Assembly (NCBI GenBank): GCA_903885595.1
Contig: CAISJJ010000013.1
Coordinates: 1 to 60,911 of the forward strand
Source of the DNA: an uncultured Bacteroidales bacterium
GTDB taxonomy: Bacteria > Bacteroidota > Bacteroidia > Bacteroidales > FEN-979
Length of the DNA stretch: 60,911 nucleotides
Direction: 5' to 3'
The translations under genes and the position numbers were made by a program. This document shows positions 1 through 60,911 of the stretch, piece after piece. The notes under the pieces are model-generated. The model saw only the letters and a list, made by a program, of their open reading frames with translations, did no database searches and was not told where the DNA came from. How positions within the stretch are numbered: position 1 is the first letter of the stretch; the number at the start of each line of letters is the position of its first letter.

Positions 1-2
1 AA

Positions 3-1520
3 GTTGAGCAGGAATTTGAATGGACCGGCAATTTTTTCTGGATGCTGACCAGGGATAAACTAAATGCCGATTTCAACATTCTCGACAATTCTAAAAAAAC
101 GATTGGATTTTTCGGGCACAGGACCACAATTTACCGGAATTTTCAGTTCGACATCCCTGAAAGCAAGCGATTCTTCCGTCTTCCAACCGACGTTTTCATC
201 GATCCCAATGCAACTGATAAATCCAGGGAGTTCTGGGTTGAAACCAGGCCAGAGAAACTAAGTGACAAAGAAGAAGGCATATATACAATGGTCGATTCGG
301 TGCAAGCCGTACCCAGGTATAAAATCTACGAGGATATTTTATACGGGCTATTTACCGGATATTTTAAATGGGGGAAAATCGAGATCGGGCCCTACTCCAG
401 TGTCTTTAGCTACAACGGGATTGAAGGGGCCCGGTTTAAAATAGGTATGCGTACTGCAAACAGGTTCAGCAAAAAAATACAGCTCAGAGCTTACCTGGCT
501 TATGGAACATATGACCAGGCCTTTAAATATGGCGGAGACCTCATCTATATGTTCAGTAAAAATCCCCGCCGCGACCTTACCGCTTCCTTTAAGTATGATG
601 TCGAACAACTTGGATCAAGTCCGTATGCAATTTCAACTGACAATATTCTCGCATCACTGTTCACCCGCGGGCCCAACAATAAACTCACGATGGTACGCGA
701 TTACAGGGCGGCTTACGAGCATGAATGGTTCACAGGCCTGATAAACCGGATACATCTAATTCATCGTGAGATTTTTCCGCTCGGGTCAACTGAATTCATC
801 ATCTTTCCTGATCAAAGAACCGATCCGCAATTTATGAATTCAATATTTACTTCGGAGATTCGTTTTGATACAAGGCTTTCATTCCGGGAGCGTTTCATTT
901 CAGCAGAGTTTGCCAGGGTGACCATCAGCTCAACCTACCCGATTACTCAGTTAAGTTTTACAATTGGCATCCCCGGCGTGTTTAAAAGTGATTATGGATA
1001 TCAAAAACTTGTGCTGAATGTTTCAGAGTGGTTCCATTTTAAAACCATCGGATGGTCGAAATATATCATTGAAGCAGGGAAGATCTGGGGAACATTGCCT
1101 TACCCCCTGCTGAAAATTCATGATGGAAATCAATCGTTTTTCTATGATGATCATGCCTCAAACCTGATGGATTACTACGAATTCGCCAGCGATACCTGGC
1201 TAAGCGCCTCTTACACCCATCATTTCGACGGACTACTTTTCAACAAAGTTCCTTTGTTTCGAAAGCTTAAATGGAGAGAGGTGGCACACCTTCGTGGCGT
1301 TTACGGGACCCTGAGCGATAAAAATGCTCTTTACTCCCTTTTCCCTGGCAATCTGAGGTCGTTTTCAGGTCAACCATACTGGGAGGCTGGCGTCGGTATT
1401 GAAAATATTTTCAAAGTCATCCGGATTGATGCCATATGGCGTATGAGCCACCTCTATGATGACGCCAATCCGAATGTTTCTAAATTCGGAATATTCGTTT
1501 CGTTATTCTTTTCTTTCTAA
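3..1520 (+). CDS. DUF5686-like outer-membrane beta-barrel protein, 5' end outside window
   Basis: The frame stays open to the left edge, so only about the last 505 residues are seen and the first internal ATG (position 42) is probably not the true start. The visible part is rich in alternating aromatic and polar residues and ends in a run of aromatics (SLFFSF), as expected for an outer-membrane barrel whose last strand is read by the BAM machinery. Motifs such as the [17 protein letters not shown] region resemble the DUF5686 family, which is common in Bacteroidota and usually carries an N-terminal carboxypeptidase-like domain (not visible here). The function of the family is not established; a role in outer-membrane transport or surface assembly is inferred. 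lptB starts 43 bp downstream on the same strand. Confidence 0.7.
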
Positions 1521-1563
1521 TTTTGTTGCAAACAAATGCCGTTGCCCATCTAAAACTGACTAC

Positions 1564-2286
1564 ATGATCCTCAGGACCGAAAAAATCGTTAAAAAATACC
1601 GCAAACGCACGGTTGTCAATGAGGTTTCCATTGAATTAAACCAGGGTGAAATCGTTGGCCTGCTCGGCCCCAACGGAGCAGGGAAGACCACCTCTTTTTA
1701 CATCATTGTCGGCTTAATCAAGCCCCTCACCGGGGAGGTATTTCTTGATAACCTTAACATCACCAGAGAACCGATGTATAAAAGGGCCCAACGGGGTATC
1801 AGTTACCTGCCACAGGAGGCATCCATTTTCAGAAAACTAAGTGTCGAAGATAATATCAGGGCCATACTTGAATTCACTGAGCTCTCAAAGAGCTCACAGA
1901 GAGAACGCCTTGAAAAATTACTGGACGAATTCGGGCTGCAACATGTCAGGAAGAGCCAGGGGATAACACTCTCGGGTGGTGAACGCAGAAGATGTGAAAT
2001 CGCGCGTTCACTTGCCGTCGATCCAAAGTTTGTTTTGCTCGATGAACCCTTTGCAGGCATCGACCCCATAGCGGTAGAGGATATTCAGCAGATTGTGACC
2101 AAACTGAAAGAGAAAAATATCGGCGTTCTCATCACCGACCATAATGTACATGAAACCCTGTCGATTACCGACCGCTCCTATCTTTTATTCGAAGGTTCGA
2201 TACTTCGCGCAGGAACAGGCCAGGAGCTTGCCGATGATCCGCATGTGCGCAAGGTTTACCTCGGACAGAATTTTGAACTCCGGTAA
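1564..2286 (+). CDS. lptB: LPS export ABC transporter ATP-binding protein LptB
   Basis: A 240-residue ABC ATPase that powers extraction of lipopolysaccharide from the inner membrane with LptFG and LptC. Visible are Walker A (GPNGAGKTT, about residue 35-43), a Q-loop (LPQEASIF), the signature LSGGERRR, Walker B ([11 protein letters not shown]) and the H-loop (ITDHNVHE). The [15 protein letters not shown] stretch and the [16 protein letters not shown] stretch are typical of LptB and not of other ABC ATPases. The ATG at 1564 was chosen because it gives the normal LptB N-terminus ([12 protein letters not shown]); a longer frame back to 1456 would overlap the preceding gene. It is convergent with pssA, with 19 bp between the stops. 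Confidence 0.95.
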
Positions 2287-2305
2287 CAGCGCAAACTTTT
2301 ATCCT

Positions 2306-3049
2306 TCAATCTGTAATATAGTTTTGAAAAAAGATCGATATCAGCACATACAATGTGATGATGAGCGGAACAGCGCTCAGGAAGAACAGAATGAACAGCA
2401 CGACAGATAAAATCAATAAAATATAACGTAACTGGTTCCCTTTCCAGGCAAGATTTTTAAACTTCATCGAAAAAATCTTAAAGTCCGAAATCAGTAAGTA
2501 GGAAAAGAAAACCGCCAGTATGGTGAGAATGCGAGTATTCGAAAAGAAAGTTACCAGAAAATCAAGGTGTACCAGGCTGAACAGGTGGGGCTGAACAAAC
2601 AGCACCAATGGTATCGATGCAAAGAAAATTGCATTGGCCGGCGTAGGCATTCCAATAAAATTAACCTCCTGCCTCAGGTCAATATTGAATTTTGCAAGCC
2701 TGAGGGCTGAACAAACCGGGATTAACATCGCGAAATAAGGAGTAATATGCATCTGCTCAAGCACATTGCAACTCCCCCCGCATTGAACCGAGATCATCTG
2801 GAAAATCATGATCCCCGGAGCCACCCCGAAAGAAACGACATCGGCCAGTGAGTCAAGTTGCTTGCCCAGTTCAGAATGAGCTTTAAGTATCCGGGCTGCA
2901 TTGCCATCCAAAAAATCGAAAACGGCTGCAAGAAAGATAAACAAAGAGGCATAGATATAGTTGCCCTCAAAAGTGAATGTAAGTGAGATCAAACCACTTA
3001 ACAGGTTCAACATTGTGATGGCATTCGGAATGTGCTGCTTTATTTTCAT
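2306..3049 (-). CDS. pssA: CDP-diacylglycerol--serine O-phosphatidyltransferase
   Basis: An integral membrane CDP-alcohol phosphatidyltransferase of 247 residues that makes phosphatidylserine, the precursor of phosphatidylethanolamine. The family motif D-G-x2-A-R-x8-G-x3-D-x3-D is present in the segment FLDGNAAR...GKQLDSLAD (about residues 46-69). Several hydrophobic helices follow, matching the short class-II (Bacillus-like) PssA rather than the large E. coli enzyme. It is the only minus-strand gene in this part and shares a 205 to 244 bp divergent upstream region with the porin gene. Confidence 0.93.
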   Translation of the reverse strand: MKIKQHIPNAITMLNLLSGLISLTFTFEGNYIYASLFIFLAAVFDFLDGNAARILKAHSELGKQLDSLADVVSFGVAPGIMIFQMISVQCGGSCNVLEQMHITPYFAMLIPVCSALRLAKFNIDLRQEVNFIGMPTPANAIFFASIPLVLFVQPHLFSLVHLDFLVTFFSNTRILTILAVFFSYLLISDFKIFSMKFKNLAWKGNQLRYILLILSVVLFILFFLSAVPLIITLYVLISIFFQNYITD

Positions 3050-3091
3050 TTGTTAAAATTTAATTGTTACCGGTCGGTCAAATGGAATATC

Positions 3092-3104
3092 AATGATTAT
3101 CATT
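3092..3104. promoter_or_regulatory. Near-palindrome AATGATTATCATT in the pssA/porin divergent region
   Basis: A 6-1-6 inverted repeat (AATGAT-T-ATCATT), flanked by CAATG/CATTG-like arms. It resembles a short Fur/Zur-type box and lies about 43 bp upstream of pssA and 190 bp upstream of the porin start. The regulator is not known and an AT-rich palindrome of this length can arise by chance. Confidence 0.25.
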
Positions 3105-3293
3105 CATTGTTTGCATGATCATGTTCTAATGGATCTGTTTTAAAATGGAATTTCCACCAAAATTACCGATAATTTAATAGTCAACCCTTAATTTTTTCAT
3201 ATTGATTCAGCAGGGATTATTCCCGGCTTCCTATATAATTTCATACTTTTACCTGTGAATATAATAACAAGGATCAGGGTAAAATTTATTCTT

Positions 3294-4739
3294 ATGCAAC
3301 AACCATTTATCAGGGCAATTTGCCTCTCGGTGCTGATGACTATTTTTGCAGCCGGTGCCAGCGCTCAGTTCAATATTTCAGCTGAATTCAGACCGCGCTT
3401 TGAATATCGCGACGGATATACAAGGTTAAGGGATTCAAGCCAAATCCCCTACTTTGACATCCTGGGACGAAACAGGCTTATCTTTGATTATAAGAATGAA
3501 CAGTTTATGGCAAAGTTTTCCATTCAGCATGCTTACATCTATGGAGAAAACAACTATTCTTCAGATACCATTACGCGAAACACCATCAATATATACGAAG
3601 GATGGTTCAAGTATAACTTCACGAAGTGGATAGGGATTAAAATAGGCCGGATGGAATTAATATATGATGATTCGCGGCTTCTGGGAAATTCAAACTGGGG
3701 CCCAAGGGGCGCATCACACGATGCAGCCCTGGTTCAATGGGAGGTAGTAAAAGAGGGGTACCGGGGGGATTTCGGATTCGCAATCAACAACACCGCACCC
3801 CCGGGCGCTTTCCTTGCCTCTTATCCACTGAGAAATTATAAATACATGGGCTATTTGTATGAGCAAAAGAAATTTCTCAAGGACAAACTGACTTTCAGTG
3901 TCCTTGCCCTCCTCGATGTATTTCAAAAAGGAAACACGACCAGCAAGACAAAAACCACCCGGTATGACACCTTGTATGTCACCAATATAAACCATGATAC
4001 GATTGGGACCACTGTTGTGCCTACCACGACCAGTACTTCGGTCACCACTTCTTACCCTGAGCAATTATATGGCAGGTTTACTTTTGGCGGAACGGCCGGA
4101 TATAGCTCCGGGAAGTGGAAGTTTTTTGCTGCCGCCTATTACCAGGCCGGCCATTTCAGCGACGGACGTAAGATCAATGCCGGTTTTTTCGGTGGATATG
4201 CTTCCTGTAAAGTGCTGAAACCTATCACATTGCTGGTTGGTTATGAAAGGCTGAGCGGAAATGACTATTCAGACACAACAGGATTAAAAACCACATCGAC
4301 CTCTTTTTCAGTATTATATCCAACGAGCCACGGTTTCTATGGTTATATGGATATGTTTTCACAACAGACCGTGAGCGGTAACAGTGCCGGGTTAACTGAT
4401 CTTTACGGCAGGGCAACCATTGTGCTGGGCGGTAAAACTTCCGTTGAAGCAACATACCGTATGTTTGGACTTGCCAGGGGTTACCTGCCAGCAACCGTTA
4501 AAAAGCCCGGAGATCTTCCCTATGTTGAGGTTGGCAGGAACCTGGGATCGGAAGTGGACCTTATGGTTATTTATAAGCCTGTGCCCAATTTCGAGGTTAA
4601 TGCCGCCTATTGCTTTTTCCTCCCGACCCCGGCCATGGAAAGGCTCAACGGGCTGAATGAAGGGACAAGCAAATGGGCTCAGTATGCCTATGTCATGCTT
4701 ACCTATAAACCTGTTTTTTTCAATTCTGAAAAACACTGA
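3294..4739 (+). CDS. Alginate-export-like outer-membrane porin
   Basis: A 481-residue outer-membrane barrel with a signal peptide (MQQPFIRAICLSVL...ASAQF, cut expected after AxA/Q). Mature segments FNISAEFRPRFEYRDGY, GRNRLIFDY and the GRMELIYDDSRLLG plus ASHDAALVQWE pair are typical of the alginate_exp (PF13372) porin family. The substrate cannot be read from sequence; in Bacteroidota many members have nothing to do with alginate. A second ATG at 3255 would add 13 residues before the signal peptide; 3294 was preferred because it starts directly before the hydrophobic core and a weak -7-like box (TACTTTTA) lies just before 3255. Confidence 0.8.
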   Translation: MQQPFIRAICLSVLMTIFAAGASAQFNISAEFRPRFEYRDGYTRLRDSSQIPYFDILGRNRLIFDYKNEQFMAKFSIQHAYIYGENNYSSDTITRNTINIYEGWFKYNFTKWIGIKIGRMELIYDDSRLLGNSNWGPRGASHDAALVQWEVVKEGYRGDFGFAINNTAPPGAFLASYPLRNYKYMGYLYEQKKFLKDKLTFSVLALLDVFQKGNTTSKTKTTRYDTLYVTNINHDTIGTTVVPTTTSTSVTTSYPEQLYGRFTFGGTAGYSSGKWKFFAAAYYQAGHFSDGRKINAGFFGGYASCKVLKPITLLVGYERLSGNDYSDTTGLKTTSTSFSVLYPTSHGFYGYMDMFSQQTVSGNSAGLTDLYGRATIVLGGKTSVEATYRMFGLARGYLPATVKKPGDLPYVEVGRNLGSEVDLMVIYKPVPNFEVNAAYCFFLPTPAMERLNGLNEGTSKWAQYAYVMLTYKPVFFNSEKH

Positions 4740-4784
4740 TCATCCCACATTTTTTTTGCAGACCTTTGCCGGAAATAACTTCTG

Positions 4785-6020
4785 ATGATCGAACCTGAAG
4801 CGATCCGCATTTCAGATTACAATTATTCATTACCCGCCGAACGGATTGCCCAGTTTCCGTTGCCGGAGCGGGATGGCTCTAAATTGCTTATTTACAGTAA
4901 TGGTCAATTCAGGCAAGACATTTTCTCCAATGTTACCAACTATCTTCCCAAAAAAAGCTTACTGGTGTTTAACGACACCAGGGTGATCAGGGCCCGCCTT
5001 TTTTTTCACAAATCCACCGGGGCACAGATAGAAATTTTTTGTCTTGAACCATTAGCCCCAACCCCGGAGATCGAGGCAGCATTTCACCAGCAAACCGGAT
5101 CGATCTGGAAATGCCTGGTTGGCAACCTGAAACGATGGAAATCAGGCATCCTGGTCCATGAAAGCTACCACGAAGGACAGCTTCATCAATTATATGCCGA
5201 ACGCCTGCGCGATTTCGGCGATGGAAGTTTTGAGATTTCTTTTCACTGGAATCCTCCGGAAAAATCATTTTCCGAAATACTTATTCTGATGGGCCTCATT
5301 CCGCTGCCTCCCTATATCCACCGGCACACGGAATCAATTGATAATGAGCGTTACCAGACCATTTACGCAGCTCACGAAGGCTCGGTTGCTGCACCAACTG
5401 CAGGCTTGCATTTTACAGCCCCATTAATGCAAAAGTTGCGGCAAAATGAAATTGCAATTGAAAAGATCACACTGCATGTGGGCATCGGTACTTTCAGGCC
5501 TGTCAGTGTTGATCACATCAGGGATCACGTGATGCATCATGAGAGAATTGTTATTGCAAAAGGTACCCTTGAACGGCTTTTAAATAATCCCGGCAAGCCT
5601 GTTTTTGCCGTTGGGACTACCTCAGCAAGGACCCTGGAAAGTATTTACTGGCTGGGAGTCAGGTTGATCAATGAGGGATCCTCGGTTCTTCCCATGGTAC
5701 CTCAATGGTATCCATATCACCAGGGAGAAAAATCTGACCCTACCGTTCAACATGCCCTTGAAGCCCTGCTTGGGTATCTGAATACTCATAAACTTGAGGA
5801 ATATAACGGGGAAACACAGCTCATGATCGTCCCAGGCTACAAATACAGGCTGTTGTCGGGCCTGATAACCAACTTTCATATGCCACAAAGCACTTTGCTA
5901 TTATTGGTTGCCGCACTAATCGGTGAGAATTGGAAGAAGGCCTATGATTTCGCGCTTTTAAATGGATTCAGATTTCTCAGTTATGGAGATTCCTGCCTCT
6001 TTTTTAATCAGGGGAAATAA
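4785..6020 (+). CDS. queA: S-adenosylmethionine:tRNA ribosyltransferase-isomerase (QueA family)
   Basis: Transfers and isomerises the ribose of SAM onto 7-aminomethyl-7-deazaguanine in tRNA, making epoxyqueuosine. Family hallmarks are visible: LPAERIAQFPLPERDGSKLL at the N-terminus, the VFNDTRVIRARL segment, the GLIPLPPYIHR motif, the AAPTAGLHFT motif, HVGIGTFRPV and TNFHMPQSTLLLLV. At 411 residues it is longer than the 340-350 residue E. coli enzyme; a longer paralogous form is seen in Bacteroidota, so it could be that paralog and not the main queA. It stands alone, 45 bp after the porin gene. Confidence 0.9.
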   Translation: MIEPEAIRISDYNYSLPAERIAQFPLPERDGSKLLIYSNGQFRQDIFSNVTNYLPKKSLLVFNDTRVIRARLFFHKSTGAQIEIFCLEPLAPTPEIEAAFHQQTGSIWKCLVGNLKRWKSGILVHESYHEGQLHQLYAERLRDFGDGSFEISFHWNPPEKSFSEILILMGLIPLPPYIHRHTESIDNERYQTIYAAHEGSVAAPTAGLHFTAPLMQKLRQNEIAIEKITLHVGIGTFRPVSVDHIRDHVMHHERIVIAKGTLERLLNNPGKPVFAVGTTSARTLESIYWLGVRLINEGSSVLPMVPQWYPYHQGEKSDPTVQHALEALLGYLNTHKLEEYNGETQLMIVPGYKYRLLSGLITNFHMPQSTLLLLVAALIGENWKKAYDFALLNGFRFLSYGDSCLFFNQGK

Positions 6021-6035
6021 TTGCATATAGATTTG

Positions 6036-6043
6036 TATCTTTG
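6036..6043 (+). promoter_or_regulatory. -7 box TATCTTTG before tatA
   Basis: An exact match to the Bacteroidota housekeeping -7 element TAnnTTTG, 30 bp before the tatA start. No convincing -33 TTTG is seen at the usual 19-21 bp distance. Confidence 0.5.
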
Positions 6044-6072
6044 CATAGAATTGTGTTTTAAATCCAGAAACC

Positions 6073-6297
6073 ATGACCTCAGGTATTTTATTGATTTTCG
6101 GACTCGGCACCACAGAGTTGTTGCTTATAGCCTTAGTTGTTCTCCTTCTTTTTGGCGGTAAAAAAATCCCTGAACTTATGAAAGGTTTGGGCAAAGGGGT
6201 CAAAAGCTTCAAAGATGGCATGGATGGCATGGAAGAGGAATTAAAAAAGCCCTCGGAAAAAACTTCTCCTGCTGATCAAACCGAAAAGAAAGTTTAA
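6073..6297 (+). CDS. tatA: Sec-independent protein translocase TatA/E
   Basis: A 74-residue single-pass protein of the twin-arginine translocase, which moves folded (often cofactor-bearing) proteins across the inner membrane together with TatC. The N-terminal hydrophobic helix (about residues 6-27), the hinge [18 protein letters not shown] and the following amphipathic helix [15 protein letters not shown] are textbook TatA features. The charged tail is short. The tatC partner is found 13 kb downstream at 19704, with the sulfur genes in between. Confidence 0.93.
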
Positions 6298-6381
6298 GCA
6301 TTTCTCAGCCCCTCCTTTTATTTCTCCGACTTCCCGGGAATTTTTGTTATTTTTTTCACACCAAATGAAAAAGCATTCTTT

Positions 6382-6404
6382 TTTATATTCAATCTGAATA
6401 TAAA
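6382..6404. promoter_or_regulatory. Perfect 10-3-10 inverted repeat upstream of sqr
   Basis: The arms TTTATATTCA and TGAATATAAA flank the spacer ATC. It lies 90-112 bp upstream of the sqr start. It is too AT-rich for a stable terminator of tatA, so an operator for a dimeric regulator is more likely. A second inverted repeat with the same ATC spacer is centred 41 bp further downstream. Confidence 0.45.
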
Positions 6405-6424
6405 TTTTGTTAATTTAATAACAT

Positions 6425-6443
6425 TGCAATGCATCGCATTACA
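6425..6443. promoter_or_regulatory. 8-3-8 inverted repeat in the sqr promoter
   Basis: TGCAATGC-ATC-GCATTACA, with one mismatched pair. It sits immediately upstream of the -7 box at 6452, covering the place where the -33 region should be, so a bound protein would directly affect RNA polymerase. Confidence 0.45.
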
Positions 6444-6451
6444 CATATATG

Positions 6452-6459
6452 TACTTTTG
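6452..6459 (+). promoter_or_regulatory. -7 box TACTTTTG before sqr
   Basis: An exact TAnnTTTG match 35 bp upstream of the sqr ATG. No good -33 TTTG is seen; the region is taken up by the inverted repeat at 6425-6443, which fits a regulated promoter. Confidence 0.5.
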
Positions 6460-6493
6460 TGCATATTATTTAAGCGTTTAAATCACACCTTTT

Positions 6494-7723
6494 ATGAAAC
6501 GACTCTTGATCCTTGGGGCTGGCACAGGTGGCACCATCATGGCCAACAAAATGAGAAAACAGTTGCCCCGTGATGAATGGGATATAACCATTGTTGATCA
6601 GCATAAAACACATTATTATCAGCCCGGTTTTTTATTCATCCCGTTTGGCATGTATAATCGCCAGGATGTTGTGAAACCAAAAACCAGTTTTCTCCCGCTT
6701 GGAGTCAATGTCATATTTCAGGAAATCGACCGCATAGAGGGAGCCAATAACCATGTGATTCTTCGCGACGGGATATCACTGAAATATGATTTTCTTATTA
6801 TTGCAACCGGCACAAGGGTGGTTCCCGAAGAGACTCCTGGCCTTAAAGGACCACTCTGGCACAAAAACATTTTCGATTTTTACACGATCGAAGGTGCCAT
6901 TGCACTGGCTGATTTTTTCAAAACATGGCAAGGCGGGGAACTCGTATTGAATATTGCTGATGTACCCATAAAATGCCCGGTAGCGCCGCTTGAATTCGTC
7001 ATGTTTGCCGACGCATTTTTTGTCGAACGCGGTATCCGCAACAAAGTAAACATCTCTTATTCAACGCCCATGTCGGGAGCCTTCACGAAACCCAGGGCCT
7101 CGAAAATGCTTGGAACTTTACTGGAAGAAAAAAATATCAGCATTATCCCCGACTTTTATCTCGAAAAAGTTGATAATGAGAAAAAAGCACTCGTTTCCTA
7201 CGATGAACGAGAAATTCCGTTCGATTGTCTCGTTACCATCCCGGTCCATAAAGGCGATCCGATGATCGGACGAAGCGGTTTAGGTGATGAGATGGACTTT
7301 GCAAAGGCACATAAACACACGCTGCGATCAGACTTTTTCCCGAATATATTTGTGATCGGGGATGCCGGTAACTTCCCGACATCCAAGGCAGGATCGGTTG
7401 TTCACTTCCAGGCTGATGTCCTTACAGAAAACCTGATGTGTGCCATTGAAAACCGCCCATTTACTGAGTCTTTCGATGGCCATTCCAATTGTTATATTGA
7501 AACCGGATTCGGGAAAGGCGCCCTGATCGACTTTAACTATGATACCGAGCCGCTTCCGGGTTCATTTCCATTTCCGGGAATTGGTCCATTCGGACTGCTT
7601 AAGGAAACAAGAATGAACCATTACGGAAAGCTGATTTTCCGATGGATATACTGGCATATCCTGTTAAAAGGCAAAGAGATGCCCATCGATTCAAAGATGA
7701 CGATGGCTGGTAAAAAAATGTAA
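6494..7723 (+). CDS. sqr: Sulfide:quinone oxidoreductase-like flavoprotein
   Basis: A 409-residue FAD-dependent enzyme of the SQR family, expected to oxidise sulfide to sulfane sulfur or polysulfide at the inner membrane and pass electrons to quinone. The N-terminal dinucleotide fold LILGAGTGGTIMANKM, the ATGTRVVPEETPG region and the second FAD motif FVIGDAGNFPTSKAG are visible. Redox cysteines equivalent to those of characterised SQRs are C161 (IKCPVAPLEF) and C333 (SNCYIETG). No cysteine is found near residue 125-130, so it lacks the third cysteine of the classic bacterial type I enzymes and resembles two-cysteine SQRs. The C-terminus (IYWHILLKGKEMP) is amphipathic and suits membrane association. 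A DUF1641 gene follows after 11 bp. Confidence 0.85.
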   Translation: MKRLLILGAGTGGTIMANKMRKQLPRDEWDITIVDQHKTHYYQPGFLFIPFGMYNRQDVVKPKTSFLPLGVNVIFQEIDRIEGANNHVILRDGISLKYDFLIIATGTRVVPEETPGLKGPLWHKNIFDFYTIEGAIALADFFKTWQGGELVLNIADVPIKCPVAPLEFVMFADAFFVERGIRNKVNISYSTPMSGAFTKPRASKMLGTLLEEKNISIIPDFYLEKVDNEKKALVSYDEREIPFDCLVTIPVHKGDPMIGRSGLGDEMDFAKAHKHTLRSDFFPNIFVIGDAGNFPTSKAGSVVHFQADVLTENLMCAIENRPFTESFDGHSNCYIETGFGKGALIDFNYDTEPLPGSFPFPGIGPFGLLKETRMNHYGKLIFRWIYWHILLKGKEMPIDSKMTMAGKKM

Positions 7724-7734
7724 TTCAAATCGCT

Positions 7735-8304
7735 ATGTCAGAAAAGAACATTCAGGAACAAATCGGCGAACTCAACCAGAAACTGGATCTGATCCTTGAA
7801 AGTATTGAACAGCAAAAACGGAATCGGGAGGAATTCGATGATCTCGTTTCAGATTTGAGTATTGTGGCAAAAGACGCCTTCCAGCATACTGTAATAATGC
7901 TGGACAAATCACAGGTTGATCTTGATCACAGTGGAATTCCCATGCTCCTGGTAAAGCTCCTGCAAAACATTGATACGTTCTATGAAATGCTGGAAATGCT
8001 GGAAAGTGCAAAGGATTTCATGAAAGATATTTCACCGGTCATTCACCAGATGGGGCTTGATGCCATTAATAAAATGAATGAATTTGAGCAGAATGGTTAC
8101 TTCGACATTGTCAGGAACTTAACCCGGCCCGATGTTATCGCAGCGCTTGGACGGACCTCAAAAGCAATTGCCGAAGTTAAAATGGATGACACCCTGGATA
8201 ACAGGTCTTTGTTCAGCCTGGTAAAACAAATGAATTCCCCGGATGTTCGTAAATCGTTGTCCTATGCCTTGAGACTTGTCCAGGCGATCAATCAGGAAAA
8301 ATAG
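7735..8304 (+). CDS. DUF1641 family protein
   Basis: A 189-residue soluble, largely helical protein. The region around residues 85-160 (KDISPVIHQMGLDAINKMNE...RPDVIAALGRTSKAI) resembles DUF1641, a family often encoded next to SQR or formate dehydrogenase genes. It starts with a predicted coiled coil (IGELNQKLDLILESIEQQKR). No cysteines or catalytic motif are seen, so a scaffolding or partner role for SQR is the best inference. It is probably co-transcribed with sqr. Confidence 0.7.
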   Translation: MSEKNIQEQIGELNQKLDLILESIEQQKRNREEFDDLVSDLSIVAKDAFQHTVIMLDKSQVDLDHSGIPMLLVKLLQNIDTFYEMLEMLESAKDFMKDISPVIHQMGLDAINKMNEFEQNGYFDIVRNLTRPDVIAALGRTSKAIAEVKMDDTLDNRSLFSLVKQMNSPDVRKSLSYALRLVQAINQEK

Positions 8305-8305
8305 C

Positions 8306-8338
8306 GGGACACGGGACCCGGGACACGGGACCCGGGAC
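8306..8338. repeat. Tandem 14-bp repeat (GGGACACGGGACCC)
   Basis: Two full copies and a partial third copy follow directly after the DUF1641 stop. The unit contains the self-complementary core GGGACCC/GGGTCCC and can fold. Directly downstream, 8419-8443, is a second low-complexity stretch with the phrase AATCGTAA twice in tandem. Confidence 0.8.
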
Positions 8339-8451
8339 AAAGTAATAAAGTAACAAGGCAATATGGCAATGAAATATAGGGTTCCTAAATAGAAAGGAAA
8401 TTGTTTTGCAGTTTTTTCTAATCGTAAATCGTAAATCTAAAATCATTTTGT

Positions 8452-8763
8452 ATGGCACAGAAAATTATCGCAGGAGTAACCGTCGATGTAAATGAAGAGG
8501 GTTACTTCACAAATCCTGCCCAATGGACTAAAGATTTGGCAGTAGAAGTTGCAAAGGAAGAAGGAATCCAGCTGACGGATAAACACTACGCTGTTCTGGA
8601 TTTTCTCCGCGACCGGCATTCGAAAGGCGAAGCCCTGACGATTCGTTCGGTTGGCAACTCTGGCATTGTCGATATCAAGGGATTTTATGGCCTCTTTCCC
8701 GGGGCCCCAATGAAAAAGGCAGCAAAAGTTGCAGGAATTCCTAAACCGGCATCCTGCGTGTAA
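8452..8763 (+). CDS. DsrC/TusE-family sulfur carrier with a single C-terminal cysteine
   Basis: A 103-residue DsrC/TusE/DsvC-family protein. The C-terminal arm ends in GIPKPASCV, keeping the penultimate redox cysteine (CysA). At the position of the second cysteine of true DsrC the sequence reads KKAAKV, so CysB is replaced by alanine. This is the TusE-like state: such a protein can carry a persulfide but cannot form the internal disulfide or DsrC trisulfide. It therefore probably relays sulfur, here between the neighbouring SQR and DsrE-like proteins. A two-cysteine paralog lies at 12254. Confidence 0.88.
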   Translation: MAQKIIAGVTVDVNEEGYFTNPAQWTKDLAVEVAKEEGIQLTDKHYAVLDFLRDRHSKGEALTIRSVGNSGIVDIKGFYGLFPGAPMKKAAKVAGIPKPASCV

Positions 8764-8819
8764 CCTTGTGGGCCAATAAAAATGAAACAGCTTACATCCC
8801 CAATTTAATAATTATAACA

Positions 8820-9320
8820 ATGGCAAAAGAAGAATTTCCTTTAAAAAAAGTCTGCCTAATCTGTGCCAAAGGCACCATTGAAGATGTTTACGCAGCATTG
8901 GTGATGAGCAACGGCGCCGTCATGGAAGGTATTGAAACCAAAATTTTCTTTACCTTTTTCGGCCTCGATGCCATTACAAAAAAAACCATGAACAGCCTGC
9001 ATACCGGTACCGTTGGCAACCCGGCCATGCGTATGCCGGGTGGGCTGCCATTCCCGACACTTCTCGGTTTACTACCTGGCGTTGAAGCCGGTGTTTCTGC
9101 TATGATGCGCAGCCAAATGGATAAACTGGATATCCCGCCGGTTAAAGAATTTCTTGAGATGATCGAAGCGGGTGGCGGTGAAATATATGCCTGCAAACTG
9201 GCGATGGATATGTTCAAACTGAAGAAGGAAGATTTGTGGGAAGGTGTTAAGGATGTGCTTACAGTCGGCCAGTTCTATGAGATGTGCGGAGGTCTTCAGA
9301 CCCAGATCATCTTCACCTGA
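8820..9320 (+). CDS. DsrE-like (DsrE2/DrsE_2 type) sulfurtransferase
   Basis: A 166-residue protein of the DsrE/DsrF-like superfamily. Cysteines are C12 and C15 (KKVCLICAKG), C125 (EIYACKLAMDMF) and C156 (YEMCGG); the last two are typical of the peroxiredoxin-like DsrE2 subgroup, whose members bind persulfide and hand it to DsrC/TusE/TusA. The ATG at 8820 was chosen over an upstream TTG frame because the family N-terminus begins at the KVCLIC strand. It is 56 bp after the one-cysteine DsrC gene and ends at a bidirectional terminator. Confidence 0.8.
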   Translation: MAKEEFPLKKVCLICAKGTIEDVYAALVMSNGAVMEGIETKIFFTFFGLDAITKKTMNSLHTGTVGNPAMRMPGGLPFPTLLGLLPGVEAGVSAMMRSQMDKLDIPPVKEFLEMIEAGGGEIYACKLAMDMFKLKKEDLWEGVKDVLTVGQFYEMCGGLQTQIIFT

Positions 9321-9349
9321 CCCGACAATTATCCATTTGCTTATATAAG

Positions 9350-9397
9350 AACCCCTCTCATGCCATACCAGTGATTTCCAAACCTGTGAGAGGGGTT
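9350..9397. terminator. Bidirectional terminator between dsrE-like and fnr-like genes
   Basis: An 11-bp perfect stem (AACCCCTCTCA / TGAGAGGGGTT) with a 26-nt loop lies between two convergent genes. The stem is followed by TTTGT on the plus strand; the minus strand side is less U-rich. Confidence 0.7.
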
Positions 9398-9416
9398 TGT
9401 AATTCAGTAAGCCACC

Positions 9417-10118
9417 TCAGCCATTTTTGCTGATCTGCTGCAGCAGGTCCGGGTTGATAACGCTGATGGTTCGCCCATCCAGGTGAAGAATACCTTCTTC
9501 TTTGAATTTTGTCAGGACACGTGTGGCGCTTTCTCTCGATATTCCAATAAGATCGGCAAACTCCTGGCGGGAAAAGGGAACTTCAAACGACTCCGACTCA
9601 TAAATGATCTTAGAAAAATAAAGCAACGCATCGGCAACCCTGCCATATGTCTTTTTTTGCGACTGGTTCATGAACCTGTGAAAGTTATTGAGGCTGTCGC
9701 GACTTACCGATACAAGGATCTCATAGGCAAAATTGCCGTTTTGCCTTACAAGCCGGTTAAAGATATTGAGGTCAATGTAACAAACAGTTATGTCCTCGAG
9801 CGCTGCATAGGAGTAATGGTTGATCCGGTCACCAAAAAGAGAGGGTAATCCAAGGTAGGTGTGTTTTTTAACGATCTGCAGAATCTGTTCCTTGTCATTT
9901 GAACCCTTCTGAAATTCTTTAACAAGGCCCGATTTCAGATAAATAATATGGGATGTCATTGACCCTTCATGCAGGATAATATCACCCTTTTTAAAAGCAG
10001 CTTCCCGGCTGTTTTCGTTAACCTGGTCAATTTCATTGATGTTCAGAACTGCTGCTGCACAGGACTTTACCTTGCAGTCGCGACATGATGTTATTTTATA
10101 GTTGTTATCCTGGTACAT
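9417..10118 (-). CDS. Crp/Fnr-family regulator with FNR-type cysteines and CRP-type recognition helix
   Basis: A 233-residue regulator: cNMP-binding-type beta-roll (about 25-140), dimer helix, and winged helix-turn-helix (about 170-225). N-terminal cysteines C12, C15 and C20 plus C113 reproduce the spacing of the E. coli FNR [4Fe-4S] ligands (C-x2-C-x4/5-C-x92-C), so oxygen or redox sensing through an iron-sulfur cluster is likely. The recognition helix ISRESATRVL carries R195-E196-x3-R200, the pattern CRP uses to read TGTGA, and not the E-x2-SR of FNR. A perfect TGTGA-N6-TCACA site lies 63-78 bp upstream of its own start. It is transcribed away from the NifX-DsrC-DsrMK operon. Confidence 0.85.
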   Translation of the reverse strand: MYQDNNYKITSCRDCKVKSCAAAVLNINEIDQVNENSREAAFKKGDIILHEGSMTSHIIYLKSGLVKEFQKGSNDKEQILQIVKKHTYLGLPSLFGDRINHYSYAALEDITVCYIDLNIFNRLVRQNGNFAYEILVSVSRDSLNNFHRFMNQSQKKTYGRVADALLYFSKIIYESESFEVPFSRQEFADLIGISRESATRVLTKFKEEGILHLDGRTISVINPDLLQQISKNG

Positions 10119-10180
10119 GAATTTCCTTACCTTTTTCAGTTAATTCTGATGTAAATATCCGAATTTTTTACATGACATTG

Positions 10181-10196
10181 TGTGATATCTGTCACA
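10181..10196. promoter_or_regulatory. CRP-type operator TGTGA-TATCTG-TCACA
   Basis: A perfect 5-6-5 palindrome in the 247-bp divergent region between the fnr-like gene and the dsrC-dsrMK operon. The adjacent regulator has the matching CRP-type recognition residues. If the minus-strand start uses the weak -7-like TATTTACA (about 10150-10157), the site is centred near -43, an activator position. It is about 121 bp from the plus-strand -7 box. Confidence 0.65.
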
Positions 10197-10316
10197 TATA
10201 TTTAGGTCATTTATCTGTTTTTTATTTGCTATTTCAGCCATTTCTTTATGTTGGTTATCACATTTTAATGAATTAACTATCACTGTAATTCATCAGTTTC
10301 AGGCATATGGACTTGC

Positions 10317-10324
10317 TACCTTTG
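10317..10324 (+). promoter_or_regulatory. -7 box TACCTTTG before the nifX-like gene
   Basis: An exact TAnnTTTG match 41 bp upstream of the first gene of the DsrC-DsrMK operon. Two imperfect direct repeats starting TATCAC at 10256 and 10278, 22 bp (about two helical turns) apart, lie just upstream and may bind an activator. Confidence 0.5.
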
Positions 10325-10365
10325 CAACAAACATAAAGTTTTGTGAATTTATTCTTCCGAACCTG

Positions 10366-10713
10366 ATGAATATGAAAATAGCATTTCCTACCAACGACGG
10401 ATTATCCTTTTGTTCCGATTTCAGTCAAAGCAAAGCATTTCTTATCCTGACCTGTGAACTTGGTGAAATCACCGGCGAAGAAATGAGATGGAATAAAACA
10501 AATGATGTGATTTTTAATTCCGATTTATTCCTTAATCCCATTAACGACTGCCAGGTCGTAATGGCAAATGATATAGGCCCGCTCTTTACCGGACTTCTCC
10601 GTGGTAAGAAAAAAGATATTGTTCTTACCCAGGAGTCGATCATCACCAATGCATATGTTCACTACCTGGAAAATTCGCTTCGGAAAGAAGCCAATACCTG
10701 TTGCTGCCCCTGA
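10366..10713 (+). CDS. NifX/NifB-C-terminal-like (dinitrogenase Fe-Mo cofactor) domain protein
   Basis: A 115-residue protein with the fold of PF02579: MKIAFPTNDGLSFCSDFSQSKAFLI at the N-terminus corresponds to the family start (MKIAxPTDxG...FGxA..F). It ends in TCCCP, three adjacent cysteines at 112-114, suggesting metal or iron-sulfur binding. Proteins of this family carry iron-sulfur fragments or cofactors, and small stand-alone members occur in organisms without nitrogenase. It is the first gene of an operon with cysteine desulfurases and DsrMK, so delivery or storage of iron-sulfur units is an inference. An internal ATG two codons later (10372) is equally possible. Confidence 0.75.
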   Translation: MNMKIAFPTNDGLSFCSDFSQSKAFLILTCELGEITGEEMRWNKTNDVIFNSDLFLNPINDCQVVMANDIGPLFTGLLRGKKKDIVLTQESIITNAYVHYLENSLRKEANTCCCP

Positions 10714-10728
10714 TCATTCGCCCTTTTT

Positions 10729-12219
10729 ATGAATACAGAGAAATATTTTAAAAAATTCCGTAAAAATATCATCGGACAGGAGCAACATTTTTATTCGCCT
10801 TATGGACGGAAAAGGATAATCTATGCCGACTGGATCGCCAGCGGCCGTTTATATCGTCCGATTGAAGATAAATTAACCAATTCCATCGGCCCTTTCATCG
10901 GGAATACGCATACTGATACCAGTGAAAATGGCAGGCTGATGACTGCGGCCTACCACGAGGCCCATTTGCGGATTAAGAAACATGTCAATGCGGGTCCCAT
11001 GGATGTAATTATTACAACAGGGTTCGGGATGACAGGCGCCATTGTAAAATTTCAACGGATCCTTGGCCTGAAATCCTGCGGCGAGCTCGAAGGGCATCCC
11101 GGCCCCGCTGAAGCCGACCGTCCGGTCGTATTCATCACACATATGGAGCATCACTCCAACCACACCTCGTGGTATGAAACATTTGCTGATGTGGTTATTG
11201 TCGAACCCGGCCCTGACCTTCTGGTGGATCTGAAAAATCTTGAATCAGCATTGATAAAGTACAATGGCCGAAAGCGGAAAATAGGCTCCTTTACTGCATG
11301 CTCCAATGTTACAGGAATCCGCACGCCTTACCATGCCATGGCCCGGATGATGCATGAACACGGGGGGCTTGCATTTATTGACTTTGCGGCATCCGCACCC
11401 TATGAGGACATTAACATGCATCCTGCCGATCCAATGGAAAAACTGGATGCCATCATGTTTTCACCACATAAGTTTTTAGGGGGACCTGGTTCATCGGGGG
11501 TGCTCATTTTCGACTCCTCGTTGTACAACAATAAAGTGCCTGATCAGCCTGGCGGCGGTACCGTAGACTGGACCAACGCATGGGGAGAATACAAATTCAT
11601 TGATGATATCGAGATAAGAGAAGACGGCGGAACTCCGGGATTTTTACAAGCGATAAAAACGGCCCTCGCCATCGAACTGAAAAATCACCTGGATGTGAAA
11701 AGGATGAATGAACGCGAAAAAGTCCTGGTCGGTCTTGCCTTTAAAAAATTGCGTAAGATTCCAAAAGTCCATATCCTGGCCGATAACATTACTGATCGGT
11801 TGGGGATAATGTCATTTTATGCCGATTCAATCCATTATAACCTGGTTGTTAGACTGCTCAGCGACCGGTTCGGCATCCAGGCACGGGGCGGATGTGCCTG
11901 TGCAGGGACTTATGGCCATTACCTGCTGGATGTAAGCCACGATAAATCAAAAAAAATTACCGATAAGATCAATACAGGCGACCTTTCTGAGAAACCAGGC
12001 TGGGTAAGGATTTCCCTGCACCCCACCATGACAGACACGGAGTTGCTCTTTATCCTGGAGGCGATTAAAAAGATTGTAAAAAATCACAAAAAGTGGGAGA
12101 TTGACTACACGTATGATAAGCATACCAACGAGTTCAGGCATAACAAGGAAATAAAATCTAAAGCAAGGATTGATTCCTGGTACAAACTTGCTCCGGGAAA
12201 CAAATCAATCAAGTACTGA
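10729..12219 (+). CDS. Class V aminotransferase / cysteine desulfurase-like PLP enzyme
   Basis: A 496-residue fold-type I PLP enzyme of the NifS/SufS superfamily. The N-terminal IIYADWIASGRLYRPIE, the THMEHHSNHTSWYE segment (His stacking on PLP), AFIDFAASAPYEDI (Asp for the pyridine nitrogen) and SPHKFLGGPGSSG (Schiff-base K248) are present. The mobile-loop region reads ARGGCACAGTYG with C389 and C391, a different arrangement from the RxGxHCA of SufS. It is longer than typical desulfurases (about 400). Its place directly before dsrC suggests it supplies persulfide sulfur, but a lyase or aminotransferase activity cannot be excluded. It is 15 bp after the nifX-like gene. Confidence 0.78.
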   Translation: MNTEKYFKKFRKNIIGQEQHFYSPYGRKRIIYADWIASGRLYRPIEDKLTNSIGPFIGNTHTDTSENGRLMTAAYHEAHLRIKKHVNAGPMDVIITTGFGMTGAIVKFQRILGLKSCGELEGHPGPAEADRPVVFITHMEHHSNHTSWYETFADVVIVEPGPDLLVDLKNLESALIKYNGRKRKIGSFTACSNVTGIRTPYHAMARMMHEHGGLAFIDFAASAPYEDINMHPADPMEKLDAIMFSPHKFLGGPGSSGVLIFDSSLYNNKVPDQPGGGTVDWTNAWGEYKFIDDIEIREDGGTPGFLQAIKTALAIELKNHLDVKRMNEREKVLVGLAFKKLRKIPKVHILADNITDRLGIMSFYADSIHYNLVVRLLSDRFGIQARGGCACAGTYGHYLLDVSHDKSKKITDKINTGDLSEKPGWVRISLHPTMTDTELLFILEAIKKIVKNHKKWEIDYTYDKHTNEFRHNKEIKSKARIDSWYKLAPGNKSIKY

Positions 12220-12253
12220 AATCACAGGATTGATAATAAACTAACCTGGAATT

Positions 12254-12571
12254 ATGGCTAATATTGAAATCGAAGGAAAAATTTTTGATGTGGATGGTGA
12301 TGGCTTCTTGTCTGCCCCTGAAACATGGAATGAGGAGGTTGCTTCTCTTTTTGCCCGGTATGACGGTATCCCTGAACTGAGCGACAAACACTGGGCGATA
12401 GTCAGGATAATAAGGAGAAACTTTATCGAAAAGGGCATGGCCCCTATGATTCGCACAATCTGCCAGGAAACAGGCATCAAACTTCGGGAGATATACGAAT
12501 TGTTCCCACTAGGGCCTGCCAGGGGAGCCTGCCGGGTGGCAGGACTTCCAAAACCAGATGGTTGTGTTTAG
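12254..12571 (+). CDS. dsrC: DsrC with both redox cysteines
   Basis: A 105-residue DsrC. The C-terminal arm reads GPARGACRVAGLPKPDGCV, with CysB (in GACRV) and the penultimate CysA spaced ten residues apart, exactly as in DsrC of sulfite reducers and sulfur oxidisers. Such DsrC can hold a trisulfide or internal disulfide and is the substrate of the DsrMK membrane complex. Genes for DsrMK-like subunits follow at 14 and 10 bp spacing. No DsrAB gene is present in the window, so the source of the DsrC-bound sulfur here is probably a desulfurase and not sulfite reductase (inference). Confidence 0.93.
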   Translation: MANIEIEGKIFDVDGDGFLSAPETWNEEVASLFARYDGIPELSDKHWAIVRIIRRNFIEKGMAPMIRTICQETGIKLREIYELFPLGPARGACRVAGLPKPDGCV

Positions 12572-12585
12572 TCATTTCTTTGCTT

Positions 12586-13206
12586 ATGAACTGGCACCAC
12601 TATTTTATCCTGGCCTGCATGGGAGTATGCCTGGCGTTTTGCATATATCATGTAATCAGACTAATTCGTCTGGGGAAACCTTCTGATTATTCCCCGCCAG
12701 CCGGCGTAGTGACGGAGGCCGTTGTCTATTCGTTTACAGGGGCCATGAATCCGGCAAAAAAAGAATCTGCCTTTCTTCACCTGCCAACCTATTCAGCAGG
12801 CATACTTTATCACCTGGGGACTTTTCTTTCATTGCTGCTCTTACTGCTGTTCCTGTCAGGCATGATCCTCCCAATCGAAATAAGATATCCGCTTATGTTC
12901 GCCCTCCTTGCCTCTGTGATCAGCGGGACAGGTATACTCATCAAGCGATTCATCAAAAAAGGGCTAAGGAACCTATCCAGTCCTGACGACTTTATGGCTA
13001 ACATCCTGGTGACAATCTTCCAGGTGATGACAATCCTGATGCTGATCCGGGGAGAAATGTTTCCCGGATATTGTATTTTAACCGGTGTGTTGATGTTATA
13101 CTTCCCTCTTGGCAAATTAAAACACGCCATCTATTTCTTTGCGGCCCGGTATCATCTTGGATATTTCTTCGGATGGAGGGGCGTATGGCCTCCAAAACAA
13201 ACCTGA
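12586..13206 (+). CDS. DsrM/HdrE/NarI-like membrane cytochrome b subunit
   Basis: A 206-residue membrane protein with about five hydrophobic segments. Paired histidines H65/H76 (LHLPTYSAGILYHLG) and H180/H190 (KHAIYFFAARYHLG) resemble the two heme-b ligand pairs of nitrate reductase gamma (NarI) and HdrE/DsrM. The C-terminal GYFFGWRGVW is also typical of that group. It is shorter than most DsrM. Together with the next gene it would form a minimal quinone-linked DsrMK complex. The ATG at 12586 is preferred over an upstream GTG that overlaps dsrC. Confidence 0.75.
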   Translation: MNWHHYFILACMGVCLAFCIYHVIRLIRLGKPSDYSPPAGVVTEAVVYSFTGAMNPAKKESAFLHLPTYSAGILYHLGTFLSLLLLLLFLSGMILPIEIRYPLMFALLASVISGTGILIKRFIKKGLRNLSSPDDFMANILVTIFQVMTILMLIRGEMFPGYCILTGVLMLYFPLGKLKHAIYFFAARYHLGYFFGWRGVWPPKQT

Positions 13207-13216
13207 ATCAGCAGCA

Positions 13217-14512
13217 ATGGAAAAATTAAGCGAAATTCAGATCCGCCAGGGGCTATCTGTTTTTACAAACCTGACCGACAATAAACTGCTGACTCACCTG
13301 AACAGTTGCGTTCATTGCGGACTTTGTGCAGAAAGTTGCTTATACTTTCTGAAAACCCGGGATGACCGCTTTACACCTGCGCACAAGGCAGATATCGTTT
13401 CATCCGTTTACCGTCGTTACAACACAGTCACCGGCCGGTTGTTTCCAAAACTTGTCAATGCAAGGGAGATGAATATGGACACAGCCTCTGAGATGGTCGA
13501 CCTGTTGTTTGGTGCATGTACGATGTGCGGAAGATGCACCATGCATTGTTCTATAGGGGTTGACATTGGCTTCCTTGTAAAAACAGGCCGCAGTATGCTT
13601 TCGAACATGGGACTGGTCCCGGCAACACTTCAATCGACAATAAAAGCCGCGTTGGAGAGCGGTAACAACATGAGCATCCCGGTTGATGAACTCACTTCCA
13701 CATTGCAATGGATGGAAGAAGAACTCACCGATGAGGTAAACAATCCCGAAGCACGCATCCCGGTTAATGAGCCCGGGAAAAATATACTTTATACACTCAA
13801 CCCCAGGGAGCCCAAGTTTTTCCCACTTTCTATTTCAGCAATGGCAAAAATATTTTTCGCAGCCAGGGAAAGCTGGACCCTCTCAACCAGGATGTATGAT
13901 GTAACAAATTATGCTTATTTCACTGGTAACCCTGGGGAATCAAAGTTAATTGCCGCACGTTTGTGGCAAGAGATGGACACCCTGAAGGCAGGAAAACTCG
14001 TTTTAGCCGAATGCGGACATGGCTCACGTGCTTTACGCTGGGAATCTCCCAATTACATGAAAGCTCACTTTCCTTTCAAAGTCGAAACTTCTGTTGAAAC
14101 AATTGCCAGGTACCTTCACCAGGGGAGGATACGACTTGACCCCGAAAAAATAAGGAAAACAGTTACACTGCACGACCCCTGCAACCTGGTACGGAACGGA
14201 GGGATCATCAATGAACAAAGATATATCCTTAAAAGATTCATCGCCTCATTCGTTGAGATGACTCCAAATGGCGCTGATAATTTTTGTTGCGGTGGCGGTG
14301 GTGGACAATTGGCCATGAGCGAATACAACGACCGGAGAATGAAGATCGCAGAAATTAAAGCGGATCAGATCCGGAAAACCGGCGCCAGGATTGTGGTCAC
14401 ACCATGCCATAATTGCGTGGATCAACTCACACAGATCAATGTCACCTATAAACTTGGAATCCAGGTAAAAACACTGGCAGAGATCGTTGCTGATGCCCTG
14501 ATTCTTGAATGA
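13217..14512 (+). CDS. DsrK/HdrD-like iron-sulfur protein
   Basis: A 431-residue cytosolic iron-sulfur protein, catalytic partner of the membrane cytochrome encoded 10 bp upstream. Two [4Fe-4S] ferredoxin-type motifs are visible: C31-x2-C34-x2-C37-x3-C41 (CVHCGLCAESC) and CTMCGRCTMHC at about 110-120. A complete CCG motif for the noncubane cluster follows: C322 (HDPCN), C357-C358 (NFCCGGGG) and C397-x2-C400 (PCHNC). This is the arrangement of DsrK and HdrD, which split or reduce disulfides and trisulfides. The LAECGHGSRAL segment (about 275) is also a family feature. ATG 13217 was chosen; the upstream frame overlaps the cytochrome gene. Confidence 0.88.
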   Translation: MEKLSEIQIRQGLSVFTNLTDNKLLTHLNSCVHCGLCAESCLYFLKTRDDRFTPAHKADIVSSVYRRYNTVTGRLFPKLVNAREMNMDTASEMVDLLFGACTMCGRCTMHCSIGVDIGFLVKTGRSMLSNMGLVPATLQSTIKAALESGNNMSIPVDELTSTLQWMEEELTDEVNNPEARIPVNEPGKNILYTLNPREPKFFPLSISAMAKIFFAARESWTLSTRMYDVTNYAYFTGNPGESKLIAARLWQEMDTLKAGKLVLAECGHGSRALRWESPNYMKAHFPFKVETSVETIARYLHQGRIRLDPEKIRKTVTLHDPCNLVRNGGIINEQRYILKRFIASFVEMTPNGADNFCCGGGGGQLAMSEYNDRRMKIAEIKADQIRKTGARIVVTPCHNCVDQLTQINVTYKLGIQVKTLAEIVADALILE

Positions 14513-14545
14513 TACCAGTAATACCAAATTAAATACCCTCATCCT

Positions 14546-15706
14546 ATGAGCAACCTGATCTATCTCGACAACTCGGCAACAACCTTTCCAAAACCTGACG
14601 TGGTCTACACTTTTATGTGCAACTTTTACCGGGAACACGGGGTTAACCCAGGCCGGTCCGGCTTCGATGCTGCTATTGAAACTGAGGAAGTAGTGCAGGA
14701 AACGAGAAAAATGCTAACCACCCTATTCAATGGCGATGATCACAACCGGCTTACATTCAGTTATAATGCAAGTGATTCATTAAACATGATCATCCAGGGG
14801 ATGGCTGAACCAGGTGACCATGTCATCACCACGATGCTGGAACATAACTCCGTTCTGCGCCCATTGTATCATTTGTCGCTGCAAAAGATCATCGACGTTA
14901 CTTTCATTCCATTTGATCATCACGGTTACCTGGACCCTGAGGATATCAGGAAGGCAATTCGGCCGAATACAAAGATGGTGGTTGTAAATCATTGTTCCAA
15001 TGTGATCGGAACCGTGCAACCCCTGGCTGAAATTGGTAAAGTATGCAAGGGGGCTGGTGTTTATTTCTTAGTTGATGCCAGTCAGAGTGCAGGTGCCATT
15101 CCTATTGATATGAAGGCTATGGGCATTGATGTGCTGGTGTTCACCGGTCATAAATGCCTGATGGGACCAACTGGCATCGGCGGTTCGTATGTAATGGAGG
15201 GAGTTCCCGTTAAGATGACCCGTTACGGTGGCACAGGCGTACGGTCAGCCCAGAAAACCCATCTTGAAGAGTTCCCTTACCGCTTGGAATGTGGGACCCT
15301 GAATATAGTTGGTGTGGCAGGTTTGCATGCCGGTTTAAAATGGGTGCTTGATCAGGGGTTAGATCATCTGCATAAGAAGGAGATGTATTTATGGGATAAA
15401 TTAAGGAACGGGGTACAACACCTGGATAATGTCATAACCTATTGCGCAGAAAACCAGGAAAACCAAAACCCAGTCCTGAGTTTGAATATCAACGGTTTCG
15501 ATTCCGGAGATGTAGGCACCATGCTCGACGTGGATTATAATATTGCATGCCGTACCGGGCTTCAATGTGCACCGCTTGTGCATGAAAGACTTGGAACAGA
15601 TAAAATACATGGCACTGTGCGCCTGAGTATCGGTCCGTTCAATACCATTCAACAGATTGACCTGGCCATTTCAGCCATTAGCGAGATCGCTTCGATCCGT
15701 CGTTAA
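14546..15706 (+). CDS. Cysteine desulfurase family protein (NifS-like)
   Basis: A 386-residue PLP enzyme. It begins with LIYLDNSATTFPKPDVVY, has LEHNSVLRPL (PLP-stacking His), LVDASQSAG (Asp), FTGHKCLMGPTG (Schiff-base K203) and the active-site cysteine C341 in CRTGLQCAPL. The RTGLQCAPL signature matches the desulfurase subfamily common in anaerobes next to selenium or sulfur genes. It should release sulfur from cysteine as a protein persulfide; the neighbouring DsrC and DsrK make DsrC a likely acceptor. It is the last gene of the operon, 33 bp after dsrK-like. Confidence 0.85.
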   Translation: MSNLIYLDNSATTFPKPDVVYTFMCNFYREHGVNPGRSGFDAAIETEEVVQETRKMLTTLFNGDDHNRLTFSYNASDSLNMIIQGMAEPGDHVITTMLEHNSVLRPLYHLSLQKIIDVTFIPFDHHGYLDPEDIRKAIRPNTKMVVVNHCSNVIGTVQPLAEIGKVCKGAGVYFLVDASQSAGAIPIDMKAMGIDVLVFTGHKCLMGPTGIGGSYVMEGVPVKMTRYGGTGVRSAQKTHLEEFPYRLECGTLNIVGVAGLHAGLKWVLDQGLDHLHKKEMYLWDKLRNGVQHLDNVITYCAENQENQNPVLSLNINGFDSGDVGTMLDVDYNIACRTGLQCAPLVHERLGTDKIHGTVRLSIGPFNTIQQIDLAISAISEIASIRR

Positions 15707-15768
15707 GCCAATCTGACTTGTTTTCATTGTGAAGTTCACGGAATGATTTTTTTCATACCGTTTTTTTT

Positions 15769-15776
15769 TATTTTTG
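15769..15776 (+). promoter_or_regulatory. -7 box TATTTTTG before the cysteine synthase gene
   Basis: An exact TAnnTTTG match 43 bp upstream of the ATG, with a TTTT stretch 18 bp further upstream as a poor -33. It separates the cysteine synthase transcript from the DsrMK operon. Confidence 0.45.
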
Positions 15777-15818
15777 CAACCGGTAAGCGCTTCACAAATC
15801 CATTCTCCCTTTCAAACC

Positions 15819-16931
15819 ATGAATATAAATACCCGTATCGACAACCAGTTTAAACTCCGTTTCATCGATCTGTGGCGATTGATCGGGAACTCGCCTATGA
15901 TCGCTATCAATTTCCTCTACAAGGGTGAAAAGAGAGTTATTTATGCTAAGTCGGAACACTATAATGTAACCGGGAGCATCAAGGACCGTATGGCATTATA
16001 CATCCTTGAACGGGCCTATGCCGAAAACCGTATTAAACCCGGTGATACCATTGTTGAAGCTACCAGCGGCAATACCGGTATTGCCTTTGCAGCCATAGGG
16101 AAGGCCCTTGGGCATAATGTTCGTATCATCATGCCCGATTGGATGAGCAAAGAGCGCGTTGACATCATTAAAAGTTTAGGGGCTAAAATAATCCCGGTTT
16201 CAAAAGAACAGGGTGGATTCCTTGGAAGTATACGGATTTCGGAAGAGATTGCTGCCAAAGAATCCAATATATTTCTGCCGCAGCAGTTTTCCAACGATGC
16301 CAATGCTGAGGCACATGAAAAAACTACCGGTCCCGAAATCTGGTATCAGCTTCGTTATCATGGCATAACACCGGATGCCTTTGTTGCCGGAGTTGGAACA
16401 GGGGGTACAGTTATGGGCGTTGGCCGATATCTGAAATTACTAAACCCATCCATTCAAATGCATCCACTTGAACCGGCTGAATCACCAACTATGTCAACAG
16501 GACACAAAGTTGGCTCTCATCGTATCCAGGGCATCAGTGATGAATTTATTCCCGCTATCGTAAAACTCGACCAACTTGACCGGATTGTTGCCGTTCATGA
16601 TGGTGATTCAATCATCCTCGCCCAGAAACTTGCCAGTCAGCTGGGTTTGGCCGTCGGTATTTCTTCCGGCGCTAATTTTCTAGGAGCCCTGCAGATTCAG
16701 AGTGAACTCGGCCACGATGCCTCAGTTGTAACTGTTTTCGCCGATTGCAATAAAAAGTACCTCAGTACTGACCTTATGCGTGAAGAACCACTCAGGGAGG
16801 ATTATGAATCCAACCACATTGAATTTACAGGATTCAAAGTCTTTAAGCGTGTTTGCGATACTTGCTGTGAAATGGGCAGATGTGACATCCGGCCCCTTGA
16901 TTTTCCCTGCAGGAAATCTCAACAATCATAA
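15819..16931 (+). CDS. Cysteine synthase / cystathionine beta-synthase family protein with Cys-rich tail
   Basis: A 370-residue fold-type II PLP enzyme. Schiff-base K55 sits in [10 protein letters not shown], the carboxylate loop is [10 protein letters not shown] and the phosphate loop is [10 protein letters not shown]. The core matches O-acetylserine sulfhydrylase / CBS (about 310 residues). A C-terminal extension carries C346, C349, C350, C355 and C364 ([10 protein letters not shown] then PLDFPC), not found in standard CysK. It may bind a metal or iron-sulfur cluster or act as a sulfur carrier. The enzyme would make cysteine from sulfide, feeding the upstream desulfurases. ATG 15819 lies downstream of the -7 box; an upstream TTG overlaps that promoter and is rejected. 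Confidence 0.88.
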
Positions 16932-16969
16932 AACTTTGTTTTAAATCGCTTTAATATCACTTTTTTCAT

Positions 16970-16977
16970 TATTTTTG
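16970..16977 (+). promoter_or_regulatory. -7 box TATTTTTG before the DUF2892 gene
   Basis: An exact TAnnTTTG match 46 bp upstream of the ATG at 17023. Confidence 0.4.
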
Positions 16978-17022
16978 CCGGCAGTTTAACCATTGAATTA
17001 TTCAACCTAAAAATTGTCGACA

Positions 17023-17226
17023 ATGAAAAAAAATATGGGATTAATTGACAAGGTGATCAGGATACTGATTGCTGTCGTAGTGATTGCATTGTATTTTGCA
17101 AATGTTATATCCGGGGTTCTGGCTATTATTCTTTTAATTTTCGCCGGGATTTTCATCCTTACAAGCTTAATTGGATTCTGTCCGCTTTATCTCCCTTTTG
17201 GACTCAATACCGGGAAAAAAGAATAA
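17023..17226 (+). CDS. DUF2892 (YgaP-like) small membrane protein
   Basis: A 67-residue protein with two hydrophobic helices (about 13-31 and 33-52) and the conserved GFCPLYLPFGLNT end, typical of DUF2892. In other bacteria this domain is the membrane part of YgaP rhodanese and is often encoded near sulfur-handling genes. Its conserved cysteine (SLIGFCPLY) faces the end of helix 2. The function is not established; the location next to cysteine synthase supports a sulfur link. Confidence 0.85.
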   Translation: MKKNMGLIDKVIRILIAVVVIALYFANVISGVLAIILLIFAGIFILTSLIGFCPLYLPFGLNTGKKE

Positions 17227-17307
17227 TTTTTCATCCGACCGCAAGTTTTTCCTTTTTTGGTTGTCTATATGTTATAATCACTCATCAATAACAAAAATCC
17301 AAAAACC

Positions 17308-17718
17308 ATGAAAACTGCATCCAGAATTTTTTTAACGCTTGGCCTGGTTCTGTTCCTGGCAGGCGCAACTTTCTCACAAGCGGCTTCAATTGCCAGCACT
17401 GCCAAATCTGACACGAAACAAACCACTGCGGCACCGGGTAAATTCGTCGACACAAACAAGAATGGCGTTTGTGATAATCACGAAGCCAAAGGCGGCGGCA
17501 CCCAGGGTAAAAATTTCAAAGATAAAAACGGAGATGGGAAATGCGACAACGGCGGATCCAACGGAAAATGTACCGGAACCGGCTGCGGAAAAGGCCAGGG
17601 AAAAGGCAACTGCTGCGGTCAGGGCCAGGGTAACGGAAATGGCTGTGGTCAAGGTCATCAACCCAAGAATGGTTGTTCCGGCCAGGGTAGTGGTGCAACC
17701 ACTCAACCTAAAAAGTAA
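17308..17718 (+). CDS. Small secreted Cys/Gly/Gln-rich protein with two calcium-loop motifs
   Basis: A 136-residue protein with a signal peptide (MKTASRIFLTLGLVLFLAG...) cut near TFSQA. The mature part holds two EF-hand or dockerin-like loops, DTNKNGVCDNHE and DKNGDGKCDNGG, each with a cysteine inside the loop. It then has a low-complexity tail of Gly, Gln, Lys and Cys (CGKGQGKGNCCGQGQG) with about seven cysteines. It looks like a periplasmic or surface metal-binding protein. I do not recognise a family. A strong hairpin separates it from the ECF sigma gene downstream. Confidence 0.7.
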   Translation: MKTASRIFLTLGLVLFLAGATFSQAASIASTAKSDTKQTTAAPGKFVDTNKNGVCDNHEAKGGGTQGKNFKDKNGDGKCDNGGSNGKCTGTGCGKGQGKGNCCGQGQGNGNGCGQGHQPKNGCSGQGSGATTQPKK

Positions 17719-17734
17719 GTAACTGACACTACTG

Positions 17735-17772
17735 AAGTCAAAATATGCCTTTAGCATGGCATATTTTGACTT
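17735..17772. terminator. Strong hairpin between the Cys-rich protein gene and the ECF sigma gene
   Basis: A perfect 15-bp stem (AAGTCAAAATATGCC / GGCATATTTTGACTT) with an 8-nt loop, followed by TTATTG. It ends 20 bp before the sigma factor ATG. It is probably the terminator of the Cys-rich gene; it may also act as a partial barrier that lets some transcripts into the sigma operon. Confidence 0.75.
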
Positions 17773-17792
17773 TTATTGTTTGAAGTAACAGC

Positions 17793-18374
17793 ATGACCGA
17801 CCCCGAACTGATTGACGGAATTCTGCAGCGTGATCGCAATGCCTTTCAGTATCTGGTGTCCCATTATCAGAAACAGGTGATTAAAACGGCATTTTATTTC
17901 CTGGGGAACATGGAAGATGCTGAGGATTTATCACAGGAAATTTTTCTTGATATCATCCATTCAATGAAATCGTTTAAACAATCGTCCTCGCTATCAACTT
18001 GGATCTACCGGATCACCGTCAATAAATCGTTGAACCAGTTAAAAAAGCAACAAAGAAAGGGGATTGCAGTCAGGCTTGAATCATTCTTCAGGGTTCAGAC
18101 TGATAACAGTAAAAGTCATGATGCTGAACCTTATGTGACTGCTGCCGATTATGAAGAGAAGGAAAAACGGGAACTGCTGCATTCAGCTATCAACAGGTTA
18201 CCGGAAAATCAAAGAATTGCCTTTGTTCTGAACAAATTTGATGACCAATCGTACAAACAAATTTCAGAAATCATGAATATCGGACTTCCGGCAGTAGAGT
18301 CCCTGATTCACCGGGCGAAAATAAATCTGCAGAAACATTTAATTCCACAGTTTTCAGAATATCAAAAGACCTGA
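17793..18374 (+). CDS. ECF-type RNA polymerase sigma factor
   Basis: A 193-residue sigma-70 family protein with region 2 (about 10-75: AFQYLVSHYQKQVIKTAFYFLGNMEDAEDLSQEIFLDI is the typical core) and region 4 (about 125-180: RLPENQRIAFVLNKFDDQSYKQISEIMN then LPAVESLIHRAK). The linker of about 50 residues is usual. The anti-sigma gene follows after 2 bp, and a Spy-like sensor follows that, forming a three-gene envelope-stress cassette. Confidence 0.92.
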   Translation: MTDPELIDGILQRDRNAFQYLVSHYQKQVIKTAFYFLGNMEDAEDLSQEIFLDIIHSMKSFKQSSSLSTWIYRITVNKSLNQLKKQQRKGIAVRLESFFRVQTDNSKSHDAEPYVTAADYEEKEKRELLHSAINRLPENQRIAFVLNKFDDQSYKQISEIMNIGLPAVESLIHRAKINLQKHLIPQFSEYQKT

Positions 18375-18376
18375 CC

Positions 18377-18826
18377 ATGGATTGCAAACAAATTACCGAT
18401 AACCTCTTCGCATTTCATGAAGGTACCATCCCGCATGAACTTCACTATTCTATAGAGGAGCACCTTTCGTCATGTGCCTCCTGTGCAAAGCTGAATGCAG
18501 GTTTTAAAAAGTATTGTGACCTTATTGACATTGAAAAAGAAGCAGAGCCTAATCCTTTTGCCACCACGAGGATTCTGCAACATATCGAATCAGCATTTAA
18601 CCGCCCTGAATCCCGCAATACCCCTTTATGGCTGAAGATCATGCAACCGGTTGCAATTGCCTTTGCCCTCATGTCCGGAATTTTGATCGGATCCTACTCG
18701 GCTAAAACCAGAGATTCCTCTACCGGCCATGTAACTGCCAAAACAGAGCAAATTCAGTTCCTGAAATCAGATTTTTATATTACCGAATTCACCGATGAAG
18801 ACAGAATACTTGATCTAAATAATTAG
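18377..18826 (+). CDS. Anti-sigma factor with putative zinc-binding N-terminus
   Basis: A 149-residue membrane protein. The N-terminal segment HYSIEEHLSSCASC gives the H-x3-C-x2-C pattern of zinc-finger anti-sigma factors (zf-HC2/ZAS). One transmembrane helix lies at about 83-103 (WLKIMQPVAIAFALMSGILI), leaving a short periplasmic tail. It would hold the sigma factor encoded 2 bp upstream. Confidence 0.85.
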   Translation: MDCKQITDNLFAFHEGTIPHELHYSIEEHLSSCASCAKLNAGFKKYCDLIDIEKEAEPNPFATTRILQHIESAFNRPESRNTPLWLKIMQPVAIAFALMSGILIGSYSAKTRDSSTGHVTAKTEQIQFLKSDFYITEFTDEDRILDLNN

Positions 18827-18828
18827 CC

Positions 18829-19359
18829 ATGAACTTTTTTCAGAAATACCGCTATATAGTTTGGGTGTTGATCCTGCTGGTTGTTATCAATGTTGCAGCT
18901 TTGGTCAGTTTTTTTCTTTTCGAAAAAACCGGCTCATCCGAATCCTGCTGCCCTCCGCAGGAAAAACAAGTCCGTTCATTCAGCAATGAGCTGGGATTAT
19001 CAGCAGTGCAAACAGAAAAAGTTACCCTTATCAATCAAAATTATAAGGCTCAAGCAGAACCCATCGCTGCTGAGATAAAAAAAACCAGGGGCGCGATCCT
19101 GAATGAACTTGAACAAAATCAGCCCGATACCAGCCTGCTGAACAGATTGTCGGAAGAATTCTCTGTCTTGCAGAAGAATATTCAGAAAGAGAATATCAGG
19201 CAGTACCTGGAATTAAAAAAAGTTTGTAATGCGGATCAGATACAACGTTTGTCAGCGCTTTACCGTGATCTGTACGGTTGTCCGATGCAAGCTAATGCAA
19301 TGAAGCATAAACTTCGGCATGGACAAGGTAAATCCAAGGGGCAAGCAAGGTGTGAGTAA
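18829..19359 (+). CDS. Spy/CpxP/CnrX-like periplasmic metal-stress protein
   Basis: A 176-residue protein with one N-terminal membrane anchor (about 7-31) and a helical periplasmic domain. The segments ELGLSAVQTEKVTLINQNYKAQ and LNELEQNQPDTSLLNRLSEEF resemble the LTxxQ repeats of Spy and the heavy-metal sensor CnrX. Cysteines follow the anchor (ESCCPPQE) and occur near the C-terminus. It starts 2 bp after the anti-sigma gene, so it is probably the signal-sensing third component. Confidence 0.75.
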   Translation: MNFFQKYRYIVWVLILLVVINVAALVSFFLFEKTGSSESCCPPQEKQVRSFSNELGLSAVQTEKVTLINQNYKAQAEPIAAEIKKTRGAILNELEQNQPDTSLLNRLSEEFSVLQKNIQKENIRQYLELKKVCNADQIQRLSALYRDLYGCPMQANAMKHKLRHGQGKSKGQARCE

Positions 19360-19608
19360 TCAGGTTTTTTTCACCTTTTGCACCTTCTTTTCCTTTTTCT
19401 CTTTCTTGTTTTTACTCTTTTTACATGTGCAGCGGTCGTTGGTCAAAACCTTCAGCAGTTCTATCTCCTTTTCGTGAAGTTCGATGATATGATCCAGTTT
19501 CTTCTCAACCAGATTGGTATCCGGGAAGAATTGTTTATCACAGGTATTTGTTTCGATATCCTTTAAGACCTTGAGCATCTGTTCCAGGATAATTTCGCGT
19601 TCAGCCAT
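19360..19608 (-). CDS. Small charged helical protein of unknown function
   Basis: An 82-residue protein ending exactly next to the stop of the Spy-like gene, on the opposite strand. Residues 1-55 are predicted to form a helix or coiled coil (LEQMLKVLKDIE, LDHIIELHEKEIELLKVL). A short cysteine pair follows (RCTCKK), then a lysine-glutamate tail (KNKKEKKEKK). The minus strand shows a -7-like TACTTTGT about 20 bp before the ATG. No family is recognised; the coding call rests on length, start context and promoter. Confidence 0.55.
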   Translation of the reverse strand: MAEREIILEQMLKVLKDIETNTCDKQFFPDTNLVEKKLDHIIELHEKEIELLKVLTNDRCTCKKSKNKKEKKEKKVQKVKKT

Positions 19609-19680
19609 AATATTTTTATTTATTCAAATGTACAAAGTAAAATCCGGAATACGTACATAATGAAGAATTTTTTTTATCCC

Positions 19681-19688
19681 TACCTTTG
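19681..19688 (+). promoter_or_regulatory. -7 box TACCTTTG before tatC
   Basis: An exact TAnnTTTG match 16 bp upstream of the tatC ATG, so the 5' untranslated leader would be only about 10 nt. Confidence 0.5.
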
Positions 19689-19703
19689 CCTTTCTAAAAC
19701 TGT

Positions 19704-20540
19704 ATGATGAAAGAATCACTATCCACAGGATCGGACGAACAAAAGGAGATGACTTTTTGGGAGCATCTTGACGAATTACGCGGGACACTATGGAGGGTGC
19801 TTATTGCCATCGTGGTCACCTCAGTTGCTGCTTTTGCATTCAAGGATGTGTTATTCGACGACATCATCCTTGCCCCAAAGTCAAAAACATTCATCACTTA
19901 TCAGGTTTTTTGCAAACTTGGCGAATGGCTTTCCCTGCCTTCGCTATGTATTGATCCATCACAATTTCAACTGATTAACATAAATCTGGCCGGACAATTT
20001 ACTTCTCATATGAATATTTCTCTCGTTGCCGGGTTGATTCTTGCAATCCCTTATGTGCTATGGGAATTGTGGAGATTCATTAAACCAGGTTTGAATGAGA
20101 AAGAGATCAGGAGTTCAAGGGGGGCCGTTACTGTCATTTCATTATTATTCATCATGGGTGTTTTGTTCAGTTACTTTATTGTTGCCCCGCTGATGATAAA
20201 CTTCCTGGGTGGTTACACTGTGAGTTCAGCTGTTTCCAATCAAATTGCACTAACCTCTTATGTAAGTTCAATCACGCTGATGACTTTGTTGATGGGAATA
20301 TTATTTGAGTTACCTGTCCTGGTTCTGTTCCTGACCAAGATAGGGATTATTACTCCGAAATATCTTCGTAAATACAGGAAACACACCATGATCGGTATTC
20401 TCATCGTTGCGGGTATCATTACTCCCAGCCCTGACATATTCAGCCAGATGGTAGTTGCAATTCCGTTGTATGCCCTGTTTGAACTGAGTCTTGCCATATC
20501 AGGCCGGATGTACCGGAAAAAACAGGAGCTGGCAGGTTGA
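19704..20540 (+). CDS. tatC: Twin-arginine translocase subunit TatC
   Basis: A 278-residue polytopic protein that recognises twin-arginine signal peptides and recruits TatA. It opens with MTFWEHLDELRGTLWRVLIA, the conserved TatC N-terminus (E and R contact the signal peptide). Six membrane helices, YVLWELWRFIKPGLNEKE in the first periplasmic/cytoplasmic transition, FELPVLVLFL and the ITPSPDIFSQ end motif are present. The first two codons are both ATG; 19707 is an alternative start. Confidence 0.95.
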   Translation: MMKESLSTGSDEQKEMTFWEHLDELRGTLWRVLIAIVVTSVAAFAFKDVLFDDIILAPKSKTFITYQVFCKLGEWLSLPSLCIDPSQFQLININLAGQFTSHMNISLVAGLILAIPYVLWELWRFIKPGLNEKEIRSSRGAVTVISLLFIMGVLFSYFIVAPLMINFLGGYTVSSAVSNQIALTSYVSSITLMTLLMGILFELPVLVLFLTKIGIITPKYLRKYRKHTMIGILIVAGIITPSPDIFSQMVVAIPLYALFELSLAISGRMYRKKQELAG

Positions 20541-20615
20541 TTCAGGAACAAGGCTCTTTGTAACCTTTTCATTTTCCCGCCGTCTAAACCGCATAATCAA
20601 CAAATCAAAACTACA

Positions 20616-21119
20616 ATGGAACCAAAACGTCTATATCGCAGCATTACTGACCGAAAATTCGCCGGGGTTGCCGGTGGTCTTGCAGAATACTTTGTCATGG
20701 ACTCAATGCTCATCCGTCTGGCTTTTGTCATACTGACATTGGCTGGAGGAGGAGGCGTCCTCATTTACCTTATTTTTTGGATCGTAACCCCTGAAAATCC
20801 TGTTCGGGTATCCCCTACCATGAATCAACCCTGTCAGAATGCGCAACAAACAACCTTCGACAGCTCCGGCAATACTGCTGAGCCTCTGAAATCTGAAACA
20901 ACCTCCTCAACATCACCATCGCACCCACAAACCAAAGAACGGAAAGGAAGTTTGATCGGCGGCCTGGTACTCATTACGCTTGGAGCCCTTTTTCTGGCAG
21001 ATGAGCTCATACCGCAAATCAATTTCGGAGATCTCTGGCCTGTTATCCTTATCGTGATCGGGGTCGGATTGCTGATCAATGCTGTAACAAAAAGAAACCG
21101 GAACACTAACCAACACTAA
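20616..21119 (+). CDS. PspC-domain membrane protein with LiaF-like second domain
   Basis: A 167-residue protein with an N-terminal PspC domain (about 1-62: KRLYRSITDRKFAGVAGGLAEYF then a membrane helix ending IFWIVTPENP). A polar Ser/Thr/Gln-rich linker follows. The C-terminus has two helices (GSLIGGLVLITLGALFLADELIP and LWPVILIVIGVGLLI), the DUF5668 / LiaI-LiaF-like pattern. Such proteins take part in envelope-stress sensing. The next gene carries the same helix pair and starts 12 bp downstream. Confidence 0.85.
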   Translation: MEPKRLYRSITDRKFAGVAGGLAEYFVMDSMLIRLAFVILTLAGGGGVLIYLIFWIVTPENPVRVSPTMNQPCQNAQQTTFDSSGNTAEPLKSETTSSTSPSHPQTKERKGSLIGGLVLITLGALFLADELIPQINFGDLWPVILIVIGVGLLINAVTKRNRNTNQH

Positions 21120-21131
21120 AATCCTGCACCA

Positions 21132-22070
21132 ATGAAATATCGTCATGTTTTTTGGGCTTTTATCCTGATTGCAATCGGGATACTGTTTATGCTGAACAAT
21201 TTTGGGGTGCTTGAATTCGGTTTTCGCACCCTCTGGAGCCTGTGGCCGCTGATCCTGATCCTTTGGGGGATTTCTATCCTGCCCATTAAGGATGGGTTTA
21301 AAATAGCTGCACTTGCAGGTGTCCTTGCACTCACTGTGATCTTTTATAACAGGATCTCCGAGCGATCCTCATGGTTCCATTTTCATAACTTCCGGGGTTG
21401 GTCTGACCAGGATTGGGAAGATGATGAGGATTCATCAACGACCTACAACTATCAGCCGCAAAACCTGAGTGTTCCTTTCGATTCCCTCACAGGCAGAGGA
21501 ACGCTGCGGCTTGATGCTGCGGCCGGTAATTTTAACCTTCAAGGGGTCACCTCCGATTTCCTTTCATTTAATAAAACCGGAGACATTGGGAATTATTCAC
21601 TTACGACTACTAATGAAGGCAATTTGAAGAGAATCAACCTGTCTCTCGAAAAATCGGGAATCCGCCATTCTGTAAATGAAAATAAGGTTGACATAAAACT
21701 CAGTGAAAAACCATCATGGAACCTGGACTTTGATATTGGAGCCGCAGAGATTCTTATGGATCTCAGAGACTATAAAATTGATACCACAACCATTGATGCG
21801 GGTGCATCTTCAATCGACATCAAAATCGGGAATAAAAACCCGCTTACGGTGATGACATTCAATGCCGGGGCGTCATCTATCAGGGTTGAGATACCAAAGG
21901 AGTCGGGATGCCAGATTAAATCCGAATCATTTATGATCAGCAAGGAATTTGATGGTTTCACAAAAAAAGGAGATGGAATTTACCAGACAGACAACTATAA
22001 TAGTGGAAAGAATAAAATCATGCTGACAATCAAGACGGCAATTTCAAAGATTGAAATTGTTCGTTATTAA
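21132..22070 (+). CDS. LiaF-like membrane protein with toast-rack adhesin-like domain
   Basis: A 312-residue protein. Residues 1-75 form about three membrane helices (AFILIAIGILFMLNNFGVLE and LWPLILILWGI, the LiaI/LiaF-like pattern). After an acidic linker, residues 110-312 form repeated beta-rungs (GAAEILMDLRDYKIDTTTIDAGASSIDIKIG) of the DUF2154/DUF4097 toast-rack type. It forms a pair with the PspC gene and probably works in cell-envelope stress response. It is convergent with the hydrolase gene, 6 bp apart. Confidence 0.8.
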   Translation: MKYRHVFWAFILIAIGILFMLNNFGVLEFGFRTLWSLWPLILILWGISILPIKDGFKIAALAGVLALTVIFYNRISERSSWFHFHNFRGWSDQDWEDDEDSSTTYNYQPQNLSVPFDSLTGRGTLRLDAAAGNFNLQGVTSDFLSFNKTGDIGNYSLTTTNEGNLKRINLSLEKSGIRHSVNENKVDIKLSEKPSWNLDFDIGAAEILMDLRDYKIDTTTIDAGASSIDIKIGNKNPLTVMTFNAGASSIRVEIPKESGCQIKSESFMISKEFDGFTKKGDGIYQTDNYNSGKNKIMLTIKTAISKIEIVRY

Positions 22071-22076
22071 CAACCC

Positions 22077-22847
22077 TCAATGATCTAAAAAAGTCTTCAC
22101 CAATTCGAAAAATTCCCCGGGAGCATCGGCGTGAACCCAGTGTGTAGCATTCGCAATGGTTTTCACTTCGGCCCCGGGGAATTTCATTTTCAAGTCTGGG
22201 ATATCACTGTCCAGGATATAATCAGACATCGCCCCCCTTATAAACAAAGCAGGTCCCTCCCAATTTCCGGAGATGTCAACGCCTTCAAAAACCGATAACA
22301 GGTTATCATTGATCGATCTCAGGTTCAATCGCCAATCGAGGGTGTGGCGATCGCGCCAGTAAACATTTTTCATCAGGAATTGCCGGAGTTTTACACTACC
22401 AACATGGGGTTGAAGTTGTTTTTCAATATCGCTTCTTGAGGTCGCTCTGGTGAAATCAACAGCCATCATTGCATTGAGCAACTGCTGGTGCTGCCGGTTA
22501 GGCGGTGACTTTCGCAGTGAAATATCCGCAACAACCAATTTCCTGACCATCATGGGATTATGCAGCGCAAAAAACATAGCAGTTTTTCCACCCAGCGAAT
22601 GTCCGAGCAGGTACACATCTGTTAGCCCAAATTCCTCTGCCATTTCAGCAATGTCAGTCTCAAGCGACTGAAAATCAAACACATTACTGTGTGGGGATTG
22701 ACCATGATTACGCAAATCGGGAATCAACACCCTGTAATGTTCACTTAACTGGCGTCCAAATGTGACCCAATTGTCGGAAAGGCCAAATAATCCATGTAAT
22801 ATGATGACCGGCTGACCGGTTCCGAACTGACGGCAAAACAACTTCAT
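22077..22847 (-). CDS. Alpha/beta-fold hydrolase (YbfF-like esterase)
   Basis: A 256-residue alpha/beta hydrolase. The oxyanion strand VIILHGLFGLSDNW, LIPDLRNHGQSPHS, the nucleophile elbow GHSLGGKTAMFFAL (Ser) and the terminal ATHWVHADAPGEF (His) are visible; this set matches the YbfF esterase group. The substrate is unknown. The ATG at 22847 was chosen; an upstream GTG (22868) would add seven residues. It is divergent from kamA with about 210 bp between. Confidence 0.85.
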   Translation of the reverse strand: MKLFCRQFGTGQPVIILHGLFGLSDNWVTFGRQLSEHYRVLIPDLRNHGQSPHSNVFDFQSLETDIAEMAEEFGLTDVYLLGHSLGGKTAMFFALHNPMMVRKLVVADISLRKSPPNRQHQQLLNAMMAVDFTRATSRSDIEKQLQPHVGSVKLRQFLMKNVYWRDRHTLDWRLNLRSINDNLLSVFEGVDISGNWEGPALFIRGAMSDYILDSDIPDLKMKFPGAEVKTIANATHWVHADAPGEFFELVKTFLDH

Positions 22848-22978
22848 GCAGCAGTGGTTTATTAACACAATTTTGTTGAAAAATAATCATTTTTATTAGT
22901 CAAAAATACATAAAAATGTCACCTATTTGCATCTGAATTTTCATAGTAAAAAATGACTTCTGTTTCAAAACACAACAA

Positions 22979-23009
22979 ATTGAATTTCAACATGTCAAAC
23001 ATCTATTTG
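22979..23009 (+). promoter_or_regulatory. Predicted kamA promoter (ATTG-N19-TCTATTTG)
   Basis: The -33 element ATTG (22979-22982) and -7 element TCTATTTG (23002-23009) are separated by 19 bp, the preferred spacing of Bacteroidota primary-sigma promoters. Each box has one mismatch. The kamA ATG lies 49 bp downstream. Confidence 0.45.
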
Positions 23010-23012
23010 ACA
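22993..23012. promoter_or_regulatory. Perfect operator-like palindrome TGTCAAA-N6-TTTGACA
   Basis: A 7-6-7 inverted repeat covering the spacer and -7 box of the predicted kamA promoter. The placement suits a repressor that blocks RNA polymerase. No regulator gene is adjacent. Confidence 0.5.
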
Positions 23013-23058
23013 GGCAGAGGCCATCATTAATTTAACATCCAAACCGGAAAAAAATAAA

Positions 23059-24330
23059 ATGGAAAAAAGTCCAAACGAGAAACTGGTCATCCCCCATATA
23101 GAAATATCAGAAGAAGAAGAACCTCCAAGTCAGCCCACCTTCATAGATGAAGCAACCTTATTAGATGAATACTTCAAGTCGCGTGTTGATCGGGACAAGT
23201 CCATAATCAGTGAACGTTCTCTTGAGTTTTTACAAACCTACTTTCCTGATGCAACTGTCAAGGATTGGAATAACTGGCACTGGCAGATTAAAAACAGCGC
23301 CCGTTCAATCGACCAGCTGGCGAGGTATGTAAAGTTGTCTGACAATGAAGTTAAGCCTGACGCAGCAAACAGTCAATCGCTGCCCTTACGGATTTCACCT
23401 TACTATATCAGCCTCCTTGACCGTGAAAATCCGGAACATGCTTTACGAAAAAGCGTTGTTCCGGTATTTGATGAATTTCTTCATCATGCAGGCGAGGCAT
23501 CCGATCCATTGTCGGAAGAGCATGACAGTCCGGTACCCAATATTGTTCACCGGTATCCCGACAGGGTTTTATTCCTGGTAACCGGTTTTTGTTCAACCTA
23601 TTGCCGTTACTGCACCCGAACCCGGATGGTAGCCAAAAACAAGTGTCATATTGGCGTTAAATCGTGGGAAGCGGGGTTAAATTATATTGAACAGCACACG
23701 GAGGTACGTGATGTGCTTGTATCCGGAGGAGATCCGCTCACCATGCCCGATCTGCATGTGGAGTACCTGCTTTCGCGATTGCGCAGCATCCCCCATGTTG
23801 AAATTATCCGCATCGGTACGAAAGTTCCTGCAGTTTTGCCGCAACGTATTACACGCCCGTTGGTGAATATGCTGAAAAAATATCATCCCCTTTTTATGAG
23901 CATTCATTTCACCCATGCCGATGAAATCACTCCTGAAGTGAAGGAAGCCTGCGAAAAGCTTGCCAATGCAGGAATCCCGCTTGGCAGCCAGACTGTATTG
24001 CTCAAAGGCATTAATGATGACGTGCAGGTGATGAAGAACCTTATGCATGGCTTGTTAAAAATACGGGTTCGCCCCTATTATATGTACCAGTGTGATCCGG
24101 TAGTAGGTTCCGGGCATTTCCGGACCTCAATCGAAAAAGGACTTGAAATCATACAAGGTTTACGCGGCCACACCAGCGGATATGCCGTTCCCACTTACGT
24201 CGTGGATGCCCCGGGCGGCGGTGGAAAAATTCCCTTACTCCCTGAGTATTTTGTAGGCAGAGAAGATGGGTATGTCGTTTTGAAAAATTACGAAGAGAAA
24301 GTCTTCAGATACCCTGATTTTACGCAATAA
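23059..24330 (+). CDS. kamA: Lysine 2,3-aminomutase family radical-SAM protein
   Basis: A 423-residue radical-SAM, PLP-dependent aminomutase. The [4Fe-4S]/SAM motif is C178-x3-C182-x2-C185 (CSTYCRYCTR) and the PLP lysine is K390 in DAPGGGGKIPLLP. D346 (YQCDPVVG) and D383 (VVDAPGG), 37 residues apart, correspond to the two aspartates that bind the epsilon-amino group of lysine in clostridial LAM (D293 and D330), which are replaced in glutamate 2,3-aminomutase. L-lysine to beta-lysine is therefore the best prediction. The N-terminus (about 1-40) is acidic and unlike LAM. Two ATP-grasp ligase genes follow at 3 and 18 bp. Confidence 0.88.
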   Translation: MEKSPNEKLVIPHIEISEEEEPPSQPTFIDEATLLDEYFKSRVDRDKSIISERSLEFLQTYFPDATVKDWNNWHWQIKNSARSIDQLARYVKLSDNEVKPDAANSQSLPLRISPYYISLLDRENPEHALRKSVVPVFDEFLHHAGEASDPLSEEHDSPVPNIVHRYPDRVLFLVTGFCSTYCRYCTRTRMVAKNKCHIGVKSWEAGLNYIEQHTEVRDVLVSGGDPLTMPDLHVEYLLSRLRSIPHVEIIRIGTKVPAVLPQRITRPLVNMLKKYHPLFMSIHFTHADEITPEVKEACEKLANAGIPLGSQTVLLKGINDDVQVMKNLMHGLLKIRVRPYYMYQCDPVVGSGHFRTSIEKGLEIIQGLRGHTSGYAVPTYVVDAPGGGGKIPLLPEYFVGREDGYVVLKNYEEKVFRYPDFTQ

Positions 24331-24333
24331 CCT

Positions 24334-25311
24334 ATGATTATCGGTTTAACCTACGATTTAAGATCAGATTACCTGAAAGAGGGATACAGTGAAGAGGAAA
24401 CAGCAGAATTTGACCGTGACAGCACTATTGAGGCTATTGAAACCACCTTACAGCAGCTGGGCTATCAAACCGACCGCATCGGCCATGTAAAACATCTGAT
24501 CCATCGCCTTGAAAAAGGTGACCGCTGGGACCTGGTATTTAATATCTGCGAAGGCATGCATGGCATAGGCCGGGAGGCGCAGGTGCCGGCATTGCTCGAT
24601 GTGTTCCGGATCCCTTACACTTTTTCAGATCCGTTGGTCCTGGCGTTGACCTTACACAAAGGAATGACGAAACGCGTGGTCAGGGATTGCGGAATTCCGA
24701 CTCCGGATTTCGCCATAATAGAAAAAATTGAAGACGTCGCCGCCATCAGCATGTCCTTTCCACTTTTTGTAAAACCCAATGCCGAAGGCACGGGCAAGGG
24801 GATCAATGCATTGTCAAGGGTTAATGCCCACGGGGAATTATCAGTGATCTGCAGTGATCTGCTGCAACGTTATCCTTCCGGTTTACTGGTTGAAGAATAT
24901 CTTCCCGGAAGGGAATTTACTGTTGGCATTCTCGGCAGCGGAGCTGAAAGCTACGCTGTTGGCATCATGGAGATTGTATATAAGAAGGAGGATGCCAATG
25001 ACATATATTCCTATCAAACAAAATCAGATTATCTGAAAGCGGTTCAGTATGTTGTCCCGGGAAAAGAGATTTCGGATCAATGTATCGCACTTGCGCTGAA
25101 GACATGGCGCGTATTGGGTTGTCTTGACGGTGGCAGGGTCGACATCCGTGTTGACCGGCATGGCATCCCGAATTTCATCGAAGTAAATCCCCTGGCAGGT
25201 TTGGATAAGGTCCATTCCGATTTGCCAATCCTTGCCTACATGCATGGATATGATTTCGAAAGAGTAATTCATGAAATCATGGTTTCTGCCAGAAAAAGAT
25301 ATGGCCTCTGA
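24334..25311 (+). CDS. D-Ala-D-Ala-ligase-like ATP-grasp enzyme 1
   Basis: A 325-residue ATP-grasp ligase, 3 bp after kamA. Visible are the N-terminal substrate region NICEGMHGIGREAQVPALLD, the ATP-binding PLFVKPNAEGTGKGI, VEEYLPGREFTVGIL and the metal-binding DIRVDRHGIPNFIEVNPLAG. These match the D-alanine--D-alanine ligase fold, but true Ddl has a different first-substrate loop, and a lone copy after kamA is unlikely to serve cell-wall synthesis. It probably couples a carboxylate to an amine, with beta-lysine as one possible substrate (inference). Confidence 0.8.
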   Translation: MIIGLTYDLRSDYLKEGYSEEETAEFDRDSTIEAIETTLQQLGYQTDRIGHVKHLIHRLEKGDRWDLVFNICEGMHGIGREAQVPALLDVFRIPYTFSDPLVLALTLHKGMTKRVVRDCGIPTPDFAIIEKIEDVAAISMSFPLFVKPNAEGTGKGINALSRVNAHGELSVICSDLLQRYPSGLLVEEYLPGREFTVGILGSGAESYAVGIMEIVYKKEDANDIYSYQTKSDYLKAVQYVVPGKEISDQCIALALKTWRVLGCLDGGRVDIRVDRHGIPNFIEVNPLAGLDKVHSDLPILAYMHGYDFERVIHEIMVSARKRYGL

Positions 25312-25329
25312 TAAACTAATCTCCCGTTA

Positions 25330-26301
25330 ATGAACAAAACAGTCCTGATCCTCTATAATAAATTATCGAAAAAACCAAAGGATGATGAAGCCGACGTGAT
25401 TGAGCAGGTCAACCTGGTGACCGATGCACTTAAAAAACTGGGCTATGATGTTGAACACCTTCAGATTGATCTGAATTTAAAAGCTGCAATCCGGCAGATA
25501 GTTAAAGTCAAACCCTACATCATTTTTAATCTTGCCGAAACCATCGGCAACAAAGGTGAATTCACTTTCCTTGCCAATTCAGTTCTGAATTTTCTGCGTA
25601 TCCCCTATACCGGATCACCCTTGATCCCGATGTTCCATTGTTCTAATAAATACCTGGCAAAGAAAGAACTTAATTCGATCGGCGTAAAAACACCCGCGGG
25701 CTTTTTATTAAATGAATGCCAGAAACTTCAGCAAAATAAAAAGTACATCATAAAACCTATCTGGGAAGAGGGATCGCTCGAACTGGATGAGGATTGTGTT
25801 TTCATGGGCTCCGATCACGATTTTATCAACAGGATCAGCAGGAAAAGCCTGCATCACTACTTCATCGAGGAATTCATTGAAGGCAGGGAATTCAACATCT
25901 CAATCCTTTATGGGGCAGATGGTCCCGAAGTTCTTCCACTGGCGGAAATGACTTTCATCGGTTATCCTGAAGATAAGCCAAAAATGATGGGTTATAAATC
26001 AAAATGGGATGACAAATCATTTGAATATTCCCACACCCGCAGAACTTTCCGCCTATCCAGGGAAGATGAACCCTTGAAAAAGGAGCTGATCGCCATCTGT
26101 AAAAAATGCTGGAATGAGTTGGGGCTGAAAGGTTATGTGCGCATCGATTTCAGGGTGACAAAACAATCGGAGCCCCTGGTTATCGATATCAACCTTAATC
26201 CCTGTCTCTCCGAATCGGGCGGTTTTATGGCCGCATCTAAAAAGAAGGGATTGACTTTTGATCAGGTAATTGCGCGGGTGCTGGAAGATGCAACCAGATA
26301 A
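25330..26301 (+). CDS. ATP-grasp enzyme 2, divergent from the first
   Basis: A 323-residue ATP-grasp protein. NLAETIGNKGEFTFLANSVL, IPYTGSPLIPMFHCSNK, KKYIIKPIWEEGSLEL, FIEEFIEGREFNISIL and VRIDFRVT...VIDINLNPCLS give the same overall order of motifs as its neighbour, but the identity between the two is low and the glycine-rich loop (KPIWEEGSLE) is atypical. The two enzymes therefore probably catalyse two different ligations in one pathway. The GNAT gene lies 67 bp downstream, separated by repeat sequence. Confidence 0.75.
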   Translation: MNKTVLILYNKLSKKPKDDEADVIEQVNLVTDALKKLGYDVEHLQIDLNLKAAIRQIVKVKPYIIFNLAETIGNKGEFTFLANSVLNFLRIPYTGSPLIPMFHCSNKYLAKKELNSIGVKTPAGFLLNECQKLQQNKKYIIKPIWEEGSLELDEDCVFMGSDHDFINRISRKSLHHYFIEEFIEGREFNISILYGADGPEVLPLAEMTFIGYPEDKPKMMGYKSKWDDKSFEYSHTRRTFRLSREDEPLKKELIAICKKCWNELGLKGYVRIDFRVTKQSEPLVIDINLNPCLSESGGFMAASKKKGLTFDQVIARVLEDATR

Positions 26302-26310
26302 ACCAATTGG

Positions 26311-26342
26311 CGCCCCGTCGGGGTGGGAAACTGACAGGGTGG
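26311..26342. repeat. Composite repeat remnant between ATP-grasp 2 and GNAT genes
   Basis: CCCC-GTC-GGGG (26313-26323) forms a short hairpin similar to the GCNCC-GTA-GGNGC family at the right window edge. CTGACAGGGTGG (26331-26342) equals one arm of the palindromic repeat at 48574-48612. Its presence argues that this stretch is intergenic and that the GNAT gene starts at 26369. Confidence 0.55.
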
Positions 26343-26368
26343 AAAAAATAATTGTTAAAAGTAATACT

Positions 26369-26848
26369 ATGATCACTTTTCGTACGGAGGTTCGCCCCGG
26401 AGATGTTGAAGTTGTCAGGGATATCATTGTATCCACTGATTTTTTTTATGATTTTGAAGTGCCGGTTGCGGTTGAACTGATTCAGGAAAAGATTGACCAG
26501 GGCAATCAGAGCGATTATCATTTCATTTTTGCAGAATTGGACGGAAAGACGGTTTCATACAGCTGCTTCGGCCCGATCGCAGCGACCGATGGAAGTTTTG
26601 ATCTTTACTGGATCGCCACGCATAATGATTATCGCGGAAGAGGTTTCGGAAATCTTCTGATTGAAGAAACACACAGGACGATTAAAAAGATGGGCGGCCG
26701 TATTGTTATTGCCGAAACCTCTACCCTTGAAAAATATACCCCGACCCGCCATTTCTATGATCGTACCGGCTATTCAAAAGAGGCCCAGATCAATGATTTT
26801 TACACAGAAGGCGACGGGAAAGTGTTTTTTGTAAAAAGATTGCAATAG
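26369..26848 (+). CDS. GNAT-family N-acetyltransferase
   Basis: A 159-residue GNAT protein. The acetyl-CoA-binding motif is visible as YWIATHNDYRGRGFGNLLIEE (R/Q-x2-G-x-G/A at RGRGFG), followed by the beta-5 strand IVIAETS and the YxRTGY end (FYDRTGYSKEA). With kamA upstream it may be functionally related to AblB, the acetyltransferase that makes N-epsilon-acetyl-beta-lysine, but I see no specific AblB signature. The start at 26369 avoids translating the repeat; an earlier ATG at 26288 overlaps ATP-grasp 2. Confidence 0.8.
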   Translation: MITFRTEVRPGDVEVVRDIIVSTDFFYDFEVPVAVELIQEKIDQGNQSDYHFIFAELDGKTVSYSCFGPIAATDGSFDLYWIATHNDYRGRGFGNLLIEETHRTIKKMGGRIVIAETSTLEKYTPTRHFYDRTGYSKEAQINDFYTEGDGKVFFVKRLQ

Positions 26849-26869
26849 CGACTGGTTGCTTTGGTTCAT

Positions 26870-28117
26870 TTACTCTGCCAGGCGTGTCAGCACCCCTGTA
26901 ACGGAATTGTATTTAGCGACAAGTTTCCACGCATATCCAGTTTTGTCATTCCTGACAGACCAAAAATCATAATTTCCGTAGGCCCTGTCTCCATTTTCAT
27001 TGAGAAGGGTATTCCCTGACGCACCAAAGAAGTTGCCAGATTCACTGGCGAAAACCTTTTTCAACATCGTTATATCAGGTGTGGGACCGGTTGAAAGGTA
27101 GGTACGTACACCGACCCATAGGGCATCATATCCGGTTATTGCATATACATCGGGATTGCGGCCAATGTCAGACCGGATACGGTCAATGAGCGGTATCCAT
27201 TTGTCTTTTGCTGCATCATCCAGGCCAAAAACCGGGCAGGGAAGTCCGTGGGAAGAGGCAAACAGCGCTGCATTCGAATCATTCAGCACCGACGCATTCT
27301 GTGCGAATGCAGATCCTCCATACCAGGATACATTGTTAAGTCCGGGATACTTTTTTGCCTCCCTGAGAATTTTATCCCCCTCAGAAAAAGAGAGCATATA
27401 AACCGCAACCTCCTCAGGGTTGTGAAGAATAAGTTCCGCCGACACGCGGGCCTCAACCAGGGTTAACACTGAGGTGAAATCGACCAACGCCGGATTAAAT
27501 TTTACCGGTTCAGTAACCTGGCCTCCGCTTTCAATAAAATTTTTCCGCGTTGCATCCAGCAAATCAGTTCCCCAGAGGTCATCACGGATCAAGGGCACAA
27601 TCACTTTGATCTTATCAGTTACAAGGAACTTGTTCATGGCTTCTCCCTGGATTACATCACTTGACACAAACCTGAATACATTATCACCAGGAATGGCAAG
27701 CGAAACAGCAACGCTTGAAGGACTCACGATGAGCATATCGTGTGCCCCGGCATAGCTTTTTATGGCATGAACTTCTCCACTGCTGTAAGGACCGATCACA
27801 AGACGGATTCCCTGATCATGAAAACGTTTCAATTGTACCAATGCTTCGGCAGTATCAGTTTTTGTATCGGCCGTGACAAGAATGACACTGAGTTTAATTC
27901 CAATACTTTCATAATATTCCTGAATATCTTTACGGGCAAGTTCAAGCGACGACTCCAGGCACTGGCCCGAAGAATAACCGGTACCTGTCAGGGCAAGCAA
28001 TACGCCAATTTTGATTTCTGTCCGGCGAACTATCTGATAAACAGGTTCATTCTTCCGGCAACCTACAGCAGATAAGATTATCAACAGGATTAAAGAAACC
28101 AACCTGGTATTTTTCAT
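26870..28117 (-). CDS. ABC-type branched-chain-like substrate-binding lipoprotein
   Basis: A 415-residue type-I periplasmic binding protein of the LivK/receptor-ligand family. It has a lipobox (LILLIILSAVGC) and the start of lobe 1 (IKIGVLLALTGTGYSSGQCLESSLELARKDIQ-type), with LVIGPYSSGEVHAIKSY and MLIVSPSSVAVSLA, the typical ligand-serine segment. It is the last gene of the minus-strand signalling and transport operon, after the ATPase gene and a palindromic repeat. No LivHM-type permease is nearby, so it may serve the unusual fused permease upstream or act as a sensor component. Confidence 0.85.
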   Translation of the reverse strand: MKNTRLVSLILLIILSAVGCRKNEPVYQIVRRTEIKIGVLLALTGTGYSSGQCLESSLELARKDIQEYYESIGIKLSVILVTADTKTDTAEALVQLKRFHDQGIRLVIGPYSSGEVHAIKSYAGAHDMLIVSPSSVAVSLAIPGDNVFRFVSSDVIQGEAMNKFLVTDKIKVIVPLIRDDLWGTDLLDATRKNFIESGGQVTEPVKFNPALVDFTSVLTLVEARVSAELILHNPEEVAVYMLSFSEGDKILREAKKYPGLNNVSWYGGSAFAQNASVLNDSNAALFASSHGLPCPVFGLDDAAKDKWIPLIDRIRSDIGRNPDVYAITGYDALWVGVRTYLSTGPTPDITMLKKVFASESGNFFGASGNTLLNENGDRAYGNYDFWSVRNDKTGYAWKLVAKYNSVTGVLTRLAE

Positions 28118-28144
28118 AGATATATGGTTTTATTTTCTACTACT

Positions 28145-28159
28145 CACCCTGTCAGGGTG
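28145..28159. repeat. Palindromic repeat CACCCTG-T-CAGGGTG
   Basis: A perfect 7-1-7 palindrome between the ATPase and lipoprotein genes, a single-arm member of the repeat family also seen at 26331, 48574, 50646 and 54992. Confidence 0.75.
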
Positions 28160-28170
28160 TTGCTAAAGTG

Positions 28171-28983
28171 TTACCTATATTGGTTTTTCAAGGTTACCAT
28201 TATTTCGGGAGTCAGCTTCTCCAGCTTCCTGATCTCGTCAAATTTATTCAGTAAATCTTCTATTGTCAGATGTCTCTTTTCATCTTCATGAATATCTTCA
28301 ATAATCCGTCCATTATGCATCATAAGAATCCGGGTTCCCAATTCCAGTGCATGCTGCATTGAGTGGGTCACCATAATTGTAGTGAGGGTATTCCCTGTTA
28401 CAAATTTTCGGGTCAGACGGATCACCTGGGCGGCTGTTTTCGGATCAAGTGCGGCAGTATGTTCGTCAAGGAGAAGTACTTTTGGGGTTTGCAGCACCGC
28501 CATCAATAATGTGATTGCCTGGCGCTGCCCCCCTGAAAGGGTCCCCATAAGATTTTCAAGGCGGTCTTCAAGCTGCATATCCAGGGAAGCGAGTTGCTTT
28601 TGTAACTGGCTTTTCAGGGTACCGTTCAGGCTTATCACCGGATATCGTTTTCTGCCACGGAACCAGGCCATCAGCAGGTTTTCCGCGATCGTCATTCCCG
28701 GGGCCGTTCCCGAATAGGGGTTCTGAAAAACCCTTGCAATATGCCTGGCTCTTTGAAAATCCGCTTTTCTTGTTACATCCAGTCCGTTGATCTCAATAGT
28801 TCCCTTGTCGGGCAGGATATTCCCGGCAATGGTATTCAATAAGGTTGATTTTCCGGATCCGTTGGTTCCGATGATCGTCACAAACTCGCGTTCCGCGATG
28901 TCAAGATTAATCTCCTTCAGGGCTGTTAACTGATCAAGGGACCCTGCATTGAATGTCTTATCCAGATTTCTTATACGAATCAT
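28171..28983 (-). CDS. ABC transporter ATP-binding protein (TrpZ-like)
   Basis: A 270-residue ABC ATPase. Walker A GTNGSGKSTLL (about 39-49), Q-loop VFQNPYSGTAPGMTIAENL, signature LSGGQRQAITL, Walker B VLLLDEHTAALDPKT and H-loop MVTHSMQHAL are present. The Walker B triplet DEH instead of DEP is typical of ATPases paired with BPD_transp_2 permeases of the TrpXYZ type. It starts 3 bp after the fused permease gene and is its energy subunit. Confidence 0.9.
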   Translation of the reverse strand: MIRIRNLDKTFNAGSLDQLTALKEINLDIAEREFVTIIGTNGSGKSTLLNTIAGNILPDKGTIEINGLDVTRKADFQRARHIARVFQNPYSGTAPGMTIAENLLMAWFRGRKRYPVISLNGTLKSQLQKQLASLDMQLEDRLENLMGTLSGGQRQAITLLMAVLQTPKVLLLDEHTAALDPKTAAQVIRLTRKFVTGNTLTTIMVTHSMQHALELGTRILMMHNGRIIEDIHEDEKRHLTIEDLLNKFDEIRKLEKLTPEIMVTLKNQYR

Positions 28984-28986
28984 TTT

Positions 28987-31833
28987 TCAGCGGATTACGA
29001 ATTTTGCTTTTTTTACCAACGTATCTGATATCATAACCCCGAATTTTTTTGCCTGAAGCAGGTTTATCCCCATTGAAAATGGCACGAATAATTCGATGGG
29101 TATGTCGGCCGGATTAGCCCCTAATACCACTCCTTCGAAAATCACGGCAGCCCGTTCGCCTACTTCATAATAATCGGCGCCCAGGCTGAGGAATGTTCCT
29201 GAATTCACATCGTCAGCTGTATTGGTGATAAAAGGAATTCCTTTCTTCTGCATCGTCTCTGCCAACCGGGGAATCACCTGCGAAATCATTACATCCCCAG
29301 AGATAAAGAAGATATCAATACCTGAACTGACCAGGGAGTTCAGGGCATCATCCAGGTCGTTCAAAGAAGTGATCGATCTTTCAACCAACTGAAATCCATA
29401 CACTTTACATGACTTTCTGGCCTTAATTGTACAGATTTCAGAGTTGATCTCCCCTGTGTTCCAGATAATACCTATTTTTCTGGCCATTGGGAATAAACCA
29501 CGCATAAGTTTGACCGTTGCTTCAACTGGCTGTGGGGTAGCAAGTCCGGTTAGGTTCGGAAGATGGTCGCTAAGACTTTTGCCGACCCCGGCTTTGATTG
29601 GATCCGTAACTGCACAAAAAACGTGCGGTATCTTTTTATTCGCATTGGCCATCATCTGAAGTGACAGTGTTGAAAATGTAACAACAAAGTCATAGTCCTT
29701 TTCCACAATGGTTTTAGCGATAGTCTGTCCGATACCATAGTCTCCGTGGGCGTTATATTCATCCATGATTAGCTTGAAGGGCTTTATTTTGGTCTCTCCT
29801 GAAATTTTCTCCTTAAAACCTTTAGCGCTTTGATCGAGGAGGGAATTGCTATTGACCTGAAAGAGTGCTACCCTTTTCTCAGTCCTGTGTCTATGATCAG
29901 CAGGAAGAATAAAGGGAGGCTTTGTCAGTTTTCCATTCTTTACGGAAGCATCAGCTCCAGATTGAACAGATTCAGGGATATTAATACTGAGTTCCATGGC
30001 AACATCATAATTAACCCCGTAAGTGACAATTTTATATTTCTCAAATGGAATGTATGCAGGGTTCTCACCCCGGATAACACGATCGATAAGATGCGCTGCC
30101 TGCATGCCACTCACAAAATATTCAAATCCGTAAACGATTAGTGCGCCATCCTGCAAACGTTCAGCATCGCAAGAGAAAATCGGAATCCTGTTATTTTTTG
30201 AAACCCGGACAACCGATTCAAAAGAGTTGAAAACAGTCAGGTCATTTATCAGGACAAATGCTTTGATTTTTTTTGATGACAATGCGAGTGCGGCCTGGTA
30301 TACATCATTTGAGCCGGCAACGGTAACCTCCTCTAAAATAATTTCCTTGTCCCCGTTCAGCGCTTTCTTCAGATCCTTTAAATTGGAAACTGTATTGGGG
30401 TAGGCAGGATTATAAATTGTACCAATACGGACTTTCCCCGGATACATCTGCCTGAAGACTCTCAGCAAGTCTTTGATGGGTGACGCTCCATATACTCCCG
30501 TAATATTGGGTGGGTGGTCGACGGGGGTATTGCCTGCTCCAATAACAAATGGGTTGGCTACTGTGGCAAAAACAATAGGTTTGTCTTTGACTTTATTAAG
30601 GGCCGCCTGTGTTGATGCTGTGGATATCGGGACAAAAATATCCACTTTCTCATTGATAAAATGATCGATAATCGTTTGATTTGTTGGAATATCTCCTTCG
30701 GCATTTTGCTCAAGGATTACACAGTTTTCACCATTGATGTAGCCAAGTTTGTTCAGTTCGCTCAAGAGACCATCCTGTGTTTTTGAAACAATATCGCTGT
30801 TATTCGCCATAATTATCCCAATTTTCACCAACTTCTCAGATTCTTTCCCGGCTCCTTTTGGTATGAGGAAAATATATCCTGCGAAAAGAATCAGGATTGA
30901 CAGGATAAGTGCAACAAATTTCTTTCGGTGTCTTTTAGCAATCCCGTGAAAATATCGGAGTACCCCAGAGGAACTTTTTCCAAATGAACCCGTTGCGATT
31001 AGCGTAACAAGCACGAAAAAGGCGGTAATAAGTTTGAGGTCGTTGGGATCCATGCCCAGGTGCAGGGCCATGGCTACAGCAAGCCTGAAGATAACTGATC
31101 CCAGTATAACACCCAGTACTTTTATAAACATTGAGCGGTGCCTGAGAATGGCTTCGCCGATTATTACGGATGCCAGGCTGAATATGATAGAACCTATGCC
31201 CATGCCAATATCGGAAAACCCCTGATACTGAGCAACCAATGCCCCTGAGATACCGGTAAACCCATTTGCCAGGGATATCCCAAAAATTTTCATCCTGTCA
31301 ACCGAAACACCCTGTGCGGCAACCATCACCGGGTTATTCCCGGTTGCCCGCATGGTCAGCCCATAATCTGTTTTTAAAAACAGTGCGGTCAGCATCCAGA
31401 ATACCACCATCACCAGGATGAGGAAGATGCAATTCCAGAGCTCAGCATGTAAACCGGGGTTCAACACCGAAAGGATAGATACGAAAGTACTGCTGTTCAG
31501 TAAAGGGATATTTGATTTCCCCATGATATGCAGGTTCACGGAGTAAAGGCTCGTCATGACAAGAATTCCTGCGAGCAATCCTTCTATTTTGAACTTTGTG
31601 TGAATAAAACCAGTGAGAAAGCCGGCCAGCGAACCAACCAGGAAGGCAACGGGAAGTACCATTATCGGGTTCCATCCGTCAACGATCAGAATGGATGCAA
31701 CGGCAGCGCCTGTTGTAAAAGTTCCGTCGATCGTAATATCCGGAAAGGAATATAGTTTATAGGTAATGAAGGTGCCTATGGCCATGAACGCATACAGGAT
31801 GCCAAGGTTCGCCGCACCGATCCATAGTTCCAT
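28987..31833 (-). CDS. ABC permease fused to two tandem TrpX-like substrate-binding domains
   Basis: A 948-residue fusion. Residues about 1-290 form a polytopic permease of the BPD_transp_2 (TrpY-like) family (FPDITIDGTFTTGAAVA at the N-terminus and ALFLKTDYGLTMRATGNNP in the coupling region). One more membrane helix (about 305-325) leads into the periplasm. Then two ABC_sub_bind (DUF534/TrpX-like) domains follow, at about 334-625 (VKIGIIMANNSDIVSKTQDG) and 660-945 (VALFQVNSNSLLDQSAKG). Both keep the PIVFATVANP / PHVFCAVTDP ligand-site equivalents and the TGxxxxxP hinge. In known systems these are separate proteins. The gene overlaps the STAS stop by 1 nt (TGATG), so expression is coupled. 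Confidence 0.88.
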   Translation of the reverse strand: MELWIGAANLGILYAFMAIGTFITYKLYSFPDITIDGTFTTGAAVASILIVDGWNPIMVLPVAFLVGSLAGFLTGFIHTKFKIEGLLAGILVMTSLYSVNLHIMGKSNIPLLNSSTFVSILSVLNPGLHAELWNCIFLILVMVVFWMLTALFLKTDYGLTMRATGNNPVMVAAQGVSVDRMKIFGISLANGFTGISGALVAQYQGFSDIGMGIGSIIFSLASVIIGEAILRHRSMFIKVLGVILGSVIFRLAVAMALHLGMDPNDLKLITAFFVLVTLIATGSFGKSSSGVLRYFHGIAKRHRKKFVALILSILILFAGYIFLIPKGAGKESEKLVKIGIIMANNSDIVSKTQDGLLSELNKLGYINGENCVILEQNAEGDIPTNQTIIDHFINEKVDIFVPISTASTQAALNKVKDKPIVFATVANPFVIGAGNTPVDHPPNITGVYGASPIKDLLRVFRQMYPGKVRIGTIYNPAYPNTVSNLKDLKKALNGDKEIILEEVTVAGSNDVYQAALALSSKKIKAFVLINDLTVFNSFESVVRVSKNNRIPIFSCDAERLQDGALIVYGFEYFVSGMQAAHLIDRVIRGENPAYIPFEKYKIVTYGVNYDVAMELSINIPESVQSGADASVKNGKLTKPPFILPADHRHRTEKRVALFQVNSNSLLDQSAKGFKEKISGETKIKPFKLIMDEYNAHGDYGIGQTIAKTIVEKDYDFVVTFSTLSLQMMANANKKIPHVFCAVTDPIKAGVGKSLSDHLPNLTGLATPQPVEATVKLMRGLFPMARKIGIIWNTGEINSEICTIKARKSCKVYGFQLVERSITSLNDLDDALNSLVSSGIDIFFISGDVMISQVIPRLAETMQKKGIPFITNTADDVNSGTFLSLGADYYEVGERAAVIFEGVVLGANPADIPIELFVPFSMGINLLQAKKFGVMISDTLVKKAKFVIR

Positions 31834-33044
31834 CAGATTTCCTCCAGGTTAATTATACCAATATAACCACTTTTCAGTTTTGAATCCGATAACAGGTGGA
31901 GGACCTTTTGTGGTTCAAATTCTTTCACAACCCTTAGCAATTCATCCTCGAATTCAATGATATTGTTACTCCACAATCCATTTTCGAAAATGGCCGCATG
32001 CAGATGCATTCCTCCATTTTCAGGGAGCATTTTCAGCGTTGCAGAATTCAGCATACCGGGAGTTTTTACAACAATACCGCATGCAACAACTGTTTTATTG
32101 ATCTCCTCCGATTCAAGTGAAAAGTTCATCCAATGAGGAAAATTGGACGTATCCAGAATATGTCCTGAAGCGGGTTGGTTTTCATGAATAGGTGATTTCT
32201 TAAGATGCATTCCATGGATCCCCCCACTCATTCCCAGAATCACTACACCAAATACATTGGTATCAGCTACTTTTCTCACAGCATTGAGCAGTTCCTCAAT
32301 ACGTAAGGGTGCATTACTGGCATCAAACCGTAATATCCGTGCAAACTCCCCATTGATTCCGAACCCATATAAAAAATTCAGTGAATGCTGTGACGCCTGC
32401 GCAAAATATGAATAATCAATAACTGGCCTGACTACCGCAGGATAGGAAAAAAAATGATGCCCGATCACAACAGCTTCACCAAAAAGGGATTTATAATCTT
32501 CATATTCTTCTCCCAGCGCTGCCAGTCCCAGTCCGTATGCAATTTCAGCTGGTTTGCAAACAACCGGATCAGCAGGCCCATAAGAAGCATTTTGAAAGTT
32601 TTCTTCAGACCCGAAGGTGAAGAATTTTCCATGATGGACAGAAGCTTTTCGCCATTCAAAACTTATCCCGTCCAGGTTCACTTCAATGGTTTCAGCAAAA
32701 TCTGTCTCGGGTTTCTTAACAGTAAGAAGGGACTTTAGATCATCAAGAATGTGGAGGAAGCCGGCCATGCCGCTGATACTGAAAACCTCCATAATGGCAG
32801 GTGGCACCGAAACAAGTGTCAGCTTGCCTCCAATCAGCTTCAATGCCTTGTGACTTTGCAGAATTATCCGCAAACCTGCACTGCTCATATAGGTGACCTG
32901 GGAGAAATCAAGGAAAAGATTGCGCCGGCCATCCACAGCTTCCTGATTAACAGCACGTTTCAGCGTTGGTGCGGTCAGGCCATCAATACGTCCCTGAATC
33001 TCCAGAACGTCAAAGACATTCCATTTTTTACTAACAATCTCCAT
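31833..33044 (-). CDS. STAS-domain (anti-sigma antagonist-like) protein with unrecognised C-terminal domain
   Basis: A 403-residue protein. Residues 1-105 are a STAS domain of the SpoIIAA/RsbV type (VLEIQGRIDGLTAPTLKRAV; LDFSQVTYMSSAGLRIIL), with S55 at the place of the phosphorylated serine. The remaining 290 residues (MSGGIHGMHLKK, VACGIVVKTPG) match no family I know. The neighbours are a REC-SpoIIE phosphatase and a kinase upstream and the fused ABC transporter downstream, so it may be a phosphorylation-controlled switch acting on the transporter. The true start is the ATG at 33044; an upstream in-frame TTG is less likely. Confidence 0.8.
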   Translation of the reverse strand: MEIVSKKWNVFDVLEIQGRIDGLTAPTLKRAVNQEAVDGRRNLFLDFSQVTYMSSAGLRIILQSHKALKLIGGKLTLVSVPPAIMEVFSISGMAGFLHILDDLKSLLTVKKPETDFAETIEVNLDGISFEWRKASVHHGKFFTFGSEENFQNASYGPADPVVCKPAEIAYGLGLAALGEEYEDYKSLFGEAVVIGHHFFSYPAVVRPVIDYSYFAQASQHSLNFLYGFGINGEFARILRFDASNAPLRIEELLNAVRKVADTNVFGVVILGMSGGIHGMHLKKSPIHENQPASGHILDTSNFPHWMNFSLESEEINKTVVACGIVVKTPGMLNSATLKMLPENGGMHLHAAIFENGLWSNNIIEFEDELLRVVKEFEPQKVLHLLSDSKLKSGYIGIINLEEI

Positions 33045-33067
33045 ATTTAAAAGCAAGCAATCGAAAA

Positions 33068-34252
33068 TCAGCTGCGGCCGTTGTAGGAAATTGCCAGATA
33101 GGTAATGTCATCTGACTGCGCCATCCCAGCTGAAAAAGCAGTTACTTCCTTCATCGACTCCTTAACAACATCGTCGATGGAATGAGAAAGGTGGTTTTGC
33201 AGAAAGTTCTCAAGCCGGTCATCACCGTATGCCTCGTCATTAATATTGAAAGCCTCTGTTACCCCATCGGTAAAAAGGAAAAGACGGTCGCCTGGCAGTA
33301 GTTGTAATTTTTTCGACTGATAATTAAAATCCTCCATACATCCCATGATCGGGCCCCCGGTCATTGGGACTTTCCTTATTTCGTTCCCGGAAAGGACATA
33401 AGGGGGATTGTGCCCGCCATTTACATATTCAATTTCTCCGCTCGCAGTATTGAAAATGCCATAAAAAACGGTAACAAACATGCATGAAACACTTTCGTTG
33501 CAAAGCAGGTTGTTTACATAATTCATGCATTCGTCTGAAGGTAGGCCTTTCAACCCGGTGGCACGTATCAGCGTTCTGCTCACAGCCATGAATATGGCAG
33601 CAGGAACTCCCTTGCCAGAAACATCTCCAATAACAAAACCAAGCCGGTCATGATCAATCATGAAAAAATCAAAAAAATCACCACCAACCTCCTTGGCCGC
33701 AACCATGGAAGCATAAACGCCAAAATCGGTCCGGCCGGGAAATGGTGGAAAAACCTTAGGAAGAATGGCTTGCTGTATCTCTTTCGCCGTATTCAAATCC
33801 TGACGGATAGAAATCAATTGATCGTGCTCCTCCTGCGATTGCCTGATTTGCATGATTTCATCAAGCGTTTTGTTAATTGTAATTTCAAGATCTTCGAAAT
33901 TAACCGGTTTGGTAACAAAATCAAATGCGCCCCTGTTCATTGCCGTCCTGATATTTTCCATATCCCCGTAAGCTGAAACAATCACTGTTTTTAATCCGGG
34001 ATTTTTTAGTTCCTTCAGCTTTGTCAACAGCGTCAGTCCGTCCATTTCTGGCATGTTGATATCCGACAGGATAATGCCTATTTCGGGATACTCGATCAAC
34101 TTCGCCAGGGCTTCAAGCCCGTTAAAGGCAAAAACAAATTCATATACACCATCACGGATTTGACGGCGAAACTTTTGACGTACCAGGGGTTCAAGGTCGA
34201 TCTCATCATCGACAACCAGGATTTTAATATTTAACTTATTATTCATGCTCAT
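33068..34252 (-). CDS. Response regulator with SpoIIE/RsbU-type PP2C phosphatase domain
   Basis: A 394-residue protein. The receiver domain (about 8-130) has the acidic pocket VVDDE, phospho-acceptor D64 (ILSDINMPEMDG), the switch residue in VIVSAYG and K in FVTKPV. A helical linker (about 130-165) leads to a PP2C phosphatase (about 180-390) with VGGDFFDFF, IGDVSGKGVPAAIFMA, VNGGHNPPYV, FTDGVTEAF and SDDITYLAI, which together carry the metal-binding aspartates. It probably dephosphorylates the STAS protein encoded downstream. Its start overlaps the kinase stop by 4 bp (ATGA). Confidence 0.93.
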   Translation of the reverse strand: MSMNNKLNIKILVVDDEIDLEPLVRQKFRRQIRDGVYEFVFAFNGLEALAKLIEYPEIGIILSDINMPEMDGLTLLTKLKELKNPGLKTVIVSAYGDMENIRTAMNRGAFDFVTKPVNFEDLEITINKTLDEIMQIRQSQEEHDQLISIRQDLNTAKEIQQAILPKVFPPFPGRTDFGVYASMVAAKEVGGDFFDFFMIDHDRLGFVIGDVSGKGVPAAIFMAVSRTLIRATGLKGLPSDECMNYVNNLLCNESVSCMFVTVFYGIFNTASGEIEYVNGGHNPPYVLSGNEIRKVPMTGGPIMGCMEDFNYQSKKLQLLPGDRLFLFTDGVTEAFNINDEAYGDDRLENFLQNHLSHSIDDVVKESMKEVTAFSAGMAQSDDITYLAISYNGRS

Positions 34253-35127
34253 ATGGTGTTATTTATTCTTGGTAAAACAATAATAAATTCTGCAAACGCT
34301 CCCTCTGTTGATTCAACCCTTAACGTTCCATGATGTTGATTCACGATAATATCATAGCTTATTGACAATCCAAGTCCGGTACCTGATCCGGCTGGTTTGG
34401 TAGTAAAAAACCGGTTGAATATTTTATCGGTCAACGATGAGGGAATCCCATTTCCATTATCCCTGATACGAATTTCAACCTGATTTCCCAGGTTTTTGGT
34501 GCTGGTTACCAGTACCCCATTATAACTGCCGGGATTCAATTTCTTTTTCTGATGTGTGGAATAGCATGCATTGTTGATAATATTGAGAAAAACCCTGCCT
34601 ATGTCCTGGGGAACAACACTGATCAAGCCAATTGTCTCATCGTAATCACGCTCCAATTTAATATTGAATGTGTTGTCTGATGCACGCAGTCCATGATATG
34701 CAAGAGCGACATATTCAGCAAGCATTGCATTGATATCAGTTGGGACATATTCTCCTGACTTTCCATGGGCATACAACAACATCCCGCGTATGATGCTGTC
34801 GGCACGTTTACCATGTTCGCTGATTTTTAAAATATTGCCACTCATATCTGCGAGGATTCCGTTCAAGTATTCTACTTCTTTGGGATCCATTGAAGCGGCC
34901 AGTGTAGCAATTTCATCGTTCAATTCCTTGATCAGGTCCAGAGTTAGTTCTGAAAAATTCTTTATAAAATTCAGTGGATTCTTGATTTCATGTGCAATTC
35001 CGGCTGTAAGCTGGCCAAGTGTGGCCATTTTTTCGCATTCTTCAAGTTGTTTCCGTGCGACCTTTAATTGATCCTCAATTTTTTCCATTTCGGGCGAACC
35101 ATTCGAATCATTTTTCACTTCATCCAT
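34249..35127 (-). CDS. Soluble histidine kinase without sensor domain
   Basis: A 292-residue kinase with no membrane helix or recognisable sensor domain. A short coiled coil (about 14-36) is followed by a dimerisation/phospho-acceptor domain with H46 in GIAHEIKNPLNF and by a HATPase_c domain with the N-box NIINNACY, G1 DNGNGIP and G2 GSGTGLGLSIS. The core is clearly paralogous to the C-terminus of the large sensor at 44801 (EHGKRADSIIRGMLLYAHG against EHGKRAETIVKGMLQHSRG). It is the first gene of the minus-strand operon and presumably phosphorylates the REC-SpoIIE protein. Confidence 0.9.
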   Translation of the reverse strand: MDEVKNDSNGSPEMEKIEDQLKVARKQLEECEKMATLGQLTAGIAHEIKNPLNFIKNFSELTLDLIKELNDEIATLAASMDPKEVEYLNGILADMSGNILKISEHGKRADSIIRGMLLYAHGKSGEYVPTDINAMLAEYVALAYHGLRASDNTFNIKLERDYDETIGLISVVPQDIGRVFLNIINNACYSTHQKKKLNPGSYNGVLVTSTKNLGNQVEIRIRDNGNGIPSSLTDKIFNRFFTTKPAGSGTGLGLSISYDIIVNQHHGTLRVESTEGAFAEFIIVLPRINNTI

Positions 35128-35129
35128 AG

Positions 35130-35169
35130 CCGGAAATTATATTCAGGATAAAATTAGAAGAATTTCCGG
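35130..35169. promoter_or_regulatory. Inverted repeat CCGGAAATT...AATTTCCGG in the divergent signalling promoter region
   Basis: Perfect 9-bp arms (35130-35138 and 35161-35169) are separated by 22 bp. They lie between the kinase operon and the nSTAND gene. The arrangement could be a two-turn-spaced operator for a dimer pair, or an RNA hairpin in the kinase leader. Confidence 0.4.
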
Positions 35170-35223
35170 TTAAACAGGCCATTTTTTTAAAAAAGTTTTT
35201 TTCAAGTTTATCAATGAAAAGTA

Positions 35224-35231
35224 TAAATTTG
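35224..35231 (+). promoter_or_regulatory. -7 box TAAATTTG before the nSTAND-WD40 gene
   Basis: An exact TAnnTTTG match 28 bp upstream of the ATG at 35259. It lies inside the longer frame from 35214, which supports the downstream start. Confidence 0.45.
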
Positions 35232-35258
35232 TTATTGAATCAATTTTTTATACCATCC

Positions 35259-38200
35259 ATGGCACCACCCCTACTTCACGATAACCCATTTCCAGGTATC
35301 CGGAGTTACGAAATTCATGAGGATGAGCTGTTTTTTGGCAGAGAACTTCAGATCAGGGAACTGATTGAAAAATTAGTGCAAACAAGGTTTCTCGCAATTG
35401 TCGGGTCATCAGGTTGTGGTAAATCCTCGCTGATCAAGGCAGGTGTTATTCCTTCTTTGATAAAAAACAAAACAGAATTTTTCTCAAACTCCTGGAAACT
35501 GAGCATTTTTCGTCCATCTGATGCTCCAATAAGGAACCTGGCAGAATCCCTGACTGATGGAAAAATCAACGCCGAGACCATTGCAGGTGAACTGCGCTCT
35601 GGAAAAGATGGGCTTGTGAATGTTGTACGCAAGCTTGACAATTCTGAAGGACAGGCCAGACTGATTATCATTGACCAGTTTGAAGAGCTTTTCAGGTTCC
35701 AGAAAAGCCGGACCAGTTTTAAAACAATCCTTGAAACTGCCTCATTTGTTGACCTAATATTAACTGCCATTTCGAATAAAGACATCCCTATATATATTAT
35801 ACTATCAATGCGTACTGATTTCCTGGATGAATGTACTGAATTCAGGGGTCTGAGCGAGGCGATCAACAAAGGCTATTACCTTGTTCCCCGCATGAACAAT
35901 GACGAAAGGCGACTCGCAATTACCGGGCCGGTCGGGATAAAAGGCTGTAAAATTACTGATGAGCTTGTTGACTGCCTATTAAACGATGTGGGGGATGATC
36001 CTGATCAATTGCCCATCATGCAACATGCCATGATGCGGACCTGGGATTACTGGACTCTGAACCGTATCGGTGATCAGCCCATCGGAATGGACCATTACAC
36101 AGCCATCGGTACGATGAAGGAGGCCCTTTCTGTTCACCTTGAAGAAATTTATTCGGAACTAAAAGAACACAAGAACAAATATATTGCAGAAAAGTTATTT
36201 AAAGCCCTCACCGATATTACAAAGGAAAGCCGGGGCACACGCCGCCCGACACAACTGAGCGAGATCATAACACTTGCAGAAGCACGTGAAGAGGAGGTCG
36301 TAAGGGTGATCGACAGTTTCAGAAAAACAGGATGTGCTTTCCTGATGCCTTCGGCCAATGTTGAACTCGATGCTGATTCAACGATCGACATTTCACATGA
36401 GAGCATTATGCGGGTATGGACCCGACTACGGAAATGGGTTGAAGAAGAAAGCCAATCGGCCCAACTTTACCTGCGTCTGTCAAAATCTGCCGAACTTTAT
36501 CAGGAAGGCAAAACAGGATTGTGGATCAATCCGGAGCTGCAGCTCGCACTGCAGTGGAAAGATCATACGAAACCAAATGGTACTTGGGCAATGCGGTATG
36601 ATCCTGCATTCGACCGGGCCATCACCTTTTTACAATATAGCAAAAAACAAAATGAGCTGGAATTATCAAAAAAGGAGAACCAGCAAAAAAGGAATCTTAA
36701 ACGAGCCAGGGTTTCAGCGATCATCTTAGGTATTGCCTCTCTTATTTCCATCCTGTTTCTGCTGGTCTCTCTCAACCTCCGGTTTAAGGCAGAAGCCAGC
36801 CGCAAGGAGGCGATTGAAAAGGAAAAACTGGCAGTTTTTGAAAGAAAACGAATGCAGGAACAGCGTAAAGAAGCTGTCCTCCAGAAAAAAATATCGGAAC
36901 AGCAGCAACAGATCGCTGAGCAGCAGAAAATGATCACCGAACAACAAAGGCAATATGCTGTAAAACAACAAGTTATAGCACAAGAACAAACGGCAGCTGC
37001 CGTCCAGCAGAAAAAGAAAGCCGACGAATCGAAACAGGAAGCCCTCGTTGCCAGGGATGAAGCCCAGATGCAAAGAAAGGAGGCAGTTGCACAAAAAATC
37101 ATCGCAGATCAGGAACGGATAAAGGCAGAAGAATCTGAGAAAAATACCCAACGGCTCCGACTATTGGCTGTATCCCGCTCCATGGCCATCCAGGCAAGTC
37201 AGTTGTTCATCACGGTAAAGGATGACCTTCCAGGCCTGCTGGCCGTTGAATCATATCAACTTAATAAAGAAAACGGCGGATTGCACAATGATCCCGGAAT
37301 TTATACGGCCTTATCCACTATCTTAAACGACCAGGAAATTCTGCGAGAACACGAGGATGGTGTGCGCTCAATTGCTCTTTCAAAAGATGGAAAAACATTG
37401 TTTTCATGTGGCGATGATTCCCAACTGCTGATGTGGAACCTGAACGACATAAAAGCACCCCCGGTCCGGCTCGAAATTCCGAAACAAGGGCAGGATGCCT
37501 TGCGGACTGTTGGGCTGACTTCTGATGAACAATGGCTAATTGCAGGTTCTGTCGCGGGGAAGTTGATTGTATGGAAACGCAACGCGATTAAAGATTTGCC
37601 TCGAATAGTTCAGGGACATGCTTCGGTAGTGAATGAGCTTGCGATGCACCCTGCTAAAAATGTTTTTGCATCTGCCGGTTCAGACGGGCGGCTTCTTCTT
37701 TGGACTTATGACAAAGATTTGTTTACCAAATCGGCGATTGACTCAGTTGCAGGAAAAATCAGTTGTGTTTCATTCAGCCCTGATGGTTCATGGCTTGCTT
37801 ACGGCACCGGAAGCGGAGCAGTAAAAGCGTTAGCCCTGAGCGCCGCGAAAGGGTCACCTCTGATTCTTAGCGGATCCGGTAATGCTATTACTTCCATTAC
37901 TTTCAGCAAAAATGGCAAGTTGGTGGCAGCCGGTTTATCCAACGGAACAATTAAAATATGGAATCTGGCTGACCCCGCTGCAAGACCCCAGGAAATTCTG
38001 GGGCGTCATGCTTCCGGAGTAACCGCACTGACCTTCAGCCAGGATGGCGGCGAGCTTGCATCATCAAGCTACGACCGCACCATGAAATTAGCGGGATTTC
38101 CGTCTTTGGAGGCAAAACCCATATCCATTGAGAACCATGATTTATGGGTCTATGATATCCTTTTCACCCCCGATGACCAGCAAATGATTTCATGCAGCGC

Positions 38201-38351
38201 TGATAAAACAATCCGGATTGTCTCAACCAAGAATGCAAATATGGCCACGAAACTAAAAATGGAGCTTAAGCGGAATATGACCAAAGAGGAATGGCAGAAA
38301 TTAGTTGGAGTAGACATTCCATATAAAAAAACCAGATCTGATCTTCCCTGA
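35259..38351 (+). CDS. nSTAND1-type NTPase with transmembrane coiled coil and WD40 propeller
   Basis: A 1030-residue protein. The N-terminal NPFPGIRSYEIHEDELFFGRE is the standard entry to the nSTAND1 ATPase; Walker A GSSGCGKSSL (about 49-58) and Walker B LIIIDQFEELF are clear. A winged-helix region follows to about 470. A membrane helix lies near 495-520 (SAIILGIASLISILFLLV), then a long Q/E/K-rich coiled coil (about 525-635), then WD40 repeats (about 680-1000; e.g. VRSIALSKDGKTLFSCGDD, VNELAMHP, ITSITFSKNGKLVAAGLSN, VTALTFSQDGGELASSSYD). STAND proteins are ligand-triggered signalling switches; this one lacks a fused effector. The start 35259 was chosen because it fits the family N-terminus and lies below a -7 box. 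Confidence 0.88.
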   Translation: MAPPLLHDNPFPGIRSYEIHEDELFFGRELQIRELIEKLVQTRFLAIVGSSGCGKSSLIKAGVIPSLIKNKTEFFSNSWKLSIFRPSDAPIRNLAESLTDGKINAETIAGELRSGKDGLVNVVRKLDNSEGQARLIIIDQFEELFRFQKSRTSFKTILETASFVDLILTAISNKDIPIYIILSMRTDFLDECTEFRGLSEAINKGYYLVPRMNNDERRLAITGPVGIKGCKITDELVDCLLNDVGDDPDQLPIMQHAMMRTWDYWTLNRIGDQPIGMDHYTAIGTMKEALSVHLEEIYSELKEHKNKYIAEKLFKALTDITKESRGTRRPTQLSEIITLAEAREEEVVRVIDSFRKTGCAFLMPSANVELDADSTIDISHESIMRVWTRLRKWVEEESQSAQLYLRLSKSAELYQEGKTGLWINPELQLALQWKDHTKPNGTWAMRYDPAFDRAITFLQYSKKQNELELSKKENQQKRNLKRARVSAIILGIASLISILFLLVSLNLRFKAEASRKEAIEKEKLAVFERKRMQEQRKEAVLQKKISEQQQQIAEQQKMITEQQRQYAVKQQVIAQEQTAAAVQQKKKADESKQEALVARDEAQMQRKEAVAQKIIADQERIKAEESEKNTQRLRLLAVSRSMAIQASQLFITVKDDLPGLLAVESYQLNKENGGLHNDPGIYTALSTILNDQEILREHEDGVRSIALSKDGKTLFSCGDDSQLLMWNLNDIKAPPVRLEIPKQGQDALRTVGLTSDEQWLIAGSVAGKLIVWKRNAIKDLPRIVQGHASVVNELAMHPAKNVFASAGSDGRLLLWTYDKDLFTKSAIDSVAGKISCVSFSPDGSWLAYGTGSGAVKALALSAAKGSPLILSGSGNAITSITFSKNGKLVAAGLSNGTIKIWNLADPAARPQEILGRHASGVTALTFSQDGGELASSSYDRTMKLAGFPSLEAKPISIENHDLWVYDILFTPDDQQMISCSADKTIRIVSTKNANMATKLKMELKRNMTKEEWQKLVGVDIPYKKTRSDLP

Positions 38352-38383
38352 AAAGAGAGTGCTTACAAACAAATGAATCGATT

Positions 38384-40978
38384 ATGCATCAGATTTTCAA
38401 ATACAGGATCGTTTTCAGGGTATTTCTCACCCTCGCCTGCATCATTATCCTGTCGGTTTTGTCCAGGGCTCAGGAATGCAGTGATGTGACCCTGAATCAG
38501 GCACGTAAATTTTACGAAATAGGTAAATTTTCGGAGGTAATCCGATCATTGTATCCATGTGTTCGGCAAGGCTTCAATGAAAAACAAAAGGTAGAGGCCT
38601 ACCGCTTGCTTGCCATGACCTATATCGCTATTGATTCAACTGAACAAGCTGCCATCGAGACAGGATTCCTGCTCCAGATCAATCCTACTTACGAAGCAAA
38701 TCTTTTTGATCCACCATCTTTTATCAAGATGGTCAACACCCTGAAACTTTCAGGCGGTGCACAGGTAGTCACTTCCGTATCAAAAAAAGCTGAATCGATC
38801 TACGAAGCTCCCGCCACAATCGTCGTTATCACACGCGATGAGATCCAACAAAGAGGGTATAATGATCTGGTGGAATTACTTAAAGATGTTCCGGGATTTG
38901 ACCTCACCATGTTTTACGGACCAGAGTATGCCAATGTGTACCAGCGTGGTTTCCGCCAGAACAATACGGAAAAAACACTGCTCCTGTTTGACGGTATTGA
39001 AGAAAATGACCTCTGGACCAACTGGGCTTACATTGACCGGCAGTACCCGCTTTCAAACATCGAACGGGTTGAAATCATTTACGGACCGGCCTCAACAATG
39101 TATGGTCCAAATGCCTTTGCCGGGGTAATCAATGTTATAATGAGAAATTCGGTGGATGCCATTAAGCCTGGCAAGAACATCGGTATCAGCGCCAATGTGA
39201 AGTATGGCACGTACAATACTGAAACTGTCGATCTCAGTCTCTCAGGCAAATATCGAAGCTTATCCTTTACCGTCACCAGCAGGCTTTATCATTCCGATGA
39301 AATGGATATTTCCAGCCAAAAATATTTCGATTACGATCCCAGTGTGTACAACAGTGTAGATTACAACAAACTACTTGATATGGCTACAGGCGCCAAGGAA
39401 TACCTGACTAAATTCAACCTTCCGTTTTCCAATCCGTATTATTCACTTTCTGCCGATTCCAACCAGCTTACACTAACACCTCTGGGTGCCGAAACTGCAA
39501 GGGATCTGGATAAATCGGCATATGACCAGATTGTAAAAGGACATAAGATAGGCTTCTCGAATGAAACTAAAAGCTGGCTGCTGAATGGGAAAATTAAAAT
39601 TGGAAATTTCACAGTCGGTTTTCAAACCTGGAAATACTGGCGGGGAGGCCTAACCCAGTTTACCGACACCTATGTTGCCGGTTCCGACAATGGATTTAGC
39701 TGGATACCCCAGCTTTCCAATTTTTTTGCAAAATTTGAAAACCAGATTAGTGAAAAGATCTTCTTTTCTAATCTTACTACCTATCGGCTTCATGCGGTAT
39801 CTGATGATTTTACTTTTGTAACCGTGTCCAATTATGCCCGTGGAAATAAAAAACTGCCTGACCTGGTCAAAAATAAAACCCCTGATTGGATCACAATGTA
39901 CATGTATGAGTTGTCAAAACAACTTCGTACAGAATTCAAGGTCATATACCGTCCGGTTTCGAGGTTCGACCTGGTTTCAGGACTTGAAGTGCGTAACAGC
40001 ACACTGCAGGGACAATATTATTCAAGCCTTACACCTACTCCGGAAGATTCAGCCGTTATCATACCTTCACCCAAAGGGGGCAATGAGTACAACGTCTGGG
40101 ATCTTGGTATCTATTCGCAAGGTACTTTCCAGGCTTTTCGTAACTTCAAAATCACATTCGGACTTCGTTACGACTTTAACCGGGTGCGTACCAATGATGG
40201 ATTTGGCAGTAAAGTCAGCCCACGCTTAGCCCTGGTTTATTCTCCGGGGAAATTTACTTTTAAAGCCATTTACTCCAGTGGGATCATGAATGTTTCGAAC
40301 TGGACAAAATATTCTGTTGTCGCGAACCGGATTTCCAACCCGACGCTGAAAACCGAAAACATACAAAATATCGAGTTGTGTGCGGGATTCCGTCTGAACA
40401 AGGCATTCCATGCAGATATGGAAATATACTACGACTTTATCGACAATGTAGTTGGTACGGTAAAGGTGGGGAGTTCGGGATTAATTCAGAATCAGAATAT
40501 TGGAAAATTTAAAATCATGGGAATACAGGCCAATGCCATATACCAGGTTGAATCTTTTTCTGCATATTTCAATTATACCTTCTGTGATCCCAAACAAACA
40601 TATTCCGAAACCGGGGAAGTTGATAACAGAGTGGGAGATATTTCGAGTCATCAGTTCAATATTGGTGCAAATAAACTATTCTTTAACCAATTAAATATCA
40701 ACCTCCGGCTGAATTTTGTTGGAAACAGGCTTACAGGCCAAGGGACTACGGTACCATTGAATACAGATGTTTTCCCGTCAACTGCCATTCTGAATGGGGC
40801 CATCAGCTATTCAAATAACAAAATCGTTCCAGGACTTGCTCTTCAGTTAGTGTGTAACAACATTCTGAATACAACTTATTTTGATCCCGGCACCAAGGCA
40901 GCAGATGGTGTCAACAGTCCTACCAGCATTCTCGAGCGTGGAAGACATCTGTTGCTCACTCTATCTTACTCTTTTTAA
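38384..40978 (+). CDS. TonB-dependent receptor with N-terminal TPR-like domain
   Basis: An 864-residue outer-membrane receptor. A signal peptide (about 1-29) is followed by a roughly 90-residue helical domain with TPR character (ARKFYEIGKFSEVIRSLYPC, AYRLLAMTYIAIDSTEQA). The plug follows (about 125-250: IYEAPATIVVITRDEIQQRGY, VYQRGFRQNN, ERVEIIYGPASTMYGPNAFAGVINVI), then a 22-strand barrel ending in LLLTLSYSF. No SusD partner is adjacent, so it is not a SusCD pair. It follows the nSTAND gene by 32 bp, which suggests a link between outer-membrane uptake or sensing and the signalling ATPase. Confidence 0.9.
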   Translation: MHQIFKYRIVFRVFLTLACIIILSVLSRAQECSDVTLNQARKFYEIGKFSEVIRSLYPCVRQGFNEKQKVEAYRLLAMTYIAIDSTEQAAIETGFLLQINPTYEANLFDPPSFIKMVNTLKLSGGAQVVTSVSKKAESIYEAPATIVVITRDEIQQRGYNDLVELLKDVPGFDLTMFYGPEYANVYQRGFRQNNTEKTLLLFDGIEENDLWTNWAYIDRQYPLSNIERVEIIYGPASTMYGPNAFAGVINVIMRNSVDAIKPGKNIGISANVKYGTYNTETVDLSLSGKYRSLSFTVTSRLYHSDEMDISSQKYFDYDPSVYNSVDYNKLLDMATGAKEYLTKFNLPFSNPYYSLSADSNQLTLTPLGAETARDLDKSAYDQIVKGHKIGFSNETKSWLLNGKIKIGNFTVGFQTWKYWRGGLTQFTDTYVAGSDNGFSWIPQLSNFFAKFENQISEKIFFSNLTTYRLHAVSDDFTFVTVSNYARGNKKLPDLVKNKTPDWITMYMYELSKQLRTEFKVIYRPVSRFDLVSGLEVRNSTLQGQYYSSLTPTPEDSAVIIPSPKGGNEYNVWDLGIYSQGTFQAFRNFKITFGLRYDFNRVRTNDGFGSKVSPRLALVYSPGKFTFKAIYSSGIMNVSNWTKYSVVANRISNPTLKTENIQNIELCAGFRLNKAFHADMEIYYDFIDNVVGTVKVGSSGLIQNQNIGKFKIMGIQANAIYQVESFSAYFNYTFCDPKQTYSETGEVDNRVGDISSHQFNIGANKLFFNQLNINLRLNFVGNRLTGQGTTVPLNTDVFPSTAILNGAISYSNNKIVPGLALQLVCNNILNTTYFDPGTKAADGVNSPTSILERGRHLLLTLSYSF

Positions 40979-40991
40979 TCATTCACTATTC

Positions 40992-41870
40992 ATGAAAGAA
41001 TACAATAAAATCACTAATCCTGAATCCCTCTGGGGAGACCTGTTTTTACCAGTCAAACCAAAACTGAATCGGGGAAAAGGTATTAGGCTTGTACTATTTG
41101 TAAGTTGCAATGGAGGAAATAATCTTTTAAATGCTCTTGCTCTTTTTGAGAAGAAGTATCCTGATCAGCTCAATATAATCGGTGTTGCCACTGATGATTC
41201 GGTGAATCCGAATGCCCGGATTACGATGAAAAGGAGGGTTTGGAACGAATACACCAATGAGGAGAGAAGCGAGCTAAGAAGCCAAGTCATCAATTCCTGC
41301 ATGAACATTGGTGTTCCATTCTATACCGGGTCGGTAAAAACAGATTATTTCAGAAACATATACAAATCCTGGAATCCTGAGGTATTGTTTATGTTAGTTT
41401 TCGGGCAAAAACTTGATTCTTTTCTCTTTGATTTCCCGGTAATGGGAGCCTATAATTTTCATCCTTCCGACCTCCCGAAACATATCGGGATAGGGCCTCA
41501 ACCTTTTCACGAGGCAATCAGGAAAGGTTTGAAAACCCCCGTCTTTACTATTCACAAGATTACGGAACTAATCGACATAGGCCCCATCACAGGGATTTCT
41601 ACACCAATAAACATTTGCCTTGAAGATGGAACATATCCGAATAGCGTGGTGTCAATGTTTGAAAAGATCACGAGCGTGAGCACCTGGATGGGCGTAAAAC
41701 TAATCTCTGAAATCATCGCCCGAAAAGCAAGTGGACAAATTGGACATGTTGGGTGGATCGACTTCAGCAAGGAACTCCCGGAAGAGATCAAACAATTGCT
41801 GCTGAAGCCCGCAACAGATGACCGTAACGAGATGTACAAAGTTCCCGATCATCCATTACTTACGAAATGA
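40992..41870 (+). CDS. Formyltransferase-fold enzyme of unknown substrate
   Basis: A 292-residue protein with the catalytic set of folate-dependent formyltransferases: N155 and H157 in YNFHPSDLP and D195 in ITELIDIGPITG. The order and spacing match the N-H-D triad of Fmt and PurN. The GIGPQPFHEAI segment stands where Fmt has GxxPxxxAI. It is not a normal Fmt (no tRNA-binding C-terminal domain, unusual N-terminus LVLFVSCNGGNNLLNALALF) and probably formylates a small amine, such as a sugar nucleotide or metabolite. It lies 13 bp after the TonB receptor and 10 bp before the transporter gene. Confidence 0.75.
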   Translation: MKEYNKITNPESLWGDLFLPVKPKLNRGKGIRLVLFVSCNGGNNLLNALALFEKKYPDQLNIIGVATDDSVNPNARITMKRRVWNEYTNEERSELRSQVINSCMNIGVPFYTGSVKTDYFRNIYKSWNPEVLFMLVFGQKLDSFLFDFPVMGAYNFHPSDLPKHIGIGPQPFHEAIRKGLKTPVFTIHKITELIDIGPITGISTPINICLEDGTYPNSVVSMFEKITSVSTWMGVKLISEIIARKASGQIGHVGWIDFSKELPEEIKQLLLKPATDDRNEMYKVPDHPLLTK

Positions 41871-41880
41871 CCGATTTTGC

Positions 41881-44808
41881 ATGAGACAGAGATCGTGGTT
41901 AACGAAAATACTGAATATCCGCAGCGAGGAATATAAACCTGTCCTCATGCTGATGGTGTTTTCGTTTTTTATCGGAATGTCCATCTCCTTTTATTTTACC
42001 GCATCCAATGCTATTTTCCTCAAGCACTTTAAACCCAAAATGATACCGGTATCATTTATTGCTTCAGGTATAATAATCTATTTAGCGTGGTGGATATTTT
42101 CACACATCGATAAAAAATTAAGTTTATATTACCAGGTTGTCATTAAGTTCCTTTTTGTTTTTCTTAGCGTTCTCGCAATCAGCATTGGCGTTTATGCCTT
42201 TAATTCAGGCTGGATAACATTTATCATGTATACCTGGGTGAGGTTGATGGTATACATCACTTTAGTCAATTTCTGGGGGGTTGCGGGCCGGCTTTTCAAT
42301 GTCAGGCAGGGAAAAAGAATTTTCGCATTGATCAGCATTGGAGAGGTTGTTTCTTATATGGTAGGATATCTATCAATACCACTGATCCTGAAATTTCTCA
42401 ACACGCCCAACCTGCTCTTCCTGGCTTCAATATCTCTGTTTATCTGCCTTATAATGGTGCTGATCATTTTCGCAACATTTAAAGATCAGCTTCAATCTGG
42501 AATAGTCAATTCCGTAAAGGTTGACAAATCGTCCCAATCGGATTGGAATTACTGGAATCTCCTGAAAAAACCCTATTTCCGGGTAATTTCCCTTATGGCG
42601 CTGCTTCCCATTTTTGGATACCTTTTCGTCGATTTTTTATTCCTTGCACAGACCAAGGTTGAATTTGCAAACAACCCGCAGGACATTGCGCGGTTCCTCG
42701 CTATTTTCCTTGGTTCCCTGGCATTCCTTGAGATTCTGTTAAAGCTTGTATCCGGAAGGTTCCTCAATAAATATGGCCTTCGGCCCAGTTTACTGTCGTT
42801 GCCAATCATTCTTGTTTTCAGTGTCATATTAGCAGCAGGCTTCGGAGCGCTTTATGGCCCGATCGGCATGTTTTTCTCCTTTATCGCCCTTGCCCGCCTT
42901 TTTGAACGATCAATCCGGGGAGCTGTCTACGAACCGGCATTTCAGCTATTGTACCAACCTGTTCCCACTGAACAGCGTCTCCCTTTTCAAAATCAAATCG
43001 AAGGTATTCCAAAAGCCTCGGGAACTGTCATCACAGGTGCTGTTATCTTATTATTTTCCATCTTCCCGTTCATCACACTTGTTCATTACACCTGGATATT
43101 CATTATCGTACTTGGACTCTGGATTTGGGTCGCTTTCAAGATGTACGAGGAATACAGGAACATGCTTAAAACCAAGTTAAGCGAAATGAAAGTCGTCATA
43201 CTGAACGAGCAGGATCCCATGGTCACTTTGATAATGCAAACATTTTCCGATGCAAAGGCTGGCCATCTTCAAAAATTAACTGACTTTTTTGATTTGGTGG
43301 CACCTGCCAGTTTCAAGATGGCTGGTAAAGAAATCGCATCCATATCCTTACAGGAGAAAAAAAGGGAAGAAGGAGAAGATTATACCTTCGAATACATGGT
43401 TGATATTGCGCGCTCAGATAAAGTCCGGGAAAGGCTGATGGCAGCACACTTGCTGGGTTCTTCAGGCAGATATAACACATACAAACTGCTCATTAACCTT
43501 ATTAATGATGATGATCCGGGTGTCAAAAAGGCAGCAATTATTTCAGCTGGAAAAATTAAACGGGTTGAACTTTGGCCACATATTATTGAAAACCTTCTCA
43601 TCCCCGAAAACTCCCATTCTGCCGGAGAGGCAATAAAAATAATCGGGGAACCTATTCTCCAGGAATTGGACCGGTTTTTTGATAAAATCAACACCCAAAA
43701 GCCAATTCAACAAAAAGTTCTTCGGCTTTTTGAGGCGATTAAAGGAGCAAATTCAATAAAATATCTACGTGAAAAAATTTACCATCCCGATAATGATATC
43801 AGGTTCCAGGTCTTATTGTCATTGAGTAATCTTGAATATCACGCTTCTGCAACTGAGGTCGCATTCATTAAACAAACTATCGAAGAATCGGTTGAAACCA
43901 TGGTTTGGATCATGGCATCTTTGAATGACCTCACCGCGAATATCAACACACTTTCTATACGCCAGGCCCTGCTTCAGGAATTGGAGGACAAAAAAGAGCA
44001 TGTTTTCCTCCTTCTTTCGCTTCTTTATGATTCAAAGACCATCGGACATATCCGGGAATACATTGAAAGTAAAGATACCAATGCAAAAATTTATGCACTG
44101 GAAATCAGTGATATGACAATCTCAGATGACATCAAGGAGATGTTTTTCCCAATTTTTGAGGATTTGTCGATTCAGGAAAGGTTATATCGCTTTAGCCAGC
44201 GATTTCCTCAGGAAAAGATGACCTTTATTGACAGGCTCGAGGATATTATCAGCAAGGATTATTCACAAATTAATCGTTGGACAAAAGCATGTGCCATCGA
44301 AGCGCTATCAAAAATAAGTACTGACGATTCGTTAAAAACGGAGGAGCTGCTTGCTGCCAACATTGTAAATTCTGATCCCCTGCTTGGAGAGCTGGCTGCG
44401 TGGATTCTTTATACCAAATTCCGGAATTATTACATCAATACAATGGTTCGTTTTGAAAAAAAAGAGACCATCCAACTATCAAAGATTGTCAACAAAATTC
44501 ATTTGAGGGAGAAGAATGCTGACCTGCTCATCTATGAAAAAGTTTGTCTGCTGAAATCAACAGAATTCTTTGCGCCGGTTCATGAGCTACAAATTCTTAA
44601 TCTGGTCCTGGATATCAATGAACATGAAAACAAAAGAGAAGCTAATGGTTTACCACTGGCTGAAAAACACTGGGATGCCATGGTGATTACATCAGATGAC
44701 GGTTATACCCTGAGCATTCCAGCAGAGAAACTTTTCGAACTGATGACCGATGACCCGATCATGACAGAGCGTTATATTCGTCTGACTTTTAATAATAACC
44801 ATGTATAA
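41881..44808 (+). CDS. Nucleotide-transporter-like (NTT/TLC) protein fused to HEAT repeats
   Basis: A 975-residue protein. The first about 430 residues form some 12 membrane helices of the ATP/ADP translocase (TLC, major-facilitator-like) group: FSFFIGMSISFYFTASNAIF in helix 1, VRLMVYITLVNFWGVAGRLF and RSIRGAVYEPAFQLLYQPV are typical. The remainder is soluble and alpha-helical with HEAT-like repeats (ERLMAAHLLGSSGRYNTYKLLINLINDDDPGVKKAAIIS-type). Classic translocases belong to intracellular parasites; long HEAT-bearing forms are seen in free-living bacteria, where the substrate is not established. The ATG at 41881 is preferred to upstream in-frame starts that overlap the formyltransferase gene. 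Confidence 0.85.
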   Translation: MRQRSWLTKILNIRSEEYKPVLMLMVFSFFIGMSISFYFTASNAIFLKHFKPKMIPVSFIASGIIIYLAWWIFSHIDKKLSLYYQVVIKFLFVFLSVLAISIGVYAFNSGWITFIMYTWVRLMVYITLVNFWGVAGRLFNVRQGKRIFALISIGEVVSYMVGYLSIPLILKFLNTPNLLFLASISLFICLIMVLIIFATFKDQLQSGIVNSVKVDKSSQSDWNYWNLLKKPYFRVISLMALLPIFGYLFVDFLFLAQTKVEFANNPQDIARFLAIFLGSLAFLEILLKLVSGRFLNKYGLRPSLLSLPIILVFSVILAAGFGALYGPIGMFFSFIALARLFERSIRGAVYEPAFQLLYQPVPTEQRLPFQNQIEGIPKASGTVITGAVILLFSIFPFITLVHYTWIFIIVLGLWIWVAFKMYEEYRNMLKTKLSEMKVVILNEQDPMVTLIMQTFSDAKAGHLQKLTDFFDLVAPASFKMAGKEIASISLQEKKREEGEDYTFEYMVDIARSDKVRERLMAAHLLGSSGRYNTYKLLINLINDDDPGVKKAAIISAGKIKRVELWPHIIENLLIPENSHSAGEAIKIIGEPILQELDRFFDKINTQKPIQQKVLRLFEAIKGANSIKYLREKIYHPDNDIRFQVLLSLSNLEYHASATEVAFIKQTIEESVETMVWIMASLNDLTANINTLSIRQALLQELEDKKEHVFLLLSLLYDSKTIGHIREYIESKDTNAKIYALEISDMTISDDIKEMFFPIFEDLSIQERLYRFSQRFPQEKMTFIDRLEDIISKDYSQINRWTKACAIEALSKISTDDSLKTEELLAANIVNSDPLLGELAAWILYTKFRNYYINTMVRFEKKETIQLSKIVNKIHLREKNADLLIYEKVCLLKSTEFFAPVHELQILNLVLDINEHENKREANGLPLAEKHWDAMVITSDDGYTLSIPAEKLFELMTDDPIMTERYIRLTFNNNHV

Positions 44809-47800
44809 ACGAAGGACTATGAATAAACTGGTCATTCCGTTCCTTTCATTTTTTCTCACCGGGATTATCCTGGTGGGACAATCAACCCACAAAACTGAAC
44901 AGGGTTTCCCTTTCTTAAAGAACTATACAGCTACAGATTATAAGGCTCATGCGCAAAATTTTGCAATTGTCCGCGACCGCGAGGGGATAATGTATTTTGG
45001 AAATTTTGCAGGTGCACTGCAATATGATGGTGAATTCTGGAGACTGATTCCAACAGAGAAAACCACAAAGGTCTCTGCACTGGGCGCCGATAGCAGTGGA
45101 AACATCTATGTTGGGGCCTTTGGTGAACTTGGTATACTTGAGAAGGACGTCATTGGCGACCGGTATTTTAAAAGTCTGATTCCTCTGTCAGAACCTGCAG
45201 TTCCCTCCTTTCAGGATGTTTTGCAGATCTTTCCTACGCCGGATGGAGTTTATTTCATAACTAAAAAAATTATCTTCAGATGGCAAAACGGGCAACTTAA
45301 CCACTGGAAACCGGAGTATGAAATAATTTCAGGATTTTATATCAATAAGATCCTGTATATGCAGGTTAAAGAGAAAGGATTGATGATTTTCAGGAATGGC
45401 ACCTTAATTCCAGTAATAAACGGGAATCTTGTTTCGGGCGCTATTGAAATCAAGGCCATGCTACCCTATTCTGACAATCAGACACTTATTGCAACCGGAA
45501 CACAAGGGCTGTATATGCTCGATATGAAAGGTGTGAGAGATTTCAAAACACTTTCGGATGAATTTTTCATGAAAAACCTTATTACCTGTGGGTTAGCCCT
45601 GTGCGATGGTTCATTTGCAATAGGCACATCACGCAAAGGGGTCATTATCATTTATCCTGATGGTCAGGTGAAACAGCTCATCGATAAAAAGGCAGCGCTG
45701 CGGAATGAAAATGTCCAGGCTTTGTTCGCTGATGACAATAACATCCTTTGGGCGGCGCTGAACAACGGAATTGCCATGATCGCAATACCCGCCCCCCTAA
45801 CCTTTTTTGATGAAAAATCGGGATTAAACGGATCGGTGAATCATGTCATCCGTCACAACGGCAAACTATTCGTTTCAACATACCAGGGTCTCTTTTATTA
45901 TGACGAAAGTGCGTTCAGCTTCCAGTCTGTCCCTGAAATCATCACTGCCTGCTGGTGTGTGATGCCATTTGGAAATAATTTACTCGCAGCCACTTCACAG
46001 GGTGTTTTCCTGGTCTCAAATCTGCATGCAAAAATGGTAAGGGAAGGTTTTGCCATTTCACTGGTCTCCTCACTCTTTGATCCGTCATTATTATATGTTG
46101 GCGAAACAGGTGGTTTTTTTTGCATGCAATACAAGAATGGGCAGTGGTTATCCCGCAAACTGGCAGGCCCCGGTGAAGAGATAAATGACCTGCTTCAGGA
46201 CGCCAACGGTTATATTTGGGGATCAACACTTACAAAAGGGGTTTTCAGGTATTCTCCGAAGTCAGATTCGCTTGAATTTTTTACCGAAGCATCGGGATTG
46301 CCGGAAACTGTCGGAAGCACCATTAATGTTATCGATGGCAACATGAGCGTGTCGACGCGCAAAGGAGTTTACCTTTTTAATGATGCCAGTCATTCCTTTA
46401 ACCTTAAAACCCTGGTAAAATCGGATACATCTTTAGAAAATCAGTGGTTTTCAATTATTACAGAGAACCAGAATGGCGACCTTTGGGTTAATGCAGGTGA
46501 TGAAAGCCACTTGATGTTGTTTGAGAAAAAAGGTGGATCATTTGAACCTTTGATAACACCGTTTCTCCCGATTGCTGATGACATAATTTGGGCTATCTAT
46601 CCTGAATCGAGCGGAGTAAGCTGGTTTGGAGGTCCTGACGGCCTTATCAGGTACAACCCAGCCGTTCAGATTTTCAAACCTGATCCATATCCTACACTGA
46701 TCAGGCAAATCACAACAAACAATGATTCAATCATCTCCGCCGGGAGCACCAGCCGGGAAAATGATTTGCCTCTCTCTGAATTAACAGTATTCAGATACGA
46801 GGATAACTCGCTGCGGTTTGAATTTTCAGCGCCCTTCTATGCACCTAAAGGGGAAAATAAATACCAGTATCTGCTGGAGGGATTTGATGAGACCTGGTCG
46901 GATTGGACCATACAAACACATAAGGAGTATACAAACCTACCCAAGGGAATTTATACTTTCCATGTTAAAGCCCTGAACATTTATAATAAAATTGCCAAAG
47001 AAGCAACCTTCAATTTCAGGATACTTTCTCCATGGTATACAACGGTTTGGGCCTATCTCGCTTACGTGGTATTGTTAGCAGGGTTGATCTACCTGATTGT
47101 GATCATACGGAACCAGCAACTGCTTAAAGAAAAACGCATTCTCGAACAAAGAATTGCCGACCGCACCGCAGAAGTGGTACAGCAAAAAGAGGAAATTGAG
47201 AAACAATCAGATGAACTGGCGAATAAAAATGACGAACTTGAAAAAATAAATACTACAGTCAAAGCAATCAATTCTGAAATAAATTTCGAAAATCTGTTGC
47301 AGTCTTTGCTTGAAAAGATGAGGGTCATCAAATCGGTGGAAAAAGCGACTGCCCTTGTTTTTGATAAGAACATAAATACTTTCAAGTTTAAGGCAAGTTT
47401 TGGGTGGGAACTCCGGCAAATTGCTGAAACAAGAATGAGTTTAAATGATGCCGAAAACCGGTACCTGAAAAATGCAGAGGAGGTTTTTGAGGATATTTTT
47501 CTGAAAACCGATTTATCAGGTTGGGAATCAATGACCATCCTGAATGAGCTTACCCTCCCGAAAACAATGCTTGTTTTGGTTATCCGGGTTGAAAACAGGG
47601 TCGAGGCGTTTCTGATCCTTGAAAATATGAACAGGGAACATGCTTTTGAAAACAAGGACCTGAGTTTCATAAGGAATTCAAAGGAGCACATTATTTCAGC
47701 TTTCATTCGGACCAGGATTCTTGAAGATTTACAACACACATTACAAAACCTGAAGGACACTCAGGATCAACTCGTTCAATCTGAAAAACTGGCGTCACTG

Positions 47801-48562
47801 GGTGCACTGATTGCAGGAATTGCCCACGAAATTCAGAATCCATTGAATTTTGTCAATAATTTCTCATCCTTGTCTGCTGATCTTGCTGATGAACTCACCG
47901 ATTTTCTCAAAGAGATCCAGGGCATTATAAACCAGGATAAATATGCCGATATTGAAGAGGTCGTCGGAATGATCAAGGGAAATGTGAAAAAAATCAATGA
48001 ACATGGAAAACGTGCTGAAACTATTGTAAAAGGTATGCTCCAGCATTCAAGAGGCAGAACCGGCGAATATGAACAGGTTGAGATTAACAACCTGGTTCAG
48101 GAATATGTCAACCTGGCTTATCACGGCATGCGGGCAAAAGACAAGAATTTCAATACGGGTGTCAAGACCAACCTGGATCCGGAAGTTGGAAAAGCAAGCA
48201 TCATTCCTCAGGATCTAAGTCGCGTAATCCTTAACATCGTAAATAATTCCTGTTATGCCCTCGATGAAAAAATAAAAAAACAAATACCGGGGTTTTCTCC
48301 TGAAGTGGTGGTCACTACAAAAAAAATCAACACAAAAATTCAGATAAGCATCCGGGATAACGGGACAGGAATACCAGATCATGTGCGTGAAAAAATATTC
48401 AATCCGTTTTTCACAACAAAGCCCACCGGGCAGGGAACAGGATTAGGGCTTTCAATGAGTTTCGACATTGTCACCCAAATCCATAAGGGCAAATTAGAGG
48501 TCAAATCAAAGGAAGGTGAATTTACAGAGTTTATTATCACCATTCCTGAAAAGCAATCCTGA
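44801..48562 (+). CDS. Reg_prop/Y_Y_Y hybrid-type sensor histidine kinase without output domain
   Basis: A 1253-residue kinase. After a signal sequence, a periplasmic region of Reg_prop-type propeller blades (about 40-640), then a Y_Y_Y domain (about 670-745: YLLEGFDETWSDWTI, LPKGIYTFHVKA), one membrane helix (about 752-773), a coiled coil, a GAF-like domain (about 830-970), a phospho-acceptor domain with H1009 (GIAHEIQNPLNF) and a HATPase_c domain (NIVNNSCY, DNGTGIP, GQGTGLGLSMS). Unlike the usual Bacteroidetes hybrid systems it has no receiver or AraC domain. The start overlaps the previous gene by 8 bp; ATG 44819 is an alternative. Its kinase core is closest, within the window, to the soluble kinase at 34249. 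Confidence 0.92.
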   Translation: MYKRRTMNKLVIPFLSFFLTGIILVGQSTHKTEQGFPFLKNYTATDYKAHAQNFAIVRDREGIMYFGNFAGALQYDGEFWRLIPTEKTTKVSALGADSSGNIYVGAFGELGILEKDVIGDRYFKSLIPLSEPAVPSFQDVLQIFPTPDGVYFITKKIIFRWQNGQLNHWKPEYEIISGFYINKILYMQVKEKGLMIFRNGTLIPVINGNLVSGAIEIKAMLPYSDNQTLIATGTQGLYMLDMKGVRDFKTLSDEFFMKNLITCGLALCDGSFAIGTSRKGVIIIYPDGQVKQLIDKKAALRNENVQALFADDNNILWAALNNGIAMIAIPAPLTFFDEKSGLNGSVNHVIRHNGKLFVSTYQGLFYYDESAFSFQSVPEIITACWCVMPFGNNLLAATSQGVFLVSNLHAKMVREGFAISLVSSLFDPSLLYVGETGGFFCMQYKNGQWLSRKLAGPGEEINDLLQDANGYIWGSTLTKGVFRYSPKSDSLEFFTEASGLPETVGSTINVIDGNMSVSTRKGVYLFNDASHSFNLKTLVKSDTSLENQWFSIITENQNGDLWVNAGDESHLMLFEKKGGSFEPLITPFLPIADDIIWAIYPESSGVSWFGGPDGLIRYNPAVQIFKPDPYPTLIRQITTNNDSIISAGSTSRENDLPLSELTVFRYEDNSLRFEFSAPFYAPKGENKYQYLLEGFDETWSDWTIQTHKEYTNLPKGIYTFHVKALNIYNKIAKEATFNFRILSPWYTTVWAYLAYVVLLAGLIYLIVIIRNQQLLKEKRILEQRIADRTAEVVQQKEEIEKQSDELANKNDELEKINTTVKAINSEINFENLLQSLLEKMRVIKSVEKATALVFDKNINTFKFKASFGWELRQIAETRMSLNDAENRYLKNAEEVFEDIFLKTDLSGWESMTILNELTLPKTMLVLVIRVENRVEAFLILENMNREHAFENKDLSFIRNSKEHIISAFIRTRILEDLQHTLQNLKDTQDQLVQSEKLASLGALIAGIAHEIQNPLNFVNNFSSLSADLADELTDFLKEIQGIINQDKYADIEEVVGMIKGNVKKINEHGKRAETIVKGMLQHSRGRTGEYEQVEINNLVQEYVNLAYHGMRAKDKNFNTGVKTNLDPEVGKASIIPQDLSRVILNIVNNSCYALDEKIKKQIPGFSPEVVVTTKKINTKIQISIRDNGTGIPDHVREKIFNPFFTTKPTGQGTGLGLSMSFDIVTQIHKGKLEVKSKEGEFTEFIITIPEKQS

Positions 48563-48573
48563 CGTAACAATCA

Positions 48574-48612
48574 GACCACCCTGTCAGGGTCTTTGACCCT
48601 GACAGGGTGGTC
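48574..48612. repeat. Perfect long palindromic repeat (18-bp stem, TTT loop)
   Basis: Arms GACCACCCTGTCAGGGTC and GACCCTGACAGGGTGGTC with loop TTT, 12 bp after the kinase stop. Each arm is itself nearly self-complementary. It may end the kinase transcript (AAAAA follows on this strand, so it is not a classical U-tailed terminator). It is the longest member of the window's repeat family. Confidence 0.85.
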
Positions 48613-48626
48613 AAAAACACTAACTT

Positions 48627-49574
48627 ATGAAAGCATTAGTATTTGACGGAACTTTGAAACTTACAGAAGTTCCAAAACCCAGGCCTGTCAATGATGAAGT
48701 CCTTATCAAAGTTCTTTATTCCTCCATATGCAATACAGACCTTGAGATTGTCAAGGGATATATGGGCTTTAAAGGGATCCTTGGTCATGAATTTGTTGGC
48801 GAAGTGGTAAGTACATCCAGCACCCTGTCTGGAAAAAAAGTTGTAGGGGAGATTAACTGCTCATGCGGCGAATGTTATTTATGCAACACCAGACGACAAA
48901 CACATTGCCCTTACCGGACAGTCCTTGGAATTCAGAACCATGATGGCGTATTCGCAGAATTCATGGTACTACCACAAAGAAATTTGCATGAACTGCCCGA
49001 AACACTATCTTTGGAATCGGCTGTATTTACTGAACCGCTGGCGGCTGCAATCGAAATATTCGAACAACTGCAGATCAGGCCATCTCAGAATGTTTTCATT
49101 TTTGGAGCAGGGAAACTTGGGCTTCTGATTTCCCAGGTTTTTCGCCTGAACGGGTGTGATACCATCACGTTTGATATTTCTGAAGCGAAGGTTAAAAAAG
49201 CCAGATCGATGGGTATTAACGCAGTAATGGTTTCGACGCTTACCGACCTCGATAAAGCTGAGGTATGTGTTGACTGTACCGGAAATCCGGAAGGGATTAA
49301 TCTTGCACTTTCTCACCTCTATCCAAGAGGAAAACTGGTTTTGAAAACAACTGTATCTAATTCTGCAAAGATCGACCTGAATCAGATAGTTATTAATGAG
49401 TTTGAGATCATCGGGTCACGATGTGGTCTGTTTGAACCCGCATTAAGTCTCCTCAGCCAGGGACTGGTTGATCCGCAACCTATCATCACAAAAATATTCG
49501 ACTTTAATGATATCATGAAAGGGTTTGAGTTTGCGGCAAAACCCAGCACACTGAAAGTACTTATCCGCCATTAA
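48627..49574 (+). CDS. Zinc-dependent alcohol dehydrogenase-like oxidoreductase
   Basis: A 315-residue medium-chain dehydrogenase. The catalytic zinc ligands are in SSICNTD and LGHEFVGEV; the structural zinc site is the four-cysteine cluster CSCGECYLCNTRRQTHC. The Rossmann motif FIFGAGKLGLLISQV (about 155-169) and the following D in TFDISEA indicate NAD preference. It is shorter than typical ADH (about 345). The substrate is unknown; threonine- or sorbitol-dehydrogenase-like activities are possible. It stands alone after the palindromic repeat. Confidence 0.88.
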   Translation: MKALVFDGTLKLTEVPKPRPVNDEVLIKVLYSSICNTDLEIVKGYMGFKGILGHEFVGEVVSTSSTLSGKKVVGEINCSCGECYLCNTRRQTHCPYRTVLGIQNHDGVFAEFMVLPQRNLHELPETLSLESAVFTEPLAAAIEIFEQLQIRPSQNVFIFGAGKLGLLISQVFRLNGCDTITFDISEAKVKKARSMGINAVMVSTLTDLDKAEVCVDCTGNPEGINLALSHLYPRGKLVLKTTVSNSAKIDLNQIVINEFEIIGSRCGLFEPALSLLSQGLVDPQPIITKIFDFNDIMKGFEFAAKPSTLKVLIRH

Positions 49575-49771
49575 GCACAACTGATCATCAGCCTTGTTTC
49601 TGCACCATAAACTGCTGATCACAATCGTCAGACAGCGTTTTTCGCCACAGAAATGATTATTTCAAAAAAAAGTCATTTTTTTAAAAAAAATCTTTAATTT
49701 CGCATAGTTCATTAAGAGAAATCGGAAAAAATATTTCTATCAAATTTACGAACGAATCTTCAAACGACTTT

Positions 49772-50623
49772 ATGAAAGCATACACAAAAATCACATCCGG
49801 CGTTGCAATGGTTGCTCTCTTCCTTGTCATCGCCCTCTCAGGTTGCAATAATCCCGCCACTCAGGATGAGCAAGCCAATGCTGCTGCTGCCGACACCATT
49901 AACAAGGAAGTGACGTTAAGCCCTGAATCTCAAAGCCTTCTCTATTCATTTCCAACACCATTTGAAGTTACGTCCATGCTTGAAAAAGCAAAAGCCGGCT
50001 TCATTTTCGATATCACGAACCCCCCGGCCAATGCAGGTAAATATGTTACGGAGATGAGTAAAGCGCTGAACCTTGGTATTTACAGCGCCGACCTGAGTTA
50101 CTCCGCAACCTACAACCGCACCGATGAAACAAATAAATTCCTGGCCTGTACCAATAAACTGGCTGATGAATTGGGAATCGCCGGTGTTTATGATCAATCA
50201 TTGCTTGAAAAGATAAAAAAATACAACAACAACAAAGATTCCCTGGTTGGCCAGATCAACAGGGTGTTTAGTCAAACCAACGATTTTCTCTCTAAAAACA
50301 ACCGGAATCAGATTGCTGTACTGATTGCCGCCGGTGGATTTGCCGAGGGAATGTACCTGGCAGCAACACTCGGTGAGGTTGCAAAGGATAATACTAAAAT
50401 CATGGCTGTTATTGCTTTACAGAAAGATAACTATGTGAAACTACTGACGATCCTCGAAGCCTATAATTCTGATCAGAACATGAAACCTGTTGCCGACGCA
50501 ATCGCAAGATTAAAACCAATCTGGGCGAATTACGGTATCGAATCAGGAAAAAAACTTCCAATCCAAAAAACTGCTGAAATCAGCGAACTGGCTGAAAGTG
50601 TCAGGCTGATCTTCGTGAATTAG
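49772..50623 (+). CDS. Lipoprotein of unknown function
   Basis: A 283-residue predicted lipoprotein with lipobox LFLVIALSGC and an Asn/Ala-rich linker after the cysteine. The mature part is mostly helical (TPFEVTSMLEKAKAGFIFDI, KYVTEMSKALNLGIYSADLSYS, IAVLIAAGGFAEGMYLAATL). I do not recognise a named family, though similar lipoproteins are common in Bacteroidota. A 197-bp AT-rich upstream region carries a -7-like TAATTTCG at 49695. The gene ends before a palindromic repeat and a strong terminator. Confidence 0.75.
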   Translation: MKAYTKITSGVAMVALFLVIALSGCNNPATQDEQANAAAADTINKEVTLSPESQSLLYSFPTPFEVTSMLEKAKAGFIFDITNPPANAGKYVTEMSKALNLGIYSADLSYSATYNRTDETNKFLACTNKLADELGIAGVYDQSLLEKIKKYNNNKDSLVGQINRVFSQTNDFLSKNNRNQIAVLIAAGGFAEGMYLAATLGEVAKDNTKIMAVIALQKDNYVKLLTILEAYNSDQNMKPVADAIARLKPIWANYGIESGKKLPIQKTAEISELAESVRLIFVN

Positions 50624-50645
50624 ATTTTTATCATTATGCTCTGAT

Positions 50646-50680
50646 CCACGCTGACAGGGTCACTGCCCCTGTCAGCGTGG
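50646..50680. repeat. Palindromic repeat with 14-bp stem
   Basis: Arms CCACGCTGACAGGG and CCCTGTCAGCGTGG around a 7-nt loop. It is the same family as 48574-48612 with a compensatory change: the stem pair at the fifth arm position is G-C here and C-G there, which indicates selection or maintenance of pairing. Confidence 0.8.
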
Positions 50681-50697
50681 TATTGCAAATATACCAG

Positions 50698-50724
50698 CCG
50701 CCTTTGTTTAAGGGCGGTTTTTTT
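50698..50724 (+). terminator. Rho-independent terminator after the lipoprotein gene
   Basis: A GC-rich hairpin (CCGCCTT / AAGGGCGG with one extra G) followed by seven T residues, 75 bp after the lipoprotein stop. Confidence 0.8.
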
Positions 50725-50739
50725 ATTGCACAAAATTCG

Positions 50740-50747
50740 TACATTTG
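50740..50747 (+). promoter_or_regulatory. -7 box TACATTTG before the ABCG-type gene
   Basis: An exact TAnnTTTG match 23 bp upstream of the ATG at 50770, just after the terminator of the lipoprotein gene. The T-run of the terminator lies at the -33 distance. Confidence 0.5.
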
Positions 50748-50769
50748 AGTTGGACAAAAACCTTCATCT

Positions 50770-53700
50770 ATGTCTGAACCGATCCTAATGGCGCTGGTGC
50801 AACTATTTGCCATCATTGCAGCCTCCACAAAAAAGCATTCCTCTGAAAACTCCAGAAAAATTCTCGAGTCATATCTGAGTCAACATCTGAACACTCAGGA
50901 ACTTGACGAATATCTGAAACTTTTTGATGTATTGCTGTCATTTCATCAACCCGACGAAACAGAAATCAAGGGGACTGATGTACTTGAAAAAATAAAAACG
51001 ATCTGTCAGAAAATTAAAAAGCAGCTGGCAGCCCAGGACCGGCAGATAGTTTTTGTCAAATTCCTGGAATTTCTAGATGAATTATCCCGTGAGGATGATG
51101 GAAAACTAAATCCTGAAGATGAAAGGTTTATCGGGTTCCTGAACATTTTTAAATCATCGTTTAATTCTCCAGACCAGGAATTCAATGATGCGGTTGCCTT
51201 TATCACCGATCCATTGGGAACAAAAGTGCATCCTGATCATCTTTTGATTATCAGTGCTGAGAAAACAGAAGTTCCTGCAGGTAAAAAGTGTTTGCACCGG
51301 GAACATCTCGATGGGAAACTTTTCATTCTTTTTGTTCCTTCAATACGAACCATGATTTGCCGGTATGTTGGCACTGATGAACTTTTCCTTAACGGCCATA
51401 TCGTGCAACCTTACAGATCATTTGTATTTTCAAATGGTACAATACTAAAGAACCTGAAAATCGCACCGGTTTATTATTCGGATGTTGCTTCAAGATTCCT
51501 CCAGGAATCGGAAAAAGTGAGCATCGAATTTACCGTAAAAGAGGCTGAATACAGGTTTAAACACAGCACAAACGGGATTCATCCGTTCAGTTTTACTGCC
51601 TCATCGGGTGAGCTGATCGGCGTTATGGGGGGCAGCGGTGTAGGTAAATCAACCTTGCTCAATGTCCTGAATGGAAATCTGAAATTAAACAGCGGCCAGA
51701 TTCTGATCAACGGATACGACCTCGATAAGGACAAGGAAAAACTTCAGGGAATGATCGGGTTTGTGCCACAGGATGATTTGCTGATCGAAGAGCTCACCGT
51801 ATTTCAAAATCTCTATTATAATGCGAAACTTTGTTTCCGCGATTTCTCTGAAAAAAAGATTATCCGCTCGGTAATGCGGGTATTGATGGATATCGACCTT
51901 ATCGGCACACGTAACCTGAAAGTTGGTGATCCGATCAATAAATTCATCAGCGGTGGCCAGCGAAAACGATTGAACATCGCGCTGGAGCTTATTCGTGAAC
52001 CATCGGTGCTGTTTGCTGATGAGCCTACCAGCGGACTCTCCTCCATGGACTCTGAAATGGTAATGCTGTTACTTAAAGAACAGACCCTCAAAGGCCGGTT
52101 GGTTATTGTAAACATTCATCAGCCTTCTTCTGATATTTTTAAGCTCTTTGACAAATTGCTGATTATGGATAAAGGGGGTTACCCAATCTATTATGGTAAT
52201 CCGATCGATGCACTGACTTATTTTAAACGGGCCGGAAGTCATGTGAATCCCGATGAGAGTGAATGCCAGAGTTGCGGATATGTTAACCCGGAACAGTTAC
52301 TACAGATTACCGAGACAAAAATCATCAATGAATATGGCCGGTTTACCGGAAACCGGAAAACCACTCCATCGGAGTGGTATGATTCCTTCAGGCAGCACCT
52401 GCAACCGTTACTGCCAGTTAGTGAAGAGCAACAGGATGTACCGAAAAGTTATTTTAAAGTTCCGGGAATTTTCAAACAATTCAGGATTTTCAGTATCAGG
52501 AATCTGCTGACTAAAATCACAAACCGGCAATACATGCTCATCAACCTGCTCGAAGCCCCGTTTCTTGCCGCTTTGCTTGCATATCTTACCAGATACAGCT
52601 TTGGAGACCAATACATATTTGGTGATAACCGCAACCTGGTACCTTACCTGTTTATGAGTGTAGTCGTATCACTTTTCCTTGGAATGATGGTGAGCGCCGA
52701 AGAAATCATCAAAGACCGCCGGATCTTAAAAAGAGAGGCGTTTCTCCATTTAAGCCGGTTCAGTTACCTGAATTCAAAAATCATTCTTTTGTTTTCCTTG
52801 TCAGCCATTCAGTCATTATTGTACGTGGTTGCCGGCAACCTGATACTAGGGATCCACGGAATGACCCTTTCATATTGGCTGATCCTGTTCGCCACCTCAT
52901 GTTTTGCAAACATGGTGGGTTTGAATATTTCAGCCGGATTGAATTCAGTTGTTGCCATCTACATCCTGATACCCTTTATTATTGTCCCGCAATTGTTGCT
53001 TAGTGGTACAGTTGTGCCTTTCGACTACCTCAATCCTGCCATTGCCTCGCGCGAACATGTACCGATGGTGGGCAACCTCATGACTTCACGATGGACCTTT
53101 GAGGCCCTTGCTGTGGAACAGTTCAAAAACAACAAATATGAAAAGGTATTTTATCCTTATGACAAGGAAATATCACACTACTCCTATATTACTGCCTATG
53201 TGATTCCGACCCTTAAATCGGAGTTCGATGAATGCCAGCGTAATCTTTTTAAACGGATCGAGCCCAAAGTAACTTCAAATTACCTTGACATCCTGAAAAC
53301 TGAGATCTCTGCTTTACAAGAAGGAGCTGGCTTTGCCTCACTCCCCTATTTGAACTGTTTGGATGAAAACCTATTAAATGATTCAATTGTCCAGCGTTCA
53401 AAGTTATATCTCGATTCATTAAGCAGATTTTATTCGTCAAAACTGAGTGCTGTGACCGCCAGACGAGATGCTGCCTACGAAAAACTCAAGGCCCGGTTAG
53501 GTGAGGATGAGGTTTACCGGTTTAAACAGGACTATTATAATGAGAATCTCGCTGACCTGATATTAAATAAAGGCGCTGAAAATAAAATTATTGAAGGAAA
53601 GGGAAAACTGATACAGAAGAAAGACCCGATTTTCATGGATCCGACTTCACATGATGGAAGAGCTCATTTTTATGCCCCTGTAAAGATAATCGGTTCATGG

Positions 53701-53835
53701 AAAATCGACACTTTTTGGTTCAACTTCTTCATCATATGGCTCATGACATTCGTTCTATACCTGACACTTCTTCACGATTCCCTCAGGAAAACAATAGAAT
53801 TTTTCGAGCGGCTGAAATTCAGGAAATTGTTCTAA
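50770..53835 (+). CDS. ABCG-type half transporter with FHA-like N-terminal region
   Basis: A 1021-residue fusion of ATPase and permease. Residues 1-140 are helical (TerB-like appearance, low certainty); about 145-230 resemble a forkhead-associated fold (ELFLNGHIVQPYRSFVFSNG). The ABC domain (about 250-490) has Walker A GGSGVGKSTLL, Q-loop FVPQDDLL, signature ISGGQRKRLNIAL and Walker B VLFADEPTSGLSS, then HQPSSDIF with the H-loop. The C-terminal permease is ABC2-type with about six helices and a large soluble insertion between the last two (about 760-960). The order ATPase-then-permease is that of the White/ABCG family. Substrate unknown. Confidence 0.88.
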   Translation: MSEPILMALVQLFAIIAASTKKHSSENSRKILESYLSQHLNTQELDEYLKLFDVLLSFHQPDETEIKGTDVLEKIKTICQKIKKQLAAQDRQIVFVKFLEFLDELSREDDGKLNPEDERFIGFLNIFKSSFNSPDQEFNDAVAFITDPLGTKVHPDHLLIISAEKTEVPAGKKCLHREHLDGKLFILFVPSIRTMICRYVGTDELFLNGHIVQPYRSFVFSNGTILKNLKIAPVYYSDVASRFLQESEKVSIEFTVKEAEYRFKHSTNGIHPFSFTASSGELIGVMGGSGVGKSTLLNVLNGNLKLNSGQILINGYDLDKDKEKLQGMIGFVPQDDLLIEELTVFQNLYYNAKLCFRDFSEKKIIRSVMRVLMDIDLIGTRNLKVGDPINKFISGGQRKRLNIALELIREPSVLFADEPTSGLSSMDSEMVMLLLKEQTLKGRLVIVNIHQPSSDIFKLFDKLLIMDKGGYPIYYGNPIDALTYFKRAGSHVNPDESECQSCGYVNPEQLLQITETKIINEYGRFTGNRKTTPSEWYDSFRQHLQPLLPVSEEQQDVPKSYFKVPGIFKQFRIFSIRNLLTKITNRQYMLINLLEAPFLAALLAYLTRYSFGDQYIFGDNRNLVPYLFMSVVVSLFLGMMVSAEEIIKDRRILKREAFLHLSRFSYLNSKIILLFSLSAIQSLLYVVAGNLILGIHGMTLSYWLILFATSCFANMVGLNISAGLNSVVAIYILIPFIIVPQLLLSGTVVPFDYLNPAIASREHVPMVGNLMTSRWTFEALAVEQFKNNKYEKVFYPYDKEISHYSYITAYVIPTLKSEFDECQRNLFKRIEPKVTSNYLDILKTEISALQEGAGFASLPYLNCLDENLLNDSIVQRSKLYLDSLSRFYSSKLSAVTARRDAAYEKLKARLGEDEVYRFKQDYYNENLADLILNKGAENKIIEGKGKLIQKKDPIFMDPTSHDGRAHFYAPVKIIGSWKIDTFWFNFFIIWLMTFVLYLTLLHDSLRKTIEFFERLKFRKLF

Positions 53836-53920
53836 TTCTTTTCAATCCGGGTTCTCAAATAATCCTATCCATTTGATTTATAATGCGGTTGAAGGAAATT
53901 CTCCATCTAAAAGTGTATTA

Positions 53921-54958
53921 TTATTCTGGCCATCCCGTATCGATGGTTCCGTTCTTTATCCCTGCTGAGATATCGGTAAGGGCTCTTTTTATACTGTCAG
54001 GGACCATCCCATCAAAATAATGAAACGGGGCAATGCCCACTCCTCCGTTATTCAAATTACCGTGAATTACAGTACCGCCCGGATAATAATAGTTGTAATA
54101 ACTATAAATAATATTATAAATAATGACATCCAGCGCTTTCATGCACGAGGTCAATAATATGGGTGCTACCGGGGGAATAGTGAAAAATTGGTCAACATCA
54201 ACTCCAATAGCCCATTTTCCGGCTTCTTTTGCCTTATAAAGTGCGCCATTTCCCGTAGAGCCTGCAAAGGCAAAAATCACTGATGCGTTCCGGCCAATCA
54301 AACTATCGGCCAATTCAGTTCCCTGCAGGGAATCGGAAAAGGAAGTAGCATAATGACCTATCGTTTGCACATTCCTGTGATATTTGGTGTTAAAGTAAGT
54401 TACTCCCTGAGAATAACTGACTGCAAACTGGCGGATTTCGGGAATCTCCGGACCGGCAACAAAACCCGTCACAGGATCTGCCGGAGTTTGTTTCAGCGCC
54501 CACCAGGCAGCCAGAAAACCACACTGGAAAGAGGCCTGATCCACGTCAAACACCGCGCAGAGCAAATTCACAGGCGGGTTGGCCATGCTATAGTCAATGA
54601 TAACAAAATCGATTCCCGGATTGGCATTCGCGGCGCTGATGGTCGCTTCTGCGGCATTAAAACCGGCGGTGATGATCAAATCGAATCCCTTGGTAACGAA
54701 ATAGCCGATATTCGAGGCAATGTCCTCCTGTAATTTACTTTCCTTTGCTTCGCTGCTGATCGGAAAATCCCTGGATGCCGCCTGAAATCCATATAAAAGA
54801 GCCTGATTGAACCCGGCGTCAGAAAACCCGCCCAGATCGCTGACCAGGCCAATTTTTAATGTTGGGAGTGGTACCGGATCTGACTTCTTCGAACATGAAG
54901 TAAAAATAAATACAAATGTCAACAGAGCACAAAATGCAAACGTAAATAATTTCTTCAT
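53921..54958 (-). CDS. BMP/PnrA-family substrate-binding lipoprotein
   Basis: A 345-residue lipoprotein with lipobox VFIFTSC and the PnrA/Med fold: LKIGLVSDLGGFSDAGFNQALLYG at the start (D and F contact the ligand), DLIITAGFNAAEA, FVIIDYS and GVDVDQFF. Many members bind purine nucleosides; others have signalling roles. No ABC permease or ATPase gene is adjacent. The ATG at 54958 gives a proper signal peptide (MKKLFTFAFCALLTF); a frame extending to 55027 would run through the palindromic repeat and is rejected. Confidence 0.9.
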   Translation of the reverse strand: MKKLFTFAFCALLTFVFIFTSCSKKSDPVPLPTLKIGLVSDLGGFSDAGFNQALLYGFQAASRDFPISSEAKESKLQEDIASNIGYFVTKGFDLIITAGFNAAEATISAANANPGIDFVIIDYSMANPPVNLLCAVFDVDQASFQCGFLAAWWALKQTPADPVTGFVAGPEIPEIRQFAVSYSQGVTYFNTKYHRNVQTIGHYATSFSDSLQGTELADSLIGRNASVIFAFAGSTGNGALYKAKEAGKWAIGVDVDQFFTIPPVAPILLTSCMKALDVIIYNIIYSYYNYYYPGGTVIHGNLNNGGVGIAPFHYFDGMVPDSIKRALTDISAGIKNGTIDTGWPE

Positions 54959-54991
54959 TTTTATCGGCTTTATTACAATATCGGTTTGAAT

Positions 54992-55023
54992 CACCCTGTC
55001 AGGGTGGCACCCCCTGACAGGGT
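54992..55023. repeat. Palindromic repeat with 12-bp stem between tolC-like and BMP genes
   Basis: Arms ACCCTGTCAGGG and CCCTGACAGGGT around a 7-nt loop, a further member of the CCCTGACAGGG family. Confidence 0.8.
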
Positions 55024-55040
55024 TCATGCAAAGTTACCAT

Positions 55041-56345
55041 TTATCGAATGAGTTTGCCACTTAAAAGCAGCAACTCTGTTTCAGTAAGTTTTGCTTTGAA
55101 TTCGGCCGTGACCAGGCGAGTTCCGGCAGTCAGCAGATCTTGTTGTACTTCGCGTAGCTGTAAAGAGGAAATAGATCCGACCGCATATCCCTCTTTTGCA
55201 ATATCCATGCTTTTTATCGCAAGCAGCAGGTTTTCATGCTCAAATCCAATCATTTGGAGCTGGTTCTGGTAATCATTATATATCCGGGCAAGATAGGCTT
55301 CGAGCCGGTTTTCTATCTGTTTGATTTCAAGGTCGTTAGTTTGCAATGCGATAGCGGCATTTTTAAACGCTCTGTTTAAATTAAGTCCATCAAAAAGTTT
55401 CATATTTAACGATAAACCAAATGAAGGTCCAAAGTTCTGGTTATATTGCACAAAATTAGCCTCCGTTTCTGATCTGTAATAGTTGAAATTAGTATAAAAA
55501 CCAAGTGTTGGCCACTGGTTAGCCCGTGCAGTCTTTAATTCCAGCTGCCCAACCTGCTTGTTCCTGATTGCCAGAAGGAGATTCCGGTTTGCTGTTTTCA
55601 TGGATGATCGCAGTGAATCGTATTGCAACAATGTGGAAACAAGGATTGTGTCCTGCACTACAAAAGGGGTATTGACATCCCTTGATAACAAATCGTTCAG
55701 GGTAGTTTTGGAATTTTCAAACAAGGTTTGCTGGTTTGATAAATCAGCCACATCTGCGTTTAACTCAACCCTGGCTTTCAGATATTCCATTTCCGACCCG
55801 GTGCCCGTTTCAAAGCGCATGGTTGCAAGTTCAAGCCGAAACCGGGAGATGAGGACCTGCTCGGTGAAAATCCGGGTCACCCGTTCTTGCCTGATGATTT
55901 CATAATAACTGCCGATAATCCTGGCTATCGTATTTTCGATGGTGATCTTTGCACTCAGTTCACTCATCTCCTCCAGCTTTTTTAATTTATCATAGGTGAT
56001 GAACATGTTCAATCCATCGAAAAGGGTCCATGAAAGACCTATTCCAGCAGTAATTAAATCACTGTGCGCTCTTGTATTATTCAGTTCAGCTCCTGAAACA
56101 ACATTTACATTTGCATTGCTGAGACCATTGACATATCCTGCATTCACACCGATTTCGGGCAACATGCCCGCATTGCCCGGCGAAGCATTATTATGTGCAA
56201 CCTGATTCGAATTTTGCGCCATTATAATACCGTAATTATTCGCCAACCCTATCGCTACAGCCTGGTCCAACACCAAAATTTCCTGGCTCTCAGCCAATCC
56301 GGTAAAAAGTAAAAACAGCAATCCGGTAAATGCAACTTTTTTCAT
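55041..56345 (-). CDS. TolC-like outer-membrane efflux protein
   Basis: A 434-residue TolC-family channel with a signal peptide (LLFLLFTGLAESQE). Two homologous halves of long helices and short strands are visible (e.g. ATMRFETGTGSEMEYLKARVELNADVADL and AKEGYAVGSISSLQLREVQQDLL), as expected for the trimeric tunnel. It is the last gene of the RND operon; its ATG overlaps the RND stop by 1 nt (TGATG). Confidence 0.9.
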   Translation of the reverse strand: MKKVAFTGLLFLLFTGLAESQEILVLDQAVAIGLANNYGIIMAQNSNQVAHNNASPGNAGMLPEIGVNAGYVNGLSNANVNVVSGAELNNTRAHSDLITAGIGLSWTLFDGLNMFITYDKLKKLEEMSELSAKITIENTIARIIGSYYEIIRQERVTRIFTEQVLISRFRLELATMRFETGTGSEMEYLKARVELNADVADLSNQQTLFENSKTTLNDLLSRDVNTPFVVQDTILVSTLLQYDSLRSSMKTANRNLLLAIRNKQVGQLELKTARANQWPTLGFYTNFNYYRSETEANFVQYNQNFGPSFGLSLNMKLFDGLNLNRAFKNAAIALQTNDLEIKQIENRLEAYLARIYNDYQNQLQMIGFEHENLLLAIKSMDIAKEGYAVGSISSLQLREVQQDLLTAGTRLVTAEFKAKLTETELLLLSGKLIR

Positions 56346-59300
56346 TAACTTATATCGTCAGTCATAATGGATTTTTTCTCAACTGTAAGTTCTGTATAAT
56401 CAATTATATTGGTGCGCGGGTTTGCCGATAAATATGAGTAAATCACGGGAATGATATAAAGTGTGAGAAAAGTAGAAAAAAAGAGTCCTCCTACCACCGC
56501 AATGCCCAGCGACTGCCTGCTTTCAGCTGAAGCGCCCAGTTTAAGGGCGATAGGCAGAATTCCCAGGATCATGGCCGATGAAGTCATCAGGATCGGCCTA
56601 AGTCTTGAAATGGCAGCACGCTGAACCGCTTCGATTTTATTTAGACCTGATGCTTTTCGCTGATTTGCAAATTCAACTATCAGGATTCCATTCTTGGTCA
56701 CCAGACCTATCAGCATGATAATACCGATTTCACTGAAAATATTCAGGGTCTGATTAAAATACCAAAGGGTGAAAAGGGCGCCGGCAAGCGCCAGAGGAAC
56801 GGTTAAAAGGATGATCAGCGGATCAATAAAACTTTCAAACTGCGCGGCAAGGATGAGGAATATCAATACGATGGCCAGCAGGAAAATGAAGATTAAACTC
56901 GACGAACTTTCCCGGTAATCGCGCGACTGCCCTGCCAGTGCCGTGTTGAATGTGGGCGGTAAGACCCTCTTTGAAACTTCATCCAGCGCTTTGATTCCAT
57001 CACCTAATGTTGCACCTTGTGTAAGTCCTGCAGAGATGGTAGCGGAAATGTAACGGTTAAATGAAAAGATTGCTGCCGGGTTGATGGACTCCTCCATGTG
57101 GATCAGGTTGTCGAGCAGGATCATGTCCCCCTTATTATTCCTCACATAAAGTGCCTTAAGGGCATCAGGGCGGTCACGGTCACATCTCATCACCTGTCCG
57201 ATAATCTCATATTGCTTGCCATCCATGATAAAATAGCCGTACCTCTGGCCGCTCATGGTCAGCTGCAATGTGCGGGCGATTTCCTGTGTTGAAACCCCCA
57301 GCTGCGCTGCTTTTTCACGATCAATGGTAATCCTTAATTCCGGTTTATTCACCTTAAAATTGGCATCGACAAACTGCAGTACCTGGATATTTCGGGCTTC
57401 CTCGAGGAATTTTGGTAAAACTTCATTGAGGCTTTTCAGATTTGGAGCCTGTAAAACATACTGGATTGGCTGACCCGCGAAGCGGTCGCCGATCGTAGGA
57501 GGTTCGAATGGGAAGATTCGGATACCAGTAATGTTCTGAAAATCCTTCGTCATTTTTCTGAATATCTGACGCTGGCTTCTTTTACGTTTGTCAGGATCAA
57601 CCAGGTATACAATATGTTGCGCCTTATTCGGATTATCCACTGTTCCCAGGCTTGGCGCAATCAAAGAGAACGAGACATCCGCTTCCGGAACCGAGTCGGC
57701 AATATACTGATCAAGCTGTGCCATGTATTCAGACATGAACTCATAAGTAGAGCCCTCGGGCGCGAGTGTCGGGATCCGGATATTGTTGCGGTCTTCAAAT
57801 GGGGCCAGTTCAGAGTGCAACGATCTGAATGTAAACACGATAACAATCATTAATCCCAGGAAAATCGGAAATATAAGCCACCGGTGATTCATAAATTCTT
57901 TAAGTGAATAACGATATCCTCGATTCAATGCAAGAAAAAATGGTTCAGTTTTGTTGATGAGCCAGTTTGAATTCAAATGATGCTGCGATTTCAATATACG
58001 GGAACACATCATCGGGGACAAAGTGAGCGCTACAAAGGCGGAAATCAATACTGAAGCTGCCACCACGATGGCAAACTCCTTGAAAAGTCGGCCGATCAAT
58101 CCCTGAAGGAACATTATCGGAAGGAATACTGCGGCAAGGGTAATGGTAGTTGAGACAACTGCAAAAAAGATCTCCTGCATTCCTTTCAATGATGCCTCGA
58201 TTGGCCTCATGCCGGTGTCTATTTTGGTATAAATATTCTCAAGAACGACAATTGCATCGTCGCACACAAGTCCAATAGAAAGCACAATGGCCAGCAGGGT
58301 GAGCACATTGATTGAGAGGCCCATGAATGCCATGATAATGAATGCCCCGATGATGGAAACGGGAATAGCAACTACCGGGATGATGGTGGAACGCCAATCG
58401 CGCAGGAAAATGAATATGATCAGCACCACGAGAATGAGCGACAGAATGATTGTTTGTTGTACTTCTTTGACCGCCTCACGTTCAAATTTGGTGAAATCAT
58501 AGCCAATGCGGACTTCGTAATCGGATGGAATCTCTTTCCTCAGGCCCTCCATGCGCTTGTAAAACTCATTGGCAATGGAAACATTATTAGCGCCGGTTTG
58601 GGGCACAACCCCGATGGTAATAACCGGAAGCAGGTCCATGAGTACAGTAGACCGGTCATTCTGAGGGTAGAGTTCAGCGGTACCGATGTCGGAAATCCTG
58701 ACAATATTTCCATGCTCCTGTTTGATGATCACGTCGTTGAACTGCCCGGGCGTTTGCAGCAAGCCCAGGGTGCGTATTGTGAGTTCAGTCAGGTCTCCTT
58801 CAACCCTTCCCGAAGGAAGCTCGATGTTCTCACGACTTATGGCCCGTTCAATATCCACTGATGAGATCCCGTTTGCAGCCATTTTATAAGGATCAAGCCA
58901 CAGTCTCATCGAATACTTCTTTTGCCCATAAAGTTTAATGTCTCCAACCCCCGGAATGGTCTGAAGACGTTCTTTCATCGTATTTTCCACGAGGTCGTCC
59001 ACCTCCATGATGTTACGTTTATAACTTCGCACGATTACGAATATAATTGCGTTTGCATTGGCGCTCAGCTTTTCCACAATGGGAGGATCCACATCCTTGG
59101 GTAATAATTTTATGGTTTTCGAAACACGGTCACGAACATCATTTGCTGCAGACTCCATCTCCTTTCCCAGGTTGAATTCCACGTTGATCAGGCTCGACTG
59201 ATCCGTTGAAACCGACGACAGCACGCGTATTCCTTCGATCCCATTGATAGCATCTTCAAGCGGTTCAGTGATCTGGGCCTGGATGATTTCTGGATTTGCA

Positions 59301-59458
59301 CCGGAATAGGTTGTCGTAACAGTTACAACAGGCGGGTCCATTTCAGGATATTCCCTGATGCCAAGATAAATAAATCCAACAGCGCCAAAAATGAGGATCA
59401 GGATGGTGAATACCAATGCAAGAACCGGTTTTTTTATGCTCAGGGAGGAGAGACTCAT
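56345..59458 (-). CDS. RND-family efflux pump inner-membrane subunit
   Basis: A 1037-residue AcrB/MexF-like pump. The N-terminus SLSIKKPVLALVFTILILIFG, the YPEMDPPVVTVTTTYSGANPEI motif, the helix-4 proton-relay segment with two aspartates (GLVCDDAIVVLENI), PIMFLQGLIGRLFKEFA and the second-half equivalents (GLVTKNGILIVEFAN) are all typical of the HAE-1 group, which exports drugs and hydrophobic compounds. Length is normal. The gene follows the adaptor gene by 1 bp. Confidence 0.95.
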   Translation of the reverse strand: MSLSSLSIKKPVLALVFTILILIFGAVGFIYLGIREYPEMDPPVVTVTTTYSGANPEIIQAQITEPLEDAINGIEGIRVLSSVSTDQSSLINVEFNLGKEMESAANDVRDRVSKTIKLLPKDVDPPIVEKLSANANAIIFVIVRSYKRNIMEVDDLVENTMKERLQTIPGVGDIKLYGQKKYSMRLWLDPYKMAANGISSVDIERAISRENIELPSGRVEGDLTELTIRTLGLLQTPGQFNDVIIKQEHGNIVRISDIGTAELYPQNDRSTVLMDLLPVITIGVVPQTGANNVSIANEFYKRMEGLRKEIPSDYEVRIGYDFTKFEREAVKEVQQTIILSLILVVLIIFIFLRDWRSTIIPVVAIPVSIIGAFIIMAFMGLSINVLTLLAIVLSIGLVCDDAIVVLENIYTKIDTGMRPIEASLKGMQEIFFAVVSTTITLAAVFLPIMFLQGLIGRLFKEFAIVVAASVLISAFVALTLSPMMCSRILKSQHHLNSNWLINKTEPFFLALNRGYRYSLKEFMNHRWLIFPIFLGLMIVIVFTFRSLHSELAPFEDRNNIRIPTLAPEGSTYEFMSEYMAQLDQYIADSVPEADVSFSLIAPSLGTVDNPNKAQHIVYLVDPDKRKRSQRQIFRKMTKDFQNITGIRIFPFEPPTIGDRFAGQPIQYVLQAPNLKSLNEVLPKFLEEARNIQVLQFVDANFKVNKPELRITIDREKAAQLGVSTQEIARTLQLTMSGQRYGYFIMDGKQYEIIGQVMRCDRDRPDALKALYVRNNKGDMILLDNLIHMEESINPAAIFSFNRYISATISAGLTQGATLGDGIKALDEVSKRVLPPTFNTALAGQSRDYRESSSSLIFIFLLAIVLIFLILAAQFESFIDPLIILLTVPLALAGALFTLWYFNQTLNIFSEIGIIMLIGLVTKNGILIVEFANQRKASGLNKIEAVQRAAISRLRPILMTSSAMILGILPIALKLGASAESRQSLGIAVVGGLFFSTFLTLYIIPVIYSYLSANPRTNIIDYTELTVEKKSIMTDDIS

Positions 59459-59459
59459 C

Positions 59460-60515
59460 TTAGCTGATTTTAATGATCTTCAACGGTGACTCCTTCTTAA
59501 TACGGAGTAAATTTGTCATTACGATCGTATCCCCGGGACTCAGCCCATCAAGAATCTGAATATAATCCCGGTTTCTGACCCCGGTTTTAACCATCAAAGG
59601 CTGGGCGGATCCACTGCGGTTTACAAAAACTCCATACCCCCTGCTTGACGGGATTAATGCCGAGGTAGGTATAAAAAGGCTTTTGTCAAATTCCATTAAG
59701 GTCATCGCGACCCTTGCTGATGTTCCTGCTACCAGCTTACCATCGCCATTCGCTGCGACAGCCCTAACTAAAAGCGTTCGTGTTTTTATATCGACAGCTG
59801 GTTCAATGGCCTCGACCACAGCTGAAACCTCATTCTCCAGGTAATCAGTATGGAAAGAAATCTTTGAACCAACATGCAGATCCTGTGCATACCGCTCAGG
59901 GATAGAAAAATCTATTTTCATCCTGCTTACATCTACTAAATTTGCTAAAACAAGTTCTGGATTTACCAAAGTGCCTTCGCTTACATTCCTCAAGCCGATC
60001 CTACCTGCAAATGGTGCGCGGATCTCGGTTTTTGCAAGGTCGACCTTGAGAACTTCGATTTCTGCCTGAAGGGTTTGACGCAGGTTTGATACCACATCAA
60101 AGCGTTCCTGGCTTATTCCTCCCTTATCAAGTAAAACTTTCTCCCTCGATTCATTCGCTGCTGACAGTTTTTCCTCAACAACCAGTTTGTTGATTCTTGC
60201 ATTGACATCAGCATCATCCAGTTTAAACAACAACTGGTCTTTTACAACAGAGGCTCCCTCTTTGAGATAAATGGCTGTAATTTTCTTATTGATCTCCCCG
60301 ACGATTTCAACCTGTTCATTTGCCCTGATTGTACCAACAGTCTCTAATTGATAATTTACAGAGGTATCCTTCGCTATGTAACATTCAACAAGGATTGCCG
60401 GGTTTGCAACAGCTGCAGTTTTTTGCTCCTGGTTGTCGGAAAAAACCAACATTTTTAAAAGAGTAAAAATGACAATAATAATGGCTATTCCCAGAAAAAA
60501 TAAGTTTCGTTTCAT
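59460..60515 (-). CDS. RND efflux periplasmic adaptor subunit
   Basis: A 351-residue membrane fusion protein. An N-terminal membrane anchor (about 5-25), lipoyl half-motifs (VGTIRANEQVEIVGEINKKI and TEIRAPFAGRIGLRNVSEG), a short coiled-coil hairpin (about 105-150) and a beta-barrel (IDFSIPERYAQDL) are visible. It joins the RND pump to the TolC-like channel. It is the first gene of the three-gene minus-strand operon. No regulator gene is present before the window edge. Confidence 0.92.
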   Translation of the reverse strand: MKRNLFFLGIAIIIVIFTLLKMLVFSDNQEQKTAAVANPAILVECYIAKDTSVNYQLETVGTIRANEQVEIVGEINKKITAIYLKEGASVVKDQLLFKLDDADVNARINKLVVEEKLSAANESREKVLLDKGGISQERFDVVSNLRQTLQAEIEVLKVDLAKTEIRAPFAGRIGLRNVSEGTLVNPELVLANLVDVSRMKIDFSIPERYAQDLHVGSKISFHTDYLENEVSAVVEAIEPAVDIKTRTLLVRAVAANGDGKLVAGTSARVAMTLMEFDKSLFIPTSALIPSSRGYGVFVNRSGSAQPLMVKTGVRNRDYIQILDGLSPGDTIVMTNLLRIKKESPLKIIKIS

Positions 60516-60702
60516 CTGCTAATGTTTTTTACACCTCTAACTCATTGAATCTCCGAAATTGTTATTCACGATTTGCAGGAACTGGATTCTGTGCCTGAAT
60601 CATTTGTCAATATTTCAATTTGAATGAGCGCGATCATACCAGAAAAATTCCGGATAACAAGATCCTTCCTGTTTGAGGTAATTGTTTTCATTAATCCATT
60701 CC

Positions 60703-60717
60703 GGCTCCGTAGGAGCC
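60703..60717. repeat. Hairpin repeat GGCTCC-GTA-GGAGCC
   Basis: A perfect 6-3-6 hairpin that shares the CCGTAGG core with the three 15-bp repeats that follow. Confidence 0.7.
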
Positions 60718-60755
60718 AAATCCTGGTAGCCCGCTTACCCCCACCCCGATCTCAG

Positions 60756-60770
60756 CGCGCCGTAGGTGCG
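60756..60770 (-). repeat. 15-bp repeat CGCACCTACGGCGCG, inverted copy
   Basis: Reads CGCGCCGTAGGTGCG on the plus strand. It is an exact inverted copy of the elements at 60808 and 60858. Confidence 0.85.
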
Positions 60771-60807
60771 CAACACATTTTGGATTTGAATCTCCGGAAA
60801 ATAATTT

Positions 60808-60822
60808 CGCACCTACGGCGCG
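60808..60822 (+). repeat. 15-bp repeat CGCACCTACGGCGCG, copy 2
   Basis: Identical to the copy at 60858, 50 bp apart. With the inverted copy at 60756 it can form a 15-bp stem with a 37-nt loop. Confidence 0.85.
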
Positions 60823-60857
60823 AAATGCTCCCAAACCTCGTCGTACTACCAATATAT

Positions 60858-60872
60858 CGCACCTACGGCGCG
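60858..60872 (+). repeat. 15-bp repeat CGCACCTACGGCGCG, copy 3
   Basis: Direct repeat of the copy at 60808. Confidence 0.85.
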
Positions 60873-60911
60873 CATGGAAGAAGGTCACTGTCCCATATGT
60901 TAACTTCACTG

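Follow-up and report, generated by a model that had tools for sequence, protein, structure and literature searches.

A four-gene operon linking two-cysteine DsrC, a membrane cytochrome and iron-sulfur protein pair and a predicted cysteine desulfurase in anaerobic Bacteroidota without DsrAB

The window analysed here is a 60,911-nucleotide stretch from the genome of an uncultured Bacteroidales bacterium (G000). An earlier note, made from the sequence alone, had described six tightly spaced genes at 10366-15706 as an operon joining cysteine desulfurases to DsrC and a minimal DsrMK. All six open reading frames (ORFs) are present on the (+) strand and, taking the ATG at 12586 as the start of CytM and that at 13217 as the start of FeSK, the gaps from stop to start are 15, 34, 14, 10 and 33 bp. 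DsrJ, DsrO and DsrP are not among the genes named in this operon. The locus comprises the following features:

6494..9320, + strand: type III SQR, DUF1641, one-Cys DsrC and DsrE2 set, by profile matches; a separate module
9417..10118, − strand: divergent regulator of the CRP/FNR family, FNR-like (Pfam cNMP_binding and HTH_Crp_2)
10181..10196, no strand assigned: palindrome TGTGATATCTGTCACA (TGTGA-N6-TCACA), putative regulator site; the only exact match in the window
10366..10713, + strand: small protein, weakly NifX/NafY-like; lineage-specific
10729..12219, + strand: AT5a, class V aminotransferase of the SufS/CsdA superfamily (PF00266, 130.5 bits); lineage-specific candidate second desulfurase
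12254..12571, + strand: dsrC, with Cys93 and Cys104 (PF04358, 112.7 bits); core gene
12586..13206, + strand: cytM, NarI-like b-type membrane cytochrome, by NarI fold, His conservation and weak HmcE/TmcC matches; core gene
13217..14512, + strand: feSK, cytoplasmic iron-sulfur CCG protein placed in the HmcF/TmcB/DsrK superfamily by model scores and a fold near EtfD and HdrB; core gene
14546..15706, + strand: nifSb, cysteine desulfurase family, catalytic Cys341 (TIGR01977, 428.7 bits); core gene
15774..16931, + strand: cysteine synthase-like PALP enzyme with a Cys-rich tail (PF00291, 232.9 bits); downstream neighbour outside the conserved core

Comparison with relatives corrected the six-gene span, as the conserved unit is 12254-15706 (dsrC, cytM, feSK and nifSb). 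This core is complete, with gene order kept, in 60 of the 63 loci with enough flanking sequence, which argues that the operon reflects more than chance. By ORF blastp, AT5a was found in 17/80 loci and NifX in 6/80; both are lineage additions confined to a minority of relatives. The class V aminotransferase assignment of AT5a stood, and its score with the SufS model was 121 bits against a cut-off of 475. The ‘NifX-like’ label proved weak, the small protein having no Pfam match and a sole match to the C-terminal part of MrpORP (E 2e-4). NifSb is not adjacent in 3 of the 70 loci with flank, an observation against the relay proposed below, and the L110 locus lacks DsrC and CytM. The downstream PALP enzyme had no counterpart by CysK blastp in the flanks of core loci (0/80 loci, flanks covered).

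The core genes also co-occur across genomes. FeSK was present in 35 of 295 genomes of the order, and two-Cys DsrC in 35/35 of these versus 2/260 others, using a threshold of 110 bits chosen once scores were known; 30 of the 37 DsrC above it were read and all were two-Cys, and the next match (G676, 107.7 bits) was one-Cys. NifSb was present in 34/35 FeSK genomes versus 1/260 others, counting that of G611 from two fragments at contig ends and leaving out as non-orthologs the NifSb paralogs of 12 FeSK-negative genomes, which were 38-44% identical and within the E 1e-80 limit. Among 61 near relatives, a sample overlapping that of the order, one set of 16 genomes holds FeSK, two-Cys DsrC and NifSb alike, and 16/16 of the DsrC read as CX10C. 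Fisher values, which take no account of relatedness among the genomes, were given no weight. The core genes are retained though dispersed in four genomes (G037, G587, G668 and G589). Together, these data establish a strong linkage of DsrC, the membrane pair and the desulfurase. In the order and phylum searches, scores were computed for part of the first-look candidates; in the phylum draw 81/392 genomes passed E 1e-20, of which only the window's genome and G240 reached FeSK-like scores, with 865 and 800 bits, the other passing matches being two of DsrK type (179 and 164 bits) and the rest below 100 bits. A plasmid search in the FeSK comparison returned only three records, at 23-30% identity. 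A full-text literature search, mostly judged by titles, gave no recognised description of this module. The four-gene core is found in many anaerobic Bacteroidota and looks built to move cysteine sulfur onto a carrier and exchange electrons with the membrane.

DsrC is a carrier that normally serves sulfite reductase. The window's DsrC passed both family cut-offs (PF04358, 112.7 bits versus 24.9; TIGR03342, 95.2 versus 53.5) and, as the earlier note had read it, carries both redox cysteines, Cys93 and Cys104, in a CX10C arrangement that recurs in 73/73 neighbouring DsrC and in 30/30 order loci read. A third cysteine, Cys70, does not set the group apart, as the DsrC of G405 and G414 carry it too. 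The noted lack of DsrAB held well beyond the window: PF01077 had no match in the window's genome and dsrA was found in 0/67 FeSK genomes (66 distinct). DsrC here occurs without DsrAB and is in this respect not a DsrC working with it. No aprA was found in the window's genome, and 4/67 FeSK genomes had aprA over the cut-off, so its absence is not universal.

We then considered the identity of the membrane pair. In FeSK the CX2CX2CX3C motif occurs twice, along with a CCG domain (PF02754); these cysteines are invariant in a 22-sequence alignment (A3), and these parts of the earlier description stand. Its assignment to DsrK does not. FeSK scored 294 bits with HmcF, 287 with TmcB and 226 with DsrK, all far below the cut-offs of 750, 735 and 400. 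Three DsrK controls scored 285, 304 and 734 bits with DsrK, which was the best model each time, although two of the three also fell below 400. In scoring the 22 members, bit scores were taken for the first and best E-values for the others. Since FeSK scores higher with HmcF and TmcB than with DsrK, the reverse of the controls, we rejected the name DsrMK; the DsrK-like protein of the earlier note leans toward another grouping, nearest HmcF/TmcB by score. CytM likewise gave no match to the DsrM model at E 1e-3 (window) or 1e-5 (three relatives), a model that also missed one of three control DsrM. The proposed NarI/HdrE-like cytochrome survives as a weak likeness in fold: CytM has no Pfam match, and its predicted structure (pLDDT 91.7) first matched NarI chains of NarGHI (E 0.02, TM ~0.5). 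Two His are invariant across 61 aligned CytM sequences and two further His are kept in 90%; scores with HmcE and TmcC were 20.8 and 20.2 bits, below the cut-offs of 275 and 240.

PMC10553843 and PMC4215793 present HmcF/TmcB as proposed DsrC partners in sulfate reducers, the latter giving the actual partner as not known. Because of this proposed partnership, losing the DsrMK name does not do away with the idea that DsrC takes part in redox chemistry. The partnership is not established in print (PMC4215793), which weighs against the relay proposed below. FeSK resembles the Tmc and Hmc systems of sulfate reducers (TmcBC, HmcEF) in its best scores and CytM does so weakly, but both lie far below equivalog cut-offs, the core membrane part is only CytM and FeSK, encoded with dsrC and nifSb, and dsrA is found in 0/67 FeSK genomes. 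With DsrMK or DsrMKJOP the operon shares a dsrC that adjoins genes for a b cytochrome and an iron-sulfur protein of CCG type, and its DsrC is ~50-52% identical to those of G405 and G414; it differs in protein length (FeSK 431 aa and CytM 207 aa, versus control ORFs of 537-552 and 328-336 aa) as well as in the scores above. DsrMK does occur without DsrAB: G414 has dsrC-dsrM-dsrK and no dsrA match. PMC10504309 reports a basal DsrK clade that includes seven bacterial assemblies lacking DsrAB, and also Chloroflexi DsrM whose genomes lack it; these are DsrMK, and the passages on them do not mention a desulfurase. By structure FeSK matched EtfD (9ojn; E 1.3e-11, TMq 0.67, 16% identity), LutA and HdrB, and by sequence against the PDB only EtfD-type 9ojn (E 1e-3). 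The fold is shared but the roles differ. EtfD, HdrB and LutA serve ETF, the CoM-CoB heterodisulfide and lactate oxidation, respectively.

NifSb is a predicted cysteine desulfurase, as the earlier note had it, by its family score (428.7 bits versus the TIGR01977 cut-off of 377), catalytic Cys and PLP lysine; Cys341 is present in 69/69 full-length relatives and H202-K203 in at least 97%, and the SclA selenocysteine lyase model gave 325.5 bits against a cut-off of 525. From its family chemistry and residues, NifSb would desulfurate L-cysteine and hold the sulfur on Cys341 as a persulfide. This sulfur could then pass to DsrC Cys104, and attack by Cys93 would release sulfide and leave a Cys93-Cys104 disulfide; a trisulfide is also conceivable. 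By analogy with HmcF/TmcB/DsrK and NarI relatives, a cluster of the FeSK CCG domain would reduce this disulfide with electrons from menaquinol delivered by CytM b hemes. The net reaction would be cysteine and quinol to alanine, H2S and quinone, without sulfite reductase. At standard conditions, menaquinol is possibly too weak a donor for the disulfide. We favour this relay because the core genes keep their order, co-occur across genomes and persist where dispersed, the two DsrC cysteines and Cys341 are conserved, NifSb, DsrE and TusA form a run in 8 of 15 loci examined, the searches found no sulfite reductase that could accept the sulfur, and the folds are those of NarI for CytM and of EtfD, LutA and HdrB for FeSK. 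Operon linkage is strong; the electron direction and the chemistry we infer, and that CytM-FeSK is a membrane quinone:DsrC oxidoreductase coupled to a dedicated NifSb yielding sulfide from cysteine seems to us a real possibility, a little short of an even chance. Of the DsrAB-independent redox loop proposed in the earlier note, the absence of DsrAB and the tight link of DsrC, membrane pair and desulfurase stand, and the DsrMK identity falls.

The same co-occurrence would arise if NifSb were an assembly factor giving sulfur to the several clusters that FeSK requires; DsrC-CytM-FeSK would then handle disulfide redox chemistry and transfer no sulfur. We consider this quite unlikely: in G546 dsrC is followed directly by nifSb and FeSK was not found (the contig ends ~0.4 kb upstream), NifSb is followed by DsrE and TusA in 8 of 15 near-relative loci examined, and we know of no desulfurase in HmcF, TmcB or DsrK operons. 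That run, in which TusA and DsrE may pass sulfur on, brings desulfurase, TusA, DsrE-type and DsrC-type proteins together as in IscS-TusA-TusBCD-TusE, and would fit a biosynthetic relay (tRNA thiolation or cofactors) in which the membrane reductase resets DsrC. TusE-type carriers need one cysteine, however, whereas two are kept in 73/73 DsrC here beside a quinone-type membrane pair, and the module is patchy (35/295 order genomes), unlike an essential thiolation path; we rate such a relay as less likely still. In the window, TusA and DsrE do not adjoin NifSb, which also sits against the cysteine-to-sulfide relay.

The upstream neighbourhood bears on regulation and on the direction of electron flow. 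The FNR-like regulator has an N-terminal CX2CX4C and a central Cys in 13/13 aligned orthologs, window included, the CX2CX4C having served as a filter. Exact TGTGA-N6-TCACA occurs in 8/13 homologous intergenic regions of relatives, and TGTGATATCTGTCACA is likely a regulator site. Beyond lies the SQR set, whose SQR and DsrE2 next door, like aprA in 4/67 genomes, make the direction of the proposed relay less certain. SQR, DUF1641, one-Cys DsrC and DsrE2 adjoin the operon also in L026/L042, L044, L029/L046 (DUF1641 not detected) and L030/L047, and an HdrA/FlpD/QmoC-like set follows in 8 of 15 loci examined. Along with aprA, these neighbours would suit an oxidative reading, in which DsrC-bound sulfane sulfur or sulfide is oxidised, electrons pass through FeSK-CytM to the quinone pool and NifSb returns or removes carried sulfur. 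We regard this as unlikely, as the searches found neither rDsrAB nor another siroheme reductase that could complete the oxidation, desulfurase chemistry runs out of cysteine, SQR3 lies beside the core in only 4/80 loci, and the set also occurs without FeSK in G676 and, with the contig ending, G050. The HdrA/QmoC-like set, a fragment of which is in the window's genome (G000:C503), was set aside as a system part, having full-length matches in 11 FeSK-negative near relatives.

Returning to the relay from cysteine to sulfide, its physiological extension would be respiration of cysteine sulfur in many Bacteroidota and Ignavibacteria, through an anaerobic electron-transport branch in which a dedicated desulfurase loads DsrC and menaquinol reduces the load to sulfide; we put this forward tentatively, as more doubtful than probable. 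If true, DsrC chemistry would be independent of sulfite reductase, and the module would give DsrC a testable non-sulfite role. Metagenome studies take DsrC to indicate that sulfite is reduced or sulfur oxidised, and a recurrent module without DsrAB would alter that. In the anoxic lakes, sediments, soda lakes and guts named in the record titles, it might also turn cysteine into sulfide, and it may bear on the evolution of DsrC and its reductase apart from DsrAB.

The six tightly spaced ORFs claimed in the earlier note were borne out on the window, a contig belonging to a genome of 6.02 Mb in 547 contigs that is 94.5% complete. Family scans assigned them as follows:

10366-10713, +: NifX-like ORF; no Pfam family, weak MrpORP C-terminal match
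10729-12219, +: AT5a, class V aminotransferase
12254-12571, +: DsrC
12586-13206, +: CytM, cytochrome; no Pfam family
13217-14512, +: FeSK, iron-sulfur CCG protein
14546-15706, +: NifSb, desulfurase, above the curated cut-off

Upstream (5′) of the operon are genes for a type III SQR, a DUF1641 protein, a one-Cys DsrC and DsrE2, followed by a divergently oriented gene of the CRP/FNR type. The SQR scored 629 bits against the selenoprotein-subtype model (cut-off 525), with no in-frame stop, and this SQR to DsrE2 module (6494-9320) occurs elsewhere without FeSK. Directly 3′ of both desulfurases is a gene (15774-16931) for a cysteine synthase-like enzyme whose C-terminal tail is rich in Cys. The stretch at 17308-19359 encodes a small Gly/Cys-rich protein, a sigma factor-like protein, an anti-sigma-like protein and a 176-aa protein, the last two with relatives near the operon at two other loci (L027, L028). 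In the open-access literature, as far as its texts were available in part, we found no description of the FeSK/DsrC/CytM/NifSb operon, and the portions seen of PMC10504309, PMC8076601, PMC10553843, PMC10266427, PMC11129491, PMC9040765, PMC12740246 and PMC4215793 do not describe it; the first of these does note DsrMK without DsrAB in some assemblies.

A FeSK profile search of the species-genome collection returned 218 encoding stretches, the best 80 of which were taken as loci. Their record labels were Bacteroidales/Bacteroidetes or Ignavibacteria, except for L050 (‘bacterium’) and L045 (‘Alphaproteobacteria’, a record label only). By tblastn among these best 80, and counting loci with room, DsrC was immediately 5′ in 71/72, CytM immediately 5′ of FeSK in 73/74 and NifSb 3′ of FeSK in 67/70, with the complete quartet in 60 of 63. 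Adjacent NifSb was absent in L083, L090 and L092, and L110 lacked both DsrC and CytM at the locus. The redox cysteine pair was present in all 73 DsrC sequences and the RTGL[QH]CAP motif in 69/74 NifSb; the other five (L051, L066, L081, L101, L102) are fragments, judged by length. The conserved core is thus these four genes. AT5a and NifX are additions in near relatives, since ORF blastp placed them in at least 17 and at least 6, respectively, of the best 80 loci. In L126, L169 and L171, dsrC is split from FeSK and a common 468-aa protein comes next, after it; in L126 and L169 it is paired with cytM.

The absence of DsrAB, which the earlier note had claimed, held. PF01077 had no match in the window's own genome and was positive in 11/14 controls, and at E 0.001 the dsrA model matched none of 67 FeSK genomes (17 from the genome sets and 50 from the best 80 of 218 loci), or 66 distinct ones because G240 and G461 share an identical contig and place. 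The same model matched G405, a source of the DsrK-type control proteins below, and 8/14 controls below cut-off. G414, the other such source, was unmatched; it carries a DsrK-type dsrC-dsrM-dsrK (L128:5919-8788) and is 98% complete. We did not find aprA in the own genome; it scored above cut-off in G021, G028, G478 and G480, all FeSK carriers with dsrA unmatched.

The earlier DsrMK label for the membrane pair was not sustained. FeSK of the window scored 294.5 bits with HmcF, 287.1 with TmcB and 226.1 with DsrK (family cut-offs 750, 735 and 400), and a distant FeSK protein from G037 scored 283, 293 and 221, respectively. The DsrK-type controls, three proteins encoded in G405 and G414, gave the opposite ranking, with DsrK (285, 304 and 734 bits, two of them also below 400) always above TmcB/HmcF (131-179 bits). 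CytM matched HmcE/TmcC weakly (20-36 bits) and the DsrM model not at all, and a DsrMK identity was rejected on this ranking and the missing DsrM match. In fold searches CytM was nearest to NarI (E 0.02), and FeSK to EtfD, then LutA and HdrB. Among 61 aligned CytM sequences (numbered from Met12586 as 1), H76 and H180 were invariant, H22 and H65 90% conserved and H190 77%. Because of these family scores and fold comparisons, FeSK/CytM is predicted to form a group of its own within the HmcF/TmcB/DsrK superfamily, with Hmc/Tmc nearest by score, though far below their cut-offs. In the parts seen of the respective papers, Tmc and DsrMKJOP are predicted as DsrC reductants (PMC10553843), and the cytoplasmic partner of Hmc/Tmc is said not to be known, DsrC or ferredoxin being named as candidates (PMC4215793).

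FeSK, two-Cys DsrC (sequences read) and NifSb occurred in the identical 16 of 61 near relatives; 18 of the 45 FeSK-negative ones carried one-Cys DsrC alone. In an order sample of 295 genomes, each at least 90% complete, 35 had FeSK. DsrC of at least 110 bits was found in all 35 plus G546 and G758, and NifSb in 34 of the 35 (G611 counted from two fragments) plus G546. The sole FeSK genome without NifSb is G746, whose FeSK contig ends there. In G546, nifSb is directly 3′ of dsrC, and no FeSK was found in this genome, where the contig ends ~0.4 kb upstream. Because of the overlap between the two samples and the relatedness of their genomes, co-occurrence is given as counts, with no probability attached. 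dsrC, FeSK and nifSb are found apart from one another in G587, G668 and G037, and nifSb is on a different contig in G589. That the set is kept despite dispersal speaks for function over inheritance as a block.

A CX2CX4C close to the N-terminus and a central Cys are shared by the divergent regulator and its aligned orthologs (13/13); the former was used to select them, and the central Cys played no part in selection. We take this Cys arrangement to resemble that of FNR. The intergenic TGTGATATCTGTCACA at 10181-10196 is the sole exact TGTGA-N6-TCACA in the window, where one-mismatch sites numbered 5 against 2.5 expected. Exact sites were present in 8/13 homologous intergenic regions and absent from those of L036, L046, L075, L079 and L176.

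The genes' presence, order, co-occurrence and conserved catalytic and redox residues are the directly seen basis of the proposed mechanism. Cysteine desulfurases work through persulfide chemistry and DsrC through thiol chemistry; b hemes are on the quinone side and CCG domains reduce disulfides. NifSb would load DsrC with sulfur. A NifSb-DsrE-TusA run in 8/15 fetched loci, with TusA of the CPxP type, fits such a putative relay from desulfurase to DsrC, and DsrEFH to DsrC transfer offers a precedent (PMC3397948, seen in part). Following NifSb in L021, L022, L023, L026, L030, L031, L033 and L034 are DsrE, TusA, FlpD/MvhD, a 930-aa HdrA-GltD-like fusion, which occurs also without FeSK, and HdrA-like (674-aa) and QmoC-like (371-aa) proteins. 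Because SQR adjoins the operon in the window and aprA-bearing FeSK genomes exist, we retain the oxidative direction as the main rival. In the opposite direction, which we propose, sulfide would be released by quinol-derived electrons.
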